The notes under the pieces were generated by a model. The model did no database searches. It was not told the DNA's origin and worked only from the letters and a program-made list of their open reading frames with translations. From a virus, in IMG/VR virus record IMGVR_UViG_3300033141_005199, positions 1 to 58,395 of that record: a stretch of 58,395 nt of DNA; one strand, given 5' to 3'. Below, in pieces: positions 1 to 58,395 of the stretch (the first letter of the stretch is position 1; each line of letters opens with the position of its first letter). Both the position numbers and the translations under genes were made by a program.

Positions 1-412
1 TTAGCTGACGGTAGATGAATTCTGCGATACCGTCCACTAGGCTCCCAACGGTTTCACGCATAACCCTACGTCTTATCTTCTCATAGTTCCCAGACTCGTC
101 TCCAATAACCCATATAAATTTGCCTATTACCTCTGGGTGAATCGGGTCATAGTACTCCCGCAGAGTCCACTTATCACCGTCACATTCTCCTGAGACCTCC
201 TTAAGCCGTGTCTCCATATCTCTCCGCTCGGAGCTTGTTGGTTCTCTATTTACCCTATGGTAGTCTTCATCTGACGGTGATAAAACCCAGTCTAGGGCTA
301 GGAATTTACCTAGGGTTCTAGCGCCTTCTATTGTCTGGGGGTCACTGTTTGCTGCTTTTGAAAAGAGTTCTTCATGTAGCTCCCGTATTTCACGCACCGT
401 CTTCATACTCAT
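1..412 (-). CDS. Hypothetical protein, part of a gene that crosses the circular junction
   Basis: This reading frame starts at ATG 412 and runs off the left edge without a stop. Because the first 21 bases repeat the last 21, it continues at the right edge and stops at 58334-58336, giving a protein of about 150 residues. It begins MSMKTVREIRELHEELF, is rich in charged residues, and its middle contains YYDPIHPEVIG. The start overlaps the end of the upstream gene, so the two are probably translated together. I do not recognise the family. Confidence 0.75.
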   Translation of the reverse strand, partial: MSMKTVREIRELHEELFSKAANSDPQTIEGARTLGKFLALDWVLSPSDEDYHRVNREPTSSERRDMETRLKEVSGECDGDKWTLREYYDPIHPEVIGKFIWVIGDESGNYEKIRRRVMRETVGSLVDGIAEFIYRQL

Positions 413-713
413 ACACCAGTATTTCTCTTATATCTGGGACAAGAAGTATTTTTGAGCCAAATAAAGTTATGGGATATGTAAAGTTCTTAATCTTGCCCCC
501 GTCCTCGATCATTGATATAGGCAACAACACAATAAACGGACTTTGATTCCCCATACATAGTGCATTCGCAATTGATGCGAGAATTTCAGCTTTCAATTCC
601 TTTGTAATAGTAAACGAGTCTAAGGTTGCCCTGTATTCTCCATCAACCCCTTCAATATCATTAGCGAATGCTACCACAGTGTCCTTGTTAATGTCGTCTT
701 CACTTTCCCTCAT
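390..713 (-). CDS. Hypothetical protein, 107 aa
   Basis: This small acidic protein has no cysteine cluster, signal peptide or membrane segment. Its C-terminal half (FIVLLPISMIEDGG onward) has the alternating hydrophobic pattern of beta strands. The start codon overlaps the end of the phosphatase gene upstream and the stop overlaps the next start, so it lies in a tightly coupled minus-strand operon. I do not recognise the family. Confidence 0.7.
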   Translation of the reverse strand: MRESEDDINKDTVVAFANDIEGVDGEYRATLDSFTITKELKAEILASIANALCMGNQSPFIVLLPISMIEDGGKIKNFTYPITLFGSKILLVPDIREILVYEYEDGA

Positions 714-1269
714 CTACCTTATCCTCCTTCTTATCTACGTGTTTCTCCGTTATATGTTTTACTACTTGCTTCGCCATCTCAGCCACATACTCCGCAGTCT
801 CCCCAATCAATGGTTCACCAACCACCACCCTACGGATATTCTCGTCTATCTCGGCGTTTAATCTACGACTGTATTCATAGCTCTCATACATGGCGTCAAC
901 CATAGCTACAAACCAGTGCATCCAATCATAGTGAATAAACGTCTCAGGATGCTTCTCCTTAACCAGTTCGTAGGCTTCATCATACTTCATGCCCTGCACA
1001 TAGTAGAGGTAACATGCCACTAGGAACGGGCTACGATCCACCCCTCCATGACAGTAGATTATAACTGGGAGTCCGCTGTCACGTATTTTCTCGATTTGCT
1101 CAACCATAGCTAATATCCTGTAGAACTCGTTATCCGTTAAGCCGTAGTCTATTCTCCACTGGGTTAAGTCGTAGTGAATTATAGGTGACTCAACGCCATA
1201 GTAGTCACTGAAGCCGTCTACGTCTACATCTGAGCCAAGGTACAGGTTTTCAACTACCTCAGTTAACAT
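700..1269 (-). CDS. Dual-specificity-type protein phosphatase
   Basis: The protein carries the Cys-x5-Arg signature of cysteine-dependent phosphatases: CHGGVDRS, with the nucleophile at about C73 and the phosphate-binding arginine at about R79. An N-terminal VVENLYLGS resembles the LYLG start of dual-specificity phosphatases, and the length of 189 aa fits a single catalytic domain. Such enzymes form a phosphocysteine intermediate and remove phosphate from proteins, or in some viral members from RNA 5' ends. A second copy with the same GG-hydrophobic-DRSPF core lies at 10.7 kb. The substrate cannot be told from sequence. The long charged C-terminal tail (about residues 150-189) is not part of the fold. 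Confidence 0.85.
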   Translation of the reverse strand: MLTEVVENLYLGSDVDVDGFSDYYGVESPIIHYDLTQWRIDYGLTDNEFYRILAMVEQIEKIRDSGLPVIIYCHGGVDRSPFLVACYLYYVQGMKYDEAYELVKEKHPETFIHYDWMHWFVAMVDAMYESYEYSRRLNAEIDENIRRVVVGEPLIGETAEYVAEMAKQVVKHITEKHVDKKEDKVDEGK

Positions 1270-1289
1270 GTCTATTATACCTCCACCGT

Positions 1290-2012
1290 TTACTTAGCAG
1301 TCTTCTTCGACCCCCCACCACGTTTAACCTCTATCTCACCCTCTGACTTCAACTCCTGCAATATACTGACCACGAAATCTGTGTCTAACTCTAGGTCAAT
1401 TATAATGTCGCTTGTCCAGCAACCAGGGTGCTTCACGATGTAGTCTAGTATCATTTCTCTAGCTTCGCTACGCGGTATGTCTGCCTCGCCACGTAGGTTG
1501 ATGACACCTAGTGGCTTCGATGGTTTCTCCTCCTTGACACCGTCTTCCCCATTGCTACCCGTATATGCCTTGACTTTTTCTATGAGTTTTTCCAGTAGAT
1601 CTGCGGTGGATACGGCATTCTCCTTAGTCTGCTTCATGTATTCGATTATCTCCTCCTTGGTGTTCTTAACTATTATGGTCTTCTTGAAGTGTGTGAGAAG
1701 TTCATACCACTCATCTATAGATTCACTCTCTACGACGCCTTGAAGCCAGTCGCATGCGGAGCAGCTTCCGAAGTAGCCTTCTATGAAGTACCATTTCTCG
1801 CCGTCTGTGCCACAGTAGAAGAAGTCCCCTTGGTAGCCATCGTCATATACGGCTAACCAGTCAACGTCTGGGTGTAGGGCGCATATGATGTCGTCGTAGT
1901 CATACATTCCCACCGTGTCTCTGATGGTGTACGCTCTTAGGCGATCCATATTCCATATTACATCGTATAGTTTAAACACCTTATCTCCCAGTATCTCAAC
2001 ATCCTTCCTCAT
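1290..2012 (-). CDS. Two-domain protein: cysteine-containing N-terminal domain and C-terminal winged helix
   Basis: Residues 1 to about 110 form an aromatic-rich domain with a compact GSCSACDW cysteine motif. A linker rich in G, S, E and K follows. The last 65 residues (PRSEAREMILDYIV onward, ending in a basic GGGSKKTAK tail) look like a winged helix-turn-helix. The C-terminal part suggests nucleic-acid binding, possibly regulation of early viral genes, but this is inference. It lies just upstream of the phosphatase gene in the same direction. Confidence 0.75.
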   Translation of the reverse strand: MRKDVEILGDKVFKLYDVIWNMDRLRAYTIRDTVGMYDYDDIICALHPDVDWLAVYDDGYQGDFFYCGTDGEKWYFIEGYFGSCSACDWLQGVVESESIDEWYELLTHFKKTIIVKNTKEEIIEYMKQTKENAVSTADLLEKLIEKVKAYTGSNGEDGVKEEKPSKPLGVINLRGEADIPRSEAREMILDYIVKHPGCWTSDIIIDLELDTDFVVSILQELKSEGEIEVKRGGGSKKTAK

Positions 2013-2071
2013 CCACTACACCTCCAATGCGGGTTAAAGAATGTTCCACATTTCCTATTCATCACCCTTCA

Positions 2072-2410
2072 TCACCTTCCTCCGTCACCACGTAGCGTGA
2101 ACCACTCCACAATCTCCCTCGTGGGGAAACGTGAAAGATGCCAACCCTCCTTATCCGCCCACAGGCTAATCTTAGTATCAGGGTTAATCTTCTTGATCAA
2201 CCAGTAGGCAGCAACATACAGCCTAAACCTTAGATCATCAATCTCCCTAACTCGCAGCCACCATAACGCCTTACTACGTATTGGGTGATGCTGTATCCTT
2301 ATCTCCGGTACGCATGTCCAGCGCCAAGCATCCTTCTCATAGCCTGCCCGTTGATCACATCGGTCACACTCCGCGTCATCCACATATTTATTGAAAAGTA
2401 GGCAATACAT
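2072..2410 (-). CDS. Hypothetical protein with an N-terminal cysteine cluster
   Basis: This is a basic, tryptophan-rich protein of 112 aa. Cysteines at about positions 3, 15, 18 and 33 (including CDRC) could bind a metal, although the spacing is not that of a standard zinc ribbon. Its start lies three bases from the stop of the ASCH gene, so they are co-transcribed. Family unknown. Confidence 0.7.
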   Translation of the reverse strand: MYCLLFNKYVDDAECDRCDQRAGYEKDAWRWTCVPEIRIQHHPIRSKALWWLRVREIDDLRFRLYVAAYWLIKKINPDTKISLWADKEGWHLSRFPTREIVEWFTLRGDGGR

Positions 2411-2413
2411 TAG

Positions 2414-2713
2414 TTATACCTCCACCACGAACTCGTATGCCCACCTCTCACCCCAGCCTGGGTGCAGTGACTCGTACAGCTCCTCGAATTGTTCGGGGGT
2501 GTAGCCTCCCTCATCATAGGCGTCCACAGGGTGAATAGGTTGCCCACGCTTCTCAAGCCACTTATGCGTTACCCGTATTCTGAATAAACCTGCTTTGCCT
2601 CTTCCAGGCTGAACCGCGTATGTTCTTCCAACCATGTATCTGCTGCTCTCACGCCTAGTCATGGTTTTCTCGCCTCTAGCTATCTTATCTATGTGTTCAC
2701 CGCTGAATATCAC
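2414..2713 (-). CDS. ASCH-domain protein
   Basis: The N-terminus MIFSGEHIDKIARGEKTMTRR matches the start of ASCH-domain proteins, where a conserved GxKTxTRR segment lines the RNA-binding cleft. It is followed by the expected strands (YAVQPGRG, GLFRIRVTHKW) and an acidic helix, in the usual length of about 100 aa. ASCH proteins are small PUA-like folds, some with RNase or amidohydrolase activity on modified nucleosides, and they are common in viruses. The four-base overlap with the upstream gene shows an operon. The exact activity is unknown. Confidence 0.75.
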   Translation of the reverse strand: MIFSGEHIDKIARGEKTMTRRESSRYMVGRTYAVQPGRGKAGLFRIRVTHKWLEKRGQPIHPVDAYDEGGYTPEQFEELYESLHPGWGERWAYEFVVEV

Positions 2714-2907
2714 TGTGAGATCTCCTTCATAACTCTCTTTGGCAGATGCTCCATTAGGTATCGTAGCGTGGTGAATCCTCCCAGTAACTCGTTTGATATG
2801 CGTGGGTTACGGAGTTTGTAGGTTTCCTCAAGTATCTTGGAGCTTAACAATTCCTCGGTGGAGTCATCAACCTCAAGAACCGATAATAACCATTCATCTA
2901 GCTTCAT
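2710..2907 (-). CDS. Small helical protein, paralogue of its upstream neighbour
   Basis: This 65-residue acidic helical protein begins MKLDEWLLSVLEVDDS. The protein encoded just upstream begins with the closely similar SLDEWIMQILQVDTS, so the two are probably a tandem duplication. Neither shows a catalytic motif. Coupled overlaps on both sides suggest co-expression, perhaps as subunits of one complex. Confidence 0.65.
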   Translation of the reverse strand: MKLDEWLLSVLEVDDSTEELLSSKILEETYKLRNPRISNELLGGFTTLRYLMEHLPKRVMKEISQ

Positions 2908-3103
2908 CTAGCTCACCAAGCATCTCCTCTCTGATCTTAGCTAAACCACTTATATAGCTTACGCTTCTAACCAGTTTAGCCATATTCTCATACGCGTACA
3001 TGCTCCTCAGCTCTGTGAATACCTCAGAGTTCTTCATAGCCTCCGCACTGGTGTCCACCTGCAGTATCTGCATTATCCACTCGTCGAGACTCGTCATCTG
3101 CAT
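2894..3103 (-). CDS. Small helical protein, tandem paralogue
   Basis: This 69-residue protein shares the LDEW-hydrophobic-LxVDxS N-terminal motif with the downstream gene product. The rest is helical and rich in E, M and L. Two in-frame ATGs (3103 and 3097) are possible; the first directly follows the upstream stop. Function unknown. Confidence 0.65.
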   Translation of the reverse strand: MQMTSLDEWIMQILQVDTSAEAMKNSEVFTELRSMYAYENMAKLVRSVSYISGLAKIREEMLGELDEAR

Positions 3104-3104
3104 C

Positions 3105-3407
3105 TCACTCTACGTAGCTTTCCTCCAGTAGCTTGGAAACATCCACGCCTATCCCACTGAGAATATTCTCCATAGCCATATTCTCACCGTTAAGCCTACG
3201 CCACTCATCTACGTCCTCCTTGGATACACCTAGCTGGCATATCAGGTATTCTACGAGGTCAACTTTATCCACGGCTCCGAGTCCCTTAACCACTCCTCCG
3301 CCTTGAAACTGTTTTCCGTCGCTTGCTATGAGTATGTAGCTGGTTGGGTTCTCCACGTCTAGGCTTTCAGCTAGTAGACGTATTTCCTCAGCTTTCTCAC
3401 TGTTCAC
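3105..3407 (-). CDS. Hypothetical protein, 100 aa
   Basis: This acidic protein has a possible beta-hairpin core (SYILIASDGKQF) and a helical C-terminus. No family motif is evident. The start overlaps the preceding coiled-coil gene and the stop overlaps the following small paralogue, so it belongs to the same early operon. Confidence 0.7.
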   Translation of the reverse strand: MNSEKAEEIRLLAESLDVENPTSYILIASDGKQFQGGGVVKGLGAVDKVDLVEYLICQLGVSKEDVDEWRRLNGENMAMENILSGIGVDVSKLLEESYVE

Positions 3408-3951
3408 CCTTCACATCTCCTTCAACATATTCATCACCCCAGCTATCAGCGAAGCCATGCTCCACAGCATACTTGTAGAAAGGTATGTCTTCACAAGGAG
3501 GATCGTCCCAGTATTCTATGTGAAGCTCTAATGTACGCCTCTCCTTGTCTAACTCTTTCTTTATTCTATTGTATTTTCTCTCCAAGACTTCTATCCTCTC
3601 CTCGTACGCTTGTTTTGCCAGTTCACGCCAATACTTAAACACAGTTTCTCTGAGATGATTTAACCGTTCTCTATGATCCCTAAAGATTATATGCGTATCC
3701 TCATATTCCTTCATAGCCTCTTCAAGTGCTTCAAGTTTATTCTCTGCAAACCTATTTTTCCAATGCTCGTAATCTTCGGGTTTTAAGTACCAGTGATAAT
3801 CATACATCTTCCCATTATGCGTTAAGAAGACATCAACCAACGTTTGGTATTCGTTTGGTTTATTCATAAAATATCTATTATGACTGACGGATACACGTAG
3901 CTTTGGTGCTTCACTCATTTTTAGCGTATTAGATAAGTCTTCACAGGTCAC
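3397..3951 (-). CDS. Hypothetical coiled-coil protein
   Basis: The first 65 residues look like an antiparallel beta domain (LRVSVSHNRYFM, VDVFLTHNGKMYDY). Residues of about 70-150 form a strongly charged coiled coil with regularly spaced E, K, R and L. The gene is more A+T-rich than its neighbours. The GTG start at 3951 shares bases with the stop of the ssDNA-binding protein gene, so translation is probably coupled. No known family. Confidence 0.7.
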   Translation of the reverse strand: MTCEDLSNTLKMSEAPKLRVSVSHNRYFMNKPNEYQTLVDVFLTHNGKMYDYHWYLKPEDYEHWKNRFAENKLEALEEAMKEYEDTHIIFRDHRERLNHLRETVFKYWRELAKQAYEERIEVLERKYNRIKKELDKERRTLELHIEYWDDPPCEDIPFYKYAVEHGFADSWGDEYVEGDVKGEQ

Positions 3952-4682
3952 TGCGTAGCCTCCAGCACTGTGAGCTTTGTGCGTCGCGTCGATGAGAGCT
4001 GCGTCATATTATCGAACGGAGTCTTAACCATCATGTTGCTAAGCGATATATGTGAACCCTGCGTGACTCTATCCAGCACGTCGTACGCTAACTTATCCCA
4101 TGTGCTGACTCGAACCACGTTGCCTCCACGTGTCCGCATCTTGAAGCTACACACTGTCACTATGTTGCCGTCACGTAGCTCCACGTCTCTCGCCGACGGC
4201 TTATCGATGACTTCCCCAGCTATATCAGTGAAGCTTCCTACTTCATATACCTTGTTAGGGGCACCGTGTGGCGCTCCCTCCGTAGCCTGAGTCCCCTGCT
4301 TATCGTCGGCTTGAAACCTCCAGCACTTATCCCTCCTCACCCACCTGTATCCCCACGCCGTTAGCTTCTGATCTATTTCACTCCAGCAGTCGCCGAGGAA
4401 CCTTAACGGCTTAACCACTTCCCCCTGTTCCTCATATTTAAGTAGGTTGATGTTTGCGCCAAGCGACTCCTCTAGTTTATCAAGGGTTGGGGGGTGGACG
4501 GAGTCGTCACCGCCCCCATCTACGCTGGATTCAAGCATGGTTAGCCTCTGCTCAATTAACGTAATTCTACTTGTGACGTTATCTAGCCCGACGCGTATAG
4601 CGTCTGTGGACTCCTTTACCCCGCGTAGAGCGTCACGTATAGCAGATAGTTGCTCACCTGAAACATGATTACTTTCACTCAA
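3948..4682 (-). CDS. Single-stranded DNA-binding OB-fold protein with an unusual N-terminal module
   Basis: The C-terminal 100 residues look like an RPA-type OB fold: VGSFTDIAGEVID, TVCSFKMRTRGG, VVRVSTWDKLAYDVL, SHISLSNMMVK. Such proteins coat single-stranded DNA during replication and repair. Residues of about 1-55 form a heptad coiled coil that could oligomerise the protein. The middle (PPTLDKL to KCWRF) is a module also found in the protein at 11911-12609. The gene starts with TTG at 4682, about 30 nt below a strong CTTAAATAC promoter that overlaps the end of the MCM gene. It is thus placed next to the helicase it would work with. Confidence 0.75.
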   Translation of the reverse strand: MSESNHVSGEQLSAIRDALRGVKESTDAIRVGLDNVTSRITLIEQRLTMLESSVDGGGDDSVHPPTLDKLEESLGANINLLKYEEQGEVVKPLRFLGDCWSEIDQKLTAWGYRWVRRDKCWRFQADDKQGTQATEGAPHGAPNKVYEVGSFTDIAGEVIDKPSARDVELRDGNIVTVCSFKMRTRGGNVVRVSTWDKLAYDVLDRVTQGSHISLSNMMVKTPFDNMTQLSSTRRTKLTVLEATQ

Positions 4683-4713
4683 ACATATTCACATGTAGAG
4701 TGAGTACTACAGG

Positions 4714-4727
4714 GTATTTAAGCTTTA
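4714..4727 (-). promoter_or_regulatory. BRE/TATA promoter for the ssDNA-binding protein operon
   Basis: On the minus strand the sequence reads AAAGCTTAAATAC, a TATA box with a purine-rich BRE. It sits about 35 nt before the TTG start at 4682 and overlaps the stop codon of the MCM gene. The same core recurs before many genes in this genome. Confidence 0.75.
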
Positions 4728-7700
4728 CGATTTGCCATCACTCCAACTCATGAGGGTTGTGGGACAAGCAACGTAGCCGTATTTAGGCTCCCATATGATG
4801 TCACGCTCCAACGCGTAGTCAATGATCTTACGCGCCCTAGTTGAGTCAACGTTGCCGAGGCTCAGTAGCTTCTCCTTCAGCTCACGTACGCCGATCATCG
4901 GGTTGCCGTTAACAGTCATATGGTAGTCCCCCGACTCAACCATTGACTCGATGATCCGTGGGAGATACCTTGCCTGCTCCTCCAGGCTCTTAGGCGCCAT
5001 GCCCTCGAATGGTGCAACGTCAACCTTACCTGTGTATGGATCCTTCCACGTCTCGTTGATGTATAGCTCGAATAGCCTTATAGCCCTCTCAGCGTCATCC
5101 ATCGACGCCTCTTCCCGTAGATGCATTCTGGCTGACGCCTCTGTTAGGCGTTCAAGAGCCTCTATCTGCCTAGGAGTTATCTGAAGCCCGTTACCGTCAA
5201 GCGCGCACTCCCTCCGCTTAGATATGAAGTATGTCTTCAGCCTCATAAGGGCATCCCTGCTGACACGCGGCGTAACCGTCTTACTGTACGCTACGTATTG
5301 CTTAAGATCCTCGACGCTAAGCATGGGGTGCATAGTGTCGCCTAAGCCGAGTATCCTGTCAACCATCGCGCTGTCACGCTCCTCATCCATCGGGTCAAGC
5401 ATAATGAATATCAAATCGAATCTGCTGAGTAGGCTAGGTGGGAAGCCTTTAACGTTCTCAGGGATCGTCTTATACACGTTATACACGCCGTCACTCGGGT
5501 TACACGCGGCAATCACCCCACACCTGCTATTCAAGGTTGCGTGAAGCCCACCCTTATCAATCGGGATAATCTGCTGCTCCATCGCTGGGTGAATCTTCTC
5601 ACGATCCTCCTTATTCATCTTGTCCAGTTCATCGAGACAGTTGTGGACGGTTGCACCACAGAGTACGAAGCTGTGGGTGTGTTTGATTGTTAGGTCGTAG
5701 ACTCTTCGCTTTCCCTTTTTCTCGACGGACTTCACGGGGTTCAACAGATATGGTTTGACTGGTGGTTTAAACGGTTTGCCGGCTAGCCTAACCCAGTGCG
5801 GTCTGAGTGTTTCCATGAGTTCGACGGTTACCCGCCTCTTCTTAAGTGCGAGGTATATTCTACTGGATAACCCTGTTTTCACTGCGTAGCTCCAGTTGAA
5901 CTTGGTGTCTTCAAACCATTTGAAGTAGTCGTCATCCAGCACGCTGTCATAACTGGTTATCTTGGTTTTGGGTTCCACGTGGTATAGTTTCGCCTTGTTT
6001 TTCCCGACCACCCTGTCTTTGAACAGCTCTACTACTCGGTTATAGCTTCTCAGGGATGTTATCCTTATGGTTCTCCCCCTTATAACTGACAGTATTCCGA
6101 GTTGGTGGAAGAGGCTGTTAACCAGCTTGACTAGGTTTAGTATAGTGTCACCGTATTTGGTTCTACCCAGAGTTATCGTTATCTCACGTTTCACGCCGTG
6201 GGATCCCTTCTTGTGGGAAACACAGGCGTCGGTTGAAAGTATGCCTGCGAGGAACCCGATTTTGTATCCGTAGGTGTGCTTCGCTAGGCGTTGGCGGTGA
6301 ATCAGGTTGAACAGTTCTCTTTTCAGCTTCTTAGAGGAGAACGACGCTGATATTGTAGGTGAGAACGTCGCTTGTTTTCCTTTAATATATGTTGTTTGGT
6401 TGTCTCTCTCATAAATGCTTGGCTTCTTCCCGTAGTGCTTCTCTATCAGGCTTAAAACATACTGCGTCCTATCACTGTTCTTCTTCGACGCGGAGAAACA
6501 TAAACCGTTTTTAATCGACTTCTCGTTCAAGTAAATGTCTGAGACCCCGAAGCCGTGGATAAACCCAACTTCAAAATCCTCCTCATCAACCACACCAGTC
6601 TCTATGGTTGGAATCTTAACATAATCCCCATCCGTCAGACGCCCTGCCTCAACCCAACCCCTCTGAGTCAGAACCAGATGATCACCTGTACACACCACCT
6701 CATCCCCACTATACAGCTTGACCACAACAGTGTCCTTCTCACCATTATAGAATTTATTAACAACCTCCTCGAATACCCCACCCATCCCTAGAACCCAATC
6801 ACCAACTTCAACCTCCTGTATTCGCTTCAAACCACTCCTCGTAACCACGAATTGATCCTCAGCGATACACGCCGTTCCCATATCGGCGAGTGCCATTGTC
6901 CCAGCGGCCAGCACGAATCTGCCATCACTATCCTTAGTCAAGGCAGCCGTAAGGCCGACGCCACTTACACCTCCTCCACTGCTGTAGACTCCACGTACAC
7001 TTGCCTTAGATGCGAAGAGTAGGAACTGTGTGTTGTGAGTTGGCACAAGTTCTTTTCCACAAAGGAATAAATGGCTAGGACTATCAACAGCTATACATTT
7101 AACTGGGACTGTTTCTCTTTTTCTAACCTCAACAATATATCTTTGTCTGGTGGTTTTTCTCTGAGTTTTTCTTTTTTTCTTGTTTTTACGTGAAAGCCTA
7201 AATATTGGAAGATTTGTCGTGAAATAAATTTTAAAAACGTCCTTACATTTCTTGCCGCCATATGAACCCGTTGCCTTACTAACTGTGTTTTTAATTCCCA
7301 GACTCCATAAAAGACTACGCACCGCTTGCATAAGTTCCTTGTTGGTCGTAATAAATACTGATGAAGAAGGTTCTTGGGTTCCATCGGAATCCATAAGTCC
7401 CTGTAAAAGAGAGAGTCTTTGTTCAATAGATGAGAATAAATACTCCTCGGGTATGTGTTTGTTTCCAAGAAGATTGTTTTCTCTTAACAATTTCCGTAAT
7501 CCTAAGATTCCATATTCATATTTTCTGCTTTTCCTTTTTCTTATTTTAAATCCATCCTTTTTAATTTCCTCTAATATTTCTTCTTCAGCGCATGTTATGG
7601 CCCCATCATTTGAATTTCCATCACCAAGCCATATTCCAAGAGTGTAAGGTGGTATTGGCAGATTTCTTTCTGGAAACTTAACTGGCTTTGCCATTGGAAT

Positions 7701-9005
7701 GGAGTGATTGGTTCGTTCACCGTTTTTCTCTTTTATTTTTAGGGTGTTCTTTATCTCAAGAGTTGTTTTGATTGATGGGGGAATAGGTTTATATTTTCGC
7801 CTCCCATTGTTTTTAAGCCTTCCACATCTCAATTTTTTTTCATACACCTGCTGTGAACGGCGGGAGGCCCTTGTTGATGTAAGCCATAAATGACCTGCGT
7901 CAGCAGTTATAACTGTTCTATCATCAAACACAACATCATAGACATCGTGGTTATACATAATTGGAGATGTGGCTATAACATTACAAGGATTCCCATTTTC
8001 ATCGAAAACAACATCCCCGATAACCACATCTCTCATTTTCTTCCATCCATTGGTTGTTAAGATTGGGGTTTCTATATCCAATGCCTTCGCTGTACCCGGG
8101 TTCCCTATGAGTAGTATGTGGATGTCGCCTCGCCTATATAGTCCTCCCTTCTCCTTACGTACTCCGCCGAATAGGCTTAGCAGTATTGCCTCCTTGATGT
8201 GGCGCCACCCATATATGCTTGGGGCGAAGCTCTCAATCAACACGTCGTCTAGGTCTTCTCTGCGAGCCAGCTCATGGAACCACTCAGCCTTCTCAGGGGT
8301 GAACTCCTGGTTGATGAAGTCCTTGTTCAATACCTCAATGTAGTTGACCTCAACGTAGTTCTCGAAGTGGACGCTGCGGCTATTAGGCTGAATCGGCTTC
8401 ACGATGACAGTCATCCTAACTAGGTCTCCGGGGGTGACGGATCGTATGAGGCTTCCACGGAGCAGCCCTGTCAGTGGCTCAGGTATCTCGCCTGGGGGGA
8501 GCTCGTCTGGTCTCTCCTGTATTGTGATTCTCTGCACGTTCTGGAATAGACTCTTATTCTCGTCGAGTTTCCAGTTTCTACGGTTTCCGCAGAGCGGGCA
8601 CTTTATGGGTTTCACGATGTTGAAGTCGTCCTGCTTCACGCGTTCACTTGCCCCGCAGACTCCGCATATCCACTCCCCCTCTATGAGGGCGGATTCAGGT
8701 ATGGCTGTGCTCACCACCATTGCCTCCAGCTGTATGAGTTTCCCGTATAGCGTTGAGTCTACTCCACGTATATTGGTGGTCTCCACAAGGTTTCTGACTC
8801 TAACGGTTTTACCAACTGCGTCACTGTATATTTGTAGCATCTGCTCAGCGTTCTCCAGCAGGTGGATGGCGTCGTCAGGGTGCTCAGCGTAGAACTCTGT
8901 GAAGTCAACCACAAGCTCAGATGAGTCACTGTGCAGACTTACCTCACGTATCCCGCCGTCATGCAGAAACTCTATGAAAGTGTCCTCAGTGTAGACGTCA
9001 CTCAA
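4725..9005 (-). CDS. mcm: MCM replicative helicase interrupted by two inteins
   Basis: The exteins give an MCM of about 665 aa. In order they hold an N-terminal domain with a zinc motif (CGVC...CPLC), the AAA+ Walker A GNPGTAK, the strand around GVYSSGGGVSGVGL, Walker B CLDELDKM, the arginine finger LLSRFDLIF, and a C-terminal winged helix. MCM is the hexameric 3'-5' helicase that opens archaeal replication forks. One intein splits Walker A between K and T, and a second sits just before the Walker B cysteine, so the helicase is inactive until both splice out. I chose the TTG start at 9005 because it overlaps the upstream stop (TTGAGTGA) and follows a GGAGG. A start at 9110 would overlap the neighbour by over 100 bases and add residues unlike MCM. 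Confidence 0.93.
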   Translation of the reverse strand: MSDVYTEDTFIEFLHDGGIREVSLHSDSSELVVDFTEFYAEHPDDAIHLLENAEQMLQIYSDAVGKTVRVRNLVETTNIRGVDSTLYGKLIQLEAMVVSTAIPESALIEGEWICGVCGASERVKQDDFNIVKPIKCPLCGNRRNWKLDENKSLFQNVQRITIQERPDELPPGEIPEPLTGLLRGSLIRSVTPGDLVRMTVIVKPIQPNSRSVHFENYVEVNYIEVLNKDFINQEFTPEKAEWFHELARREDLDDVLIESFAPSIYGWRHIKEAILLSLFGGVRKEKGGLYRRGDIHILLIGNPGTAKALDIETPILTTNGWKKMRDVVIGDVVFDENGNPCNVIATSPIMYNHDVYDVVFDDRTVITADAGHLWLTSTRASRRSQQVYEKKLRCGRLKNNGRRKYKPIPPSIKTTLEIKNTLKIKEKNGERTNHSIPMAKPVKFPERNLPIPPYTLGIWLGDGNSNDGAITCAEEEILEEIKKDGFKIRKRKSRKYEYGILGLRKLLRENNLLGNKHIPEEYLFSSIEQRLSLLQGLMDSDGTQEPSSSVFITTNKELMQAVRSLLWSLGIKNTVSKATGSYGGKKCKDVFKIYFTTNLPIFRLSRKNKKKRKTQRKTTRQRYIVEVRKRETVPVKCIAVDSPSHLFLCGKELVPTHNTQFLLFASKASVRGVYSSGGGVSGVGLTAALTKDSDGRFVLAAGTMALADMGTACIAEDQFVVTRSGLKRIQEVEVGDWVLGMGGVFEEVVNKFYNGEKDTVVVKLYSGDEVVCTGDHLVLTQRGWVEAGRLTDGDYVKIPTIETGVVDEEDFEVGFIHGFGVSDIYLNEKSIKNGLCFSASKKNSDRTQYVLSLIEKHYGKKPSIYERDNQTTYIKGKQATFSPTISASFSSKKLKRELFNLIHRQRLAKHTYGYKIGFLAGILSTDACVSHKKGSHGVKREITITLGRTKYGDTILNLVKLVNSLFHQLGILSVIRGRTIRITSLRSYNRVVELFKDRVVGKNKAKLYHVEPKTKITSYDSVLDDDYFKWFEDTKFNWSYAVKTGLSSRIYLALKKRRVTVELMETLRPHWVRLAGKPFKPPVKPYLLNPVKSVEKKGKRRVYDLTIKHTHSFVLCGATVHNCLDELDKMNKEDREKIHPAMEQQIIPIDKGGLHATLNSRCGVIAACNPSDGVYNVYKTIPENVKGFPPSLLSRFDLIFIMLDPMDEERDSAMVDRILGLGDTMHPMLSVEDLKQYVAYSKTVTPRVSRDALMRLKTYFISKRRECALDGNGLQITPRQIEALERLTEASARMHLREEASMDDAERAIRLFELYINETWKDPYTGKVDVAPFEGMAPKSLEEQARYLPRIIESMVESGDYHMTVNGNPMIGVRELKEKLLSLGNVDSTRARKIIDYALERDIIWEPKYGYVACPTTLMSWSDGKS
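5640..6869 (-). mobile_element. Intein 2 in MCM (canonical, with LAGLIDADG homing endonuclease)
   Basis: This is a 410-residue insertion between LADMGTA and CLDELDKM. It begins with Cys (CIAEDQFVV), has a block B TGDH, a block F VYDL, ends in VHN, and is followed by Cys, all as in class 1 inteins. The endonuclease region contains FLAGILSTDA, a LAGLIDADG motif with an acidic residue, and a weaker FIHGFGVSD. Homing endonucleases spread the intein into empty alleles. The insertion site lies next to the ATPase Walker B, a site also used in other archaeal MCM genes. Confidence 0.9.
7032..8084 (-). mobile_element. Intein 1 in MCM (class 3-like, with LAGLIDADG homing endonuclease)
   Basis: This is a 351-residue insertion within Walker A, between GNPGTAK and TQFLL. 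It begins with Ala (ALDIETPIL) instead of Cys or Ser. It has Trp in block B (ADAGHLW), Cys in block F (VKCIAVDSPSH) and Thr in block G (VPTHN), which is the WCT signature of class 3 inteins, and it is followed by Thr. The endonuclease motifs are LGIWLGDG and LLQGLMDSDG. The DNA is clearly more A+T-rich than the surrounding extein, consistent with later arrival. Confidence 0.85.
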
Positions 9006-9576
9006 GGTAGCTGTAAGCCTCCTCAAGTAGCTCCGTGAACTCGTCACTCGTATCAGGAACATCGCTTGCACGCAGCAGTAGGTTAAGCAGCTGACCCTCA
9101 TACTCGTCACGCCTCTCCTCTATGCCAGCCCTCCTCATACTATCCAGTATCCTGATGTGGCGACGTATCTCCCTGCTCAGAACCTTAACCTTGATCTCCC
9201 GACGCCTATCAGGCGCTGCCTCACGTATCTTACGCTGAATCAGGTAGGTTCTATTCGCCACAGGGTTCCCAAGCATATAGTCGAGCATAGCCTCCTCGAG
9301 GCACACGCCAACCCCCCTGCTGAGCGCCCTACAGTGCTCCCTGAAGAGACGCACTATGTTCTTTGACACTCTGAACGTTGTGATAGTCTTCTCCTCAACC
9401 CCAACCATGAGATCCTTCTCCTCCCCTTTATCTGTTTCATTATTATTATATGATGTAATATATTTAATATATTTAATATAATACAGGGGTTTAGGATTTT
9501 CGCCAGTATATAGGTTGAGGGAGCTAGGCTGAGGCTTCGCATATTCTCCGTCAGAAATACTGTTGGTGACAGTCAT
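8998..9576 (-). CDS. Ribbon-helix-helix-like DNA-binding protein
   Basis: The segment KTITTFRVSKNIVRLF followed by a helix (REHCRALSRGVGVCLEEAMLDYM) resembles a ribbon-helix-helix DNA-binding fold, with a basic helical C-terminal half (REIKVKVLSREIRRHIRI). It directly precedes and overlaps the MCM start, so it may regulate replication genes or act as an origin-binding factor; this is inference. The longest frame starts at 9609, but a TATA box (TTTTTTAAAT) overlaps that codon, so I prefer ATG 9576. ATG 9408, preceded by a strong GGAGGAGAAGG and an A+T-rich tandem repeat, is an equally serious alternative. Confidence 0.65.
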   Translation of the reverse strand: MTVTNSISDGEYAKPQPSSLNLYTGENPKPLYYIKYIKYITSYNNNETDKGEEKDLMVGVEEKTITTFRVSKNIVRLFREHCRALSRGVGVCLEEAMLDYMLGNPVANRTYLIQRKIREAAPDRRREIKVKVLSREIRRHIRILDSMRRAGIEERRDEYEGQLLNLLLRASDVPDTSDEFTELLEEAYSYLE

Positions 9577-9640
9577 ATTGCTTCTGCTTACAGATACGCT
9601 GTCACCCATTTAAAAAACTTATGATGCCTCATCAGTAACG

Positions 9641-9648
9641 TTTATAAG
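9641..9648 (+). promoter_or_regulatory. TATA box of the leaderless gene at 9671
   Basis: TTTATAAG lies 27-30 nt before the GTG/ATG start pair at 9671/9674, the spacing expected for a leaderless archaeal transcript. A TATA-like run for the opposite strand lies at 9608-9618, so this is a divergent promoter region. Confidence 0.6.
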
Positions 9649-9670
9649 GTTTATCCATTACGTCATTAAT

Positions 9671-9922
9671 GTGATGGTTGAGAAGGAAGTACTCTGTGAA
9701 GCCGTGGACATGGTTAAGAAGTATCTGATGTACCTTGACGGGAGGGCGGAGGAGTGGGGTGTAAGGGAGTCAGGGTACACTACGGTTGTGGACGGTGAGC
9801 TACGTAACGTGGTGGTTAACTGGGTTCCCAGCGGGTTAAAGGATGAAATGGTTTTCGCCGAGGACGAGTTAAAGCACTGGGAGCAGATGTTGGAAACGGC
9901 AGATAAGCAGTCACAAGGATAA
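9671..9922 (+). CDS. Hypothetical protein, 83 aa
   Basis: This small acidic, mostly helical protein has a short central beta segment. GTG 9671 and ATG 9674 are adjacent start choices. It is the first gene of a plus-strand unit that continues with the XPF-type nuclease, and its stop overlaps the TATA region of that gene. Family unknown. Confidence 0.65.
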   Translation: MMVEKEVLCEAVDMVKKYLMYLDGRAEEWGVRESGYTTVVDGELRNVVVNWVPSGLKDEMVFAEDELKHWEQMLETADKQSQG

Positions 9923-9923
9923 T

Positions 9924-9932
9924 GTTTTTAAA
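9924..9932 (+). promoter_or_regulatory. TATA box of the XPF-type nuclease gene
   Basis: TTTTTAAA lies about 27 nt before ATG 9955, implying a leaderless mRNA. It fixes the start of the nuclease gene downstream of the first in-frame ATG. Confidence 0.6.
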
Positions 9933-9954
9933 CACTGGCACCCATACAGTAGAC

Positions 9955-10674
9955 ATGGATACCCCTGAAGTAGACATAGTTGTTGACACCCGTGAAAAAT
10001 ATAAACAAGTATTCGTCGAAGCACTGGCTCGGAGCGGAGCCTCAGTTATCGTCGAGAAGCTACCTGTAGGCGACTTCATAGTTAACGGGCACACGGATAA
10101 AGACGCTATCCTGGTTGAGCGTAAGACGGCGAGCGACTTCCTCGGAAGCATAGAGGGCGTCAAGGATAAGGCTACAGGGGTGTGGCGTGAGGGGCGTATA
10201 TGGGATCAGGTTAGGCGAATGCGGGAAACAGGGCTACGCTCATACATATTGATAGAGGGTAACATCTACAATAGAAAGCTGTCAACATATAGGCGTAAGG
10301 GGTTTGACAAGCATAGAATATGGGGGTGCCTAGAGGGTCTACGTGAATTAGGCGTCAGAATCCACTTCGTCAAGAACAAAGCTGAGACCGTGGAGTGGCT
10401 AACCTACCTGTCAAGCAGGCAGAAGCGCCCTAAGAAGCTCTACAGCCTACGGGTATCCGCCCCACACACGATGACGATGGAGCAGAAGCAAATGTATCTA
10501 CTTCAGGGGTTCCCGGGTGTAGGCCCGAAGACGTCTAAGGCTATTCTTGAGCACTATGGGTGTCTGGAGTCTGCGTTGCGTGATGTGCGTAACTGGTCTA
10601 GTATACGTGGTGTCGGCTCTAGGACTGCGTTGGAGGCTGAGAAGCTGCTGAAGCATCGCTGGGGGAAGCCTTAA
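9955..10674 (+). CDS. xpf: XPF/Mus81-family structure-specific endonuclease
   Basis: The N-terminal ERCC4 nuclease domain shows VDTREK at about residue 11, VGDF at about 39-41 and VERKTASDF at about 54-62, the metal-binding GDnERKx3D signature. The C-terminus is a tandem helix-hairpin-helix (LLQGFPGVGPKTSKAI, IRGVGSRTALEAEKLL). At 239 aa it matches the short nuclease-plus-HhH form known from Thermoproteota. These enzymes cut 3' flaps and branched DNA at stalled forks, usually with PCNA, which this virus also encodes; no clear PCNA-binding motif is seen at the C-terminus. I chose ATG 9955 because a TTTTTAAA box lies about 27 nt before it; the in-frame ATG at 9922 lies upstream of that box. Confidence 0.92.
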   Translation: MDTPEVDIVVDTREKYKQVFVEALARSGASVIVEKLPVGDFIVNGHTDKDAILVERKTASDFLGSIEGVKDKATGVWREGRIWDQVRRMRETGLRSYILIEGNIYNRKLSTYRRKGFDKHRIWGCLEGLRELGVRIHFVKNKAETVEWLTYLSSRQKRPKKLYSLRVSAPHTMTMEQKQMYLLQGFPGVGPKTSKAILEHYGCLESALRDVRNWSSIRGVGSRTALEAEKLLKHRWGKP

Positions 10675-10679
10675 ATACT
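10671..10679 (+). promoter_or_regulatory. TATA box of the second phosphatase gene
   Basis: The sequence CCTTAAATACTT overlaps the stop codon of the XPF-type gene and lies about 20 nt before ATG 10694. It is a copy of the genome-wide CTTAAATAC promoter core. Confidence 0.65.
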
Positions 10680-10693
10680 TGGCTACATTATCT

Positions 10694-11176
10694 ATGCTTG
10701 TGTTAAACCATATACGATTGGCACCTGTCAAGATATATGCGTATGCGGTGAGTGTGTTGACTGGGAGACGCGGTAAATATAGTGAACTCAGCTGGGTTAC
10801 GGACAGGTTGGCGGTGGGGGACATAGCTCTATCAGATAACCCTCAGCTGGCTAGGGGGGAGAACGTAGACTACGTGCTGGATGTACGCCACCTATTCACA
10901 GAGGATATGGGGTTACGGGTAGAGAAGGCGGATAGGTTCGCGGATGGAGTGGCGATGCTTCTTGGCGCTGGGTACAGGGTTGCCCTTCACTGCTATGGCG
11001 GGATAGATCGTAGCCCATTCATAGCTGCGATGATTTTAGCCAAGCACATGGATATTAGCCTTGAGTCAGCTTATAACTTAGTGCTGAGGAAAAGAGTTAT
11101 CGCATTCAGGCACCCTGAGTGGATTAGGGTTACTGAGCAATTCTACGATTACTGGGACGTTGTGGATAATAGTTAA
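10694..11176 (+). CDS. Second dual-specificity-type phosphatase
   Basis: HCYGGIDRSPF contains the Cys-x5-Arg loop (about C100 and R106 in a 160-aa protein), with an upstream VTDRLAVGD in place of the LYLG element. The core GG-hydrophobic-DRSPF is shared with the phosphatase at 700-1269, so they are paralogues or two captures of one family. It would hydrolyse phosphate esters through a phosphocysteine; protein or RNA substrates are both possible. ATG 10694 follows the TATA box; an in-frame TTG at 10679 abuts it and is unlikely. Confidence 0.85.
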   Translation: MLVLNHIRLAPVKIYAYAVSVLTGRRGKYSELSWVTDRLAVGDIALSDNPQLARGENVDYVLDVRHLFTEDMGLRVEKADRFADGVAMLLGAGYRVALHCYGGIDRSPFIAAMILAKHMDISLESAYNLVLRKRVIAFRHPEWIRVTEQFYDYWDVVDNS

Positions 11177-11190
11177 TTTCTTTAAAAAAG
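11177..11190. terminator. Convergent T-rich terminator
   Basis: The short gap between the plus-strand phosphatase and the minus-strand gene holds TTTCTTT on one strand and CTTTTTTAAAG on the other. This is the kind of oligo-T tract that ends archaeal transcription, here serving two converging genes. Confidence 0.4.
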
Positions 11191-11541
11191 CTCTAGGTAT
11201 CCGTCTTCCTTGACGGCGCGCTCTAGGAGCTCAATCCATTTATCATATTTATCCTTCATATGCTGGTTGTCACCGAAGACGTTGAACACCTTACCCCTAT
11301 ATTTCTTGAAGTCTCTGAGAAGATCCTCCACCTCATATAGTGCTCCCTCACAGTCACTATGGTCTAGGAGTTCATAGAACGGCTCATAACCAGTCCAAGG
11401 AATCTCACCATCATACCCCTCCATCTCATCTAAGTTTATCCCGACGGCTTTAGCTATTCCCTTTCTGAATATGTGGAACCCACTGTAGCTCCCAGCCTTG
11501 AAGCTGTCCACATCCTTGACGAGTCTAACGTCTACCCCCAT
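11182..11541 (-). CDS. Hypothetical protein, 119 aa
   Basis: This acidic protein contains EPFYELLDHSDCEGALY, a motif-like patch that also occurs in small bacterial and phage cytosolic proteins of unknown role. No catalytic set is certain. Its GTG/ATG region abuts the upstream gene end, and it is transcribed towards the phosphatase gene. Confidence 0.7.
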   Translation of the reverse strand: MGVDVRLVKDVDSFKAGSYSGFHIFRKGIAKAVGINLDEMEGYDGEIPWTGYEPFYELLDHSDCEGALYEVEDLLRDFKKYRGKVFNVFGDNQHMKDKYDKWIELLERAVKEDGYLELF

Positions 11542-11807
11542 CAGCTATCCTCCTCTATATATGTGTCTTCGCTTGCATCCAAGTTGACGACTTCCGTAAG
11601 CATACGTGATAGCCCCCAGATTAACCCGCTCAACCACTTAACCATGTTCTCCCTCCACTCCGCCAAGTTACCAGCGTTATACGTCTCCATATACCCGTCT
11701 GTGAGATCCACATCATATATGAATTCTACGGCATCTATCTTTTTATCGAATTCCTTTACGACGTTGCACTCGTTCCACTCAACCATTTTCACATTTTTAC
11801 CCAACAC
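11541..11807 (-). CDS. Hypothetical protein, 88 aa
   Basis: This small acidic protein has a tryptophan-rich helix in the middle (WRENMVKWLSGLIWGL). The upstream minus-strand sequence holds GTTTAAATAG at about 11842-11852, about 40 nt from GTG 11807; ATG 11786 is an alternative start. It is the first gene of a two-gene minus-strand unit. Function unknown. Confidence 0.6.
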   Translation of the reverse strand: MLGKNVKMVEWNECNVVKEFDKKIDAVEFIYDVDLTDGYMETYNAGNLAEWRENMVKWLSGLIWGLSRMLTEVVNLDASEDTYIEEDS

Positions 11808-11910
11808 TATTCACCATGTTCACTTGAGTAGAGGTATATTAACTATTTAAACATTGCCCTTTCACACACCGTAATAAAGTTAATAAACATCAAAACAGCT
11901 ATATATACCT

Positions 11911-12609
11911 ATGAGTGACAACCTAGATGATACAAGTTTCAACAACGTGGTAAGCCTCCTAGAAGACCTCAGCATACGGGTCGGGGAGCTAGAGGCGAAG
12001 TGCAGTAAACTGGAGAACCTGCTCAGCTTCGAGCAAGGCGTAACAGACACACTTACAGCCAGTCAACCCACCCCCCAGCCAACGCAGGGTAAGCCAGTTG
12101 ACCCGTTGTACGACTACCCGCCCACAGTCGACGAGCTACGGCTAGCAATAGACGGCTTCGACAAGCTATTCGACTACATGGAGGACGGGCAGAGCGTAAA
12201 ACCGAAGACGTGGCTAGGCGACCAGTGGAACGAGTACAATGAGATAATGATGAGCCACGGCTACGGGTGGAAGAGCAGCGGCAAAGCCAGCAGATGGGTG
12301 TTCGGATACGTTAAAGAGGACGCAGGTGAAGCACAAGTGAAGCTGGGGCAGCCTAACGACCTCGGCGTAGATGAGATACGGTGGAGCGTGAAGGTAGACG
12401 GCAAAATAGTTGAGGCACGTCCAGGCGAGAAAGCGTGGGCGTTCGTCAAAGCCTACGACAGGAATAAGCGTGCGTCAACTGACAGACCGAAGAAGGAGTG
12501 TAAGGCACTATACGAGTACCTGCAGGGCAACAAGGAGTACTGTGACGGCGAATACATATACACGCTGAGCAGAGACGGCGCGTTCTTCTACCGTAAACCA
12601 GTCACCTAG
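11911..12609 (+). CDS. Paralogue of the ssDNA-binding protein, sharing its coiled coil and central module
   Basis: Residues of about 10-50 form a heptad coiled coil. Residues of about 70-130 (PPTVDEL, VKPKTWLGDQW, GYGW, SRWVF) align with the central module of the OB-fold protein at 3948-4682. The C-terminal 85 residues (IRWSVKVDGKIV, EKAWAFVKAYDR, YIYTLSRDGAFFY) may be another OB-like barrel. It could be a second ssDNA-binding subunit or a specificity factor, but no activity can be assigned. It is the first gene of a plus-strand unit; possible TATA boxes lie at 11876-11888 and 11900-11908. Confidence 0.75.
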   Translation: MSDNLDDTSFNNVVSLLEDLSIRVGELEAKCSKLENLLSFEQGVTDTLTASQPTPQPTQGKPVDPLYDYPPTVDELRLAIDGFDKLFDYMEDGQSVKPKTWLGDQWNEYNEIMMSHGYGWKSSGKASRWVFGYVKEDAGEAQVKLGQPNDLGVDEIRWSVKVDGKIVEARPGEKAWAFVKAYDRNKRASTDRPKKECKALYEYLQGNKEYCDGEYIYTLSRDGAFFYRKPVT

Positions 12610-12622
12610 GAGGCGTATAGCG

Positions 12623-12868
12623 GTGCTCTCCATCCCAGTAAGTGACCCACGTGTACTGCCTGTTAAGCGGACACGTGACGGCAGGAGGCCTCGATGCCCT
12701 ATATGCGGGAAGCCTATGTGGAGCTGTAATAACCGTAAGGGTAATACGCTGTATGAGTGCCGTACGTCTCCTGACCGGTGTCTGTTGATTGAGGGTAACT
12801 GGATGAAGCGTGAAGACCTGCTTATTAATATTCACTATGAGGCTACGCCTATGCTGGAGGACGAGTAG
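12623..12868 (+). CDS. Small zinc-finger protein
   Basis: This basic protein of 81 aa has RCPICGKPM followed by further cysteines (WSCNN, YECRTS, DRC), a zinc-ribbon arrangement. The start codon follows the previous stop by 13 bases and the stop abuts the next start. Likely a nucleic-acid or protein adaptor; role unknown. Confidence 0.65.
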   Translation: MLSIPVSDPRVLPVKRTRDGRRPRCPICGKPMWSCNNRKGNTLYECRTSPDRCLLIEGNWMKREDLLINIHYEATPMLEDE

Positions 12869-13084
12869 ATGGTGGGAACCGATGGCTACCCTGAGTGGAT
12901 GAGTCTTCCTGTGGAGATGTGGCGTGACGGGGATGTGCTTGACTACGTTAAAAACCATAGGGGTGCGGTGCGTTGCGGTAAATGCGGATCCACCAGAGTC
13001 GTGATGCGTGGTAATGTCTATACTTGCCGTGACTGTGACTACACGTGGGTTGAACCCACAGAGCCGTGTAATCACAAAACTTAA
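12869..13084 (+). CDS. Small zinc-ribbon protein
   Basis: CGKCGSTRVVMRG followed by YTCRDCDYTW is a classic CxxC...CxxC zinc ribbon like those of archaeal TFS/TFB-type proteins, here in a 71-aa protein. The N-terminal half is a short helix. It is adjacent to another zinc protein gene, so the pair may act together, for example on transcription. This is inference. Confidence 0.7.
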   Translation: MVGTDGYPEWMSLPVEMWRDGDVLDYVKNHRGAVRCGKCGSTRVVMRGNVYTCRDCDYTWVEPTEPCNHKT

Positions 13085-13088
13085 ATAC
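13080..13088 (+). promoter_or_regulatory. TATA promoter before the membrane coiled-coil gene
   Basis: CTTAAATAC with upstream AAAA lies about 34 nt before ATG 13118. The downstream sequence (CTCCATGTTGAT) resembles that after the promoter at 13402-13410 (CTCTATGTTGAT), so the two promoters may be co-regulated. Confidence 0.65.
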
Positions 13089-13117
13089 TCTTCGCACACC
13101 CTCCATGTTGATGAAAG

Positions 13118-13378
13118 ATGAATGAAACATTTTTAGTTGTGTTGACGCTGATGGCGTCGATGTTCGTGATTGGCGTGTATGCTGGACGTAACAGTTGCGG
13201 AGACGATGATTGGAAGATCACACACACGGAGACGGCTAAGTTAGAGAGTTGTATGCTGATGCTGGATGAGAGGATTAACGTAATGGAGAAAAACTATGCG
13301 AGTCTGGTGACGCGGTTTAATAGGGTTTCATCTAACCTATATGAGAAAATCGACGAGATAGAGAAAAAAATAGGGTAG
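13118..13378 (+). CDS. Small membrane-anchored coiled-coil protein
   Basis: Residues 4-22 (TFLVVLTLMASMFVIGVYA) form one N-terminal membrane segment, followed by a polar region and a coiled coil to the end (residues of about 45-86). Such a protein would sit in the cell membrane with the coiled coil on one side. No signal-peptidase site is obvious. Its own promoter suggests separate expression. Family unknown. Confidence 0.65.
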   Translation: MNETFLVVLTLMASMFVIGVYAGRNSCGDDDWKITHTETAKLESCMLMLDERINVMEKNYASLVTRFNRVSSNLYEKIDEIEKKIG

Positions 13379-13401
13379 GGTGAAGCAGAGTGATCACAAA
13401 G

Positions 13402-13410
13402 CTTAAATAC
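13402..13410 (+). promoter_or_regulatory. TATA promoter before the beta-solenoid gene
   Basis: AAAGCTTAAATAC is a full BRE/TATA, about 34 nt before ATG 13440. It probably drives the unit that includes the RNA ligase. Confidence 0.7.
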
Positions 13411-13439
13411 TTTCCAAACGTTCTCTATGTTGATATGTG

Positions 13440-14300
13440 ATGAGTTTACCTTACGGTTATTTTAGATGCGTGGTTACGCGTGACGGGGAGGCTTTATGGC
13501 TGAAAAACAGTATGCACTGCGACAAGATAATGGACGCATATATGTCGGTTATCGACGACTACGATGGATACGCTGGTAGAACATATATATGTCTCCGAGT
13601 TGAGCCCAAGCACTACGGCGACATAACTAGGGATCAAAGTGACTGGGTGGTTAAACCCGTTGCACGCTCGCCGCCAAAGTGGTATCTGGATGCCCAAGAC
13701 GACTATAATGAGGCTGCGTGGGGTGCGTGGAGGGAAAGCGTGAAGGAAAACCTGGTGCTAAGCGGGGAAAATAAATCCTTCTCCGATAAATACGTAGCGG
13801 TGTTCGGGGACGGCTTCGCTAAAGTATATGGCACCGCTATTGTTGAGAGCAGGTGGAAGTCAACTGTGTTGGCATATGATAGATCAAAAGTCTACGCATA
13901 TGATCGTTCCGTCGTCAAGCTCCACGGTAACGCTGTAGCCGTCGCCCGTAACAAGTCTAAGGTGTTTGCAAACCATTATAGCTTTGTACGTGCAAGCGAT
14001 GAATCAGAGATATGGGCTGTCGGCAAGTCTGTGGTTGAGGCAAACGGTAATGTGACTGTTAAGGCGCATCTAACCTCCACTGTGTTTGCGGATGGCTACG
14101 CAAAGGTTAACGCATTCGAGTACGCGACAGTGTATCTGCAAGGTAAGGCGAAGGCTGAGGCGCATGATAACTCAACTGTGGTAGCGTTAAGCGGTAACGA
14201 TGTGTCTCTGCATAGTCACCACGCTGTTCTCCGCCGCGATGGGTATATCTATATGAATGACCCAAGAATGGTTGAGCCTTTCCTAGTTGACGAGGTGTAA
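13440..14300 (+). CDS. Repetitive beta-solenoid protein
   Basis: The first 110 residues are non-repetitive. From about residue 115 to 265 the chain is built of short repeats of about eight residues with the pattern V-x-A-x-x-x-S/A-x-V (for example AYDRSVVKLHGNAV). This is the pattern of left-handed beta-helix or pentapeptide-like solenoids seen in phage and actinobacterial proteins. The fold could bind a partner or mimic nucleic acid; function unknown. It lies directly before the RNA ligase gene with no gap, so the two are co-expressed. GTG 13437 is an alternative start next to the chosen ATG. Confidence 0.75.
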   Translation: MSLPYGYFRCVVTRDGEALWLKNSMHCDKIMDAYMSVIDDYDGYAGRTYICLRVEPKHYGDITRDQSDWVVKPVARSPPKWYLDAQDDYNEAAWGAWRESVKENLVLSGENKSFSDKYVAVFGDGFAKVYGTAIVESRWKSTVLAYDRSKVYAYDRSVVKLHGNAVAVARNKSKVFANHYSFVRASDESEIWAVGKSVVEANGNVTVKAHLTSTVFADGYAKVNAFEYATVYLQGKAKAEAHDNSTVVALSGNDVSLHSHHAVLRRDGYIYMNDPRMVEPFLVDEV

Positions 14301-14305
14301 TTAAA

Positions 14306-15151
14306 CTGATATGGGTAAAATACCCTGACCTAGAGCCCTATAAGAGACTGCGTTTTGAGGGTCGTGAACTCCTAGGGGAACACATTACACTCACAGAGAA
14401 ACGTGATGGTGAAAATGTCTCACTGTGGCTCAACTGTGACGGCGAGGTTATGATCTCAAGTAGAAACCAAGAAGTGGCTTCTAATGATATACAGAATAGG
14501 ATGAAGTCGACGCCGGAGTATAATAAGGTTGTTGAGTTGCTTAACGACAAGGATTATGGGAGAATCATATTCTACGGAGAGTTACTAAAAAAGGTTTCAC
14601 CAACCAGGCTAGAGCCTCGGCGAAAACACATACACTGGATACTGTTCGACATGTACGACGTGGAGGACAATAGATTCATGCCATACAGCTATGTATACCA
14701 GACAGCGTACCATTTTAAGATACCTGTGGTGAGGCTCGTAGATGAGTTCATCCCATCCAGCCTAGATGATCTGCAGAGCCACATAGATGAGGCGCTGAAA
14801 TGGTGTAAGCGTCATAGGCGTGAGGGAGTAGTCGGTAAGACGTACTACGTGAAGGAGCAAGTATTCTTCAAGGAGAAGGTTGATCTACCGAAGCGGAAAA
14901 AATTGAGGAAGGATAGCGTACAAGTCCTTCTCCCAGAGATGCCGGAGGAGAAGATAATCCGTGCGATGCAACACGCATTCGATGTGGTTGGAGAAGAGAA
15001 CTGGCATGACAAAGCTAAAGCCATGCCTATAGTCGCAAGATATGTTTCAACGGAGGCTAGGGAGCATCGATACAGACCACCGAGCAATATATATAGATAC
15101 TACGTTGACACCCCGATCGAAGTGTTGAAGCTAGGTAGCCATAAGTCTTAA
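14306..15151 (+). CDS. ATP-dependent RNA ligase (T4 Rnl2/DRB0094-like) with a non-canonical start
   Basis: The nucleotidyltransferase motifs are present in order: motif I EKRDGEN (lysine of about residue 32 is the AMP acceptor), an ISSRN segment, IIFYGELL (motif III), WILFDMYD (IIIa), REGVVGK (IV) and a lysine-rich motif V (VKEQVFFKEKV). These enzymes seal nicked or broken RNA by ligase-AMP and RNA-AMP intermediates. The first in-frame ATG (14450) lies after motif I, so the real start must be upstream. No ATG, GTG or TTG exists between the upstream stop at 14288 and motif I, which points to CTG 14306 (about eight bases after GAGGTG) or ATT 14300. The length of 281 aa fits the family. Confidence 0.85.
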   Translation: MIWVKYPDLEPYKRLRFEGRELLGEHITLTEKRDGENVSLWLNCDGEVMISSRNQEVASNDIQNRMKSTPEYNKVVELLNDKDYGRIIFYGELLKKVSPTRLEPRRKHIHWILFDMYDVEDNRFMPYSYVYQTAYHFKIPVVRLVDEFIPSSLDDLQSHIDEALKWCKRHRREGVVGKTYYVKEQVFFKEKVDLPKRKKLRKDSVQVLLPEMPEEKIIRAMQHAFDVVGEENWHDKAKAMPIVARYVSTEAREHRYRPPSNIYRYYVDTPIEVLKLGSHKS

Positions 15152-15155
15152 ATAT
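15147..15155 (+). promoter_or_regulatory. TATA promoter before the 15.2-19 kb operon
   Basis: CTTAAATAT overlaps the end of the RNA ligase gene. The next gene starts at 15191 after a GGTGGAGGAAAC ribosome-binding sequence, so this transcript has a leader of about 12 nt. Confidence 0.6.
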
Positions 15156-15190
15156 GTGTTAGGTGCAGTGTTAGGTGGAGGAAACATGTT

Positions 15191-15505
15191 ATGAGTAGTG
15201 GGTTAGAGAAGCCGAAGTACGTTAAGGTCAGTAACCTTGTGGAGGCTAACAAACTCGTAGAGGAGGGGTATAGTCTACGGTGCCCAATAGTGTACACCTA
15301 TCATAGTAGTACTACGGGTAGGATTGAGACTGACGTCGAGTACCTGATGAGCCTCAGGGAGGATGGGAAGTATGATAACGTGGAGAAGTTTAGGAAGGTG
15401 CCGATAACCGCTGAGGAGCAGGGTGTCCCTGATGGCTGGGAGATTATTCACCATACGAGTAAAGAGATGATACTGGTTAAGCGTAGAGAGGAGGCTAAGA
15501 CGTGA
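15191..15505 (+). CDS. Hypothetical protein, 104 aa
   Basis: This mixed alpha/beta charged protein (IVYTYHSSTTGRI, WEIIHHTSKEMILVK) has no clear motif. A GGTGGAGG ribosome-binding site precedes ATG 15191. Its stop overlaps the next small gene by four bases (GTGA). Family unknown. Confidence 0.65.
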   Translation: MSSGLEKPKYVKVSNLVEANKLVEEGYSLRCPIVYTYHSSTTGRIETDVEYLMSLREDGKYDNVEKFRKVPITAEEQGVPDGWEIIHHTSKEMILVKRREEAKT

Positions 15506-15660
15506 CGGATATGAGGCAAAACCATCCAACACCTGACCTGAAAACCTTGAAGAATATGCTCATGCGGGAGCTGATGCTAAACGGTGTCACTACATGTTGG
15601 TATTGTGGAGCCATGAGGGAACGCAAGGTAACTAGTGGGCAAGAGGAGGCTGAGGCGTGA
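15502..15660 (+). CDS. Small CxxC protein, 52 aa
   Basis: A short frame starts at GTG 15502, overlapping the previous stop, and ends at TGA 15660, overlapping the next start. The product holds TTCWYCGAM, a single CxxC knuckle, in a basic helical chain. The perfect GTGA overlaps at both ends argue that it is real. Function unknown. Confidence 0.6.
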   Translation: MTDMRQNHPTPDLKTLKNMLMRELMLNGVTTCWYCGAMRERKVTSGQEEAEA

Positions 15661-16004
15661 TGAAAACCGCGTATAAGGAGTTAATGGAATATCTCCAAGA
15701 GGATGAACATGTCGAGGCAATAATATTCGGGGATTTTGGCTGGGGGGGAGATAGGGAACCTGAGCCTCATCCAGTGCCTCATGATAAATTCGGTAAGATA
15801 TTGACAATGGAGCAGGCTGAACCATACCTCAAGGACGGTCGGTGGCGATTCTACGGTCGCTATAATTCCCCTAGGTGCTACGCTGTCAGAATATGGACAA
15901 ATAAACGGGTACTGTGGGTTAGTGAATATGATGGATGGACGTGCCTTAACTCAGCTCCGTTGAAGCCTATTGATGGCTATATTCCAGACATGCCTGGGGG
16001 GTGA
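15660..16004 (+). CDS. Hypothetical protein, 114 aa
   Basis: This compact aromatic-rich domain (YAVRIWTNKRVLWVSEYDGW) ends in IDGYIPDMPGG. Similar small proteins are encoded in phages, but no biochemical role is known to me. GTG 15657 is an alternative start one codon upstream. It is part of the plus-strand operon of overlapping small genes. Confidence 0.65.
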   Translation: MKTAYKELMEYLQEDEHVEAIIFGDFGWGGDREPEPHPVPHDKFGKILTMEQAEPYLKDGRWRFYGRYNSPRCYAVRIWTNKRVLWVSEYDGWTCLNSAPLKPIDGYIPDMPGG

Positions 16005-16010
16005 GACTGG

Positions 16011-16469
16011 GTGAAGAGTGAGTCAGACATCATCTTTATGAAAGATATGTTGGAGAAGTATGCCTCCAGTCACAGGGGCTTGGATAGACTTGTAGCCCAG
16101 ATTAGTGTGAATACGCTGTGCTATGTTCTAGATGAGAAACCTATATATGAGCTTAACGCGGAAGACTGTGAGAAGGTTGACGAGATCATAGGGGATGCTA
16201 GGGGCATCATTAATCTGGTGGATGAAGCGAGGTTCAGAGAGTTCAAGGAGGCGCTTGATAGGAACTTGTACTTCACTGATGAGGGAACACATGTGGACGG
16301 GGTAGTAGTTATCCCTCAGAGTTTCTTCAACATGGTGGAAACATGGTCTGCTATGTGCACGGATCCAAGTGAAGGCGAGGATTATTATAAGAACCCTAGG
16401 GCGATGTTCGTTGCACTGGACTTGATATACCGTCTACTTAATAGTGTAGAGGAGAAAGGCGATGAGTAA
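16011..16469 (+). CDS. Hypothetical helical protein, 152 aa
   Basis: This is an acidic, mostly helical protein with no cysteine pattern or membrane segment. It starts with GTG six bases after the preceding stop and overlaps the next gene by eight bases. Family unknown. Confidence 0.65.
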   Translation: MKSESDIIFMKDMLEKYASSHRGLDRLVAQISVNTLCYVLDEKPIYELNAEDCEKVDEIIGDARGIINLVDEARFREFKEALDRNLYFTDEGTHVDGVVVIPQSFFNMVETWSAMCTDPSEGEDYYKNPRAMFVALDLIYRLLNSVEEKGDE

Positions 16470-16743
16470 TCTCATTGAAATACGGGAGGAATACGCTGAA
16501 AAACTCGCCGAGCTCCAGAAAAACTGTAGCCACCCAGACACATTCTACGGGTTCCACTGCGACGAGAAACACCAAGCCACAGCTCTCCTATATAAGTATT
16601 GCAGGGTGTGCGGAATGGAGAACATCATATACATTGTGGACGCCCATGAACTCGGCGAAGCCGTGGAGAAGGCTAAGGCTGAGGGTAAGGCTGCGATATG
16701 GATACAGCGGAAGGGTTGGGCACCTTGGAAGCGTGAGGAGTAA
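16462..16743 (+). CDS. Small zinc-finger-like protein
   Basis: The 93-aa product has NCSHPD, FHCDEKH and YCRVCGMEN, a set of cysteines and histidines able to bind zinc, followed by an amphipathic helix and a tryptophan-rich end. It resembles the small CSH-CxxC proteins found in many phages. Function unknown. Confidence 0.65.
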   Translation: MSNLIEIREEYAEKLAELQKNCSHPDTFYGFHCDEKHQATALLYKYCRVCGMENIIYIVDAHELGEAVEKAKAEGKAAIWIQRKGWAPWKREE

Positions 16744-16744
16744 A

Positions 16745-17035
16745 ATGAGTAGCGAAGACTATGTAGAAAACTTCATAGAAGCCATGCTGAGAAGATACGG
16801 TAAGAGAGCAAGCCATATTACAGTGTCAACTGTGGATGACTACGGGTTAGTCGGTGTTGACACTGTGATGGTTTTAGTGGATAGCGTAGATAAGTGTGAT
16901 GACGGCTACCCGTTGACTCAATGCGGGGAGGCATACGTGTTCCGCACTGGCTGTGACTTGGAGGCATTGTTTCTGCTTCGTAGGGTGTGCGTAACGTTCT
17001 ACGGTTTCTTCGGGGGTATGTCAAAAGATGAGTGA
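16745..17035 (+). CDS. Hypothetical protein, 96 aa
   Basis: The frame is open far upstream, but the upstream part only shadows the zinc-finger gene. The real start is ATG 16745, directly after that gene's stop. The product has an N-terminal helix and a beta-rich core (ASHITVSTVDDYGLVGVDTVMVLVD) with several cysteines later. Its stop overlaps the following gene. Family unknown. Confidence 0.65.
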   Translation: MSSEDYVENFIEAMLRRYGKRASHITVSTVDDYGLVGVDTVMVLVDSVDKCDDGYPLTQCGEAYVFRTGCDLEALFLLRRVCVTFYGFFGGMSKDE

Positions 17036-17744
17036 GTTAGGCGTTAAGGTAGAGTGCTTCGACGACTTGAAGCAACTAGTCATGAAACACTATGAATCAA
17101 AGATGAATGAAAAACTCGGAGAAATGACTATGGGTAATCTACTACGGAAACTAAGCGATGAGACGTATTGGCTCAGGGGGAATATAGGTAATTATACATC
17201 GTCATTCGGAGATGAGAAGTGGAGTGAGTCACTTGACTTGCTTGAACAACTAGCGTTAGTAAGCATCCTAGCTGATGAAGCCTACCGCAGAGTCGCCGAC
17301 GACAGCAACGTTAAAGCATTGGCTGAAACACTGCTAGAGGACGTAGACCCCGCCATATTTAAGCAACAGAGTACAGTGGAGAAGGAGAAGCAGAGCCACG
17401 TCGAAGAGACGGACACACCTCCCCTAGACTCGGAGTGGAGCAGACTCGTCAACATGATTAACGACACGGTTACAGACGCAGAGTGGTTCACCTCAATAGA
17501 CTCAACGGGTTCAATTGACGAACACTACTTGGAGCACCCTGAGAAACTTACACAGAGGATACTTGAAGTCCTCGCTGAGAGCGGATATGTGGATCCCAGC
17601 TTGGACGCTGTGCGTCGCCTCGAAGCCGTTAGGAGGCTGGTTGAGGAGGAGCTACCGCAGGTTCCCATGACGCTTGGCTTCAGGAGGAGGTTCTACGATG
17701 CCACTGGTTTTAAGCCACCTGAGTGGCTGAACAGCGGGGAGTAG
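17028..17744 (+). CDS. Hypothetical helical protein, 238 aa
   Basis: This is a mainly helical, acidic protein. A possible linker near residue 115-130 (KEKQSHVEETDTPP) separates two helical halves. No motif is recognised. It is embedded in the run of coupled plus-strand genes ending with the RlaP-type gene. Confidence 0.65.
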   Translation: MSELGVKVECFDDLKQLVMKHYESKMNEKLGEMTMGNLLRKLSDETYWLRGNIGNYTSSFGDEKWSESLDLLEQLALVSILADEAYRRVADDSNVKALAETLLEDVDPAIFKQQSTVEKEKQSHVEETDTPPLDSEWSRLVNMINDTVTDAEWFTSIDSTGSIDEHYLEHPEKLTQRILEVLAESGYVDPSLDAVRRLEAVRRLVEEELPQVPMTLGFRRRFYDATGFKPPEWLNSGE

Positions 17745-17749
17745 TGAAT

Positions 17750-18037
17750 ATGAAGAAAAGCAGACTGATTGAAATTATGAATGAAAAGAAAGAAGAGTCT
17801 AGGGAAACAATTATGGAGTTTATAAACGGGTTGAATGAGAAACTGGCTTCCAGTGGGCAAAGGGAGTTTAATGAACCAGATGATTACCAGTATTTACTTG
17901 ACTTATTTGAATATATATTTGAACACCTCTACGATGTGGTTGGTTCACTTATGATGTGGGCAAGTGCCGAAAACGTTTTGATGGCATTTAAGATAGAGAA
18001 TGATGAGTCACACCAACAACAAGGCGTGGACGGTTGA
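17750..18037 (+). CDS. Hypothetical protein, 95 aa
   Basis: This helical, acidic and A+T-rich gene starts at ATG 17750 after a GGGGAG ribosome-binding sequence; the open frame extends back to 17723 but overlaps the upstream gene. No motif is visible. It ends four bases before the start chosen for the nucleotidyltransferase. Confidence 0.6.
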   Translation: MKKSRLIEIMNEKKEESRETIMEFINGLNEKLASSGQREFNEPDDYQYLLDLFEYIFEHLYDVVGSLMMWASAENVLMAFKIENDESHQQQGVDG

Positions 18038-18041
18038 AACA

Positions 18042-18839
18042 ATGTATGAGCGTATCCCACTGCAGGAGCGAGTGAAGACAGTTGAAAGAGTTAAGGAAAA
18101 AATTAGAGAAGAACACAGAGGAGAAGTAATCTACTTAACCATCTCAGGCTCACACCTATACGGCGTCCCGTCAAAAGACTCAGACATAGATTACCGCGGC
18201 GCATTTATAACTGGGACGGAAAACCTGCTAGGCCTCTTCAGGAAAAACGATGTTATATCTCTGAAGCCTGACATCGTGGTGTTTGAGGTAGCGAAGGAGC
18301 TCAGCCTGGCGGTTAAGGGGAACTGTAATGTTCTTGAACACATCTTCTCGGAGCCAATCTACGCTACGAGTGACTACTTGGAGATGAGGTCAATTATGGC
18401 TAACTCGTTGCCGAGGAACGGGTTATATGAGTCGTATCGTGGGATGGCGTATCACAACTACCATAAGTTTATTGAGAGCGGGAGGAATCGTAGCGTGAAG
18501 AAGTACCTCTACGTTGTCAGAGGTTTGATGGCTGGCATATATGTGTTGGAGACGGGTAGAGTGGAGCCGAGCCTCTTTAAGCTAAACAGTTACTTCGGGT
18601 ATCCGGTGGTTGATGTGTTGAGGGAGGCGAAGACAAGCGGTGTTCTAAGCAATGAAGCCTCTAAGTTAATTGAAAAAGGATGCGTTGATGAGACGATAAC
18701 CATACTGTTTGACAGGATAGATGACGCATACTCTGAGTCCAGTCTTCAAGACGAGGTGGATGAGAACACTGTTGATAGGTTGAATGAGTGGTTGGTGAAT
18801 CTGAGGAAAAGATTAATAGGGGATGTGGCGGATGAATAA
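18042..18839 (+). CDS. RlaP-type nucleotidyltransferase (predicted RNA-repair enzyme)
   Basis: The N-terminus carries the polymerase-beta nucleotidyltransferase signature: SGSHLYGVPSKDSDIDYRG, with GS at residues 36-37 and the metal-binding DxD at 48-50. This form with YG and DYRG matches the COG3541 family, named RlaP because its genes sit beside RNA ligases. The rest is helical (265 aa in all), as in that family. It is predicted to add nucleotides or prime ends during RNA repair. An RNA ligase is encoded 3 kb upstream on the same strand. The frame opens at 18000, but ATG 18042 avoids overlap with the previous gene and leaves the usual short N-terminal helix. Confidence 0.8.
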   Translation: MYERIPLQERVKTVERVKEKIREEHRGEVIYLTISGSHLYGVPSKDSDIDYRGAFITGTENLLGLFRKNDVISLKPDIVVFEVAKELSLAVKGNCNVLEHIFSEPIYATSDYLEMRSIMANSLPRNGLYESYRGMAYHNYHKFIESGRNRSVKKYLYVVRGLMAGIYVLETGRVEPSLFKLNSYFGYPVVDVLREAKTSGVLSNEASKLIEKGCVDETITILFDRIDDAYSESSLQDEVDENTVDRLNEWLVNLRKRLIGDVADE

Positions 18840-18872
18840 CTGTGATGAGGCAAATGAGGAGGCTGAGTATTC

Positions 18873-19034
18873 ATGGCTGGGTGTCCATTCATGGAGGGTT
18901 GGAGGAACAAGGCTGGCTGGCTCATAACCGAGGACGGTAGGCTTGTGTGCCTTGACTGGGATGAGTATTGTACCCTGTGCATGGTGGATGACAGCAGGGA
19001 TTATGTGTTCGCAGTCAACGGAGACGAGGCGTAG
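18873..19034 (+). CDS. Small cysteine-containing protein, 53 aa
   Basis: The frame starts at ATG 18873 behind GGAGG and ends at TAG 19034. It encodes a tryptophan-rich chain with Cys near positions 4, 28, 34 and 37 (EYCTLCMVDD), probably a metal-binding knuckle. A second overlapping frame (18832-18927, 31 aa) starts within the stop of the RlaP-type gene, so this assignment is not certain. Confidence 0.5.
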   Translation: MAGCPFMEGWRNKAGWLITEDGRLVCLDWDEYCTLCMVDDSRDYVFAVNGDEA

Positions 19035-19299
19035 CATCCCCTAGCGGAAACAACCCTAAGATTTATATATTACCGTATCATATTTCTACTGCGCATCGTT
19101 ATATGTGCGTGCACGCGTTAAGTGAATTTGTAGACGACGTGGGGGGTAAGACCTTGTGGATGCGTAGGCACCCCCAATAACATTTAAATATCCTCACACC
19201 AACAATGTTCTAGGCTACCGGCGTAGCCCCAGTAGTTAGACCAGCTGGTCAAATGATGCTCATGGAAGTGGGATGGGATGACTGGCTGGCATACATATA
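19035..19299 (+). other. Intergenic region with two TATA boxes and hairpins (candidate small RNAs)
   Basis: No gene longer than 25 codons fits here. A first TATA box (TTTATATAT, 19062-19070) precedes a tiny frame (19103-19180, 25 aa) that also holds a GGGGGT...ACCCCC stem. A second TATA box (ATTTAAATA, 19182-19190) lies about 26 nt before a perfect hairpin GGCTAC-CGGC-GTAGCC (19213-19228), followed by the palindrome GACCAGCTGGTC (19239-19250). A small structured RNA starting at about 19213 is the simplest reading. Confidence 0.5.
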
Positions 19300-20157
19300 T
19301 TAAAATATTGACTCACAGTACCTAACTAGGCGACCCAGTAGCCCCCAGCCACCTCTCCGATTCTCCACGCCCCTTGTGACGGCCTCTATGAACGGGTTAA
19401 CATCTATGCTGGTGGGCGTAGGGTACTTCTTATATGGTACGCTGAACGGCTCCAGTATCATGGTGCCCCCGTAGTAAATAAACTTGAACCGTGGAAGAGT
19501 TGAAGCCGCCTCAACAGTGTCCCTGCTCGTACTCTTCTTAAGATAGCTTCTCTCCTCGTAGCTCATCACCCTGCTCAACAAGTAGTTACACCGCCTACGA
19601 TACCTCGTAGCTATCTCGCCGCTAACCGCGGTGGTAACCACTATCGCCGCGAATCTAAGATTCCTCCTTATACTCACAAAGTCCGTGAGGGAGGCCCCAG
19701 CCCAGTCCCGCCTATTAAGGCTGCTGCTGCTCCAGAACGTGTTACCCTCCTCAAGTATAAAAAGGTGAATCGGGGCATCATCTAGGTAATACGGGTTCAC
19801 CTTCACAGCCTCCACGCGTCTATCCCACTGCTCCTTAATAATCCTAGCCGTGAACAGCCGCCTCTCCTCCGGCGTTAACCCGCTTACATCGTAGCATGTA
19901 TCCGCCTCATTCCTAGCGTAGCCCCACTCCCCCTCCTCAACAGTAGCCCTATTAGCCAACGGGCTATCATGGTACCACGCTAGGCTAGGGTCAAACGCCT
20001 GAATAACCCAGCCCCGCCGGCGAGCCTCCTCAGCGATTCTCTTCACGAACACGGTTTTACCGTTCCCAGGCTCCCCCGCGACTATGAGGGGTTTAACCTC
20101 TAAGTCGTCTAGGATTATGTCTATGGGGGGATGCCTGTTTATTAGAGCCACCTCCAC
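19300..20157 (-). CDS. P-loop ATPase (HerA/FtsK-like)
   Basis: Walker A GEPGNGKT (residues 28-35) is followed after about 100 residues by a Walker B LFILEEGN with two glutamates, and later by ATRYRRRCNYLL, an arginine-rich segment where such ATPases place an arginine finger. The 285-aa length and the lack of nuclease motifs separate it from the terminase. HerA/FtsK-type ATPases move DNA or membranes; here a role in DNA handling is inferred from the neighbouring replication genes. It is the last gene of the long minus-strand operon that includes PCNA. Confidence 0.75.
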   Translation of the reverse strand: MEVALINRHPPIDIILDDLEVKPLIVAGEPGNGKTVFVKRIAEEARRRGWVIQAFDPSLAWYHDSPLANRATVEEGEWGYARNEADTCYDVSGLTPEERRLFTARIIKEQWDRRVEAVKVNPYYLDDAPIHLFILEEGNTFWSSSSLNRRDWAGASLTDFVSIRRNLRFAAIVVTTAVSGEIATRYRRRCNYLLSRVMSYEERSYLKKSTSRDTVEAASTLPRFKFIYYGGTMILEPFSVPYKKYPTPTSIDVNPFIEAVTRGVENRRGGWGLLGRLVRYCESIF

Positions 20158-20291
20158 TTATCGTATTGCTCCAGCGTCTCGATGACTATGTCTGGCTCAT
20201 CTGAGTCCAGCAGCTTGGTTAACGCGTCTACCTCCAATGTTTTATCATAGTCGTAGACGGTTACCTGTATCTGTGGTCCCTGTGCAGTCAC
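20142..20291 (-). CDS. Small hypothetical protein, 49 aa
   Basis: A short frame runs from GTG 20291, one base after the zinc-ribbon gene, to TAA 20142 inside the start of the ATPase gene. The product has an IQVTVYDYDKTLEVD beta segment and an acidic helix ending in WRWL. The tight overlaps favour a real gene. Confidence 0.55.
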   Translation of the reverse strand: MTAQGPQIQVTVYDYDKTLEVDALTKLLDSDEPDIVIETLEQYDKWRWL

Positions 20292-20292
20292 T

Positions 20293-20472
20293 CTACGCTT
20301 CCCCTATGCCCCGTTGACGCTGTAGCCACGCGTCGTCACATGTCTCCGTGACCCGCCTACACTGTGGGCAATACTTCCTGCTGGGTAGGCTACGCGTAGG
20401 CGGTATGCTTGTCAGCCACATACCGCACTCTGAGCAATATAAGTCATACATGTCGCCTATTTTCCTCCACAT
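20293..20472 (-). CDS. Small zinc-ribbon protein
   Basis: YCSECGMWL followed by YCPQCRRV is a CxxC...CxxC zinc ribbon in a 59-aa chain. The open frame begins at 20487, but the CTTAAATAC promoter lies only a few bases before that codon. ATG 20472, 22-26 nt below the TATA box, is therefore the probable leaderless start. Confidence 0.65.
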   Translation of the reverse strand: MWRKIGDMYDLYCSECGMWLTSIPPTRSLPSRKYCPQCRRVTETCDDAWLQRQRGIGEA

Positions 20473-20489
20473 AGTATAAGGCGTCATAC

Positions 20490-20503
20490 GTATTTAAGCT
20501 TTA
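20490..20503 (-). promoter_or_regulatory. BRE/TATA promoter of the zinc-ribbon/ATPase unit
   Basis: The minus strand reads AAAGCTTAAATAC, identical to the promoter before the ssDNA-binding protein gene. Its distance to ATG 20472 implies a leaderless transcript. Confidence 0.7.
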
Positions 20504-20560
20504 TGAAGCAGATGGATGCTCCGAAAAAAATGGGGTTTACTCTGTAATGGGGAACGGTTT

Positions 20561-20680
20561 TCACCGTCTACGGTTCGATCCTCTTCCGCTTCTCCTAGTG
20601 GCTGTGCATCCTCCGCGTCCACGGTTAGCCCGTACTCCGCGGCCTGACCCGTCTCGTTTAGGCACTCCTCTCTTAGCCAT
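20561..20680 (-). CDS. Arginine/glycine-rich small protein, 39 aa
   Basis: ATG 20680 to TGA 20561 encodes a strongly basic peptide rich in G and R, beginning MAKRGVPKRDGSGRG and ending in NRRR. The KRDGSGRG start recalls the DUF5320-type small proteins of mobile elements. A GTTTAAATAA TATA box at about 20709-20717 lies about 30-35 nt upstream. It may bind nucleic acid; this is inferred only from charge. Confidence 0.55.
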   Translation of the reverse strand: MAKRGVPKRDGSGRGVRANRGRGGCTATRRSGRGSNRRR

Positions 20681-20723
20681 CTTTAACCATACCTAAAAAC
20701 ACGTAGCGTTATTTAAACGTATT

Positions 20724-20954
20724 CTACCACTCTGTGCTGTATTCTCTGTCTTCCTCTGGCTCAGGCTCCAGTACGCCGCGTCTAGCGTCCTCTATGAGCC
20801 GTAGAATCATAGCGTATATCGGGTGATCTGTAGCCTCGTAGCCGTGGTGCATTAGGAACCTGTGCTTCATCTCCTCAGCGGTTTTCAGCCTGTGCTTTGA
20901 TTCCTCGACTCGTCTACGCCACGCCTCAACTCTGGACGCGTAGTCTCCGCTCAC
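20724..20954 (-). CDS. Hypothetical helical protein, 76 aa
   Basis: This charged, helical protein (WRRRVEESKHRLKTAEEMKH) ends in an acidic tail. Its GTG start overlaps the stop of a tiny membrane-protein gene. Family unknown. Confidence 0.65.
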   Translation of the reverse strand: MSGDYASRVEAWRRRVEESKHRLKTAEEMKHRFLMHHGYEATDHPIYAMILRLIEDARRGVLEPEPEEDREYSTEW

Positions 20955-21058
20955 TGTGCCCCAGCTCTCCCTGTGACGAGTCTATACCACCACTTGAGTA
21001 TGGGGGCTATGAAGAATATGAAGCATGTGGTTACCCACACTGCGACTAGTCTAGTCAA
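20951..21058 (-). CDS. Tiny membrane protein, 35 aa
   Basis: A short frame from TTG 21058 to TGA 20951 fits exactly between the PCNA stop and the next start. It encodes one hydrophobic helix (LVAVWVTTCFIFFIAPILKW) and a short basic tail. The GTGA overlap with the downstream gene supports translation. Function unknown. Confidence 0.5.
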   Translation of the reverse strand: MTRLVAVWVTTCFIFFIAPILKWWYRLVTGRAGAQ

Positions 21059-21064
21059 CTTGAC

Positions 21065-21841
21065 TTAGACTCCTATGCATGGCGCCTGGTAGTAGGTTAG
21101 GCTCCCGATGGGTAACTCAACATCTATCTTTATGGGCATATCGTCCATGAGTTCAACTGTCATCAGGTTGCTGACTTTCGTAGCCTTAGCCATGAAGCCG
21201 CGTAGCCATTCAAGGTCGAAGGTTGCCTCCGCTTTCTCGTCTACGTGGTGCTCCGCTATATGCTCGTTTCCCCTATCCAGTAGGACGCTTTCCTCGTATT
21301 CACTGGAGCCCCCCCATATTCGTAGCCCCTCATCACTCGCCGTAAAGGTGACATGGGTGAGGTTACCCTTATAGTCGTCTAGGATCCGCTTAACTACGTT
21401 GGATGTTAGGCGGGTGCTCGTCTTGTAGAATATCTTGGGGACAGGTAGCTCCTCCTCGGCTACATCGCTTTCAGTTGGGAATTTTTTAACCCGCATTATG
21501 TCACTTATCAGCCTCACGATCAGTTTTTCATCCCCGCCATTTTTAACGTATTGTAGCTTCATCATCCTATCCCGCTTCTTCAGCTTAAGCCCCTTCAACA
21601 GTGTTGGAATATCTACGCTGAAAGCCACATCATCATACACATGATAGACATCGAAAAAGCTACGCGGCAAGTCGAGAATCAACATACATACGTGACTAGG
21701 ATCCATCACCCCCATTTCTAGGCCCTCATAGCTGAAACGCCACACAGGGTCATCTCGTAGCACCCCCACCGTCTCAACTATGTTACGAAACATTAGGGGG
21801 CTACTTACTTCAAGATCAACATCTATGTTTTCTTTTGACAT
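21065..21841 (-). CDS. pcn: PCNA sliding clamp
   Basis: The 258-aa chain has the two-domain PCNA pattern. The C-terminal strand set (LMTVELMDDMPIKIDVELP, then SLTYYQAPCIG) matches archaeal clamps, in which IG-hydrophobic-LxYYxAPxI is typical. Homotrimeric PCNA rings tether DNA polymerase, ligase and XPF-type nucleases to DNA. It is one of the few replication proteins this virus carries, next to MCM and the ssDNA-binding protein. A TATA box (ACTTATATAG) lies at 21871-21880. No intein or truncation is seen. Confidence 0.9.
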   Translation of the reverse strand: MSKENIDVDLEVSSPLMFRNIVETVGVLRDDPVWRFSYEGLEMGVMDPSHVCMLILDLPRSFFDVYHVYDDVAFSVDIPTLLKGLKLKKRDRMMKLQYVKNGGDEKLIVRLISDIMRVKKFPTESDVAEEELPVPKIFYKTSTRLTSNVVKRILDDYKGNLTHVTFTASDEGLRIWGGSSEYEESVLLDRGNEHIAEHHVDEKAEATFDLEWLRGFMAKATKVSNLMTVELMDDMPIKIDVELPIGSLTYYQAPCIGV

Positions 21842-21870
21842 GTTTCATCAATGGTTAAGGAGACGTATTA

Positions 21871-21880
21871 ACTATATAAG
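21871..21880 (-). promoter_or_regulatory. TATA box of the PCNA gene
   Basis: On the minus strand, AAAACTTATATAGT lies about 35 nt before ATG 21841, the same distance as at other promoters in this genome that have short leaders. Confidence 0.6.
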
Positions 21881-21902
21881 TTTTTCCAGTTCATTAACCA
21901 TG

Positions 21903-21908
21903 AAAAAA
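21903..21908 (-). terminator. Oligo-T terminator after the gene at 21928
   Basis: The minus strand reads CTCTTTTTTC just below the stop codon of the gene at 21928-22323, ahead of the PCNA promoter. Short T runs of this kind end archaeal transcripts. Confidence 0.4.
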
Positions 21909-21927
21909 GAGAATAATGTAACTTGGC

Positions 21928-22323
21928 CTAGTTGGTTCTTATGAGGATAAAGCCGTGTTCGGTCTCCTCATAATAGTCATCATACGCTGATAAGAAGTGA
22001 GCGAAACCATCTGATTTGACAGCCTCACGGCTGACGGCTTCAGCGTAGCATTCACCGTCTAGCTTTTCCCACATCATTCTTTGCAAGAAGTTCTTATTAA
22101 ACAATTCTGGCTCTGTTTCCAGATCATCCTCAACTCTGATACGTGCTAACTGCTCTGCTTTTTCCTCATTCTCAAGGACGATGAACTCCTTGTCCTCGTT
22201 TGTGTACACCTCAAAGTAGGGGATCCCCTCAACGTTGATTAAGTTCATATTGTTAACGAACTCGCCTGTAGACTTCTCAACATCGCCTCTCACAGTTTCA
22301 TACTCAAAACCTGCTTCCTTCAT
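21928..22323 (-). CDS. Hypothetical acidic protein, 131 aa
   Basis: This is a very acidic protein. A beta-rich core (GIPYFEVYTNEDKEFIVLE) and a C-terminal hairpin (ETEHGFILIRTN) recall small phage proteins that end the same way, without known function. It has its own GCTTAAATAA promoter at about 22354-22365 and a T-run terminator, so it is a single-gene unit. Confidence 0.7.
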   Translation of the reverse strand: MKEAGFEYETVRGDVEKSTGEFVNNMNLINVEGIPYFEVYTNEDKEFIVLENEEKAEQLARIRVEDDLETEPELFNKNFLQRMMWEKLDGECYAEAVSREAVKSDGFAHFLSAYDDYYEETEHGFILIRTN

Positions 22324-22353
22324 ATTTCATCGAGAATATAGGGGGCTAGTCAA

Positions 22354-22366
22354 TTATTTAAGCTTT
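22354..22366 (-). promoter_or_regulatory. BRE/TATA promoter of the gene at 21928-22323
   Basis: The minus strand reads GAAAAGCTTAAATAA, about 35 nt before ATG 22323. Confidence 0.65.
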
Positions 22367-22385
22367 TCCAATTCGTTAAACATAG

Positions 22386-22394
22386 AAAAAAAAA
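22386..22394 (-). terminator. T9 terminator after the gene at 22409
   Basis: A run of nine T on the minus strand follows the stop codon of the 22409-22822 gene by about 15 bases and precedes the next promoter. Confidence 0.5.
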
Positions 22395-22408
22395 GAGGAT
22401 AACTTAAC

Positions 22409-22822
22409 TCAATTAATTCTTAAAACGTGAAAATGACTAGCGTCAACGTTTAACGCCGTAAGCATCTTCCTGAGAAGCCCTAGCTGCTCCCGCTCAAGGC
22501 CCCGCTTATAATCCTCATCAGAGTCTGAGGCAACCCCCCACACCCCAGGCGTCTCAACATAGACGGGGATACCTAGCTCAGGGATCAATATCTCAGCCTC
22601 AGCCACACACCCCAACATGATCCAGTCCTCCCCGTATGCCTTGAGGCGTTTCTCGTCATCGCTGATCCATCGCTGTACTTGCTCCGGGTTCTCATCGTAG
22701 TCTTCTTGCGTATATTTCTGAGACGTGATTTTACCGTCAGGGCCGACCGTTGACTTTAGCCATGAGAGATCAGGGTGCTCATCCACACGCCACTTTACGT
22801 TTACCCTACGTAGCTCATTCAC
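22409..22822 (-). CDS. Hypothetical protein, 137 aa
   Basis: This acidic mixed alpha/beta protein contains DWIMLGCVAEAEILIPELGIPVY and ends in HFHVLRIN. No catalytic motif is clear. It overlaps a tiny upstream membrane-protein gene and is followed by a T9 terminator. Family unknown. Confidence 0.65.
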   Translation of the reverse strand: MNELRRVNVKWRVDEHPDLSWLKSTVGPDGKITSQKYTQEDYDENPEQVQRWISDDEKRLKAYGEDWIMLGCVAEAEILIPELGIPVYVETPGVWGVASDSDEDYKRGLEREQLGLLRKMLTALNVDASHFHVLRIN

Positions 22823-22902
22823 CGGTTACAGGCCTCCCGTTTCACTGTTTCCACCACGGCCACCCACGCAGCGGCGAGAAGTAAGACTAGGCTAGTCTGC
22901 AC
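22819..22902 (-). CDS. Tiny membrane peptide, 27 aa
   Basis: GTG 22902 overlaps the end of the upstream gene and TGA 22819 overlaps the next start, filling an otherwise empty gap. The product is one hydrophobic helix (TSLVLLLAAAWVAVVETV) with a basic end. Likely but unproven. Confidence 0.45.
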   Translation of the reverse strand: MQTSLVLLLAAAWVAVVETVKREACNR

Positions 22903-23134
22903 CCTTAGACCTCTCCTTATCCTTAAGGTGGTTAACGATCCGCGTCATAGCGATCACGGAGCTATAGCACTCGCCTAGGGGGACCCAGAACGTGAGCTCT
23001 TCTCCCGTCTCCTCAACCTGGACACAGTACCGTCTTTTTCCGTCAGGGCTATAACTGGTTATCCTCAACGGTTCATCCAGCGCCCTACTCAACGCCTTAA
23101 CAGCGTTCTCAAGGTTAGATTTACTCAACCTCAT
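22892..23134 (-). CDS. Hypothetical protein, 80 aa
   Basis: This small basic alpha/beta protein has an N-terminal helix, then LRITSYSPDGKRRYCVQVEE and a strand ELTFWVPLGE, a layout seen in small DNA- or RNA-binding folds. No family match is certain. Confidence 0.65.
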   Translation of the reverse strand: MRLSKSNLENAVKALSRALDEPLRITSYSPDGKRRYCVQVEETGEELTFWVPLGECYSSVIAMTRIVNHLKDKERSKGAD

Positions 23135-23187
23135 TCCTTATCCACCACTACAGACACTTGACGCATATAAAAGACTTTCGACTAACT

Positions 23188-23215
23188 AAAAAAGGGGGAA
23201 GGGGAAAAGAAAACA
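23188..23215 (-). terminator. Pyrimidine-rich terminator after the gene at 23217
   Basis: The minus strand reads a long pyrimidine tract (TTTTC, CCCCTTCCCCC, TTTTTT) directly after the stop codon of the 23217-23525 gene. Confidence 0.45.
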
Positions 23216-23216
23216 G

Positions 23217-23525
23217 TCAGCCGGTAATATCCACGTTAACCCCGGGCTCGACACGCATCCACAGCCACCGCCCCCCCGGCTCATCGTAGCCCACCGCCCA
23301 CACCGTCAACGTCTCCAACTCGAGGTAAACCCCCCTATATCCGTAGGGATCAGATAGGTCGAAGTAACGACTGAGGTCAACTAGCCCGTATTTTCTCTGA
23401 GTCCCCTCATCCAGCGGGCCACACCCAGTGCTAAACAATTCTTCATTAATGGGGGCCTCCGCAAGATGCCTTGGGCTCAACACGTTATCACCCTCACGGC
23501 ACCACTCAGTTATCCTAAGCTCCAT
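23217..23525 (-). CDS. Hypothetical protein, 102 aa
   Basis: This acidic, beta-rich protein contains YRGVYLELETLTVWAVGYDEPGGRW. A TATA box (TTTTATATATT, about 23558-23568) precedes it, so it is probably a separate unit. Family unknown. Confidence 0.6.
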   Translation of the reverse strand: MELRITEWCREGDNVLSPRHLAEAPINEELFSTGCGPLDEGTQRKYGLVDLSRYFDLSDPYGYRGVYLELETLTVWAVGYDEPGGRWLWMRVEPGVNVDITG

Positions 23526-23598
23526 ACATCACCACCATGAAGATAGGGACACAGCGAATATATAAAACCATCGATCAAAAAAAGATTATAGAAGGAGA

Positions 23599-23856
23599 TT
23601 ATAGGAGACTGGTCTCAAGCAGACGATCATAAACCACCTGTACATCAACGCAGGCCCTAGTAGCGGGGAGCTCGTAGCGGGGGTCATGGGGAGCCACCAC
23701 GCTACACGTCCCAGCGCTACGGCCCACAGGAAGCATAGTCACAACATCATGCACAGCATACACGTAATACCATCTACGGTTTACCCTCGTCCGCAGCACA
23801 CAGTCAGGATCACGGTACAGGGCCCACGCGATCCGCTCAACACTACGCCTATTCAA
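23599..23856 (-). CDS. Hypothetical protein, 85 aa
   Basis: This basic protein has helices at both ends and a central RRWYYVYAVHDVV strand pair. It overlaps the upstream gene by eight bases. An oligo-T tract at 23577-23583 lies after its stop. Family unknown. Confidence 0.6.
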   Translation of the reverse strand: MNRRSVERIAWALYRDPDCVLRTRVNRRWYYVYAVHDVVTMLPVGRSAGTCSVVAPHDPRYELPATRACVDVQVVYDRLLETSLL

Positions 23857-24139
23857 CGGGGAAAAACTCCCTATTATCAGCCACAGCCTTCAACGCCCAC
23901 AGCAGCCCCCTGTAAGCATCCCCACGGCACCGGTAACCCTTCCCGCTTTTCTGAACAAGCCCATTATAAACCCAGTAACGCCACCACCGGCCACAACGCA
24001 TCACAGCCGCCACACAGCCCCCAGGATGCACCCACCGAGTATGATCCTCAACATCATAACCACGGGTAAACCCCATGTGCTCCGGAGTCCTCAACCCAAG
24101 ACGCTCAAAATCCCAATCACCAAGCTCAACCATACACAT
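23849..24139 (-). CDS. Hypothetical protein, 96 aa
   Basis: This tryptophan-rich basic protein contains DWDFERLGLRTPEHMGF and CGRWWRYWVYNGL, with a few cysteines but no standard zinc pattern. A TATA box TTTATATATG at about 24171-24181 lies about 35 nt before ATG 24139. Family unknown. Confidence 0.6.
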   Translation of the reverse strand: MCMVELGDWDFERLGLRTPEHMGFTRGYDVEDHTRWVHPGGCVAAVMRCGRWWRYWVYNGLVQKSGKGYRCRGDAYRGLLWALKAVADNREFFPVE

Positions 24140-24142
24140 CAA

Positions 24143-24485
24143 ACATCACCGAATAAACCATACAGCCAACACATATATAAACCCACCGAACACACCCAAA
24201 ACCAAACAACCAAACCATAACAAGAAAAACCCACACCCATAAACCACGTCATAAAAACCAACCACACACCACACCATAAAAACCACGCCTAAAAACCCAC
24301 ACCTAAAACCTATCTTAAAACCTAGCTCCTTACCCTGTGTATGTGTTTCTCTATGGTGTGTTTGCTCTGCTATGTATGTTATGTATGGGTACGGTGTACG
24401 GGTGTATTATCTGTTTTCTATTATCTGTCGTATATGTTGTATGTATGGGGGGGTTGGTGTAGAAGGGTGTTTAAAAACTGGTTGT
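24143..24485. repeat. Strand-asymmetric low-complexity region with iteron-like repeats
   Basis: From 24143 to about 24330 the plus strand is almost free of G and consists of A and C. It includes about five imperfect copies of CATAAAAACCA / CCTAAAACC between 24240 and 24335. At about 24335 it switches abruptly to G+T-rich sequence, which continues to about 24485. No convincing gene lies in this stretch; the G+T-rich frame of 95 codons on the plus strand is a composition artefact and overlaps a real minus-strand gene. Such a skew switch with repeats is typical of a replication origin or a transcription switch. This is inference. Confidence 0.5.
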
Positions 24486-24644
24486 TTATTTATTTGAATC
24501 TGTTTGGGGGTGTGTTTGGGCCCTGTATTTGGCTAGTCTCTGTTCCTCACGTAGCTCTAGGCACCGTAGGCCGTGTTTACATCTCCAACACTTCATGCTA
24601 TACGCGTTATATTCTCCGAGGCACTTAGGCGTAGGCGTAGTCAC
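24486..24644 (-). CDS. Small zinc-finger protein, 52 aa
   Basis: GTG 24644 overlaps the stop of the upstream gene (GTGA) and the frame ends at 24486. The product contains KCLGEY, MKCWRCKHGLRC, a cysteine set able to bind zinc, and a polar tail. The translational overlap and cysteine pattern support a real gene. Confidence 0.55.
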   Translation of the reverse strand: MTTPTPKCLGEYNAYSMKCWRCKHGLRCLELREEQRLAKYRAQTHPQTDSNK

Positions 24645-24844
24645 TGTGTCGCCTCCCTGATGCTCTGCCGGCGGAAAGCCCTAATAGCCTGCTCCAAGTC
24701 CTTAAGCCACTTCTCAAACTCCTCGTCACCCATAAGGTGCCAATGAGATATGTAGTCGCGGCCTCCCCCCGGTCGGTCTACGCGCTCCGTTTTCACTATG
24801 AGGCTATGCCTGTTAACCTCAATACACTTGAAACGATAATTCAC
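24641..24844 (-). CDS. Hypothetical protein, 67 aa
   Basis: GTG 24844 overlaps the stop of the upstream gene; the longer open frame (to 24898) would overlap it by 58 bases. The chain has RFKCIEVNRHSLIVKTERV strands and a C-terminal helix. Family unknown. Confidence 0.6.
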   Translation of the reverse strand: MNYRFKCIEVNRHSLIVKTERVDRPGGGRDYISHWHLMGDEEFEKWLKDLEQAIRAFRRQSIREATQ

Positions 24845-25185
24845 CCCGCTATCAACTCCTCGTAGTATTCCCGGGCCTCGCCTAGACTCTCGAAGCACCG
24901 GCCCAGCTTAATCTCGGACCCGAATGTCCGGCCACGTAGACGTAGCACAGATACACCGTAGAGCTTATGTCCCAGGAATTCGCCCTCACTGAGCTCAACC
25001 ACCCGATTATATGTAGCCTTATACTCCAGGACATTAGGGGTTATAAGATTGTAGTGTGTCCGCAGCCAGCTGCGATACTGATCCTCAACCCATTTCGCCT
25101 GCTGCTCCTCGCAGTACTCTACGAAGGGCCTATACCTCTCAACCTGTTCGGCCAACGGGCTACGCCACACAAACTTATCACTCAC
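24841..25185 (-). CDS. Hypothetical protein, 114 aa
   Basis: This charged protein has an aromatic helical N-terminal half (RYRPFVEYCEEQQAKWVED) and a beta-rich second half (YGVSVLRLRGRTFGSE). It is coupled to genes on both sides. Family unknown. Confidence 0.65.
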   Translation of the reverse strand: MSDKFVWRSPLAEQVERYRPFVEYCEEQQAKWVEDQYRSWLRTHYNLITPNVLEYKATYNRVVELSEGEFLGHKLYGVSVLRLRGRTFGSEIKLGRCFESLGEAREYYEELIAG

Positions 25186-25187
25186 CC

Positions 25188-25370
25188 TTAGACCTCCTCC
25201 ATGTAGGCGAAGGATACATCCGCCAACGGATACCGTCCCCGCATATACTCCAGCAACCTAACCCTAGTTTCAGGGGAAACCTCACCCATACATCCATGTA
25301 CCCGTATATGAGCGTAACGAGGCTGATCCTCGCCCTCCCACTCCAGCCGATACCACAGCAACGTAGTCAC
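25188..25370 (-). CDS. Hypothetical protein, 60 aa
   Basis: This small protein has two strands (LLWYRLEWEG, YAHIRVHGCMGE) and a helix. Its GTG start overlaps the stop of the zinc-ribbon gene upstream (GTGA). Family unknown. Confidence 0.6.
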   Translation of the reverse strand: MTTLLWYRLEWEGEDQPRYAHIRVHGCMGEVSPETRVRLLEYMRGRYPLADVSFAYMEEV

Positions 25371-25528
25371 CGTCTACGCCCTCCAGCCGGCACATCACCA
25401 CAGCGCGGACACTCATAGCCCCACACCGTATCATATCGCCCACCCGGCCCCCGCACCAACAGGGTCCAAGCAGGCCCACCACACCGGGGACACTCCGCAT
25501 CCCCATATCCCACAGGCTTCTTCTTCAT
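25367..25528 (-). CDS. Small zinc-ribbon protein, 53 aa
   Basis: ATG 25528 to TGA 25367 encodes ECPRCGGPAW followed by YECPRCGDVP, a clear CPxC...CPxC zinc ribbon with a KKKP start and a basic end. It is the first gene of the minus-strand operon leading towards PCNA and lies about 40 nt below a CTTAAAT promoter. Confidence 0.65.
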   Translation of the reverse strand: MKKKPVGYGDAECPRCGGPAWTLLVRGPGGRYDTVWGYECPRCGDVPAGGRRR

Positions 25529-25865
25529 CTTGTTTTTCACCGACCCCCCCTAGGCCCCCCGGGGATTTAAGCTTTCCCCCAATAGTCTACATACACCTAT
25601 ATAGACCTATATAGACGAAAACCCCGAAAAAAGCCCCACTCCACAAAACAGAGCCAAGGAAAAAATATGACAACAAAGACTGAAACCTCCGCTATGGACT
25701 AGTTTTGTTTTGACGGGGTTTGGGTTTCTCTGGTGTTTATGGTTTTTGACGGTTTTTGGGTTGTGTTGGTGTTATGGTTTTCTGATGGTTTTTATTGGTT
25801 TCTGTTGTATTGGTTGGTTTGGGGGTATGGTTTATATAGGTGTGTGGTGTATTATGTTGGTGGTG
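25529..25865. promoter_or_regulatory. Divergent switch region with promoters, a 10-bp tandem repeat and G+T-rich DNA
   Basis: Genes to the left read leftward and genes to the right read rightward. The left promoter is GAAAGCTTAAAT at about 25563-25575 (minus strand). The sequence CCTATATAGA occurs twice in tandem at 25596-25615. From about 25690 to 25865 the plus strand is G+T-rich and non-coding. The right promoter is TTTATATAGG at 25831-25840. A small frame at about 25652 (11 codons) is not convincing. The region is a candidate control centre or origin together with 24143-24485. Confidence 0.55.
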
Positions 25866-26030
25866 ATGTGTATGAGTGGTGAATGTGAGGATTTGGATTA
25901 TGAGGGGTATGTGGCTGTGCTTAGGGCGAGGGTAGCTGAGTTGGAGGGGGAGAACGCGGAGCTAAGTGATCTCGTTAACCGTATGACGCAGCAGTATGAG
26001 GATGAGTTATATGGTTTATATGACTTATAG
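25866..26030 (+). CDS. Small coiled-coil protein, 54 aa
   Basis: The open frame extends upstream through G+T-rich DNA as an implausible cysteine- and phenylalanine-rich chain. The TATA box at 25831-25840 places the transcript start near 25861, so ATG 25866 (or 25872) is the start. The product is acidic with a leucine-zipper-like helix (VAVLRARVAELEGENAELSDL). It may regulate transcription as a dimer; this is inference. Confidence 0.55.
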   Translation: MCMSGECEDLDYEGYVAVLRARVAELEGENAELSDLVNRMTQQYEDELYGLYDL

Positions 26031-26062
26031 ATTTATTCATGTAGTGTGTTGGCGGGGGGTAT

Positions 26063-26767
26063 GTGGTTTTGAGTGAGTCTAGGTGGTTTAGGGTTGTTCA
26101 TAGGTTGCTGTGCGGTGGGTGTATGGGTGAGGTGGATTTGCTTCGCAGCAGGGTTTCTGTGTTGGAGTCTGAGCTGGGTGAGGCTAAGGCTAGGTGCGGG
26201 TTGCTGGAGCTTAGGCTGGATGAGTGCTCCGCTGAGCGTAGTCTGCTGTCTGCGGAGCTCGATGAGGCGAGGCGTAGCCTGGAGTACTCGGAGTGGGCTA
26301 GGCGTAGGGCTGTTGAGGCTGTGTCCGGCTTCGTTAAGCCCCCCGACTACTCTCCGTGGGCTGGGGCTGGCGTCACATATGATCCGTGGGGCGACGAGGA
26401 TCAGCCGCATGCATTATGCTCTATATCGGATAACAGGTACGTGGTGTTCAGCGAGGATGCGTGGGGGAGGATTCTAGACAGGCTCTACGAGTCCATCGAC
26501 GCCTCTACACCCCCATATAGCTCTGAGACGTGGGACTGCGACGACGAATCGTGGATGGCGTACACTGTGCACCGATTAGCATGTGTCCGAGCAGGCTTCA
26601 AATATAGTGGGTGCCTCGGCTACGCTAGGAGCAGGGGTCACGCCTACAACGCATACAGGTGCTCAGACGGTAGGTGGCTCCTCTGGGAGCCTCAGACAGG
26701 TGAAACCGTTGGGAGGCTAGGCGACCACCTCGGCGACAGATACAACACCTATAAGGTGATGATATAA
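26063..26767 (+). CDS. Coiled-coil protein with a papain/transglutaminase-like cysteine protease domain
   Basis: Residues of about 20-90 form a coiled coil. The C-terminal 110 residues contain TWDCDDESW, then RGHAYNAYRC and LLWEPQTGE. This Cys...His...EPQ order is found in small cysteine proteases of the transglutaminase/papain type, including MOA-like domains in phage proteins. It could degrade the host surface layer at release or entry, because a holin-like gene follows. ATG 26123 (MGEVDLL) is an alternative start after GGTGGG. Confidence 0.6.
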   Translation: MVLSESRWFRVVHRLLCGGCMGEVDLLRSRVSVLESELGEAKARCGLLELRLDECSAERSLLSAELDEARRSLEYSEWARRRAVEAVSGFVKPPDYSPWAGAGVTYDPWGDEDQPHALCSISDNRYVVFSEDAWGRILDRLYESIDASTPPYSSETWDCDDESWMAYTVHRLACVRAGFKYSGCLGYARSRGHAYNAYRCSDGRWLLWEPQTGETVGRLGDHLGDRYNTYKVMI

Positions 26768-26799
26768 ACCCACACAACTCATGACTTTTAATATAAGCT

Positions 26800-26810
26800 A
26801 AAAAAATTTT
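26800..26810. terminator. T-rich terminator between convergent genes
   Basis: AAAAAAATTTT gives seven T on the minus strand just after the holin-like gene, and a shorter T run on the plus strand after the protease-like gene. Confidence 0.45.
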
Positions 26811-26815
26811 GGTGT

Positions 26816-27094
26816 TTACTCACTCTGAGTCTTCGGGTACATGGAGGATAGAAGGTTCTCGATGACGTCACTGGCGCCGTAGCCGAGGGCTAAGGCAGCT
26901 AACTCGGTTCCATCCATGAGCCCGGATATTCCGCCGCCGACGGCGCCTAGGAATAGGAGGCTTATGGTTCTAGGTGTGCTTTCAGGCATTTTGCCGTCGC
27001 GGTATATCTGCACCGCCACCCTTGTTAACGCGCCTATGACTCCGCATGTGACTGACACTGTGAGCGGGTTTGACAGTAAAGCCGTGATACTCAT
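26816..27094 (-). CDS. Holin-like small membrane protein
   Basis: The 92-aa chain has two or three hydrophobic segments (ALLSNPLTVSVTCGVIGALT, TISLLFLGAVGGGISGLM, ELAALALGYGASDVI), a short basic loop and no cysteine pattern, a layout shared with small phage holins. It is the only minus-strand gene between plus-strand genes here and has its own AAATATTTATATAC promoter. Holin function is inferred from size, topology and the neighbouring cysteine protease. Confidence 0.5.
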   Translation of the reverse strand: MSITALLSNPLTVSVTCGVIGALTRVAVQIYRDGKMPESTPRTISLLFLGAVGGGISGLMDGTELAALALGYGASDVIENLLSSMYPKTQSE

Positions 27095-27158
27095 ATCTCA
27101 GTAATGCTCATCACAGTATATAAATATTTCCAGAGGTCTGCGACGCCTACGGGGTAAC

Positions 27159-27166
27159 GTATATAA
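27159..27166 (+). promoter_or_regulatory. TATA box before the gene at 27230
   Basis: CGTATATAAGACG is preceded by G-rich DNA and followed about 25 nt later by the probable transcript start near 27190, so the mRNA would have a leader of about 40 nt. Confidence 0.5.
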
Positions 27167-27229
27167 GACGTGGTTCAACGTATCATACATGGTGCTATGG
27201 GGGCTGGAGTCAAGGCCCGGTAAGGCGAA

Positions 27230-27742
27230 GTGTGTACTCCGAAGCCTCAGTGCACCGCATGTCCATCGTGGTGTGTAGTGTTGGCTAGTGACGTTAAGAA
27301 GATGTGGGTACAGGTTAGGGGTAAGCCGAATGTTGTCGGGTACGCCCCTAGGCTTGTTAAGAGGATTAAGGCTGGTAGGGTGAGGCGTGGATGGGTGTTC
27401 AGAGTCTACGTGTCTAGGAAGCTCCCCAAGAACATGCTGGGTGACGGCGACGTTATTCCACGTGAGATAGGCGGTGTACCAGTCGACGTGGTTGAGCTAC
27501 GCAGATATTTTAAGGATGAAATCATATATGGTAGCAACGTGGCGTTCTTCGACAGCTACTACGCTACCTGTATCTACGCGTTAAGCCTCCTCCTCCTACT
27601 CTCAACGACAACAGTGTTCTCAGCGCTGTGGCTGCTCACAGGCATAGAGGAGTGCCTGACATGCATGGTTGCTGGACTGGTTACATCCATCCCCCTGTCA
27701 TACCTCACGGTTGTAAGCCTCTCCATGCGTAAGGTTGGTTGA
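27230..27742 (+). CDS. Protease-prodomain-like protein with C-terminal membrane hairpin
   Basis: The N-terminus has a CTACPSWC knuckle. Residues of about 25-90 (VVGYAPRLVKRIKAGR, VFRVYVSRKLPKN, VIPREIGGVPVDVVEL) resemble the region that precedes the catalytic domain of trypsin-like proteases in many archaea and bacteria. No catalytic domain follows; instead two hydrophobic helices (YALSLLLLLSTTTVFSALWLL and MVAGLVTSIPLSYLTVVSL) end the protein. It may anchor or inhibit a protease; role unknown. GTG 27230 is the first start; ATG 27302 is an alternative. Confidence 0.55.
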   Translation: MCTPKPQCTACPSWCVVLASDVKKMWVQVRGKPNVVGYAPRLVKRIKAGRVRRGWVFRVYVSRKLPKNMLGDGDVIPREIGGVPVDVVELRRYFKDEIIYGSNVAFFDSYYATCIYALSLLLLLSTTTVFSALWLLTGIEECLTCMVAGLVTSIPLSYLTVVSLSMRKVG

Positions 27743-27763
27743 CGCGGACACAAACACGGCACC

Positions 27764-27775
27764 CATTTATATATC
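27764..27775 (+). promoter_or_regulatory. TATA promoter of the packaging and head genes
   Basis: CCATTTATATATCG lies about 40 nt before GTG 27808. It is the only clear promoter upstream of the terminase, portal and protease genes. Confidence 0.6.
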
Positions 27776-27807
27776 GCCGATTTGTTTACATAGGGTAGGT
27801 GAAGTAG

Positions 27808-28284
27808 GTGGGTGGAAACCAAGTAGACAGGCACCCTAAGAGAGATGAGATTCTTCAACACCTCGTTACACGTGACATGACTGTCAGGGAGATAAGTGAG
27901 AACTACGGTGTAACCGTTGACGCCCTCAACTGGTATAAGCGTAAATACTTGAAGCCACGCATCAAGCAGATAGATGAAGACGTGGTTAACGAGGTTCGCG
28001 AGGAGAATAAGCGGGAGCTACGTAAACTATTCTTCAAATATAGGGACGTGCTGGACGCCCTCCTCGCCAAAGCGGTGGACGACATACAGAGTGGCAGAAT
28101 CAAAGCCAACACAGTTAAAGACATAGTGACGTTGATCGACATGGTGACTAAGCTGACAGGCGAACAAGTTGTGAGGGTGGAGATGAAGCACACGTGGGGC
28201 AACAAGGTGAAGGACAACCCGAGGTTCAACCCAGAGGCTAAGGGCAAAATCTACACCATGGAAGACCTCGCTAAGATGAGGTAG
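27808..28284 (+). CDS. terS: Terminase small subunit
   Basis: The N-terminal 50 residues form a helix-turn-helix (VTRDMTVREISENYGVTVDALNWYKRK), followed by a long helical oligomerisation segment and a C-terminal KGKIYTMEDLAKMR tail. The 158-aa size and the position nine bases before the large terminase gene are as in other tailed viruses. The protein would recognise the viral packaging site and feed DNA to the motor. Confidence 0.8.
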   Translation: MGGNQVDRHPKRDEILQHLVTRDMTVREISENYGVTVDALNWYKRKYLKPRIKQIDEDVVNEVREENKRELRKLFFKYRDVLDALLAKAVDDIQSGRIKANTVKDIVTLIDMVTKLTGEQVVRVEMKHTWGNKVKDNPRFNPEAKGKIYTMEDLAKMR

Positions 28285-28292
28285 ATTCAGCG

Positions 28293-30758
28293 TTGGCGGT
28301 TAAAACAGTCAACGTATTCAGGGAAGACTACGAGTATAACCCACACCCCGCGCAGAGACTAGTACACGCCAGCGAAGCCAGGATACGGTGCTTAGTGTGT
28401 GTCCCAGAGGACACTTTTCTCCTTGGGGAGAATAAGGAGGCTAAAGACATTTCCGTAGGCGATGTGCTTCTCGGATGTGATGGGGGTGAGGTTGCCGTAG
28501 TGGATAAGATTTACGCGTCGTCCAGTAGCCTTGTAGAGGTTAACGCAAGGGGGCTTCTCCCATTCAAGGTGACGCCTGAACACCCTCTCCTAGTGTCGGA
28601 GGTTGATAAAAACTCTAATTACTACGCTTACTCGAAGGGTAGGAGAAACAGGAAAACAGTTAAAACAGTTGTCTCAACGATGTGGGTTGAGGCTGGCGAC
28701 GTTGAATGCTTGCTTAGAGGCAAGGATTACAAGACTGAGTACTATTTACATCTCCCAGTAATTAAACCAGCGTCAAACCTAAAGGAATATAGGTTTAATA
28801 ACACATATCAAAAATATAGGCAGGGCTCCCTCCCCCTGAACAAGGATACGGCTTGGGCGATAGGGCTTTACATCGCGGAGGGGTTCGGGAAAAGAAGAGT
28901 TAATTGGTCGCTGTGTAATGATGAGGGTGATAAAGCTGAACGGCTTAAATCAATATTTGAGGAGTTAGGCTATTATGTAAGCATCAGGGAAAAACCAGAT
29001 GTCAGCCTACTTGTGGTCTCAGTCTCCTCCGCAAGCTTAGCCAGATTGTTTAGAGATATATGTGGGCATGGGGCACATAATAAACATATACCATACGACA
29101 TACTCTACCATGAAGACGAGGAAATATTGGCGTCTTGTCTGAGAGGGTATCTTGACGGTGATGCTTTCCAGAGAAAGAACACGCTGTATGTGGAGGGAAA
29201 TACTAGGAGCATCAGGTTGGCGTATGAGCTACAATTGGCTACAGCTAGACTAGGGCAACCATTAGTCCTACATAATGGCAGGTCAGATGACAGTATTTGT
29301 AATGGGCAACTAATTAAGGGGTCTAAGAGATATTGTTTCTCAATCACAGGGTACGACGTGTTGAGGAAGATGGGCTACGACGCGAAAAACCCTCAACAAG
29401 ACAGAAGCTTCTACATTAAACACGGCGACTACTTCCTGATGAAGCTGAAGTCAGCTAAGACAATACACAAGCAGACAAGGGTTATAAACTTCACAACATC
29501 TGATGGAACATTCCTCGTTTCAAACATAGTCACACATAACTGCGGACGTAAGTGGGGTAAGACAACCCTCGCCATAAACGAGGTTGTGGAGTATGCGGGT
29601 GTCCCTGAGAGCATCATCTGGTGGGTTAGCCCAACCTACGGGGTGGGTGACGTTGCGTGGAAGCGGCTGCTCCTCAACCTTAACCCGCTTATAATTAAGC
29701 GTAAGAGTGAGCGGGATAAAACCATCACGTTGATAAATGACACTGTGGTAGCGTTCAAATCCGCTGACAACGAGAAGGGGTTGGTCGGCGAGGGTCTTGA
29801 CTTCGTGGTTATGGAGGAGGCAGCCTACATTAAGGAGAGTGTCTGGTATGAGACTGTCAGACCGAACCTCGGCGACAGTATGCGGAAGGGCGACGCGTTG
29901 CTGATAACGACGCCGAACGGCATGAACTACGTGTACCGTGAGTGGCTGAAGGGTCAGGATAAGCGGTTCCTCGACTACGAGAGCTGGAGATTCGAGCTAA
30001 GCGTACTGCCTATACTTAACGAAGTCATAGACAATATGGACGGCGGCTTCCCCTCGTGGACTAACCCACACTGGACGCGGAAAGAGCTACTATCAATCAT
30101 ACATCAGCCACGCAACATACTACTCCAGGAATACGGCGGAAGATTCGTTGAGGATCTTAGCAACGTGTTCACAGGCGTAGACCAGGTTATAGATAGAAGC
30201 ATTGGGCTTGAAGACCCTGTGCCTGGTAAGAAGTACTATGTGGGCTTCGACGTGGCGCGTAGGGGTGCTGGTGACAACGCGGTTATAACGGTTGTTGACG
30301 GGGACTTGAAGGTGTGCAGGGAGGTTGTGATGAACGGTAAGCCTCTCCCAGTGCAGGTTAGGGTTGCGAAGGAGATATGCGAGGAGTATAATGGGGCGCC
30401 GATACTCGTGGACACGACTAACCCGATGGGTGACAGCGTATTCGAGTTCATATACGAGGAATATAACAACGCTAAGGGGTTCCACTACACTAACGCTAAT
30501 AAACGTGACCTAATGGATAACCTAAGCATCGTCATACAAACCCGTAAACTCAAGATACCGATGAAGAACGATGAACTAGAGGAGCTAGTCAGGGAGCTAA
30601 AGGTATTCGGCGCAGATAGAACCAGAAACGGCAACATAGTGTACAGCGCACCACCAGGCTTCAAGGATGACAGACCGAATGCACTTGCATTAGCTGTTTG
30701 GCTAGCAATGGAGCATAAGCAGAGGTCTAAACCATTCGCAAGATTCATGGTGATATAA
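28293..30758 (+). CDS. terL: Terminase large subunit interrupted by an intein
   Basis: The exteins total about 440 aa. They hold Walker A CGRKWGKTT, Walker B LDFVVMEEAAY, the coupling motif LLITTPNG, and the RNase H-like nuclease with aspartates in GFDVARRG, ILVDTTN and DRPNALAL. This ATPase-nuclease packages DNA into the capsid and cuts it. A 381-residue intein sits immediately before the Cys of Walker A (residues 36-416 of the precursor), so packaging depends on splicing. It is followed by the portal gene, with only a short spacer. Confidence 0.95.
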   Translation: MAVKTVNVFREDYEYNPHPAQRLVHASEARIRCLVCVPEDTFLLGENKEAKDISVGDVLLGCDGGEVAVVDKIYASSSSLVEVNARGLLPFKVTPEHPLLVSEVDKNSNYYAYSKGRRNRKTVKTVVSTMWVEAGDVECLLRGKDYKTEYYLHLPVIKPASNLKEYRFNNTYQKYRQGSLPLNKDTAWAIGLYIAEGFGKRRVNWSLCNDEGDKAERLKSIFEELGYYVSIREKPDVSLLVVSVSSASLARLFRDICGHGAHNKHIPYDILYHEDEEILASCLRGYLDGDAFQRKNTLYVEGNTRSIRLAYELQLATARLGQPLVLHNGRSDDSICNGQLIKGSKRYCFSITGYDVLRKMGYDAKNPQQDRSFYIKHGDYFLMKLKSAKTIHKQTRVINFTTSDGTFLVSNIVTHNCGRKWGKTTLAINEVVEYAGVPESIIWWVSPTYGVGDVAWKRLLLNLNPLIIKRKSERDKTITLINDTVVAFKSADNEKGLVGEGLDFVVMEEAAYIKESVWYETVRPNLGDSMRKGDALLITTPNGMNYVYREWLKGQDKRFLDYESWRFELSVLPILNEVIDNMDGGFPSWTNPHWTRKELLSIIHQPRNILLQEYGGRFVEDLSNVFTGVDQVIDRSIGLEDPVPGKKYYVGFDVARRGAGDNAVITVVDGDLKVCREVVMNGKPLPVQVRVAKEICEEYNGAPILVDTTNPMGDSVFEFIYEEYNNAKGFHYTNANKRDLMDNLSIVIQTRKLKIPMKNDELEELVRELKVFGADRTRNGNIVYSAPPGFKDDRPNALALAVWLAMEHKQRSKPFARFMVI
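28398..29540 (+). mobile_element. Intein in the large terminase (canonical, with LAGLIDADG endonuclease)
   Basis: This is an insertion of 381 residues between RIRCLV and CGRKWGKT. It starts with Cys (CVPEDTFLL), has a block B TPEH, ends in VTHN and is followed by Cys, as in class 1 inteins. LAGLIDADG-type motifs are IGLYIAEGF and LRGYLDGDA. The central part is more A+T-rich than the exteins. Confidence 0.92.
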
Positions 30759-30817
30759 GGATTGATAGAGATAAAAACGTTACCCATAAATGATGCGGTT
30801 AGTAATGGTGAAGTAGG

Positions 30818-32467
30818 ATGACCAGCATACTTGACACCATCGCAGATAGGTTCGGATACACTAGGAAGGCGGCTGGCGCAAGCATCATACCTGTATACGC
30901 GGATAGCCCGGCGGCTAAGCCACGTGAGCCGAAGTGGGACTACTACACGTTATATGATGAGGCTGAGCGCAACTGGGTTGTGCAGGCTGCGGTTCAAACA
31001 CTGATACGTGAAGTGTTGCGCCCGGGGTGGAACCCGTACACGCCTAAATTCGTGTCTAAGTGTAATGCATGTGGGGAGGAGTTCGCCAAAATGGTTGACG
31101 AGTGCCCTATATGCGGAGGCACAGATATACGTAAACCCGACCCAAGGCAGAAGGAGGTAATCCGACGCATAATTGAGACTCCTAACAGGAACCGTGAGAC
31201 TTGGCGCAAGATACTGTACAGCATACTGTACCATGACTTAATCGCTGACAGGTGGTTCATGAGCATAGCCTACGCCCCGATAATCAGTAAAGACGGAGAC
31301 GTGATGGGTTATAAGCCATCCGAGCTCTATGTTGAAGACCCTAAAGTCATAGAGTTCGTCATGGATGCACGGGGCAGACTCGGCGCGAAGCCCTATGTGT
31401 GCCCACACTGCTTAAGGGAGGATATGTTAGGGGAGGATGCTTCAAGCGACGACATCCAGTACATTAGCTACGAGGAGGGCGCCGTGTGCCCAGTCTGTGG
31501 GAGACCTATGCTTCCGACAACCTACGTGCAGAAATATAATGATAAAACCTACCTCAGATTCACCGACATAGAGATGATCCACGGTAGCACATATAGGCCG
31601 TCGCCTGACCCAGATTCTCAGCCACGACTGGTGTCGGCGTGGAGCAGTCTCCAAACAATGAAGGCGATGGATGAATGGTTCTACGACACGTATAGTGAGG
31701 GTATGCTGGGTAAAATCGTGTTTAACCCAAGCCTCTCGCAGAACAGTATGGATGAGCTTGCGGCGAGCATACGGAGCCAGATAAAGGCACTGGATCAGAC
31801 AGACGCTACGACTGGGGAGGCACGCGTCAAGAAGACTGCACGCATCCTATTCCTAGGAGGCGGTGGAAGCGGTAAAGGCGAGGCAATAACGGTTCACAAC
31901 CTCATGGATGACCCGACCGCCATGAAGGCAATCGAGTACTATAACAAATGTGTGTCAGCGATACTCAGCGTCTACGGGATACAGGCGTCCTTCGTCAACG
32001 TTGACCAGAGGAGCGGTGGAAGCGGAAGCATGGCGGTTAAGCTGGAGGTTCAGAACCACGTCGTAGAGGCTCTTCAAAGGGATAAAGAGGATGCGATAAA
32101 CACTCAGCTATACAGGATACTCGGCGTAACCGACTACGAGTTCAGGTTCAACCCAGTGGTGCAGAGAGACGCCTTGGTTGAGGCGCAGATACAGCAGATA
32201 AAGGCTAGCGCGATGAGCTACCTGCTGTCAAGCGGAGTAGACTTCGAGGTAGACGAGAACTGGGTGATAGTTCCACGCGGGAAACCAGTCCACACCCCAC
32301 AGCAAAGCGTATCTGGTGAGGGAACCACTCCTCAGAAGCCGCAGGTAAGCGACAGAACGGGCAGAGTGATAGAGGGTACGACGGTTCAGCGTAACCCATT
32401 CAACATGAATGAGGATAACAGGGGTGAGGGTGACAGCGTTGTCCCAGGCAGGGGGGCGGTGAGGTAG
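30818..32467 (+). CDS. Portal protein with two zinc-ribbon insertions
   Basis: The 549-aa chain follows the terminase and has portal-like features: an N-terminal WVVQAAVQTLIREVL helix, a central beta region and a long C-terminal helical part (YYNKCVSAILSVYGIQ, GSMAVKLEVQNHVVEALQRD). The portal forms the dodecameric ring through which DNA enters. Unusually, two CxxC...CxxC pairs are present, CNAC...CPIC near residues 80-100 and CPHC...CPVC near residues 190-230, suggesting two bound zinc ions. The C-terminal 60 residues are polar and probably disordered. Confidence 0.85.
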   Translation: MTSILDTIADRFGYTRKAAGASIIPVYADSPAAKPREPKWDYYTLYDEAERNWVVQAAVQTLIREVLRPGWNPYTPKFVSKCNACGEEFAKMVDECPICGGTDIRKPDPRQKEVIRRIIETPNRNRETWRKILYSILYHDLIADRWFMSIAYAPIISKDGDVMGYKPSELYVEDPKVIEFVMDARGRLGAKPYVCPHCLREDMLGEDASSDDIQYISYEEGAVCPVCGRPMLPTTYVQKYNDKTYLRFTDIEMIHGSTYRPSPDPDSQPRLVSAWSSLQTMKAMDEWFYDTYSEGMLGKIVFNPSLSQNSMDELAASIRSQIKALDQTDATTGEARVKKTARILFLGGGGSGKGEAITVHNLMDDPTAMKAIEYYNKCVSAILSVYGIQASFVNVDQRSGGSGSMAVKLEVQNHVVEALQRDKEDAINTQLYRILGVTDYEFRFNPVVQRDALVEAQIQQIKASAMSYLLSSGVDFEVDENWVIVPRGKPVHTPQQSVSGEGTTPQKPQVSDRTGRVIEGTTVQRNPFNMNEDNRGEGDSVVPGRGAVR

Positions 32468-32469
32468 CT

Positions 32470-32628
32470 GTGATTCCGCGTAGACGTGGGAGACATGGTA
32501 AAATATATGGCCCATACTTCATGATGGATGAGAACGGTGAGGAGGTTTTCCTACCCACCCTAAAGGATAAGAGGAGGTATCTTGAGATGATTAATGAGAG
32601 ACGTGTGAAGCGGGAGGCTGAGGGGTAG
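32470..32628 (+). CDS. Small basic protein, 52 aa
   Basis: GTG 32470 follows the portal stop by two bases, and the TAG abuts the ATG of the protease gene. The product is strongly basic (PRRRGRHGK, then KDKRRYLEMINERRVKRE). It fills the gap completely, in line with the compact gene packing. Possibly a head accessory protein; function unknown. Confidence 0.6.
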   Translation: MIPRRRGRHGKIYGPYFMMDENGEEVFLPTLKDKRRYLEMINERRVKREAEG

Positions 32629-33441
32629 ATGCCTATACCTGAGCCACGTGAAGGCGAGGAGCAGTCCGAGTTCATAAGCAGATGCGTCGAGGCGATAGCA
32701 GGCGAATACGATGACGTTAAGCAGGCAGTCGCCATATGCTACACGACGTGGGAGCGAGCCAAGAACCCCACTGTCAAAGAGGAGACTGGGAAAAGCGACT
32801 GCGGATGCAGTAAGGAGGACTCTGACCTTAACTTCGTCTCAATAATAACTAAGAGTGATGATAGGTTCATAATAGGTGGATACGCGAACGTCTACATGCT
32901 GGATGCAGACGGTAAAGTCGTGCCAGACTACGATAACGAGGTTGTGTCGCTTGAAGCCCTCGACGAAGCCCTCAAAGTCATGATGAAGAGGGTGAGCAGA
33001 CGTAACCTGATGCTGTACCACAGTAACGTGCAGATAGGGGAGATAATACATGAGTACACTGACTCAGAGGGGGTAACGTGGAAAACCCACGTAGTCCATG
33101 AGCCACACGATCAATATGAGAAGAAGGGCTTATTCATCGTCTGCGAAGTGTTCGATGACACGCCGATAAGCAGAGACATCAGGAAGCAGATGGAGGATGA
33201 GAAGCTACTCAGCTTCAGCATAGGCGGAATCCCCATCAAGAAGGAGCATAAATGCGACGACGAGAAATGCTGGACAGAGATAACGAAGCTATACCTAGCC
33301 GAAGTCAGCTCCTGTGAGAAAGGCGTAAACCAGGAGAGCAAAGCCTTCATATTGAAGCAGCTGGCTGAGGAGAGGCTTCTAGCGGAGATAGCTGAGAGGA
33401 TAAGTGAGCTTGAGGAAGCCATACTCGGCTACACGCAGTAG
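32629..33441 (+). CDS. Prohead protease (XkdF-like)
   Basis: The first 45 residues (EFISRCVEAIAGEYDD, AVAICYTTWERA) form a small module common at the start of phage head proteins. The remainder (FIIGGYANVYMLDADG, LMLYHSNVQIGEI, LLSFSIGGIPIKKE, YLAEVSSCEKGVN) matches XkdF/HK97-type prohead protease domains, with the SFSIGG strand and an ES/VS segment near the active site. It would trim scaffold and capsid proteins during maturation. Position between portal and scaffold genes agrees. Confidence 0.8.
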   Translation: MPIPEPREGEEQSEFISRCVEAIAGEYDDVKQAVAICYTTWERAKNPTVKEETGKSDCGCSKEDSDLNFVSIITKSDDRFIIGGYANVYMLDADGKVVPDYDNEVVSLEALDEALKVMMKRVSRRNLMLYHSNVQIGEIIHEYTDSEGVTWKTHVVHEPHDQYEKKGLFIVCEVFDDTPISRDIRKQMEDEKLLSFSIGGIPIKKEHKCDDEKCWTEITKLYLAEVSSCEKGVNQESKAFILKQLAEERLLAEIAERISELEEAILGYTQ

Positions 33442-33512
33442 ACGCTTCAAACCCACGCCTCCTACACCATGGACACAATTTATCCACCAAACAGTAGTAA
33501 AAAACACCGATA

Positions 33513-33534
33513 CATATAAATACCGTCATATAAA
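33513..33534 (+). promoter_or_regulatory. Double TATA promoter before the scaffold and capsid genes
   Basis: Two TATA-like boxes, CATATAAATAC (33513-33523) and CATATAAATCC (33528-33537), lie 20-35 nt before ATG 33553. Upstream at about 33485-33505, CACCA and GTAGTAAA elements recall the duplicated operator found at 37921 and 42499. Confidence 0.55.
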
Positions 33535-33552
33535 TCCACCTATAGACGACAC

Positions 33553-34398
33553 ATGCCGTGCAACGATTCTACTACAATAGAAGACTTAATGAAGCGACTG
33601 GAGAAACTGGAGAAAGCCGTATGGACAACCGCGTACCAGAACAAGCTACCTGACGAAAACTTCTTCTACGTGGAGCCTGGAGGCGAGAAAGACGAGGAAG
33701 GCAAAACAGTGCCACGGAGCCTACGCCACCTACCATACAAGGATGACGAGGGCAGAATCGACAGAGAACACGTATTAGCCGCGTGGCAAGCCCTACATGG
33801 AGCCAGAGGAGGACTTGGCGACTGGGCTACCCCGGAGGTGAAGGAGCAGATACGGCGCAAGATACTTGCAGCAGCGAAGAAGATAGGACTGGAGTTGAGC
33901 GAGGAGAAGAGCAGAGACGTGGTTGACACGGCTGGTATAGTCGAAGACAAAACAGAGAAGGCTGAAAAACATATGAGTGAAGAAGAGAATAAAGCAGAGG
34001 AAGTGGAGGAAGTCGTAGACGAGAAGGCTGAAGACAAGCCAGAGCCTCAACCCGAAGAGGAGAAGGAGACGGTGGCTAAGGGCGACGAGCCTAAAAGAGA
34101 GGACTACGAGTCCCCAGAGGAGTTCTACAAAGCCTACAGTGAGTGGATTAAAGCCAAACAGGCTGAGAAGCCAGTTACAGCGGTGGAGCTGGAGAAAGCG
34201 TTAGAGGACTTCAAGAAGGAAATACTGGCATCCATCAAGGATGTGGCGATACTGGATGGCGTAACCCTAGGTGAAGCCGTCAAGAAGAGCATACCTTTGG
34301 CGAGGAAAACACAGGTTGCCGCAGTCGACTACAAGGAATGGGTGTCGAAGGCACTGGAATTGGAGCCTCAGAGAGTACTAGTCACGGAGGAAAGGTGA
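33553..34398 (+). CDS. Scaffold-like head protein
   Basis: The N-terminal 115 residues contain RSLRHLPYKDDEGRIDREH and RRKILAAAKKIG, a module also seen attached to phage head proteases and structural proteins. Residues of about 130-200 are extremely acidic and low in complexity. The C-terminal 80 residues are helical (VELEKALEDFKKEIL) and end in LVTEER just before the capsid gene. Position and charge suggest a scaffold or capsid assembly protein. Confidence 0.7.
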   Translation: MPCNDSTTIEDLMKRLEKLEKAVWTTAYQNKLPDENFFYVEPGGEKDEEGKTVPRSLRHLPYKDDEGRIDREHVLAAWQALHGARGGLGDWATPEVKEQIRRKILAAAKKIGLELSEEKSRDVVDTAGIVEDKTEKAEKHMSEEENKAEEVEEVVDEKAEDKPEPQPEEEKETVAKGDEPKREDYESPEEFYKAYSEWIKAKQAEKPVTAVELEKALEDFKKEILASIKDVAILDGVTLGEAVKKSIPLARKTQVAAVDYKEWVSKALELEPQRVLVTEER

Positions 34399-34407
34399 TA
34401 AAGGGAA

Positions 34408-35703
34408 ATGTTATTCAAACAACCAGTGATAAATAAGAATGCACCGGAGTTCGGCTCAAAAGAGTACATAGACTACTGGTATAACCAAGGAGGAATCTAC
34501 AAGGCGTTAACAGGCGTAAAGAACGTTGCAACCCTAAACAAGGCAATAGCGCCATGGGATCCCCCAGCCTCACCCTACGGCACATACTTTGAGCCAAAGT
34601 TCTCCGCAGACGTAATGGCGTGGGTGATGCGCAGCGACACCCTGTTCCGCATACTCCCGAAGACCACGTTCCAGAGATACGGGGACAGCTTCAAATACTT
34701 CGCGTCAGACCTCTCAGGAGCAACAGGCGTAGACGGTGGAAGCACGCCGTTCGCCAGCGGGAGCAGTGAGTCAGGTCCAACACTAGCGTCGTTCGAGGAG
34801 TTTAAACCCGCCTACATTATGGATCCGTGGGAGACTGACTTCACCAGCGTGATAGAGAGTCAGTGGCAGCAGACGCCGTCCACAGACGCTGAGTGGCTGA
34901 GGCAGTACCACGCACAGCTGTTCCCAGACCAGATTGACAAGATGCTCACCGAGGACGTTGACACAGTAGCCAACGACGGCTCATCCAACCTGAACGTGGA
35001 GAGCATTGACCGCATCTGCAGCGACTACACTGAGAGCGGGGCAGGCACCACATTCGTAAGCGCAGCGACGGACGGAGACATCTACTGGGGTAAGTCAAGC
35101 CCACTGGTCGACAGAAGCGCGGATAGCGGCGACGTATTCGGAGCCAACGTAGATCTACCCGCCACAGCCGCCGCACGCGTGCTAAGCCTCGACATGATTG
35201 ACGACGTTGTAGCGGACTGCCTAGACTACGCGCCGAGCAAGAACTTCATCATGGTGACTGGGCCGAGGACAGTCAACGAGATTGAGAAGCTTACTGAGGG
35301 TAAGCAGAGGTACAGTGACAGCTGGATAGATGGACCCGTAGGCGTCGAGTACACTGTTAACGGGGTGCGCACCAGACCTGGCAGGGACGCTGGCTTCCTC
35401 GTAAGCAGCTACATGACTAACGGGATACGTATCCCGATATTCGAGAATAAGCACGTGGTCGGCGAGAACGGGAACAATAGGACAACCAAGGTGACTGACA
35501 ACGACATCGGCAACATCTACATACTGAACCTAGACACCGTTGAGCTCAGGGTAGCGTTGCCTGCAACATACTGGAAGACTCCCCCAGAGGCTAGGCTGAC
35601 TGGTGACCGCCTCAAGGATAGACACGCCCTCATGATGGGGCTGCAGCTAATCTGCACAAACTTCCGAAGTAATGGCGCAATAAAGTATCTCAAGAGTGCT
35701 TGA
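34408..35703 (+). CDS. Major capsid protein (HK97 fold)
   Basis: The 431-aa protein follows the scaffold-like gene and has the length of HK97-type capsid proteins. Features that fit are the long N-terminal arm (residues 1-60), a glycine/serine-rich loop (SGATGVDGGSTPFASGSS) where the E-loop should be, the SKNFIMVTGPRTVNEIEKL helix region and the C-terminal NIYILNLDTVELRVALPATYWKTPP. The gene starts at ATG 34408 behind AAAGGG and ends before a T8 terminator. Identification relies on order and fold pattern. Confidence 0.85.
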   Translation: MLFKQPVINKNAPEFGSKEYIDYWYNQGGIYKALTGVKNVATLNKAIAPWDPPASPYGTYFEPKFSADVMAWVMRSDTLFRILPKTTFQRYGDSFKYFASDLSGATGVDGGSTPFASGSSESGPTLASFEEFKPAYIMDPWETDFTSVIESQWQQTPSTDAEWLRQYHAQLFPDQIDKMLTEDVDTVANDGSSNLNVESIDRICSDYTESGAGTTFVSAATDGDIYWGKSSPLVDRSADSGDVFGANVDLPATAAARVLSLDMIDDVVADCLDYAPSKNFIMVTGPRTVNEIEKLTEGKQRYSDSWIDGPVGVEYTVNGVRTRPGRDAGFLVSSYMTNGIRIPIFENKHVVGENGNNRTTKVTDNDIGNIYILNLDTVELRVALPATYWKTPPEARLTGDRLKDRHALMMGLQLICTNFRSNGAIKYLKSA

Positions 35704-35704
35704 T

Positions 35705-35733
35705 AACCCTCTTTCCCCTATTTTTTTTATTTA
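35705..35733 (+). terminator. Terminator after the capsid gene
   Basis: CTCTTTCCCC followed by a run of eight T (35721-35728) and TATTTATAA lies directly after the capsid stop codon, the strongest terminator-like tract in the late region. Confidence 0.6.
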
Positions 35734-35809
35734 TAACATTGTTTTGGTGTATCGTAATCTTTTTATAGGTTCATGTGGATAAGTCTGTGACTTTAACTAG
35801 GTGGTGTAG

Positions 35810-36259
35810 GTGGGTAGGTTTAACAAGGATGTAATGTGGAGTAGTGCGTCATGTGAGTGGGAGACGCCTCAAGATATATTTGATGAATTAGATGAAGTGT
35901 TCCGTTTTACGCTTGACCCTTGTGCTACACCCAGCAACGCTAAATGTAATCTATACTACACTGTTGAGGATGACGGGTTATCTAAGAGCTGGACTGGGCA
36001 CCATGTCTTCATGAATCCACCGTATGGTCGTGAGATCGCTAAGTGGGTTAGGAAGGCGTATCTTGAGTCACTGAACCCTGACACAGTTGTAGTCTGTCTT
36101 CTACCATCTAGGACTGACACGCATTGGTTCCATGAGTACTGTGCCAAGGGGGAAATATGGTTTGTGAAGGGTAGGCTTAAATTCGGTGGAGCTAAGAACA
36201 GTGCACCGTTTCCCTCAATGATAGTGATATTCCCGAAGAACCGAGGAGCTAAACCGTAG
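35810..36259 (+). CDS. DNA N6-adenine methyltransferase (phage Dam type)
   Basis: The 149-aa protein matches the small phage-type adenine methyltransferase family: ETPQDIFDELDEVFRF, TLDPCATPSNAKC, then VFMNPPYGREIAKWV with the catalytic NPPY, and a final SMIVIF strand. It transfers a methyl group from S-adenosylmethionine to adenine, probably shielding viral DNA. It starts at GTG 35810 below a CTTTTTATAGG promoter, between capsid and fibre genes, and meets a divergent regulator gene end to end. Confidence 0.9.
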   Translation: MGRFNKDVMWSSASCEWETPQDIFDELDEVFRFTLDPCATPSNAKCNLYYTVEDDGLSKSWTGHHVFMNPPYGREIAKWVRKAYLESLNPDTVVVCLLPSRTDTHWFHEYCAKGEIWFVKGRLKFGGAKNSAPFPSMIVIFPKNRGAKP

Positions 36260-36461
36260 ACTGCTTTTCATCATAGTATCCGTTTAGGTGTCGCCAGACC
36301 GTTGACGGAGCGTAGCCGAAGTACCGCGCTATCCCCCGTATGCTCCACCCCTCCTCGCAGTGTAGACGCCTCCACTCGTCAACTATGCTCTGCGGAACCC
36401 TTGGGCGACCCGCCTTCCGCCTCACCCAGCTAGGCTCAGAAACACCGCCCACCGTATTCAT
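36249..36461 (-). CDS. Helix-turn-helix regulator
   Basis: The chain GRPRVPQSIVDEWRRLH followed by GWSIRGIARYFGYAPSTVWRHL is a resolvase/Hin-type helix-turn-helix with a basic N-terminal arm (RRKAGRPR), 70 aa in all. It is transcribed divergently from a structural gene. The shared promoter contains a perfect inverted repeat, so autoregulation is likely. I chose ATG 36461, 25 nt from the centre of the TATA box; the open frame to 36506 runs through the promoter. Confidence 0.75.
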   Translation of the reverse strand: MNTVGGVSEPSWVRRKAGRPRVPQSIVDEWRRLHCEEGWSIRGIARYFGYAPSTVWRHLNGYYDEKQSTV

Positions 36462-36472
36462 AATTGTTCCAA

Positions 36473-36500
36473 TACAATACCTATATATATTGGTATTGTA
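36473..36500. promoter_or_regulatory. Bidirectional TATA box flanked by a perfect 9-bp inverted repeat (operator)
   Basis: TACAATACC (36473-36481) and GGTATTGTA (36492-36500) form a perfect inverted repeat around TATATATATT. ATG 36461 on the left and ATG 36510 on the right both lie 24-25 nt from the box, so both transcripts can be leaderless. A dimer of the adjacent helix-turn-helix protein bound here would block both. Confidence 0.8.
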
Positions 36501-36509
36501 AGTCAAAAC

Positions 36510-36797
36510 ATGGAGAACATGACGTTCAGCTACAGCCGTAACACGAGGAAGAAAATAGACCTATTCGGCACAACCTACGCTACGTGGGGAACATTCACAA
36601 ACGGCGCAACGGATAGCGGCGGAGACATAGACACTGGGCTAGGCTACGTGTACAGCGTATTCCTCCAGCACAAGGGGGGCACAGCGGTCGCAACCGCGCC
36701 CGTCGTCAACGAGACGCTTCCCAAGAGCGGTGGAACCGTCACAATAGTCACAGCCGCAGGTGCCGACGGCTTCTGGCTTGCACTAGGCGAAGCATAG
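36510..36797 (+). CDS. Small virion structural protein (decoration or fibre type)
   Basis: This 95-aa beta-rich protein contains ATWGTFTNGATDSGGDIDTGL, VYSVFLQHKGG and TVTIVTAAGADGFWLALGE, a pattern seen in small phage structural proteins encoded among head and tail genes. It would be part of the virion surface. The mRNA is probably leaderless and under the operator it shares with the regulator. Confidence 0.6.
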   Translation: MENMTFSYSRNTRKKIDLFGTTYATWGTFTNGATDSGGDIDTGLGYVYSVFLQHKGGTAVATAPVVNETLPKSGGTVTIVTAAGADGFWLALGEA

Positions 36798-36806
36798 GAA
36801 CCGTAG

Positions 36807-36816
36807 GGTTTTTAAG
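36807..36816 (+). promoter_or_regulatory. TATA box of the glycosyltransferase gene
   Basis: GGGTTTTTAAGCC lies about 29 nt before ATG 36841, consistent with a leaderless transcript. Confidence 0.55.
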
Positions 36817-36840
36817 CCACACATCCACATATTTTTTCTG

Positions 36841-37722
36841 ATGTTAAACCATAGGGTTAAGATTGGGTGGGCTGGAGACTACCGCCGCAGGGGTAAGCAG
36901 TTTGACTTAGCGTACCTTGTGGCTAGGGAGCTGGACGCGGAGCTGGTGGCGGCTGGTCCGCATAACTCACGTATCTACGTTGAGCACTCTGAGATGCCTG
37001 AGTTCTACCGTAGCGTGGACTGCCTCCTAGTTACAAGCGCGTTTGAGGCTCACCCCTTGGTGGTGTATGAGGCGTTGGCGTGTGGAACACCTGTTCTCAT
37101 GGAGAGACGTGTTGGGGACTGCTACGTTAACAATGTGAGGGGTGTGTTCTACTATAATGGCTTCGACGTTGACAATATCTGTGAGTCTGTGAAGTATGTT
37201 GTCGAGAATAGGGATGCGTTGAGCCGTGAAGCAGTCAAGTGTATAAGGGATGAGTGGACGTGGGATAAGGTTGCCCCACAGTACCATGAGATGGTTGAAG
37301 CCATCACAGACGTGGAGAACCCCTCTATACTGTGGTTAGCGGATGTAAGGGACTGGGCGTGGGGGTTCATGGGTGAGGACGTCAAGAGATACGTGTTCAG
37401 AGACATGGATATAGTGTACACGTCGGAGATGAGTCCACAAGACTTGGATATGGAGGTAGCTGTGCATGACGTGGTGTTTAACCATCCGTGGAAGCTGGTT
37501 AACCATGTGAATGTGCCGAGCCTCACTGGCGTCGTGAACCTGCTGTGTGTGGCGAACCCAGCGTTCATACACCCTGAGAATGCTTCAATGTTCTATAAGG
37601 CGCTGGTGTCCGCATCCGCGTTGACTACGGTGTCGAAGCCCATAGTAGATGTCTTGAGGTTTATGGGTAAGCCTGTGTTCTACGCTACTAGGGGCGTGAA
37701 CGTGGAGCTATTCCACCCCTAG
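36841..37722 (+). CDS. GT-B glycosyltransferase with apparently swapped halves
   Basis: Residues of about 5-150 look like the donor-binding C-terminal half of family 4 glycosyltransferases: KIGWAGDYRRRGKQFD, FYRSVDCLLVTSAFEAHPLVVYEALACG with an E-x7-E motif, and VLMERRVG. The second half (residues of about 155-293) looks like an acceptor domain and ends with FYATRGVNVELFHP, which in normal enzymes is the link leading into the donor domain. The order is therefore reversed, as in a circular permutation. It may glycosylate virion or host-surface proteins. No frameshift is seen. Confidence 0.75.
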   Translation: MLNHRVKIGWAGDYRRRGKQFDLAYLVARELDAELVAAGPHNSRIYVEHSEMPEFYRSVDCLLVTSAFEAHPLVVYEALACGTPVLMERRVGDCYVNNVRGVFYYNGFDVDNICESVKYVVENRDALSREAVKCIRDEWTWDKVAPQYHEMVEAITDVENPSILWLADVRDWAWGFMGEDVKRYVFRDMDIVYTSEMSPQDLDMEVAVHDVVFNHPWKLVNHVNVPSLTGVVNLLCVANPAFIHPENASMFYKALVSASALTTVSKPIVDVLRFMGKPVFYATRGVNVELFHP

Positions 37723-37874
37723 GAAGCACCCCTCAACGGATGCCACTGCATCTTCTCCACGTAGTCGCAGTCCAGGCATATAACTATGATGTCCTTATTC
37801 TCCCCATATGGGGGTATGAGGGCTAGTCTTCCACCGCAACGCGGACAGGTGAACTCAGTGAACTCAGTATTCAT
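37719..37874 (-). CDS. Small zinc-ribbon protein, 51 aa
   Basis: ATG 37874 to TAG 37719 on the minus strand encodes FTCPRCGGRLAL followed by VICLDCDYVEKM, a CPxC...CxxC zinc ribbon. Its stop codon overlaps that of the glycosyltransferase gene (CTAG). A TGTTTTAAGAC promoter-like box lies upstream. It may be a transcription factor acting on late genes; inference only. Confidence 0.6.
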   Translation of the reverse strand: MNTEFTEFTCPRCGGRLALIPPYGENKDIIVICLDCDYVEKMQWHPLRGAS

Positions 37875-37920
37875 CACGTTGTGCTATGCAACCGTGTCTT
37901 AAAACAGTATCGCTTAACAC

Positions 37921-37990
37921 ATTTCACCACTACAAGGTAGTAAATTCATTGTTACCACTTGTGGGTGGTTAATAACAATACCCTTATATA
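37921..37990 (+). promoter_or_regulatory. Late operator-promoter element, copy A
   Basis: This stretch (TTTCACCACT, GGTAGTAAA, TTACCACTTGTGGGTGGTTAA, ending in ACCCTTATATA) is nearly the same as 42499-42570. The TATA box is the final CTTATATA. A second TATA box (CTATAAAAG, about 38001-38009) follows, before the gene at 38062. Conservation of the part upstream of the TATA box suggests a binding site for an activator or repressor. Confidence 0.75.
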
Positions 37991-38061
37991 TCTCCAGACA
38001 CCTATAAAAGTAAGCCCGAAGACACTCAGGGCGGGCGCAAGGATATGGGTGCGAAGTAGAT

Positions 38062-38325
38062 TTGGGGGTACAAGGCGAAGTATTCGAGATAACATCATCC
38101 ACAACATATACGGGTGATGGAAGCCTATTCTGGATATATATACACGCGACGGCGGATACAACTGTAACGATCTCAGATAACACAGATGAGAAGATAAGCC
38201 TGTATCAGGCGGCGGACACCAGCGGACCGATAACTGTGTTCACCCCTGCTATAAGGGTTAGGACAAGCCTTAAGATAACGATAAGCGGGACTGCGAAGGT
38301 GAGTGTGTGTCACAACGTGAGTTAG
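38062..38325 (+). CDS. Small beta-sandwich structural protein
   Basis: This 87-aa protein, rich in T, S, I and V, shows alternating strands (FEITSSTTYTGDGSLFWIYIHA, RVRTSLKITISGTAKVSV), typical of virion fibres and adaptor proteins. The start is TTG 38062. It lies just below the duplicated late operator, which suggests strong late expression. Exact role unknown. Confidence 0.6.
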   Translation: MGVQGEVFEITSSTTYTGDGSLFWIYIHATADTTVTISDNTDEKISLYQAADTSGPITVFTPAIRVRTSLKITISGTAKVSVCHNVS

Positions 38326-38326
38326 G

Positions 38327-38614
38327 GTGGTGGTTGAAGTGTTGGGGAAACTGAATATATGGAGGAGGCTCAGGGAGGCTGAGGAGAAGGTGTGTCAGCT
38401 GGAGGACAGGGTGACGCTCTACGAGGCAATAGTCACTGAGCTATGCGAGGAACACGTCGATACAGCTGAGATGCTTCTTAAACTATCCACATTGGTTGGG
38501 AGGCTGGCTGAGGCGTCGATGAGAAGCAGTGAAGCCAGCAGGAGTGTGGTGGATACGCTTAGAGCAGTTGACCTTACCCTTAGAAACGGGTTAACGGAGG
38601 CAGAGGACAGGTGA
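38327..38614 (+). CDS. Coiled-coil protein, 95 aa
   Basis: Almost the whole chain is helical with heptads (WRRLREAEEKVCQLEDRVTLYEAIV, LLKLSTLVGRLAEA). No membrane segment. It follows the previous stop by one base and overlaps the next start by four. It may connect fibre proteins; function unknown. Confidence 0.6.
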   Translation: MVVEVLGKLNIWRRLREAEEKVCQLEDRVTLYEAIVTELCEEHVDTAEMLLKLSTLVGRLAEASMRSSEASRSVVDTLRAVDLTLRNGLTEAEDR

Positions 38615-38943
38615 CGGGCGTCAGGTATAAGGTGTGGGATGGAGCTACATCTGACTCATATCAGGCGACGCAGAAGCCGAAGTGCCTAGGGTGGAGAGTC
38701 AAGCTAATATACATTAAGAACAACCATGGCTCCAACAGCATAGCGTACAAGATATACGGTGAGGCGGATTCACGTGACACAGCGGACAGCACACACCTAC
38801 TGCTAGGTGAGACAACGCTCGCCGCAGGTGGCACAGCGATATACCGCACAGAGGATCCGTGGGACAGTGTCTACGTGTCCGTTAAGAATGCTTCAGCTGG
38901 GAGCGATGCATCCGCCGTCATATGGATTAATGGGGGTGAGTAG
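38611..38943 (+). CDS. Virion structural protein, 110 aa
   Basis: This beta-rich protein (RVKLIYIKNNHGSNSIAYKIYG, TTLAAGGTAIYRT, DSVYVSVKNAS) ends in a strand with an IWINGG tail. Composition and position between a coiled-coil and a fibre gene suggest a head or tail appendage protein. Confidence 0.6.
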   Translation: MTGVRYKVWDGATSDSYQATQKPKCLGWRVKLIYIKNNHGSNSIAYKIYGEADSRDTADSTHLLLGETTLAAGGTAIYRTEDPWDSVYVSVKNASAGSDASAVIWINGGE

Positions 38944-38945
38944 CT

Positions 38946-39965
38946 GTGAGCCTCAAGGCATCTGACTTGACGGCTGGGGCGAACCAGGTTGGGTTCGACG
39001 ACACCGTTATAACTGTGAATAAGGATGACACCATTGACATCAACGTTGCGGGTGCAGTTGACTTCGAGGTGTCGAGTAACCTGTTCACAGCTAAGTCTGG
39101 CAGCGTGTTTAAGGTTGACGAGATACAGGAGTCTACATCTGGTAGCGGTGTGACTGTTGACGGGGTGCTTCTTAAGGATGGCGGAGTATCAGCGTCTTCT
39201 CTTAAAGTCCAAAATGCAGGAGATGTTAGAACAATTCTCATTGATGATGCATATTATATGTTTAAGGCATGGGATAACGTCTCAAATCTTAAAGAGGTGG
39301 CACGCCTACAATCTGCATCTGATCCATATTTCTCCTTCGGTGGTTCTCAAGAGCACAAATTCTACTTCAGTGGGGCATACGACGCCTCTGCTAGGATCAA
39401 GATGGTGTCTGATACTAAAATATGGTTTCGAGACTCTGCCGTCTACATTAACAGTAACGATGATGGACACTTAGATATTACAGCAGATACTAGTGTGGAT
39501 ATTAACGCTCCACTCGTAGCCACAACTGATGCAACGTTTAACGGAGATTTAACCGTAACGGATGGTTCGCAATATGTAAAATTATTTGATTCTGCTTATA
39601 TTAGATCTGAGAGATCGAATTACTGGAACACCCTCATTGAAGGAAGAGTAATCGGAGATGCATATTCTAGGATAAAAATTGATATAGGTGATGGGATCTA
39701 CTTTGGTGATGGATCAAGTGCACATGATGTTAATTTGTACCGTGATTCAGCTAATGTCCTAAAGACAGATGATAAACTAGTGGTTGGTGGTGTTTTAGAG
39801 CTACATGACGTGCTTGACTTGACGAATATTGGGGCAGGAAACCCCTTGATAAAGGTTGTTGCGACAAGTGATACGCCCAGCAGTAGTCCTGAAACCGACC
39901 CAGAGCAGGGGTGGATAGAAATAGACATCGGTGGCACAAGCTACTACATCCCATACTACAACTAA
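38946..39965 (+). CDS. Tail fibre or spike protein
   Basis: The 339-aa chain is repetitive and beta-rich, with fibre-type elements (YINSNDDGHLDITADTSVDINAP, FGDGSSAHDVNLYRDS, VLKTDDKLVVGG) common in viral receptor-binding proteins. The N-terminus (SLKASDLTAG) may attach to the virion, and the C-terminal WIEIDIGGTSYYIPYY caps the fibre. The central part of the gene (about 39190-39800) is more A+T-rich than both ends, suggesting recombination. It is followed by a T-rich terminator. Confidence 0.65.
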   Translation: MSLKASDLTAGANQVGFDDTVITVNKDDTIDINVAGAVDFEVSSNLFTAKSGSVFKVDEIQESTSGSGVTVDGVLLKDGGVSASSLKVQNAGDVRTILIDDAYYMFKAWDNVSNLKEVARLQSASDPYFSFGGSQEHKFYFSGAYDASARIKMVSDTKIWFRDSAVYINSNDDGHLDITADTSVDINAPLVATTDATFNGDLTVTDGSQYVKLFDSAYIRSERSNYWNTLIEGRVIGDAYSRIKIDIGDGIYFGDGSSAHDVNLYRDSANVLKTDDKLVVGGVLELHDVLDLTNIGAGNPLIKVVATSDTPSSSPETDPEQGWIEIDIGGTSYYIPYYN

Positions 39966-40015
39966 ACAATTTTAGTTTTATTTAATTACTCATCATTGTT
40001 TTATTTAGTTGTTTA
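39966..40015 (+). terminator. T-rich terminator after the fibre gene
   Basis: The sequence after the fibre stop contains AATTTTAGTTTTATTTAATT and later TTGTTTTATTT, several T tracts without any gene, as expected for an archaeal terminator. Confidence 0.45.
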
Positions 40016-40096
40016 CCACAGTATATTCATTCCAAGCTGTTCAATATGTTTATATATGGTGATGAAGCGTATTTACATGTTATACTTGGTGTCGAG

Positions 40097-40258
40097 ATGC
40101 CAACCTACGTGAATAACTCAGCCACGCTGTCAACCAGCAACATCAACAAAAACAACCAAGACACCAAGCTCCATATAACAGGTAACAGGTACTGCACCTA
40201 CATACAGAACAGGTTAGAGGCAAACAGGGCAGTGAGGCATATTACGGGGGGTAGTTAG
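40097..40258 (+). CDS. Hypothetical protein, 53 aa
   Basis: The open frame begins at 40046, inside a TATA box (TTTATATATGG, 40045-40056), so that codon cannot be in the mRNA. ATG 40097, after GGTGTCGAG, is the likely start. The product is polar (YVNNSATLSTSNINKNNQD) with a basic helical end. Function unknown. Confidence 0.5.
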   Translation: MPTYVNNSATLSTSNINKNNQDTKLHITGNRYCTYIQNRLEANRAVRHITGGS

Positions 40259-40260
40259 CT

Positions 40261-40434
40261 GTGGCTAATGAAAAGATTGTCGTTGTAAAGCTCATCGGCG
40301 GGTTCGCAGTGAGGGCTCAGGTGGGCGACGTGGATTTAGAATACGTTAAGGGATTGGTGGCTGGCAGGTATCTTGAGAAATATCCTGGTTTCCAGCTTAT
40401 CAGAGTGGAGGTGGAGGAGGTAGACGGCGAGTGA
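40261..40434 (+). CDS. Hypothetical protein, 57 aa
   Basis: GTG 40261 to TGA 40434 encodes a small alpha/beta protein (KIVVVKLIGGFAVRAQVG, then a helix and QLIRVEVEEVDGE). The end overlaps the start of the next gene (GTGA). It fills the gap fully, which supports translation. Confidence 0.55.
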   Translation: MANEKIVVVKLIGGFAVRAQVGDVDLEYVKGLVAGRYLEKYPGFQLIRVEVEEVDGE

Positions 40435-40739
40435 GTGATAAACATGTGGGGCTGGATGAGCGTCTGAATCAGCTATACGTGGATGTGGCGAAGATATGCG
40501 GAGTCATCGACGAGATGGGTGACAGGTTAACGGATCAGAGTAAGAGTCTGCGGACTCTTAACCATAACAGCACATCGATGGCTACAACCATAGCTCGGCT
40601 AGAGGTGAAGGTTGACAACAATACCTCGATGATTAAAAACCTTAAGAAGGAGATCAGCGACAACATTAAACTGTGGCTGACAGTGTTCAGCATAGCGGTG
40701 AGCATAATAACGTTTATAATAAACTATTATAGGGTGTAA
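40431..40739 (+). CDS. XhlA-like coiled-coil protein with C-terminal membrane segment
   Basis: Residues 5-75 form a coiled coil with heptads (SMATTIARLEVKVDNNTSMIKNL) and residues of about 80-98 form a membrane helix (LWLTVFSIAVSIITFIINYY). This layout is that of XhlA-type haemolysin/holin-associated proteins and of some tail-associated membrane proteins. In an archaeal virus it could help open the membrane. Function not proven. Confidence 0.6.
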   Translation: MSDKHVGLDERLNQLYVDVAKICGVIDEMGDRLTDQSKSLRTLNHNSTSMATTIARLEVKVDNNTSMIKNLKKEISDNIKLWLTVFSIAVSIITFIINYYRV

Positions 40740-40759
40740 CATGTGGAGGCTGAATATTA

Positions 40760-41503
40760 GTGGGAACATATGTCAGTGAGGAAGACGTAGAGGCGTTAAC
40801 GCAGATAACGATAAACGAGTCAAGCGTACCAACCAGCACACAGGTCTCAGCGTGGATAACACAGGTAGAGGCACGCGTAGAGGAACGTGCACTGGGAAGC
40901 CACACAGCGACAGACGAGTACATAGACGTCCCAGCCTACACCAGCAACACTGGAATCTACAACTACAGGTACAACAGCGACACAGACATCGTGCAGTTCG
41001 GCGACCCCCAGTCGCCCAACATAGTCCCACTAACCAGCATAAGGCGACCACTAATCAGCATCACCAAACTCGAGAAAAACGATGAAGACTACACGGAGTC
41101 ACCCAACTGGGTTGAGTTAACCGAGGGGCCTGCTGACGGGGCAGACTACCTGCTACTACGCAGCGGTGGGAAGCAGCACGGCTACGCACTCTACTTCATA
41201 GATAACCCGCCTAAGCCCGGTCCTAAGAGGCTCCGCATATCATATAGTTATGGGCATAATGTTAGCACCAGCATCCTTAAAGAGTACTGCACTAAGCTGG
41301 TTGCGGTGAATGTGCTTGAAGCCCGCATGGGCACCAGCAGCGTGGATGGTTTATCGTATCTTGACGCTGGGGCGTTCGGAGTCGCTATGAACACTAGGTA
41401 TGTTGAGCGGATCCAGCGGTGGCTTGAGGATATTAGGGAGATTGAGGACAGGTATTTCCCAGATGACAGTGAGAAGGGTGGAGTACCCCACGTGGTGCTG
41501 TAG
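40760..41503 (+). CDS. Head-tail adaptor protein (connector, gp6-like)
   Basis: The helical N-terminus (SEEDVEALTQITINESSVPT, VSAWITQVEARVEER) and C-terminal helices after a beta domain match head-tail connector adaptors such as HK97 gp6, although this one is longer (247 aa) owing to a central beta insertion (residues of about 50-150). It lies immediately before a gp10-like gene and a tail terminator, in the canonical order. Confidence 0.7.
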   Translation: MGTYVSEEDVEALTQITINESSVPTSTQVSAWITQVEARVEERALGSHTATDEYIDVPAYTSNTGIYNYRYNSDTDIVQFGDPQSPNIVPLTSIRRPLISITKLEKNDEDYTESPNWVELTEGPADGADYLLLRSGGKQHGYALYFIDNPPKPGPKRLRISYSYGHNVSTSILKEYCTKLVAVNVLEARMGTSSVDGLSYLDAGAFGVAMNTRYVERIQRWLEDIREIEDRYFPDDSEKGGVPHVVL

Positions 41504-41505
41504 GG

Positions 41506-42033
41506 TTGAGGCGGTACTACGAGTTAACGGACAGCAGGCAGGTTAAAAGGTTCTACGCCGACCTGAAGCTAGCCATAGATAGAACCCGCGTCGACGTAGT
41601 TGACAGATGCATACAGTACGCTGGGAACTCAGCTAGGGGATTATCCATCTACCGTATGCCGAGCAGCGGTGGAAGCTACGCTAGAAGCCACCATAAGAGA
41701 ACTTCACACGACCCCATTGGCACGCTTGGAACCAGCGTAGGCGAAGCATACAACGACCATAAGTGGGCGGCGGCAGTCGAGTATGGTACACGTAGCCACG
41801 TGATTAGAAGCAGAGGCAGATACCCTCTGCGGATAACTAAGAAGCTCCCAGGCGACGCGGGTAAAGAGACGCCGTACGGCGTAAAGTACATAGATGTTGA
41901 CATCAACGATAAATACGCTGTCACCCATAGGGGGGCTAGGGCTTTCTACATATACACTGAGGCGTTCTCAAGGCTCGTCAGGAAGCTCCCAGGCTTCATG
42001 CGTAAGGTTTTTAAGAGGTACTTCGTGAGGTAA
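41506..42033 (+). CDS. Neck/tail completion protein (HK97 gp10-like)
   Basis: The 175-aa basic protein has an N-terminal helix, then EAYNDHKWAAAVEYGTRSHVIR, the VEYGT-H segment characteristic of HK97 gp10-type proteins, and RARAFYIYTEAFSRL-type helices at the end. It starts with TTG two bases after the adaptor stop. It would sit in the neck of the virion. Confidence 0.75.
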   Translation: MRRYYELTDSRQVKRFYADLKLAIDRTRVDVVDRCIQYAGNSARGLSIYRMPSSGGSYARSHHKRTSHDPIGTLGTSVGEAYNDHKWAAAVEYGTRSHVIRSRGRYPLRITKKLPGDAGKETPYGVKYIDVDINDKYAVTHRGARAFYIYTEAFSRLVRKLPGFMRKVFKRYFVR

Positions 42034-42036
42034 TGA

Positions 42037-42486
42037 TTGATGACTGCTTTATCGTATTCAACGTATATAACGAGCATAAAGGACAGCTTGAAGAGTGTTA
42101 TAGATGGTACGACGAGCTTCAACGGGAAGGTTTCAGCCGACGCGGTTAACGAGGAAACCAGCACGCTGTCAGCGAGAATCGAGTTAACCAGCGACGAGGT
42201 ACTGGGGGACGGTGGGCCAGGCATCGTGCACCATAATACGGGGTTCACGGTTAAAGTCAGGTATCTGAGTGGCGTGGATGAGGATGACTTAGATGCCCTT
42301 GTGGGGTATGTTGGCGAGATAGTTAACGCGATAGAGGCTGATAGGACGCTTGGCAACAGCTACATATTGAACACTGAGGTTACTCAAACCGAGTACAGTG
42401 TTCAGGTGGCTGACCCTGGTGCACCGTTGATTATGAGGCATTGTCATATATCGGTTGAGGTGGAGGGTCTGCGTAACACTAACTAG
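42037..42486 (+). CDS. Tail terminator protein
   Basis: The 149-aa alpha/beta protein (YITSIKDSLKSVID, DLDALVGYVGEIVNAIEADRTL, SYILNTEVTQTEY, CHISVEVEG) has the pattern of phage tail terminators, which cap the tail tube and bind the connector. Position between gp10-like and tail tube genes agrees. Its stop is followed by the second copy of the late operator. Confidence 0.7.
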   Translation: MMTALSYSTYITSIKDSLKSVIDGTTSFNGKVSADAVNEETSTLSARIELTSDEVLGDGGPGIVHHNTGFTVKVRYLSGVDEDDLDALVGYVGEIVNAIEADRTLGNSYILNTEVTQTEYSVQVADPGAPLIMRHCHISVEVEGLRNTN

Positions 42487-42498
42487 CATTCCTCAACA

Positions 42499-42570
42499 TT
42501 TTCACCACTGCTGGGTAGTAAAATCATCTTTACCACTTGTGGGTGGTTAAAACAGCAATACCCTTATATA
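42499..42570 (+). promoter_or_regulatory. Late operator-promoter element, copy B
   Basis: This is the second copy of the element at 37921-37990: TTTCACCACT, GGTAGTAAAA, TTACCACTTGTGGGTGGTTAA, then AATACCCTTATATA. It lies about 50 nt before the tail tube gene. A central CCACTTGTGG is palindromic. Confidence 0.75.
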
Positions 42571-42621
42571 CGGCAATCGGGTTCTCAACAATAGAAAACA
42601 GATAGACAGAGGTTATGTTAT

Positions 42622-43638
42622 ATGTCACGTTACATTGGATTCGCCGAAGAGACCACGTTCGGTACAAAGGGAACCACAGTCATGGACTTCAGGTTCCTAA
42701 ACGAGACGGTGGGCACGACCCGCGAAGACTTCTTCCCAGAGACAGCGGAGTACTGGACGCCCACCAGTAAGGTAGACGGGTTCTTCAGGGGTGGAGGCGA
42801 CATAGTTATCCCCGTTGACCCTGTGCAGTTCCCCAAGCTACTTGTCCTCCACATGGGTGACCCGACCACAACTGGTCCAGATGACTCAGCGTATGAACAC
42901 GTATTCAAGTATGGTGGAAACGAGTCGGTTAGCGCAACAGGTGTTAAGCCGTTCACGCTCTACAAGGGTGTCGGGATAGAGAAGGATAGACTGTTCCTCG
43001 GATGCCTCATAGAGAACCTGACACTGGACTGCGTTAACCGTGAACCTGTGACAGCCACAGTGTCCGTGATACACAGCGGACATGAGACTCTGGAAACCGC
43101 TAGAACACCAGACTACTCAGCATATGATCCACCTCGATTCTTCAGCTTCGCCAAAGTCGCAACCATGACGATAGGCGGCGCAGATAGGCTTTCAACCGCC
43201 CCGACGATAGAGGCGTTCCACGGAAGCCTACCTAGAAGCTACGATACGGATCACTACGTGCTGGGCAACCCGTACCTAGCCGCACCAAGCCTAAGCGGGT
43301 TCGCCATACCGACTGGAAGCATGGATCTAAGCTTCACCAGCGAGGATGAGCATGAGCGCTTCCTAGGCTCGGTTGGGGCGTCTGAGACGGGGGATCAGAG
43401 TAGCTTCGCGATAGTGTTGGAGCTTCAGGGAGCGTTAATAGGCTCTAGCTCCAAGTACGGTATTAAGATAGAGATACCGAAGGCGTATTATACGGGTGAG
43501 GGTAGTGTGGCTAACGTTACTGGCAGAGACCGCATCGTGCAGACGGTTAACTGGCGTGGAGCCTATGATAGCAGTGAGGCGTGTAGCGCTAAGATCACGG
43601 TGACTAACATAACTGATGACTACACGTCTCTGAGCTAA
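42622..43638 (+). CDS. Major tail tube protein
   Basis: The 338-aa protein opens with RYIGFAEETTFGTKGTTVMDF and has repeated beta elements with long insertions (GGGDIVIPVDPVQFPKLL, GIKIEIPKAYYTGEG), as in phage tail tube proteins of the type that build long non-contractile tails. It lies after the tail terminator and before the chaperone pair. The strong operator-promoter upstream fits a highly expressed protein. Confidence 0.8.
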   Translation: MSRYIGFAEETTFGTKGTTVMDFRFLNETVGTTREDFFPETAEYWTPTSKVDGFFRGGGDIVIPVDPVQFPKLLVLHMGDPTTTGPDDSAYEHVFKYGGNESVSATGVKPFTLYKGVGIEKDRLFLGCLIENLTLDCVNREPVTATVSVIHSGHETLETARTPDYSAYDPPRFFSFAKVATMTIGGADRLSTAPTIEAFHGSLPRSYDTDHYVLGNPYLAAPSLSGFAIPTGSMDLSFTSEDEHERFLGSVGASETGDQSSFAIVLELQGALIGSSSKYGIKIEIPKAYYTGEGSVANVTGRDRIVQTVNWRGAYDSSEACSAKITVTNITDDYTSLS

Positions 43639-43651
43639 GAGGTGAGTTGCG

Positions 43652-43993
43652 GTGAGTGACAATATGCTTGACGCCTATATGAGGTTGACGACACGCAGCG
43701 TGGTTGAGCGGATTGGGGACGGGGAAGTAGAGTGGACGGTGACCGTGATGTCACCTATGGCTACGGCGAAGCTCCTAAGCATCATACCTAACATAGATGA
43801 GGAGGTGGACGTTGACACGTTAATCAGGGAACACTACTTGATGATAGCACAGGACATCGTGTACCCGTGCATAGTGTCCCCGAAGATACCAGTCGAGAGG
43901 CTAACCGCTAAGACGGTGACAACCCTGTTCCCAGAGATATTTGAGATGAGCTTCCCGAAAGGGGAGGGTGATGACGGGTTTCGCGAAGAGTGA
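43652..43993 (+). CDS. Tail assembly chaperone, first part
   Basis: The 113-aa protein has the size, helical content (VDVDTLIREHYLMIAQDIV) and location of gpG-type tail chaperones. It ends in an acidic GEGDDGFREE that overlaps the next gene by 26 bases. Confidence 0.6.
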   Translation: MSDNMLDAYMRLTTRSVVERIGDGEVEWTVTVMSPMATAKLLSIIPNIDEEVDVDTLIREHYLMIAQDIVYPCIVSPKIPVERLTAKTVTTLFPEIFEMSFPKGEGDDGFREE

Positions 43994-44222
43994 CGTCGCG
44001 TACACAATAGATCTAATCTGCAGGAGGTATGGGGGGGTTCGCCCAAGCGAGGTGCTGGGCTACCACCCGATGGATGGGAGGGGGCTGCTCATGGACATAG
44101 CTATAGCTAAGCACTCAGCTATGAGGGACGCTGAGTCGGAGACGGTGAAGGGGAGGTATGAGGCTATGAAGGCTACGTGGGATAAGGATACGTATGACGA
44201 GGTTAGGAGGTTTATGATGTGA
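43968..44222 (+). CDS. Tail assembly chaperone, second part
   Basis: The 84-aa helical protein (DVAYTIDLICRRYGGVRPSEVL, HSAMRDAESETV) lies between the first chaperone and the tape measure gene, where gpT-type proteins are found. In lambda-like viruses the second part is made by ribosomal frameshift. Here a GTG/ATG start with GGGGAGG upstream allows independent translation, and no slippery run is evident. Confidence 0.6.
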   Translation: MMTGFAKSDVAYTIDLICRRYGGVRPSEVLGYHPMDGRGLLMDIAIAKHSAMRDAESETVKGRYEAMKATWDKDTYDEVRRFMM

Positions 44223-45619
44223 GCACGGTTGTAGGAAACATTAAGATTAAGGTTAGCTTCTCGTCAGGTAACTCGGATAAGAGGATTAGAAGCCTTAACA
44301 AGAGCACGGCTCAGCTAGCGTCAAGCCTCAGAGGCATAGGAACCACGCTTAGACGCGTCGGTAGGACGCTGAGCATAACCAGCTTCGTGATGGGCATAGT
44401 CGCCCGCCAAATGGTTAAACACGTAACAGGAATCGGGAACGCGATCATGGGTGTCGTGAAGGAGTCCGCCAACATGGACCGCGCCATGAAGTTCCTAAGC
44501 GACACGCTCTACGGCTTAGCGCTGTCAGGCATGCTGACTGACGACAGGTTCAGTGACGTCATGTCCACTTGGCAGGGTATGATGGATGACAGTATGCAGT
44601 TGTCAGGCATACTGGCTAGCCTCAACGAGAAGTTCCAGAGTATGAAGAACGCCGTAGCTGAGGGTGCCATACCGTCGCTGCAAGACCTTGACTCAGAGTT
44701 CAACGAGTTCGACTTATCAGGCTTCAACGCTATACTGGAGGAGGCTACAAACGCGTTCCTCACACCAATCGTGGATAAGATAAAGGAGCTTATCGGCGAC
44801 GAGAAAAGCGGGTTAGAGGGACTGAGGAGCAAGATAGTCACAATAGCGTCGCTTGGAGGAGAGTTCGCGGCAGGGTTCCTTGAGGGCATAGATAAGCTGT
44901 TAACCAAGGTATCTGAGTTCATAGGTGATGACACGGAGGGTGCCACAGGGATGGCTAACAAGCTCGGCGAAATATCCGCATATATGCTTGCCTTCGCCCC
45001 CGGGGGGGCTGTGATAGGCTCAATAACAAGCGGGTTCGGCACGTTGCTCAACGTCACTGGCAGTCTGATAGGTAGGGGTGGTGTCATAGGAGTTGGCACT
45101 GGTTTACTTGGCATCATAGCCGTCCTAGGAGGCGTCGCACTCACGACGGATGAGGGGAAAAAGGCGGTGGGGCACTTGGCGGATGCATTCGCCGACCTCG
45201 CCGACGCACTGGACGTAGACTTACTGGGTGCAATACAGAGTGTCGGCAAGAGGATAGCGTGGCTCATAGACTTAACCGCGAAAGCCATAGAGAAAGTAGC
45301 GTCACTGATAAGGAAAATCAGGGAAGTCGAATCCTCGAAGGCGGAGAAGCTGAAGATCATACTAAAACCAGGATCCACTGAAACACAGGTTGAGTCCAAT
45401 CCGTTGAGTAATTGGGTTGAGGGTAGGCAGGGCGGAGGCTTCATCCATAGGACAGGCACATATCTCCTGCATAGGGGTGAGATGGTTGTCCCCCGTAACC
45501 AAGTCTACAACGCTGGGAACGTGACGATTAACATCAGCGGCGGAGACCCCTATAGTATTGCGCGTGAGGTTGAGCGCGTATTGGCTAAGAGGAGCCGTAG
45601 CCCGTTCCTGCCGAGGTGA
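44219..45619 (+). CDS. Tail tape measure protein
   Basis: The 466-aa chain has an N-terminal helical part (QLASSLRGIGTTLRRVGRTL), hydrophobic helical stretches (APGGAVIGSITSGFGTLLN, IGVGTGLLGIIAVLGGVALTT), and a C-terminal GGFIHRTGTYLLHRGEMVVP, a segment typical of the end of phage tape measure proteins. Its length sets the tail length, here a short flexible siphovirus-type tail, of the order of 70 nm if the usual 1.5 angstroms per residue holds. Confidence 0.85.
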   Translation: MSTVVGNIKIKVSFSSGNSDKRIRSLNKSTAQLASSLRGIGTTLRRVGRTLSITSFVMGIVARQMVKHVTGIGNAIMGVVKESANMDRAMKFLSDTLYGLALSGMLTDDRFSDVMSTWQGMMDDSMQLSGILASLNEKFQSMKNAVAEGAIPSLQDLDSEFNEFDLSGFNAILEEATNAFLTPIVDKIKELIGDEKSGLEGLRSKIVTIASLGGEFAAGFLEGIDKLLTKVSEFIGDDTEGATGMANKLGEISAYMLAFAPGGAVIGSITSGFGTLLNVTGSLIGRGGVIGVGTGLLGIIAVLGGVALTTDEGKKAVGHLADAFADLADALDVDLLGAIQSVGKRIAWLIDLTAKAIEKVASLIRKIREVESSKAEKLKIILKPGSTETQVESNPLSNWVEGRQGGGFIHRTGTYLLHRGEMVVPRNQVYNAGNVTINISGGDPYSIAREVERVLAKRSRSPFLPR

Positions 45620-45622
45620 TGA

Positions 45623-47929
45623 ATGGTGACTGGTACTCCTCACTATATTGGGATACGGGTTGACCCGGGTGGCGACGACTACATTGTGCCGAGTATATTG
45701 AGTGGCGCAGTGGTGGAGCGTAAGGTTAACGGCTCCAGTATATTTAAGTTCAGCGTGTTCAGCGCGGATGGTGGCGATGTAAGTCGCTTTGAGATGGATG
45801 ATAAGGTTGACGTCCATGAGGGGGTTGAGCCGCTTTACCAGTATGGTAGCCTAAGCGCACTAGAGTTAGATGGAGTCGACGACTATGTTCTGATAACGGG
45901 TGAGGATGGGATTCTGCCTGGCTCTGGGAGCTGGACGTTCACATGCCGAGTTAAGGCTACGCCTGTGTCCGGCACCTATTATGATAGGCTGCTGGATATA
46001 CGTGACGTAAACGGCGTATCCGGTAGATTCATATATGTTGGCAGAGACCCTAATGCCTCAGATGCATTTAGGTTCAGGTTTGATGATGGAACTAATAGCG
46101 TTGAGGAGACGTTCAGCGATGTTAAGCCGTTCGACGGGGAGTGGCATCACATTGCAGTAGTGCTTGACCGCTCAACCAATAAGGTTTACTGCTACTTGGA
46201 CGCTGTGAAGAGTAGCTACGAGTATGATGTGTCCAGCGTCGGAGCTATGAACACTGCTTCATCCGCTAGACTTGGATCCGCGCCTAGCTCAGACTGGCTT
46301 GACGGCATGCTTAACGACGTCGCAGTATTCAAGTCAGCGTTATCACAGACAGACATACAGAGCCTCATAGATGACTATCATGGTAACGTGTCTTCGGCTG
46401 AGATGTACCTCAGCATGGATGACGGCTACGGATCAACGGCTACGGATGAGTCTGGTAATGGGCATACAGGTACAATCTACAGCGGTGCCTCTACGAGTGA
46501 CGACCTCTGGGTTAACCCTAAGACTATGACGGGTATGATTAAGGAGATAGACGTGGAGCGAGTCACGCCGAGCGGAGCCATAATAACTGTTAGCGGGGAA
46601 GACTACCTCACAGTCCTAGGTGAACGACTCGCCAGAGCCAACTTCCCTGGAAGCCACGACGTCTCAGAGATACTGATAAAGCTGCTGGATGAATACGCGT
46701 CAGGGGAGTATGGGACAACCAAGATAACCAGCACAGGTGTAACGGTGGCGAATTTCATAAGCGGCGCTGAGACGACGATACTCGCCCTGCTGAGGCGCCT
46801 AGCAGACCTCCCAGGCACAAGCTACGACTTCTACATAGACGGCAACAACAACCTTATATGGCACCAGAGGGGAGACGCGTCGTGGGACAGCGGAGTCACC
46901 CTCAACGAAGACAATATTAGGCGGCTTAAGGTTAACCGTAGCACACGTGACAAGAAGACGTTTATCAAGATAACTGGGGCGTTGAAGCCCATCGAGGAGG
47001 GTATAAACAGGCAGAGCACCGTCACAGACTACGTTAGCCTAAGCGACAAATACTACGCCGACGACTTCATAGCGCAGCACGACAACTTGATGGCGGTTGA
47101 ACTCTACCTACAGAAGGTTGGAAGCCCTGGGGGAGACTTAGGGGGAAGAATATCAGCGGCTAAATACGATGGGCCGAGCGGGGACTTCACTGAGTTCACT
47201 ATACGGGAGGAGGATGTAAGCTCGACGGCTGGGTGGCACCGCATAGCTACACCCATGAAGCTGCAGGTAGGCACAAGGTACTTTGTGAGGCTCCACAAGG
47301 CTGGGGGCGACTCCAGCAACACTTATAGGTGGTACGGTGACGCGCCCGCGTCACTAGACCTTGAGCGTCTTGCCCGTGAGAGCAGTGATGGAACGCTGTG
47401 GACGAGCCTCGACATGGATCTCAGCATGAAGGTGTACTACGGCGTAGAAGCCGAGGTCACGGCGAGTGACAGCGATGGGACTCCTAGACGGGACGCAGTT
47501 GTCCCAATACCTGGAAGCGGGATAGATGAGGATCAGGCGGAGCTGCTGGCTCAGCGGGTATTGGCGAACTACCTGCAGACAGCGTACCGCGCCGACGTGG
47601 TGATGGATTGCCCAAGCTGCGAGCTTCGCCCAGGGGACTTAATTACTCTCGACGAGTCTGGTGACGGTTTGCCGAGTAAGACGTATAGGATTGAGAGTGT
47701 CCGCGCCGAGTATGGTCCGCTGAGGAAGTGTGAGGTGTATGAGGTGTCTATTAGTGCGACGCTTCCGTATTTCACGCTTCGGGAGGAGGATAACGTGTTG
47801 AGGGAGGCGTTGCTTACGGGGAGTACGGCTCAGACTAAGAGTGGTGAGGAGGACGCTATTACGACTGCTAAGATTGGGTTCGCTGTGGTTGGGCGTAGCT
47901 ACGCTGGGGTGTACCCTGATGAGGAGTGA
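45623..47929 (+). CDS. Baseplate hub/tail-tip protein with inserted LamG domain
   Basis: The 768-aa protein begins with a distal tail-like beta domain and later has GMIKEIDVERVTPSGAIITVSGEDYL, LLRRLADLPGTSYDFY and QVLAQRVLANYL-type hub segments, as in phage tail-associated hub proteins. Inserted at about residues 75-245 is a LamG/concanavalin-like domain: ALELDGVDDYVLI, WTFTCRVKA, EWHHIAVVLDRS and a terminal WLDGMLNDVAVFKSALS. Such domains bind sugars, so the tip may recognise glycans of the host surface layer. This is inference. Confidence 0.8.
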   Translation: MVTGTPHYIGIRVDPGGDDYIVPSILSGAVVERKVNGSSIFKFSVFSADGGDVSRFEMDDKVDVHEGVEPLYQYGSLSALELDGVDDYVLITGEDGILPGSGSWTFTCRVKATPVSGTYYDRLLDIRDVNGVSGRFIYVGRDPNASDAFRFRFDDGTNSVEETFSDVKPFDGEWHHIAVVLDRSTNKVYCYLDAVKSSYEYDVSSVGAMNTASSARLGSAPSSDWLDGMLNDVAVFKSALSQTDIQSLIDDYHGNVSSAEMYLSMDDGYGSTATDESGNGHTGTIYSGASTSDDLWVNPKTMTGMIKEIDVERVTPSGAIITVSGEDYLTVLGERLARANFPGSHDVSEILIKLLDEYASGEYGTTKITSTGVTVANFISGAETTILALLRRLADLPGTSYDFYIDGNNNLIWHQRGDASWDSGVTLNEDNIRRLKVNRSTRDKKTFIKITGALKPIEEGINRQSTVTDYVSLSDKYYADDFIAQHDNLMAVELYLQKVGSPGGDLGGRISAAKYDGPSGDFTEFTIREEDVSSTAGWHRIATPMKLQVGTRYFVRLHKAGGDSSNTYRWYGDAPASLDLERLARESSDGTLWTSLDMDLSMKVYYGVEAEVTASDSDGTPRRDAVVPIPGSGIDEDQAELLAQRVLANYLQTAYRADVVMDCPSCELRPGDLITLDESGDGLPSKTYRIESVRAEYGPLRKCEVYEVSISATLPYFTLREEDNVLREALLTGSTAQTKSGEEDAITTAKIGFAVVGRSYAGVYPDEE

Positions 47930-47992
47930 TGAAAATGGATACATATAAACGTGTAGGGTTGAATAATATGATGGATGGTGGTGAGGTAGGGT
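47930..47992 (+). promoter_or_regulatory. Short spacer with a TATA-like box before the fibre genes
   Basis: ACATATAAACG at 47941-47951 is TATA-like and lies about 45 nt before TTG 47993. A 21-codon frame (47935-48000) overlaps it; I do not think it is a gene. Confidence 0.4.
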
Positions 47993-48862
47993 TTGAGTGA
48001 GTTTTCGCAGGGTGATAAGCTTTCACCGGCGGTGCTTAACCAGAAGACTGTGTATGTTGGGAGCGGTGAGCCTAGCACCAAGTATGATGGACAGATATGG
48101 GTGGATGTGTCAACGGATCCGCCTATAGTCAAAGTATACGATCTGTCGAACACGCAGTGGATGACGTATCATCCTACCTACTATGAGGAGCAGAGCGGGG
48201 CTTGGGCGGATCCAAGTGTTTCCCCAGTCACAGATGGAACATTGGTTGTGGTGTATAACAGCACTGAGGATGAAACAAGGCTCTACGGATACAGTAATGA
48301 TGCATGGGTTAACCTAGCTGAGCTAACCATATCCGTGATCCCAGTATTCGAGAAATACTATGAGGGAACCCTTGCAGCAGGTGCAACATATACTCCAGCA
48401 GATGAGGGACTATACTCTATGTCCAGCAACGACAGCGGGTATATGCGTTTCGAGATATACGGTGACACTAAATGGATAATGGGTGCAGAGTCCGGTGAAA
48501 CATTTGTCTTTTTCGGAGACGGGACACATCTCAGGGTAAAGAACTATGCTGGTGACTCCCACCCCATTGTATTGATGAGAGCCAAGGTTCAACACATGGA
48601 TCCATCATATACGTGGAGCGGGGGGAGTTTAGCGGCATCATCTACACTGGTGTTAACCTCTCCTGGGGTGTATAGTATTGCACCGGAGGAGGATGCATTT
48701 GAGTTCCAAGGAGAATATTATCATAGTACTGATGGGTGGCTGAAGTTCTCAGATAGCTCCAACAACCACGTCTACACTATGATTTCAGATGGGTCAAACG
48801 CAAGACTTAGAAACAGGAACTCGTCTACAGCATATGAATATGGAATAGTGAGGTGGTCGTAG
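47993..48862 (+). CDS. Tail fibre protein with duplicated N-terminal module
   Basis: The first 110 residues (LSPAVLNQKTVYVGS, YDGQIWVDVSTDPPIVKVYD, TRLYGYSNDAWVN) are similar to the whole protein encoded at 49103-49465. The rest comprises two further beta modules (DEGLYSMSSNDSGYMRFEIYG; SPGVYSIAPEEDAFEFQ) that resemble each other. It is a probable appendage that attaches through the N-terminal module. The start is TTG 47993. Confidence 0.65.
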   Translation: MSEFSQGDKLSPAVLNQKTVYVGSGEPSTKYDGQIWVDVSTDPPIVKVYDLSNTQWMTYHPTYYEEQSGAWADPSVSPVTDGTLVVVYNSTEDETRLYGYSNDAWVNLAELTISVIPVFEKYYEGTLAAGATYTPADEGLYSMSSNDSGYMRFEIYGDTKWIMGAESGETFVFFGDGTHLRVKNYAGDSHPIVLMRAKVQHMDPSYTWSGGSLAASSTLVLTSPGVYSIAPEEDAFEFQGEYYHSTDGWLKFSDSSNNHVYTMISDGSNARLRNRNSSTAYEYGIVRWS

Positions 48863-49110
48863 TGAACATAGATAAGGTTTTAGAGAAATATGTGATAGAT
48901 GTAAATAGATCGGAGTTTAAGGGCTTCCCTGAGACGGTGAATGGAGACGTGTTCCTAGAATGGGTTAAAATAGGGAACGCTACCGGCGTAATAACTGTGC
49001 CCGTTGAAGCCCTTAAAAACATACTGGAGAACGCGTCTGAGGAAACCCTAGTTAACTCAGGGTATAAGAAATACGTTGACAGGTGGAGGGATGAGGGATT
49101 AGTTGAGTGA
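48862..49110 (+). CDS. Hypothetical protein, 82 aa
   Basis: This small charged alpha/beta protein (YVIDVNRSEFKGFPETV, FLEWVKIGNATGVITVP) starts at GTG 48862, sharing a base with the fibre stop (TAGTG). It lies between two paralogous fibre genes and may be a fibre-assembly factor. No family is recognised. Confidence 0.6.
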   Translation: MNIDKVLEKYVIDVNRSEFKGFPETVNGDVFLEWVKIGNATGVITVPVEALKNILENASEETLVNSGYKKYVDRWRDEGLVE

Positions 49111-49465
49111 AAACCTAGATCACACTACAGGCGGAACCTTTGAAGACGGTGACTTGATAGATGAGCAAAGCGCCAACACGAAGTTCATAATAATACAGTC
49201 ATCTACGCCGTCACCTAGCTACGATGGGACAATATTCATAGACTTAGATGATGACACGCCGATAATCAGAGCTAGAGATGATACGAATAGTGACTGGCTT
49301 ACAATACGTTCACGGAAATATGTAACTGGTTCCACATGGATAGAAGACCCAGATACTGGGGGCAAGGTGGATGCACACAGCGTCTTGAAATACAATACTG
49401 TAGACTTTAATACCCGTTTATATTTCCTCGCTAATGATGAGTGGTGGATGGTTGGAACAGGATGA
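49103..49465 (+). CDS. Short fibre protein, paralogue of the upstream fibre N-terminus
   Basis: The 120-aa protein aligns over its whole length with residues 1-110 of the protein at 47993 (SYDGTIFIDLDDDTPIIRARD; NTRLYFLANDEWWM). It is probably a duplicated virion module that lacks the distal fibre. It overlaps genes on both sides. Confidence 0.6.
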   Translation: MSENLDHTTGGTFEDGDLIDEQSANTKFIIIQSSTPSPSYDGTIFIDLDDDTPIIRARDDTNSDWLTIRSRKYVTGSTWIEDPDTGGKVDAHSVLKYNTVDFNTRLYFLANDEWWMVGTG

Positions 49466-50145
49466 GTCAGCCAACTACTACTGACATGCAGGTGCGTAGC
49501 ATCAAGGTTGATAACTGGGCTAAGCTGAAGGATGATAAGAAACAATACTATAGGGATGACAGCATATACATATATAGCCCGTCGGACGGGGTTCTCGACA
49601 TCGTGTCCGACGTTGAGCTACGGCTGAACGGCTCCTCAACCTACACGAAGGTAATTCACATACCAAGCCTCGAGCTGTCACGCCCCAACACTAACCCGCC
49701 TGCAATCGTCCAGCAGGATAACATTATGCTGATGGCGTTCAGCGTTGACACAGATGTCCTCTACTACACGTGGCTTAAGCCAACCGACTACGCTGGGGGC
49801 GACGTCAATATAGCGTTCGGGTGGACGAATGACGGTGGAACAGATGACAACGGGCTAAACGTTAAAGCTAGGCTAGACTACCAGACATTCGCGTTAGGCG
49901 ACCCCTTGGATGGGAGCCATGCGTCTAGCCCACAGTACGTTGAGGACACGTATACCAGTGACACTGGGTGGATTCTCCACAAGACAGGTGACATAACCAT
50001 AGGGGAATCCGCGTTAACAGGTAAGAATGGGCTGAGCTTCAAGATCAGCTTCGTGACCCCAAGCGGCTCAGCTCTCACATGCGACCCCCACCTAGCGTTC
50101 TTCCACATAGAGTACACAGCGTATAAGCTGGGGGATGAGTGGTGA
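49462..50145 (+). CDS. Virion structural protein, 227 aa
   Basis: A beta-rich protein: SIYIYSPSDGVLDIVSDVELRL near the N-terminus is a fibre-like element, followed by a jelly-roll-like domain (IMLMAFSVDTDVLYYTWL, VNIAFGWTNDGGTDDNGL, HLAFFHIEYTAYKLG). ATG 49462 overlaps the upstream stop (ATGA). Probably a head or tail appendage. Confidence 0.65.
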   Translation: MSQPTTTDMQVRSIKVDNWAKLKDDKKQYYRDDSIYIYSPSDGVLDIVSDVELRLNGSSTYTKVIHIPSLELSRPNTNPPAIVQQDNIMLMAFSVDTDVLYYTWLKPTDYAGGDVNIAFGWTNDGGTDDNGLNVKARLDYQTFALGDPLDGSHASSPQYVEDTYTSDTGWILHKTGDITIGESALTGKNGLSFKISFVTPSGSALTCDPHLAFFHIEYTAYKLGDEW

Positions 50146-50163
50146 CATGGGAGGTGAAACGGT

Positions 50164-50436
50164 TTGGGTAAAAGACTGCTGACAGGCGAGGAGACACGTA
50201 TGATACAGCACAAGTATCTGCCAGCCATAAACAAGGAGTACAGGGACGTCGTCAGGTTATTCGCGTTGGTAGCTGAGAGGCAGGCGCTCATAGACGGCGA
50301 GGAATTATACTTATCGGCGGAGGATCAACGTGTCCTACTGAGGAGGATAAAGAAGAATCTTAGGGAGCTTGAAGCATCTGTTAGGGAACTTATGAAATAC
50401 TTTAACGATGTGGCTAAGCGGGTGTCAGTTGACTAG
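50164..50436 (+). CDS. Hypothetical helical protein, 90 aa
   Basis: This is a charged helical protein (VRLFALVAERQALIDGEEL, VLLRRIKKNLRELEASVREL), starting at TTG 50164. It is the last gene of the plus-strand late region and converges with the next minus-strand gene. Function unknown. Confidence 0.6.
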   Translation: MGKRLLTGEETRMIQHKYLPAINKEYRDVVRLFALVAERQALIDGEELYLSAEDQRVLLRRIKKNLRELEASVRELMKYFNDVAKRVSVD

Positions 50437-50441
50437 AATGC

Positions 50442-50663
50442 TTAGCCACCGTTAGGCACCCTGCTTCTACCGCGATCCTCCTCTATGATGCTGTCTATCT
50501 GCGCCCTATGATACCGTATGCGTTCAACAGCTTCATCAACCCTATCCTCCGGCACTAAGTCGGCTAAGGCTCCGACAACCCTATCCGCAAGCCTCTTATG
50601 ATACTCTGTGGGTACACCCGCTATGGCGGACTCCCAGACATAGTATAGCTTCACTTCACCCAT
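50442..50663 (-). CDS. Hypothetical protein, 73 aa
   Basis: ATG 50663 follows GGTGAGG, a good ribosome-binding site, just after the stop of the upstream gene. The product has a short strand (VKLYYVWES) and helices, with a basic end. Family unknown. Confidence 0.6.
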   Translation of the reverse strand: MGEVKLYYVWESAIAGVPTEYHKRLADRVVGALADLVPEDRVDEAVERIRYHRAQIDSIIEEDRGRSRVPNGG

Positions 50664-50668
50664 GTTCC

Positions 50669-50896
50669 TCACCACGACTCGTAGAGTAGACATGCATCGC
50701 ACACAGCGTCACCGTTCTGCATGCCTCCTGCGAGCCACTTAACCACATGTCCACCTGTGAAGCACCCCTGATTCTCATCATATCGTTCCTCTATTAACCT
50801 AACTATGTTGTTTACGCCGCAACGCGTACACTTCTCAGCAACTATTTTACGTTGCACGTTTTCACCGAAGTCCCCGTCAACAATATACATATTCAT
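50669..50896 (-). CDS. Zinc-finger protein, 75 aa
   Basis: EKCTRCGVNNIVRLIEER and AVCDACLLYESW hold two CxxC pairs, with GCFTGGHVVKW between them. The pattern CxxC...H...CxxC is like that of small HNH-type or zinc-binding phage proteins, but the catalytic histidines are not clear. A CTTAAATACC promoter lies about 40 nt upstream. Confidence 0.6.
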   Translation of the reverse strand: MNMYIVDGDFGENVQRKIVAEKCTRCGVNNIVRLIEERYDENQGCFTGGHVVKWLAGGMQNGDAVCDACLLYESW

Positions 50897-50935
50897 CTTC
50901 AATCACCATTTGCATATAATAGTGGTGTGAATACG

Positions 50936-50949
50936 GTATTTAAGCCTTG
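50936..50949 (-). promoter_or_regulatory. BRE/TATA promoter of the 50.4-50.9 kb genes
   Basis: The minus strand reads AAGGCTTAAATACC, about 40 nt before ATG 50896. Confidence 0.65.
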
Positions 50950-50952
50950 TGG

Positions 50953-51204
50953 TCAAGCTAGGAGCTCCCTCAGCCCGATGAACGCGTCGTAGAATGGCTT
51001 AAGGTCGCGGTCAGTTAGCTCGCCCAGTGACTTAAAATATGTTAGCTCCTCCGCTGACATGGATATTCCCTTCTCCTCGTCGTAGCGGTAGCGTCTAAGC
51101 CCGTCGCAGTCCAAGACTACGAGCAGTTGTCCACCGCCGTGCTTAACTATGGTGTACGGTGTCCTATGGGAGACGAGTCTATGGAGCGATTCAGCGTTAA
51201 CCAT
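50953..51204 (-). CDS. Hypothetical protein, 83 aa
   Basis: This alpha/beta protein has two strands (YTIVKHGGGQLLVVLDCDG) and C-terminal helices (LTDRDLKPFYDAFIGL). It lies 11 bases after the metallophosphoesterase stop, probably in one unit with it. Family unknown. Confidence 0.65.
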   Translation of the reverse strand: MVNAESLHRLVSHRTPYTIVKHGGGQLLVVLDCDGLRRYRYDEEKGISMSAEELTYFKSLGELTDRDLKPFYDAFIGLRELLA

Positions 51205-51215
51205 GACGCCAAATC

Positions 51216-52040
51216 CTAGTATATTTGCTGGAGAACCACGTCAAGCATGTCACGCTCCCCCTTAAACGGCGTAACGGTGAGCTTCACACCGCCAATGGTT
51301 ACAGGTGGGAGCATAGACTTACTGATATACGTGCTACGGTCTGGAAGATACCCCTTCTGGTAGCCCCCCGTCATAACTATAAACTGGTTCCTAGACCTCA
51401 CATCCATAGTGGACTCATCTGGCTCAAGCCACTGCTCGTTAACTATCCCAAGGCGATGCGTATGACCCACAGCTATGATGTCAGCCGTCTTATAGGTTTC
51501 AATCGGCCTCGCACTCATATTCACTGCTCCGCCACGCGTCCTCCCCCCGCCTCTGCCATGCCACAGCACGACGTCTATGTTACGCTTCCCCCCGCCGTCA
51601 CGTCTCGCAACCTTGAACCGCACGATGCTCTCATAGTCCCCGTAGTTGAGTCCAAGCTCCGCGCACATCCAGTTAACGAAGTCTATGTTCTCCTCCTTCC
51701 ACCAGTCCTCATCATGGTTACCTGTCAGCACGCAGACATTAGTATCCCTCAGCGGTCGGATCCAGTCACGTATCTCACTGTACACTTTAAGCGGGTCGGG
51801 AAGCCTGTTGCTTGGGAGACGCCTCCTGTCACCTGACGGATACACTGTCGCGTAGTCACCCATGAGGGCGTTGAATGTTTTACGCCCCCGCTCCTTGTTC
51901 TCAACAACGGCGTCACGCCACCTGTGGAAGGCTTCCACGTCGCAACCTGGGTGAGTGTAGTGTATGTCCCCCGCTAGGAATAGGTCGAAGCTCTCCCTAT
52001 GTGTGTCCAGTGTCACCGGTATGATTATTAGACGCGTCAA
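51216..52040 (-). CDS. Calcineurin-like metallophosphoesterase
   Basis: The five metal-binding motifs are in order: AGDIHYTHPGCD (DxH), MGDY (GD), LTGNHDEDWW (GNHD/E), VLWHGRGGG (H) and VGHTHRLG (GHxH). Length is 274 aa. This fold includes phosphodiesterases, nucleases and phosphatases; the substrate is unknown. The TTG start overlaps the stop of a 22-codon frame that may be translated as a leader. The virus thus has three predicted phosphate-ester hydrolases. Confidence 0.85.
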   Translation of the reverse strand: MTRLIIIPVTLDTHRESFDLFLAGDIHYTHPGCDVEAFHRWRDAVVENKERGRKTFNALMGDYATVYPSGDRRRLPSNRLPDPLKVYSEIRDWIRPLRDTNVCVLTGNHDEDWWKEENIDFVNWMCAELGLNYGDYESIVRFKVARRDGGGKRNIDVVLWHGRGGGRTRGGAVNMSARPIETYKTADIIAVGHTHRLGIVNEQWLEPDESTMDVRSRNQFIVMTGGYQKGYLPDRSTYISKSMLPPVTIGGVKLTVTPFKGERDMLDVVLQQIY

Positions 52041-52105
52041 CTATACGTGATTCTCCTCATGTTTTTTTCTCTCCACACGTTGTATCCGCGTAGAATGTTC
52101 AGCAT
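52037..52105 (-). CDS. Possible leader peptide, 22 aa
   Basis: ATG 52105 lies 25-27 nt below a TTTAAAAA box (52128-52137), the spacing of a leaderless gene. The frame ends in TGA overlapping the TTG start of the phosphoesterase. The peptide (MLNILRGYNVWREKNMRR...) is basic. It may exist mainly to couple translation. Confidence 0.4.
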   Translation of the reverse strand: MLNILRGYNVWREKNMRRITYS

Positions 52106-52151
52106 GTTTATTATTCACCGTCCGCTGTTTTTAAACGTATCTCATCTTTTT

Positions 52152-52361
52152 CTACTTGACCCCCAGTATTTTAAGTGCTTCACTGCTTACATGGAGGTTT
52201 CTATTAGTGGTTCCGACTAGTAACCCATACTTCCTGTTGCATCTGCTCTCATACGTGGTGAATACGTCTAGGCTCCTAGCCCCCTCAAAATGCATTTTGA
52301 GCAACTGCTCCCTATAATACTCAACTCGGTTCCTGAAGCTAACCTCATCAAACCTGCTCAT
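52152..52361 (-). CDS. Hypothetical protein, 69 aa
   Basis: This basic helical protein (VSFRNRVEYYREQLLKMHFEG) has a small beta end (KYGLLVGTTNRNLHV). It overlaps the RadA stop by 14 bases, so it is co-translated with the recombinase; perhaps an accessory factor, which is inference. Confidence 0.6.
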   Translation of the reverse strand: MSRFDEVSFRNRVEYYREQLLKMHFEGARSLDVFTTYESRCNRKYGLLVGTTNRNLHVSSEALKILGVK

Positions 52362-53310
52362 CTACTACACCTGCCTCCGTTATCAGGAACCTGCACGCCT
52401 CCTCCGGCAGATAACTGCTGTCAAGAATCTTAGCAACCCTACTGTTCCCCTTAGCGAGACGTAGCACAACCCGTATCGTCGACGCATGCCCCACAATGTG
52501 TCCACCAGTAGGCTTATCGGGGTTCGTGAACATCGCGTCTGGGCGAGCCTGCATCTGATTCGTTATGACGACTGCAACGTTATACGCTCTAGCGACTCTG
52601 AGCAACTTACCTAGCAACCCAGCTATTAAGCCCTGCCTCTCAGCGAGGTTCCCCCTCCCACGGTACTCGTTGCGGAACTGCGCTATCAGGCTATCAACTA
52701 TCACGAGCTTCACGTTGTGCTCAGGTATGAACTCGTTAAGCTTGTTAACCAGCGCCAGCATATGTGCGCTTGTAGCGGGCTTAGCCGCATGTATCCTGCG
52801 TAGAACCTCGTCGCCGTCGTATCCACGTGTCTCAGCTATCTGCTTAATCCTCCTAGGCACAAACGTGTTCTCAGTGTCAATATACACCACGTCGCCACCC
52901 CACCCACCCTCCTCAACTGGACGCGTACACATGACGGCAAGCGTCTTACATATCTGCGTCTTCCCACCCTTAAACGCTGCCACGAACTCAGTTATGATGC
53001 CAGGCGTTATGCCTCCACCCAGTATCCCGTCAAGCGCGTTGCACCCTGTGTGCAGAAGCTTCTCATGTTCAAGCTTCACGTATAGCTCCTCGGCGGTGAT
53101 GAACCCTGCGTCAAGCACGTCACGTGCAGCCGCTATGGCTTTCTCAGCTGTGTCAACCCCAGCTATCGCAGTGTTCTCAACTATCTCCTTCGGCGTCGCG
53201 TACGCCACGCTGTTGACTGTGAGGTAGCCTCCTGCAAGCAACTTCTTTATTGTCTGGGTTGATGTGCCGTGAAGTATGCCTGGCTCAAGCGGTATGGTGT
53301 CTTCGCTCAC
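52348..53310 (-). CDS. radA: RadA recombinase
   Basis: The 320-aa protein has an N-terminal helix-hairpin-helix region (residues of about 15-75), a RecA core with a Walker A segment AFKGGKTQ, VVYIDTENTF, Walker B LVIVDSLIA, GRGNLAERQ and ITNQMQARPD, as in archaeal RadA. It would form filaments on single-stranded DNA and drive strand exchange. The first glycine of the P-loop (GxxxxGKT) is alanine here (AAFKGGKT), an oddity. It lies in an operon with small zinc proteins. Confidence 0.92.
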   Translation of the reverse strand: MSEDTIPLEPGILHGTSTQTIKKLLAGGYLTVNSVAYATPKEIVENTAIAGVDTAEKAIAAARDVLDAGFITAEELYVKLEHEKLLHTGCNALDGILGGGITPGIITEFVAAFKGGKTQICKTLAVMCTRPVEEGGWGGDVVYIDTENTFVPRRIKQIAETRGYDGDEVLRRIHAAKPATSAHMLALVNKLNEFIPEHNVKLVIVDSLIAQFRNEYRGRGNLAERQGLIAGLLGKLLRVARAYNVAVVITNQMQARPDAMFTNPDKPTGGHIVGHASTIRVVLRLAKGNSRVAKILDSSYLPEEACRFLITEAGVVDEQV

Positions 53311-53489
53311 CGCTTCCCCCTCCTCCCTTTAGGCTTCCTAGCTGTGTTCCCAGGTTTGCTGTTTCCACGTTGCTCATTCCAGAGCTTCAGTATTCTCTTA
53401 TTCAGGTATGCTCCGCAGCTTGTGCAGAAGTCGTCTACTATGAGTGGTGCCCCGCAGACTGGGCATATTCTGGTTGCCCTCTTAGCCAT
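53307..53489 (-). CDS. Small basic zinc-ribbon protein, 60 aa
   Basis: RICPVCGAPLIVDDFCTSCGAYL is a CPxC...CxxC zinc ribbon with a long basic tail (RKPKGRRGKR). I chose ATG 53489 because the longer frame (53549) overlaps a preceding 43-codon gene. It overlaps the RadA start, so it may be a partner of RadA or of transcription. Confidence 0.65.
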   Translation of the reverse strand: MAKRATRICPVCGAPLIVDDFCTSCGAYLNKRILKLWNEQRGNSKPGNTARKPKGRRGKR

Positions 53490-53491
53490 GT

Positions 53492-53623
53492 TTACCCACC
53501 GTCCACCAGTTCTGTTACTTCGCTGGTCAGCGTTACTCTCCCGAAACATGTGAACGTGGTTGTGTCAAACCAGTATAGTTCGCATAGTTCACATGTTGAC
53601 GCATCTGCGTTAGAAACATTCAT
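53492..53623 (-). CDS. Small CxxC protein, 43 aa
   Basis: ATG 53623 lies behind GTGAGGATATAG, a good ribosome-binding site, and the frame ends at 53492 just before the zinc-ribbon gene. The product has TCELCEL and a later Cys (TFTCFG). It is the first gene of the RadA operon, below a CCTTAAATAT promoter. Confidence 0.55.
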   Translation of the reverse strand: MNVSNADASTCELCELYWFDTTTFTCFGRVTLTSEVTELVDGG

Positions 53624-53653
53624 CTATATCCTCACATAGTTCAGGTATTAAAC

Positions 53654-53668
53654 ATATTTAAGGCTTCC
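53654..53668 (-). promoter_or_regulatory. BRE/TATA promoter of the RadA operon
   Basis: The minus strand reads GGAAGCCTTAAATATG. The first gene starts 35 nt downstream with a ribosome-binding site, giving a leader of about 10 nt. Confidence 0.65.
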
Positions 53669-53739
53669 GATTAGTCTATGCTAGTTTAATACGTTGTTTT
53701 AGGGCTTCCCCTCATATGACGGCGATATATATGTGTTTC

Positions 53740-53800
53740 GCTGAACAGTTACTTATAAATATGTGTTCAGTGGATTGAACACTCATATATATAAGGGATG
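53740..53800 (+). promoter_or_regulatory. Operator with TGAACA half-sites upstream of a TATA box
   Basis: GTGTTCA-GTGGAT-TGAACAC (53763-53782) is a perfect 7-bp inverted repeat. A third half-site TGAACA lies at about 53742-53747, before a TTATAAATA box. The repeat is followed directly by CATATATATAAGG (53784-53796), so it looks like a repressor or activator site for a plus-strand transcript. Confidence 0.65.
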
Positions 53801-53809
53801 TTTAGTTAT

Positions 53810-53880
53810 GTGGAAAAGTGTTCGCGTAGGTTAGGGGAGAAGGCTCCGCATCCCTACGCTGGTGCCAGCACCATACACAC
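53810..53880 (+). ncRNA. Candidate structured small RNA
   Basis: About 25 nt below the TATA box, GCGTAGG (53824-53830) pairs with CCTACGC (53853-53859) around an inner stem GGAG-AAGG-CTCC. A second hairpin GGTG-CCAG-CACC (53861-53872) follows. No convincing protein frame fits: the longest from the promoter is 27-31 codons without family features. It is antisense to the last codons of a methyltransferase remnant. Expression is untested. Confidence 0.45.
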
Positions 53881-53958
53881 AGTTATACAGTGATGAAGTA
53901 GCTTATAAACGTTACCATTTAATTCACCGCAGATAACCCTGTTAACGGGAAGACTCAT
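53854..53958 (-). pseudogene. Remnant of an amino-methyltransferase gene (N-terminus only)
   Basis: This 34-codon frame begins MSLPVNRVICGE, and the intact methyltransferase at 56706-57956 begins MSLPINKIVCGD. The first 36 bases agree at about 70 percent, and both follow a GATATGATGAGT/GATGTGATGAGT start. After about 12 codons similarity is lost and none of the DPPY motifs remain. It overlaps the stop of the C5-methyltransferase gene, so it appears to be a leftover from gene exchange. Confidence 0.55.
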
Positions 53959-55244
53959 CACATCACCTCTTTTATCCTCCTTCCAATGAACTCTATCACT
54001 GGGACGCTGACGGCGTTCCCAAGCATCTTATAACGTTGCTTATCACTTATCCGGACAGCATCATACACAGGGTCAATCTCCTCCTCGCCAACCTTGATGC
54101 ATCTCTGGTCGGGTTCCCCCTCCTCATTCACTATCCATTCCCACCCATAGATTGGTTTAGTGGATACAACTCCACCAGGCTTATAGCCGAACTCAGTCCA
54201 ATTATCTGGGAATCCCTGTAACCGTTCGCATTCAAGTGGGGTGAGTCTCCTAATCCGCCTGGCAACGTATATTAGCCCCGTCTTAGCACCAAGTCCGCCA
54301 GCGTTACCCGCTAACGTTGGCCCAACTCCGCTTGGGTCATACACTCTGTATCCTCGGCTGTTTCTCCCTGTTCCAAACAGTGGCTTCAACTCAAGAACAC
54401 TGTGAACATCCTGACCAGTCAGCGTGAACATTGGGTCACCAGGCTCCTTGAAGCGCCTTCCGCTCTGCCTCTTCTTAGCCCTGTTAGGCGTTAACACTGG
54501 AACAGCCAGTTTATCCTCTACGTCACCCATGTACGCTATGAGGGTTCTGGCGTTATGGTTATCCGGCCCCTTCCAGTAGTTCGCATCCAGCGCAGTCGCT
54601 ATATATGAGCCCCGCATGTTTAGCTTTCCATATCCGACTGTGACTGCACATGCAGTTTGTTCGTTCTGTGCTTCTCGTACTCCCGTAGCAGGGTCTTCAC
54701 CTGTCGCTCTGATAGGAAATACCGTTCGCTTGGGTTCTCCTCCAAGATGTCCGATAATGAAGACGCGTTCACGGCGCTGGGGGACACCGAACCACTTAGA
54801 GTTGAGAATCTGCCACTCGCAGTGATAGCCGATACGCCCCAGCTCCTCCAGGATAACTCTGAAGGTATGCCCGTCATCGTGGCTGAGGAGCCCCTTGACG
54901 TTCTCCAGGAATAATATACGGGGTCTTTTAGCCCTCGCAATGCGGGTAACCTCGTAGAAAAGCGTTCCACGAGGATCTTCAAACCCCCGCCTCTTTCCGG
55001 CAACCGAGAATGCTTGGCAAGGGAACCCAGCACAGAGAACGTCGTGATCGGGGATACTACTGGCTTCGACTTGCCTAACGTCGCCTGCGTAATGGTTTTC
55101 CCCTCCGAAGTGCCTTGCGTAGACTTTTGACGCGTATTTATCCCAGTCACAGCTCCACACACACCTGTATCCTCCTGCTTTTTCAAGTCCTAGGCGAAAC
55201 CCCCCGATTCCGCTGAATACGTCGATGAATCTGATTTCATTCAA
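53958..55244 (-). CDS. DNA C5-cytosine methyltransferase
   Basis: All core motifs are seen: FIDVFSGIGGFRLGLE (I), CAGFPCQAFS with catalytic Cys76 (IV), LFLENVKGLL (VI), QRRERVFIIG (VIII) and MLGNAVSVPV (X); the target-recognition region lies between residues of about 190 and 330. Length is 428 aa. It would methylate cytosine in a sequence context, protecting viral DNA from host restriction; no cognate restriction enzyme is seen. A CCTTAAATATT promoter lies about 29 nt before ATG 55244. Confidence 0.95.
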   Translation of the reverse strand: MNEIRFIDVFSGIGGFRLGLEKAGGYRCVWSCDWDKYASKVYARHFGGENHYAGDVRQVEASSIPDHDVLCAGFPCQAFSVAGKRRGFEDPRGTLFYEVTRIARAKRPRILFLENVKGLLSHDDGHTFRVILEELGRIGYHCEWQILNSKWFGVPQRRERVFIIGHLGGEPKRTVFPIRATGEDPATGVREAQNEQTACAVTVGYGKLNMRGSYIATALDANYWKGPDNHNARTLIAYMGDVEDKLAVPVLTPNRAKKRQSGRRFKEPGDPMFTLTGQDVHSVLELKPLFGTGRNSRGYRVYDPSGVGPTLAGNAGGLGAKTGLIYVARRIRRLTPLECERLQGFPDNWTEFGYKPGGVVSTKPIYGWEWIVNEEGEPDQRCIKVGEEEIDPVYDAVRISDKQRYKMLGNAVSVPVIEFIGRRIKEVM

Positions 55245-55268
55245 GTCACATTAACCCATGTTTCCCAA

Positions 55269-55283
55269 ATATTTAAGGCTTTC
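55269..55283 (-). promoter_or_regulatory. BRE/TATA promoter of the C5-methyltransferase gene
   Basis: The minus strand reads GGAAAGCCTTAAATATT, with the box centre about 29 nt before ATG 55244. Confidence 0.65.
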
Positions 55284-55308
55284 CATTAATATTCTTTTGT
55301 TCCAGCAT

Positions 55309-55833
55309 CTAATTTGCCTTTTTCCTTGGTTCACACTCGGTTAGCTGTATGAATGCTTCACCCACCATGATCGCCGAGAAGAGAAACCACCCCACCACAT
55401 CCCCGATGTAGTAGTATTTCTGACTCGGATATTTCAGCATGTAGAAGAAGTATTCGTAGCTCATCATTAACGCGGATACGCCTGCAATCATCTTCACCAG
55501 ACAGTATAGCTGGGACGATATGCCCCTCGTAGGCTTAGCGTCATATGTTATAGGCGTAGTGTTGCCAGTATTCTCAGAACGGTTACCCACCATGAGGGCT
55601 GGGGGAGTAAGCCATCGCATACTAAGTGCATATACAGGACAAGCGTAGAGCCAGCCGCTAAGGATGAGAACCACACGACTCTCTGCAAGAACGTAGTGGT
55701 ACCATCGCCCACTCCAACCCACCTGCAGAGCGTACCAGTGATCAGCGTCGATAAGTAGCCCAATGAGGCACATAGCAAGGCTAGTGAGTATGATACTATC
55801 CAGTGCTCCACTGTGAACATTTCTACGATTCAT
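55309..55833 (-). CDS. Multi-spanning membrane protein
   Basis: The 174-aa frame has four probable membrane helices (IILTSLAMCLIGLLI, VVLILSGWLYACPVYAL, CLVKMIAGVSALMMSYEYFF, VVGWFLFSAIMVGEAFI). ATG 55833 follows GGAGACAGGG. A second hydrophobic frame (55548-55820, 90 codons) overlaps its first half, so an alternative is two genes: that frame, then a 93-aa protein starting at 55590. I favour the single long frame. Function unknown. Confidence 0.55.
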   Translation of the reverse strand: MNRRNVHSGALDSIILTSLAMCLIGLLIDADHWYALQVGWSGRWYHYVLAESRVVLILSGWLYACPVYALSMRWLTPPALMVGNRSENTGNTTPITYDAKPTRGISSQLYCLVKMIAGVSALMMSYEYFFYMLKYPSQKYYYIGDVVGWFLFSAIMVGEAFIQLTECEPRKKAN

Positions 55834-55866
55834 CCCTGTCTCCGTCGCCCTGTGGCTACGTGGAGG

Positions 55867-56250
55867 CTACTTCTTCCCCCCCTTTTTCCCTAGTTCTTCC
55901 ACTTGTTTCCTCAGCTTCTTGACTTCGCTCCATGGATCCATGCTGAAGTGTATTTCGCAGTTTAGCGTAGGCTCATATTTTCCCTTCTTAAACTCGCTTT
56001 CAACTATGTCAGGCAATACGTCTACTTCCAGTCCTTCATCGTAGAGTATTTTAGGCACATAATCATACATCATATCCTTTAGCTCCACATATCCGAAGGA
56101 GTATGGTATGTCATCATATTTCTTTATCTTAGAGTAGAAGTGGTATTTTATCTCCTTACACCCCGTCATACCCTTAATTATTCTCTCTAGAAGCCATATC
56201 TTAGCCCTATCCTCCAGCCTCCTTGAGCGTTTCCCGCCTCCCCCAGTCAT
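55867..56250 (-). CDS. Hypothetical protein, 127 aa
   Basis: This basic protein has an N-terminal GGGGKRSRR stretch, a central aromatic region (YHFYSKIKKYDDIPYSF) and a lysine-rich helical end. A TGTTTAAATATATG promoter lies at about 56283-56296. Family unknown. Confidence 0.65.
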   Translation of the reverse strand: MTGGGGKRSRRLEDRAKIWLLERIIKGMTGCKEIKYHFYSKIKKYDDIPYSFGYVELKDMMYDYVPKILYDEGLEVDVLPDIVESEFKKGKYEPTLNCEIHFSMDPWSEVKKLRKQVEELGKKGGKK

Positions 56251-56705
56251 TTAACCAACCACGTAGATAAGTAGTGAACCCATATATTTAAACATTTTTC
56301 CATAGAACCCGCCAACTAGACAGGCTTCGCCCAGCATCGCATAGTGATACATATCACAATGTTTTAATCCATGCCACATATTAATACATATCACAATGCT
56401 TCAACCATCAGGAAACCATGTAACAACCAGTGAAACATTCATGGATTCATATATAAATAACAATCAATATGGAAACATTTATCTACACCCATATTATAGT
56501 TATTATCAGTCCACTAAGGACTGTTTGGCACAACTGGTAGGCATCACAGGCATGAATCTGGGCGAAACAAACACCACAACAGTGCCTACCCAAGCCACGA
56601 ACGGTACACGAACCCCTGTGAACTGGCCGTTCCACTATATAAACTGTGTTCGTGTTGTTTGGGGTAGGTACCCCTTTTTCCATTTGGCACTCTCCTCAGA
56701 TGAAT
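56251..56705 (+). other. Intergenic region with direct repeats, a TATA box and a long RNA hairpin candidate
   Basis: ATACATATCACAATG occurs at 56347-56361 and again at 56384-56398; the first copy is part of the near-palindrome GTGATA-CA-TATCAC. A TATA box (TCATATATAAATAAC) lies at about 56445-56459. At 56582-56602 and 56648-56671 two arms can pair over about 17 bp (CCTACCC with GGGTAGG, CACGAAC with GTTCGTG). A CCCCTTTTT tract follows. This looks like a plus-strand RNA of about 200 nt with a terminator. The 109-codon plus-strand frame here has no protein-like features. Confidence 0.5.
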
Positions 56706-57956
56706 TCATGGAAAAAGCGTGGTAACTGGTTTTGTCTGTTCAAGTCTTTTATTGGCAATATCAACATATTCCTTGTTAAGTTCTATACCTATCCATTTCC
56801 TGTTTAACTTCTTAGCTGCGATAAGCGTAGTTCCGCTACCAGCGAACGGGTCAAGCACCACACCGTCTGGAGGACAACCTAGCTCTATGAGATAAGCCAT
56901 CAACTTAACGGGTTTGACGGTTGGATGGGTGTTTATGTTGTCTGGCAACCCACTGTTTCTCTCCTTCTTAGACGGCTTCGGCACGTCTAGGAAGCCGTGA
57001 TGCTGTGCCCAAGCATCAAGGTCAAAGTAGCGACTCTGATCACCAACATCGTTATATGAGTTAGATGGGTTTCTGGAACCGCCAAACATGAATTCTTGAG
57101 GCTTATATCTCCCGTCATTTTTCCTCGTCTGGGTAGCATTAGTTATCTTCCCTGTGTCCAACGCTTTATCTGATACGAGGAGGTTAGCTGGGAAACGCCC
57201 CTTAGATGTGACACTGGCAGTGTAATTGGTTTCGCTTTTAAATCCACTTCCGTCTCTCCAAGTAGGTGATTGTCTTGGTTTCCTTTTTGTTGTTTTATCT
57301 ACAACGTCAACTTCTGAGTTAATTGGGATTCTGCACGCGTCCACGTTTATCGCACCCATACCCCACTTCAACACGTTATCCACAATCGTCTTCTCGCTGA
57401 GGGGTTTATACACCATTAATATGGGTTCCTGTGCAGGTTTAAGTCCAGCTATATTCTTCCAACCCTCCCACCGCTTAGCCTCTTTAGACGCTGGTTCAGT
57501 AATTTCAACTGGAGTATTAGATTTAAGCCCCCATTTACCACGATCATTAGGAATATTTCCTTGTCCTTTCTTAAAACCAACTGTTTTTCGTTTTAATCTA
57601 AACTTCTTATCTATCCCCTTGCTAACATCATACGCTTTTGGAAATCCAGTTTTATATATCCATGAGATGAATGATTGCTTGAGCACAAACCCAACGTCTT
57701 CAAGCATCGCCAACATTCGCCATAATAAGTCTTGTCGAGGGCTACTCATCACAAACGCCAATGCTCCAGGCTTCAGAACCCTATACATTTCAGTAAACGC
57801 TTCACGGGGAGGTAATGCTTTATCCCACTCCTTCCCCATGAATTTTAATCCATACGGTGGGTCGGTAACTATGCAATCAATAGAGTTATCTGGGAATCTA
57901 TGCATAACTTCGACGCAGTCTCCACAGACAATTTTATTAATCGGAAGACTCATCAT
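56706..57956 (-). CDS. DNA N4-cytosine/N6-adenine methyltransferase (beta class)
   Basis: IVTDPPYGLKFMG near residue 30 is the catalytic DPPY motif. VVLDPFAGSGTTLIAAK near residue 375 is the S-adenosylmethionine-binding motif, so the order (catalytic first) defines the beta class. Between them lies a large recognition region including TWRDGSGFKSETNY. Length is 416 aa. It is the third methyltransferase of this virus. The gene is more A+T-rich than average, and a remnant of a related gene is found at 53854-53958. Confidence 0.92.
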   Translation of the reverse strand: MMSLPINKIVCGDCVEVMHRFPDNSIDCIVTDPPYGLKFMGKEWDKALPPREAFTEMYRVLKPGALAFVMSSPRQDLLWRMLAMLEDVGFVLKQSFISWIYKTGFPKAYDVSKGIDKKFRLKRKTVGFKKGQGNIPNDRGKWGLKSNTPVEITEPASKEAKRWEGWKNIAGLKPAQEPILMVYKPLSEKTIVDNVLKWGMGAINVDACRIPINSEVDVVDKTTKRKPRQSPTWRDGSGFKSETNYTASVTSKGRFPANLLVSDKALDTGKITNATQTRKNDGRYKPQEFMFGGSRNPSNSYNDVGDQSRYFDLDAWAQHHGFLDVPKPSKKERNSGLPDNINTHPTVKPVKLMAYLIELGCPPDGVVLDPFAGSGTTLIAAKKLNRKWIGIELNKEYVDIANKRLEQTKPVTTLFP

Positions 57957-58177
57957 ATCTTCTCCCCCGTCTTTAGTGGAATGTAGGGTGTCTCTCTCCC
58001 AGCCCGCAGATCCTTCGCCGACATCATTATGCCGAGGATTGGCTCCCGCTGGAGGAGGAGTTCCGCGGTTTCCCTATCTATCACGCCGTCGCCTAGAAGC
58101 CGTTTCACCTCAGCCACTCTCTCATCGTCACTCATGTTCAGCCACCTCTCTAGGCGCTCCTCGAATACATCACTCAC
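57953..58177 (-). CDS. Hypothetical helical protein, 74 aa
   Basis: This acidic helical protein (FEERLERWLNMSDDERVAEVKRLL) overlaps both neighbours by four bases (ATGA-type), which couples it to the methyltransferase. Family unknown. Confidence 0.65.
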   Translation of the reverse strand: MSDVFEERLERWLNMSDDERVAEVKRLLGDGVIDRETAELLLQREPILGIMMSAKDLRAGRETPYIPLKTGEKI

Positions 58178-58341
58178 TGTGTACCCTGCTTCTCCTTCTC
58201 GTTGATATGTATGATTAGCTGGCTTCCCTTGGCTTCGACGCTCTCAACCTCCGCGTTAGCAATGTGAACAGTCATGCCTGTGTCATCATATTTGCTGATC
58301 CAGCTCCGCCCACCATAGTTCCGAATCTTCACTTTACCCAT
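58174..58341 (-). CDS. Hypothetical protein, 55 aa
   Basis: ATG 58341, behind GAGGAGG and overlapping the end of the junction-spanning gene, is preferred over the longer frame to 58371. The product is a small beta-rich protein (TVHIANAEVESVEAKGSQLIIHI), like a short barrel. Family unknown. Confidence 0.65.
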   Translation of the reverse strand: MGKVKIRNYGGRSWISKYDDTGMTVHIANAEVESVEAKGSQLIIHINEKEKQGTQ

Positions 58342-58395
58342 CAGCCTCCTCTTTCTGTATTGTGATTCCACCTGTTAGCTGACGGTAGATGAATT
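58334..58395 (-). CDS. C-terminal end of the junction-spanning hypothetical protein
   Basis: This is the last part (IYRQLTGGITIQKEEADG, then stop at 58334) of the gene that starts at 412. Bases 58375-58395 repeat bases 1-21 exactly. Joining at that overlap keeps the frame and gives 150 codons plus stop. Confidence 0.75.
   Translation of the reverse strand, partial: FIYRQLTGGITIQKEEADG

Follow-up and report, generated by a model that had tools for sequence, protein, structure and literature searches.

A class 3-type intein at the Walker A lysine of the MCM helicase gene in an archaeal tailed virus

Class 3 inteins are a rare mechanistic class, seen mostly in phages and bacteria. They are defined by the lack of an N-terminal nucleophile together with Trp at B:12, Cys at F:4 and Thr at G:5; in addition, they have Ser or Thr at +1, and DxxH often replaces the TxxH of block B (PMC5222942, PMC6195587, PMC7664689). 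One survey counted 1701 class 3 inteins and reported an endonuclease domain in 82.5% of them (PMC7891396). The inteins of M. smegmatis DnaBi1 and M. chimaera DnaB1 (PDB 6bs8, 6rix and 6riy) are mini-inteins in a bacterial DnaB, and DnaBi1 has a Cys48-Cys118 redox pair (PMC6195587). Phage class 3 inteins, such as those of the Brevibacterium phage Rousseau DnaB and of mycobacteriophage and Rhodobacter phage terminases, carry a LAGLIDADG domain and are inserted between GK and the following Ser or Thr. In MCM, the insertion straight after the conserved Walker A lysine is known as MCM-a (PMC10643990). At this point, haloarchaea and other archaea carry inteins (also named CDC21-a) that belong to class 1.

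Here, we analysed one virus record, 58,395 bases long, which is called the window below. A frame of 1461 codons without a stop was found on its minus strand (4725..9110; start codon provisional), and it encodes an MCM replicative helicase with two inserts, both in frame. The archaeal MCM model matches the unspliced frame in three pieces; when both inserts were removed, the remaining 700 residues gave one continuous match to NF040949 with 532.5 bits. The N-extein (8085..9110) contains the OB fold and the zinc finger and runs up to the Walker A sequence ...LLIGNPGTAK. It is followed by a first intein of 351 residues (7032..8084), a short extein that reads TQFLLFASK...ADMGTA (6870..7031), a second intein of 410 residues (5640..6869), and the C-extein, which extends from CLDELDKM to the C-terminus (4728..5639). 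The second intein is of the class 1 type, with Cys1 at its start and VHN before Cys+1, and it sits just before the acidic residues of Walker B. The frame, the junctions and the continuity of MCM after removal all bear out the first-pass annotation, which had placed an intein inside the Walker A motif at 7032-8084.

The first intein translates without a stop from ALDIETPIL to LVPTHN on the minus strand. Its flanks are ...LLIGNPGTAK and TQFLLFASK..., and the insertion is exact to the codon (GNPGTAK/TQ, the slash marking the intein), that is, at the MCM-a site. The start with Ala and the end in HN followed by Thr, which had been remarked before, can be read directly in the translation. Ala1 (8082..8084) provides no nucleophile. 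Block B (7884..7901) reads D62-A-G-H65-L-W67, with DAGH for TxxH and W67 at B:12. Cys330, within PVKCIAV (7095..7097), is at F:4 and is the predicted initiating nucleophile, and block G consists of T349 (G:5), H350 and N351 (7032..7040), directly ahead of Thr+1 of the C-extein. The proposed set of Trp in block B, Cys in block F and Thr in block G is therefore present. In the alignment with 42 relatives, H65, W67, C330, T349, H350 and N351 were all invariant. The class 3 signature occurred in 177 of the 188 full-length relatives, and nearly all of these relatives (186/188) had Ser or Thr at +1.

We compared the intein with the sequences in the PDB using phmmer. The best matches were the class 3 DnaB inteins 6rix, 6riy and 6bs8, with E-values from 1.6e-22 to 1.8e-21, and the alignments extend over the two halves of the splicing domain, N-terminal and C-terminal. 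These E-values, together with the residues invariant in 42 relatives, exclude a chance match. The intein by itself was modelled with AlphaFold (pLDDT 94.8). The model resembles endonuclease-bearing inteins (PI-SceI) over its full length, and its Hint part gave target-normalised TM scores of 0.75-0.79 against 6bs8 and 6rix. The mycobacterial DnaB inteins share Ala1, the block F Cys, the THN end and the fold with the window intein, and even the numbering of D62, H65 and W67 is identical in DnaBi1. However, they are mini-inteins in a bacterial host protein, whereas the window intein keeps its LAGLIDADG domain. Position 48 is Val in the window intein, so that Cys48 of DnaBi1 has no counterpart and oxidative control through a pair of the Cys48-Cys118 type is not expected.

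An intein that begins with Ala could also belong to class 2 (KlbA type), in which the +1 residue attacks the N-terminal junction directly and no block F nucleophile takes part. Class 2 inteins are archaeal, and Ala1 is indeed present here. However, class 2 inteins form one orthologous group with Cys as the +1 residue and Asp retained at F:4 (PMC4031507), whereas the window intein has Thr+1 and Cys at F:4. Because Cys+1 and Asp at F:4 are required, class 2 is ruled out; moreover, the class 3 marks W67 and T349 are present and invariant among the relatives and the PDB matches are to class 3, so that we leave this explanation almost no chance.

A second explanation is that an ordinary MCM-a intein of class 1 lost its Cys1 and converged on a class 3 appearance. 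MCM-a is the standard site of such inteins, and with a DNA pattern we detected Cys1 inteins of the class 1 type at this site in 21 of 148 Halobacteriota genomes (15 of the pattern matches were read as sequence). The site is thus ordinary, and what is unusual is the class of the intein that occupies it. The archaeal MCM-a inteins that we compared all had Cys1, TP[ST]H in block B, YDL in block F and [SV]HN/S in block G, in contrast to Ala1, DAGH and Cys330 of the window intein. We constructed a tree of Hint domains in which class 1 was represented by seven archaeal MCM-a inteins, the second MCM intein of the window and the terminase intein of the window. Class 3 was separated from class 1 with a support of 99/96, the window intein falling on the class 3 side far from the MCM-a inteins, and this split recurred in 98% of 200 bootstraps. 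The closest identities were all to class 3 inteins, reaching 57% over the Hint domain and 42-47% over the whole length. When the window intein was constrained to group with the MCM-a class 1 inteins, the AU test gave p = 0.40. We read this value as uninformative: given the basal position of the window intein in the class 3 group, the constraint is already satisfied once two very long branches of class 1 are moved. Convergence from class 1 is accordingly considered extremely improbable. The phylogeny of the splicing domain agrees with the class 3 placement made in the first-pass annotation, and signature, structure-database match and tree together strongly support the prediction that the intein belongs to class 3.

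The LAGLIDADG domain is located at 7380..7649 on the minus strand. Its two motifs are LGIWLGDG with D155 (residues 146-156, PYTLGIWLGDG) and GLMDSDG with D232 and D234 (residues 226-235, LLQGLMDSDG), and block D, NKHIP with K209, lies between them; Pfam assigns the region to LAGLIDADG_3 and Hom_end. D155, K209, D232 and D234 were invariant in the 42-row alignment, and these residues point to a domain that is probably an active endonuclease.

We also calculated the base composition of the gene. The two long exteins have a G+C content of about 0.52 and a GC3 of about 0.64, whereas the values for the intein are 0.368 and 0.293. Nowhere else in the window is a stretch of equal length so poor in G+C, and no 1053-bp stretch that does not overlap the intein falls below 0.40; the second MCM intein is intermediate, with a G+C content of 0.468. 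This sharp break, together with the presence of two inteins in one gene, could be taken as a sign of a degraded, non-splicing intein or of an assembly chimera, and the MCM of the virus would then be broken. However, the frame keeps its 1461 stop-free codons, all splicing and endonuclease residues are intact, the junctions are codon-exact at a known intein site, and MCM is otherwise continuous. We therefore regard a broken gene as very unlikely. The low G+C content of the intein suggests, as an indirect argument, that it arrived in MCM recently and that its source had a lower G+C content.

The window contains structural genes for a terminase large subunit, a portal, a prohead protease, an HK97-type capsid protein and a tape measure protein. 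Alongside these head and tail genes, it encodes MCM, RadA, PCNA and an ERCC4-type nuclease, which are replication-type genes of archaea. The distant relatives of the capsid protein belong to haloarchaeal viruses and to a Methanomassiliicoccales virus, and the matches of RadA and MCM do not single out one phylum. By its gene content, the record that carries MCM is that of an archaeal tailed virus, not a piece of archaeal chromosome. The gene had earlier been called an archaeal MCM; MCM itself stands, but its place is on the record of an archaeal virus and not in an archaeal chromosome. Another IMG/VR contig, 13 kb long, encodes an identical capsid protein and represents the same virus from another assembly or sample; it does not include the MCM gene, and no MCM allele without the intein was found for this virus. 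Considering the evidence up to this point, we hold it very probable that a mobile class 3 intein invaded the viral MCM gene, with the Walker A lysine (MCM-a) as its point of entry, and that class 3 splicing would restore the P-loop. Archaeal viruses, then, can carry class 3 elements, and here one occupies a replicative helicase of the archaeal/eukaryotic type, in a place that in archaea is otherwise taken by class 1 inteins.

To learn how rare this combination is, we searched viral and archaeal sequences. A pattern search with the single protein retrieved no MCM relatives from IMG/VR, while an alignment query retrieved them. Among 80 related viral MCMs obtained in this way, no class 3 intein was found; nearly all had an intact P-loop, mostly GDP(G/S)xxK followed by Ser or Thr. 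DNA patterns that combined an MCM-like P-loop with a class 3 start matched the window alone in IMG/VR and nothing in 393 Halobacteriota genomes. The class 3-start pattern recovered the window, and the Cys1 version recovered the 21 Halobacteriota genomes mentioned above. One viral match of the Cys1 pattern had a short frame without an intein end, and it was discarded as a chance match for that reason. The intein protein was also compared with 152 Methanobacteriota and 393 Halobacteriota genomes; six genomes matched, none of them in MCM. These 545 genomes of two phyla define the scope of the archaeal search, and the searches for relatives may omit records very close to the window. No paper in the literature searched describes an MCM with a class 3 intein, but we do not claim a first case. 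The kind of element is already known, and the window intein is a new example of it in a host gene for which our searches gave ordinary inteins only.

The insertion point is shared far beyond MCM. For 151 of the 188 full-length relatives, the last two residues of the N-extein are G-[KR], which means insertion after the P-loop lysine, and the earlier remark that such inteins occupy the same functional spot is confirmed by this count. The hosts of the fetched relatives were terminases, DnaB, RecA-like proteins, DEAH helicases and other P-loop ATPases; MCM was absent from them. Phage terminase and DnaB class 3 inteins share the signature, the LAGLIDADG domain and the insertion point with the window intein, and differ in host protein and in the domain of life of the host, with identities of about 35-47%.

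Which of these hosts supplied the intein was explored with identities and the tree. That the intein descends directly from a class 3 intein in the DnaB of a bacterium or phage is suggested by the same Walker A position and by identities of 38-40% for some DnaB inteins, Brevibacterium phage Rousseau being the best phage record. However, the tree did not recover a grouping of the window intein with the DnaB inteins; the constrained tree was 19.7 lnL units worse with an AU p-value of 0.206, so that this grouping was neither supported nor rejected. The nearest rows of the tree were L171 and L169, without starred support, and no starred group within class 3 contained the window intein. The highest whole-length identities (46-47%) belonged to L089 and L169, the latter terminase-like by weak Pfam matches, and many other P-loop hosts were as close as DnaB. 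A DnaB origin is therefore rather unlikely in our estimate. The idea of the first-pass annotation that the intein was transferred between very different helicases is therefore one option among several. Inteins of different splicing classes occupy one and the same codon in MCM, and this agrees better with targeting of the P-loop itself than with inheritance along with the host protein. Repeated invasion of P-loop codons across many ATPases is better supported by the evidence than helicase-to-helicase transfer. A more specific scenario, which we put forward tentatively and consider possible but on balance doubtful, is that a class 3 intein with an endonuclease that recognises P-loop coding DNA recently moved into the MCM of an archaeal virus out of a bacterial-type phage gene. 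One codon position would then have been invaded across domains of life and across protein families, and the intein would now lie beside a class 1 intein, so that the helicase needs two splicing chemistries.

Splicing of the window intein can be proposed from its residues by analogy with class 3 chemistry. After translation the Hint domain would fold, and Cys330 of block F, aided by H65, D62, W67 and T349, would attack the peptide bond between Lys and Ala1. Cys330 would carry the N-extein as a thioester, and the N-extein would then move to Thr+1. Asn351 would cyclise with the help of H350, and an O-to-N shift would join ...GNPGTAK to TQFLLF..., restoring the P-loop (GNPGTAKTQ). The same polypeptide would also splice out the class 1 intein near Walker B. 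With the insert lying between the Walker A lysine and the Thr that follows it, ATP binding by the precursor is not expected; the precursor should therefore lack ATPase activity, and the function of MCM should depend on splicing at both inteins. As judged from the two sets of motifs, the MCM of this virus may be a natural example of a protein that depends on the success of both class 3 and class 1 splicing. The LAGLIDADG domain would probably cut the P-loop codons of MCM genes that have no intein, and spread the element in this way.

An archaeal context is shared by one more intein, found on a contig of a Methanobrevibacter MAG (L096), which is one of the six genome matches mentioned above. It has the class 3 signature, the P-loop site and 44% identity to the window intein. 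However, its host is a Rad3/DinG-like helicase located directly beside an MCM that is free of inteins, and a sister relation of the two inteins was unsupported (AU p-value 0.194). This is a second archaeal class 3 case, in another gene, and it probably also lies on a mobile element, one of a methanogen. Two further loci were observed in Methanobacteriota genomes. In genome G054, a terminase-like frame (L257) contains two class 3-like inserts, each ending in TPTHN/S, and in genome G135 there is an intein endonuclease remnant with an internal stop codon (L258).

The terminase large subunit gene of the window has an intein as well, on the plus strand (28398-29540, 381 aa). It has Cys1, TPEH and VTHN/Cys, is of the class 1 type, and sits just ahead of the P-loop GRKWGKT. 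With the two inteins in MCM, three inteins are thus present in one virus of 58 kb. In addition, two small proteins, encoded at 700-1269 on the minus strand and at 10679-11176 on the plus strand, have the motifs YCHGGVDRSPF and HCYGGIDRSPF and are dual-specificity-phosphatase-like.
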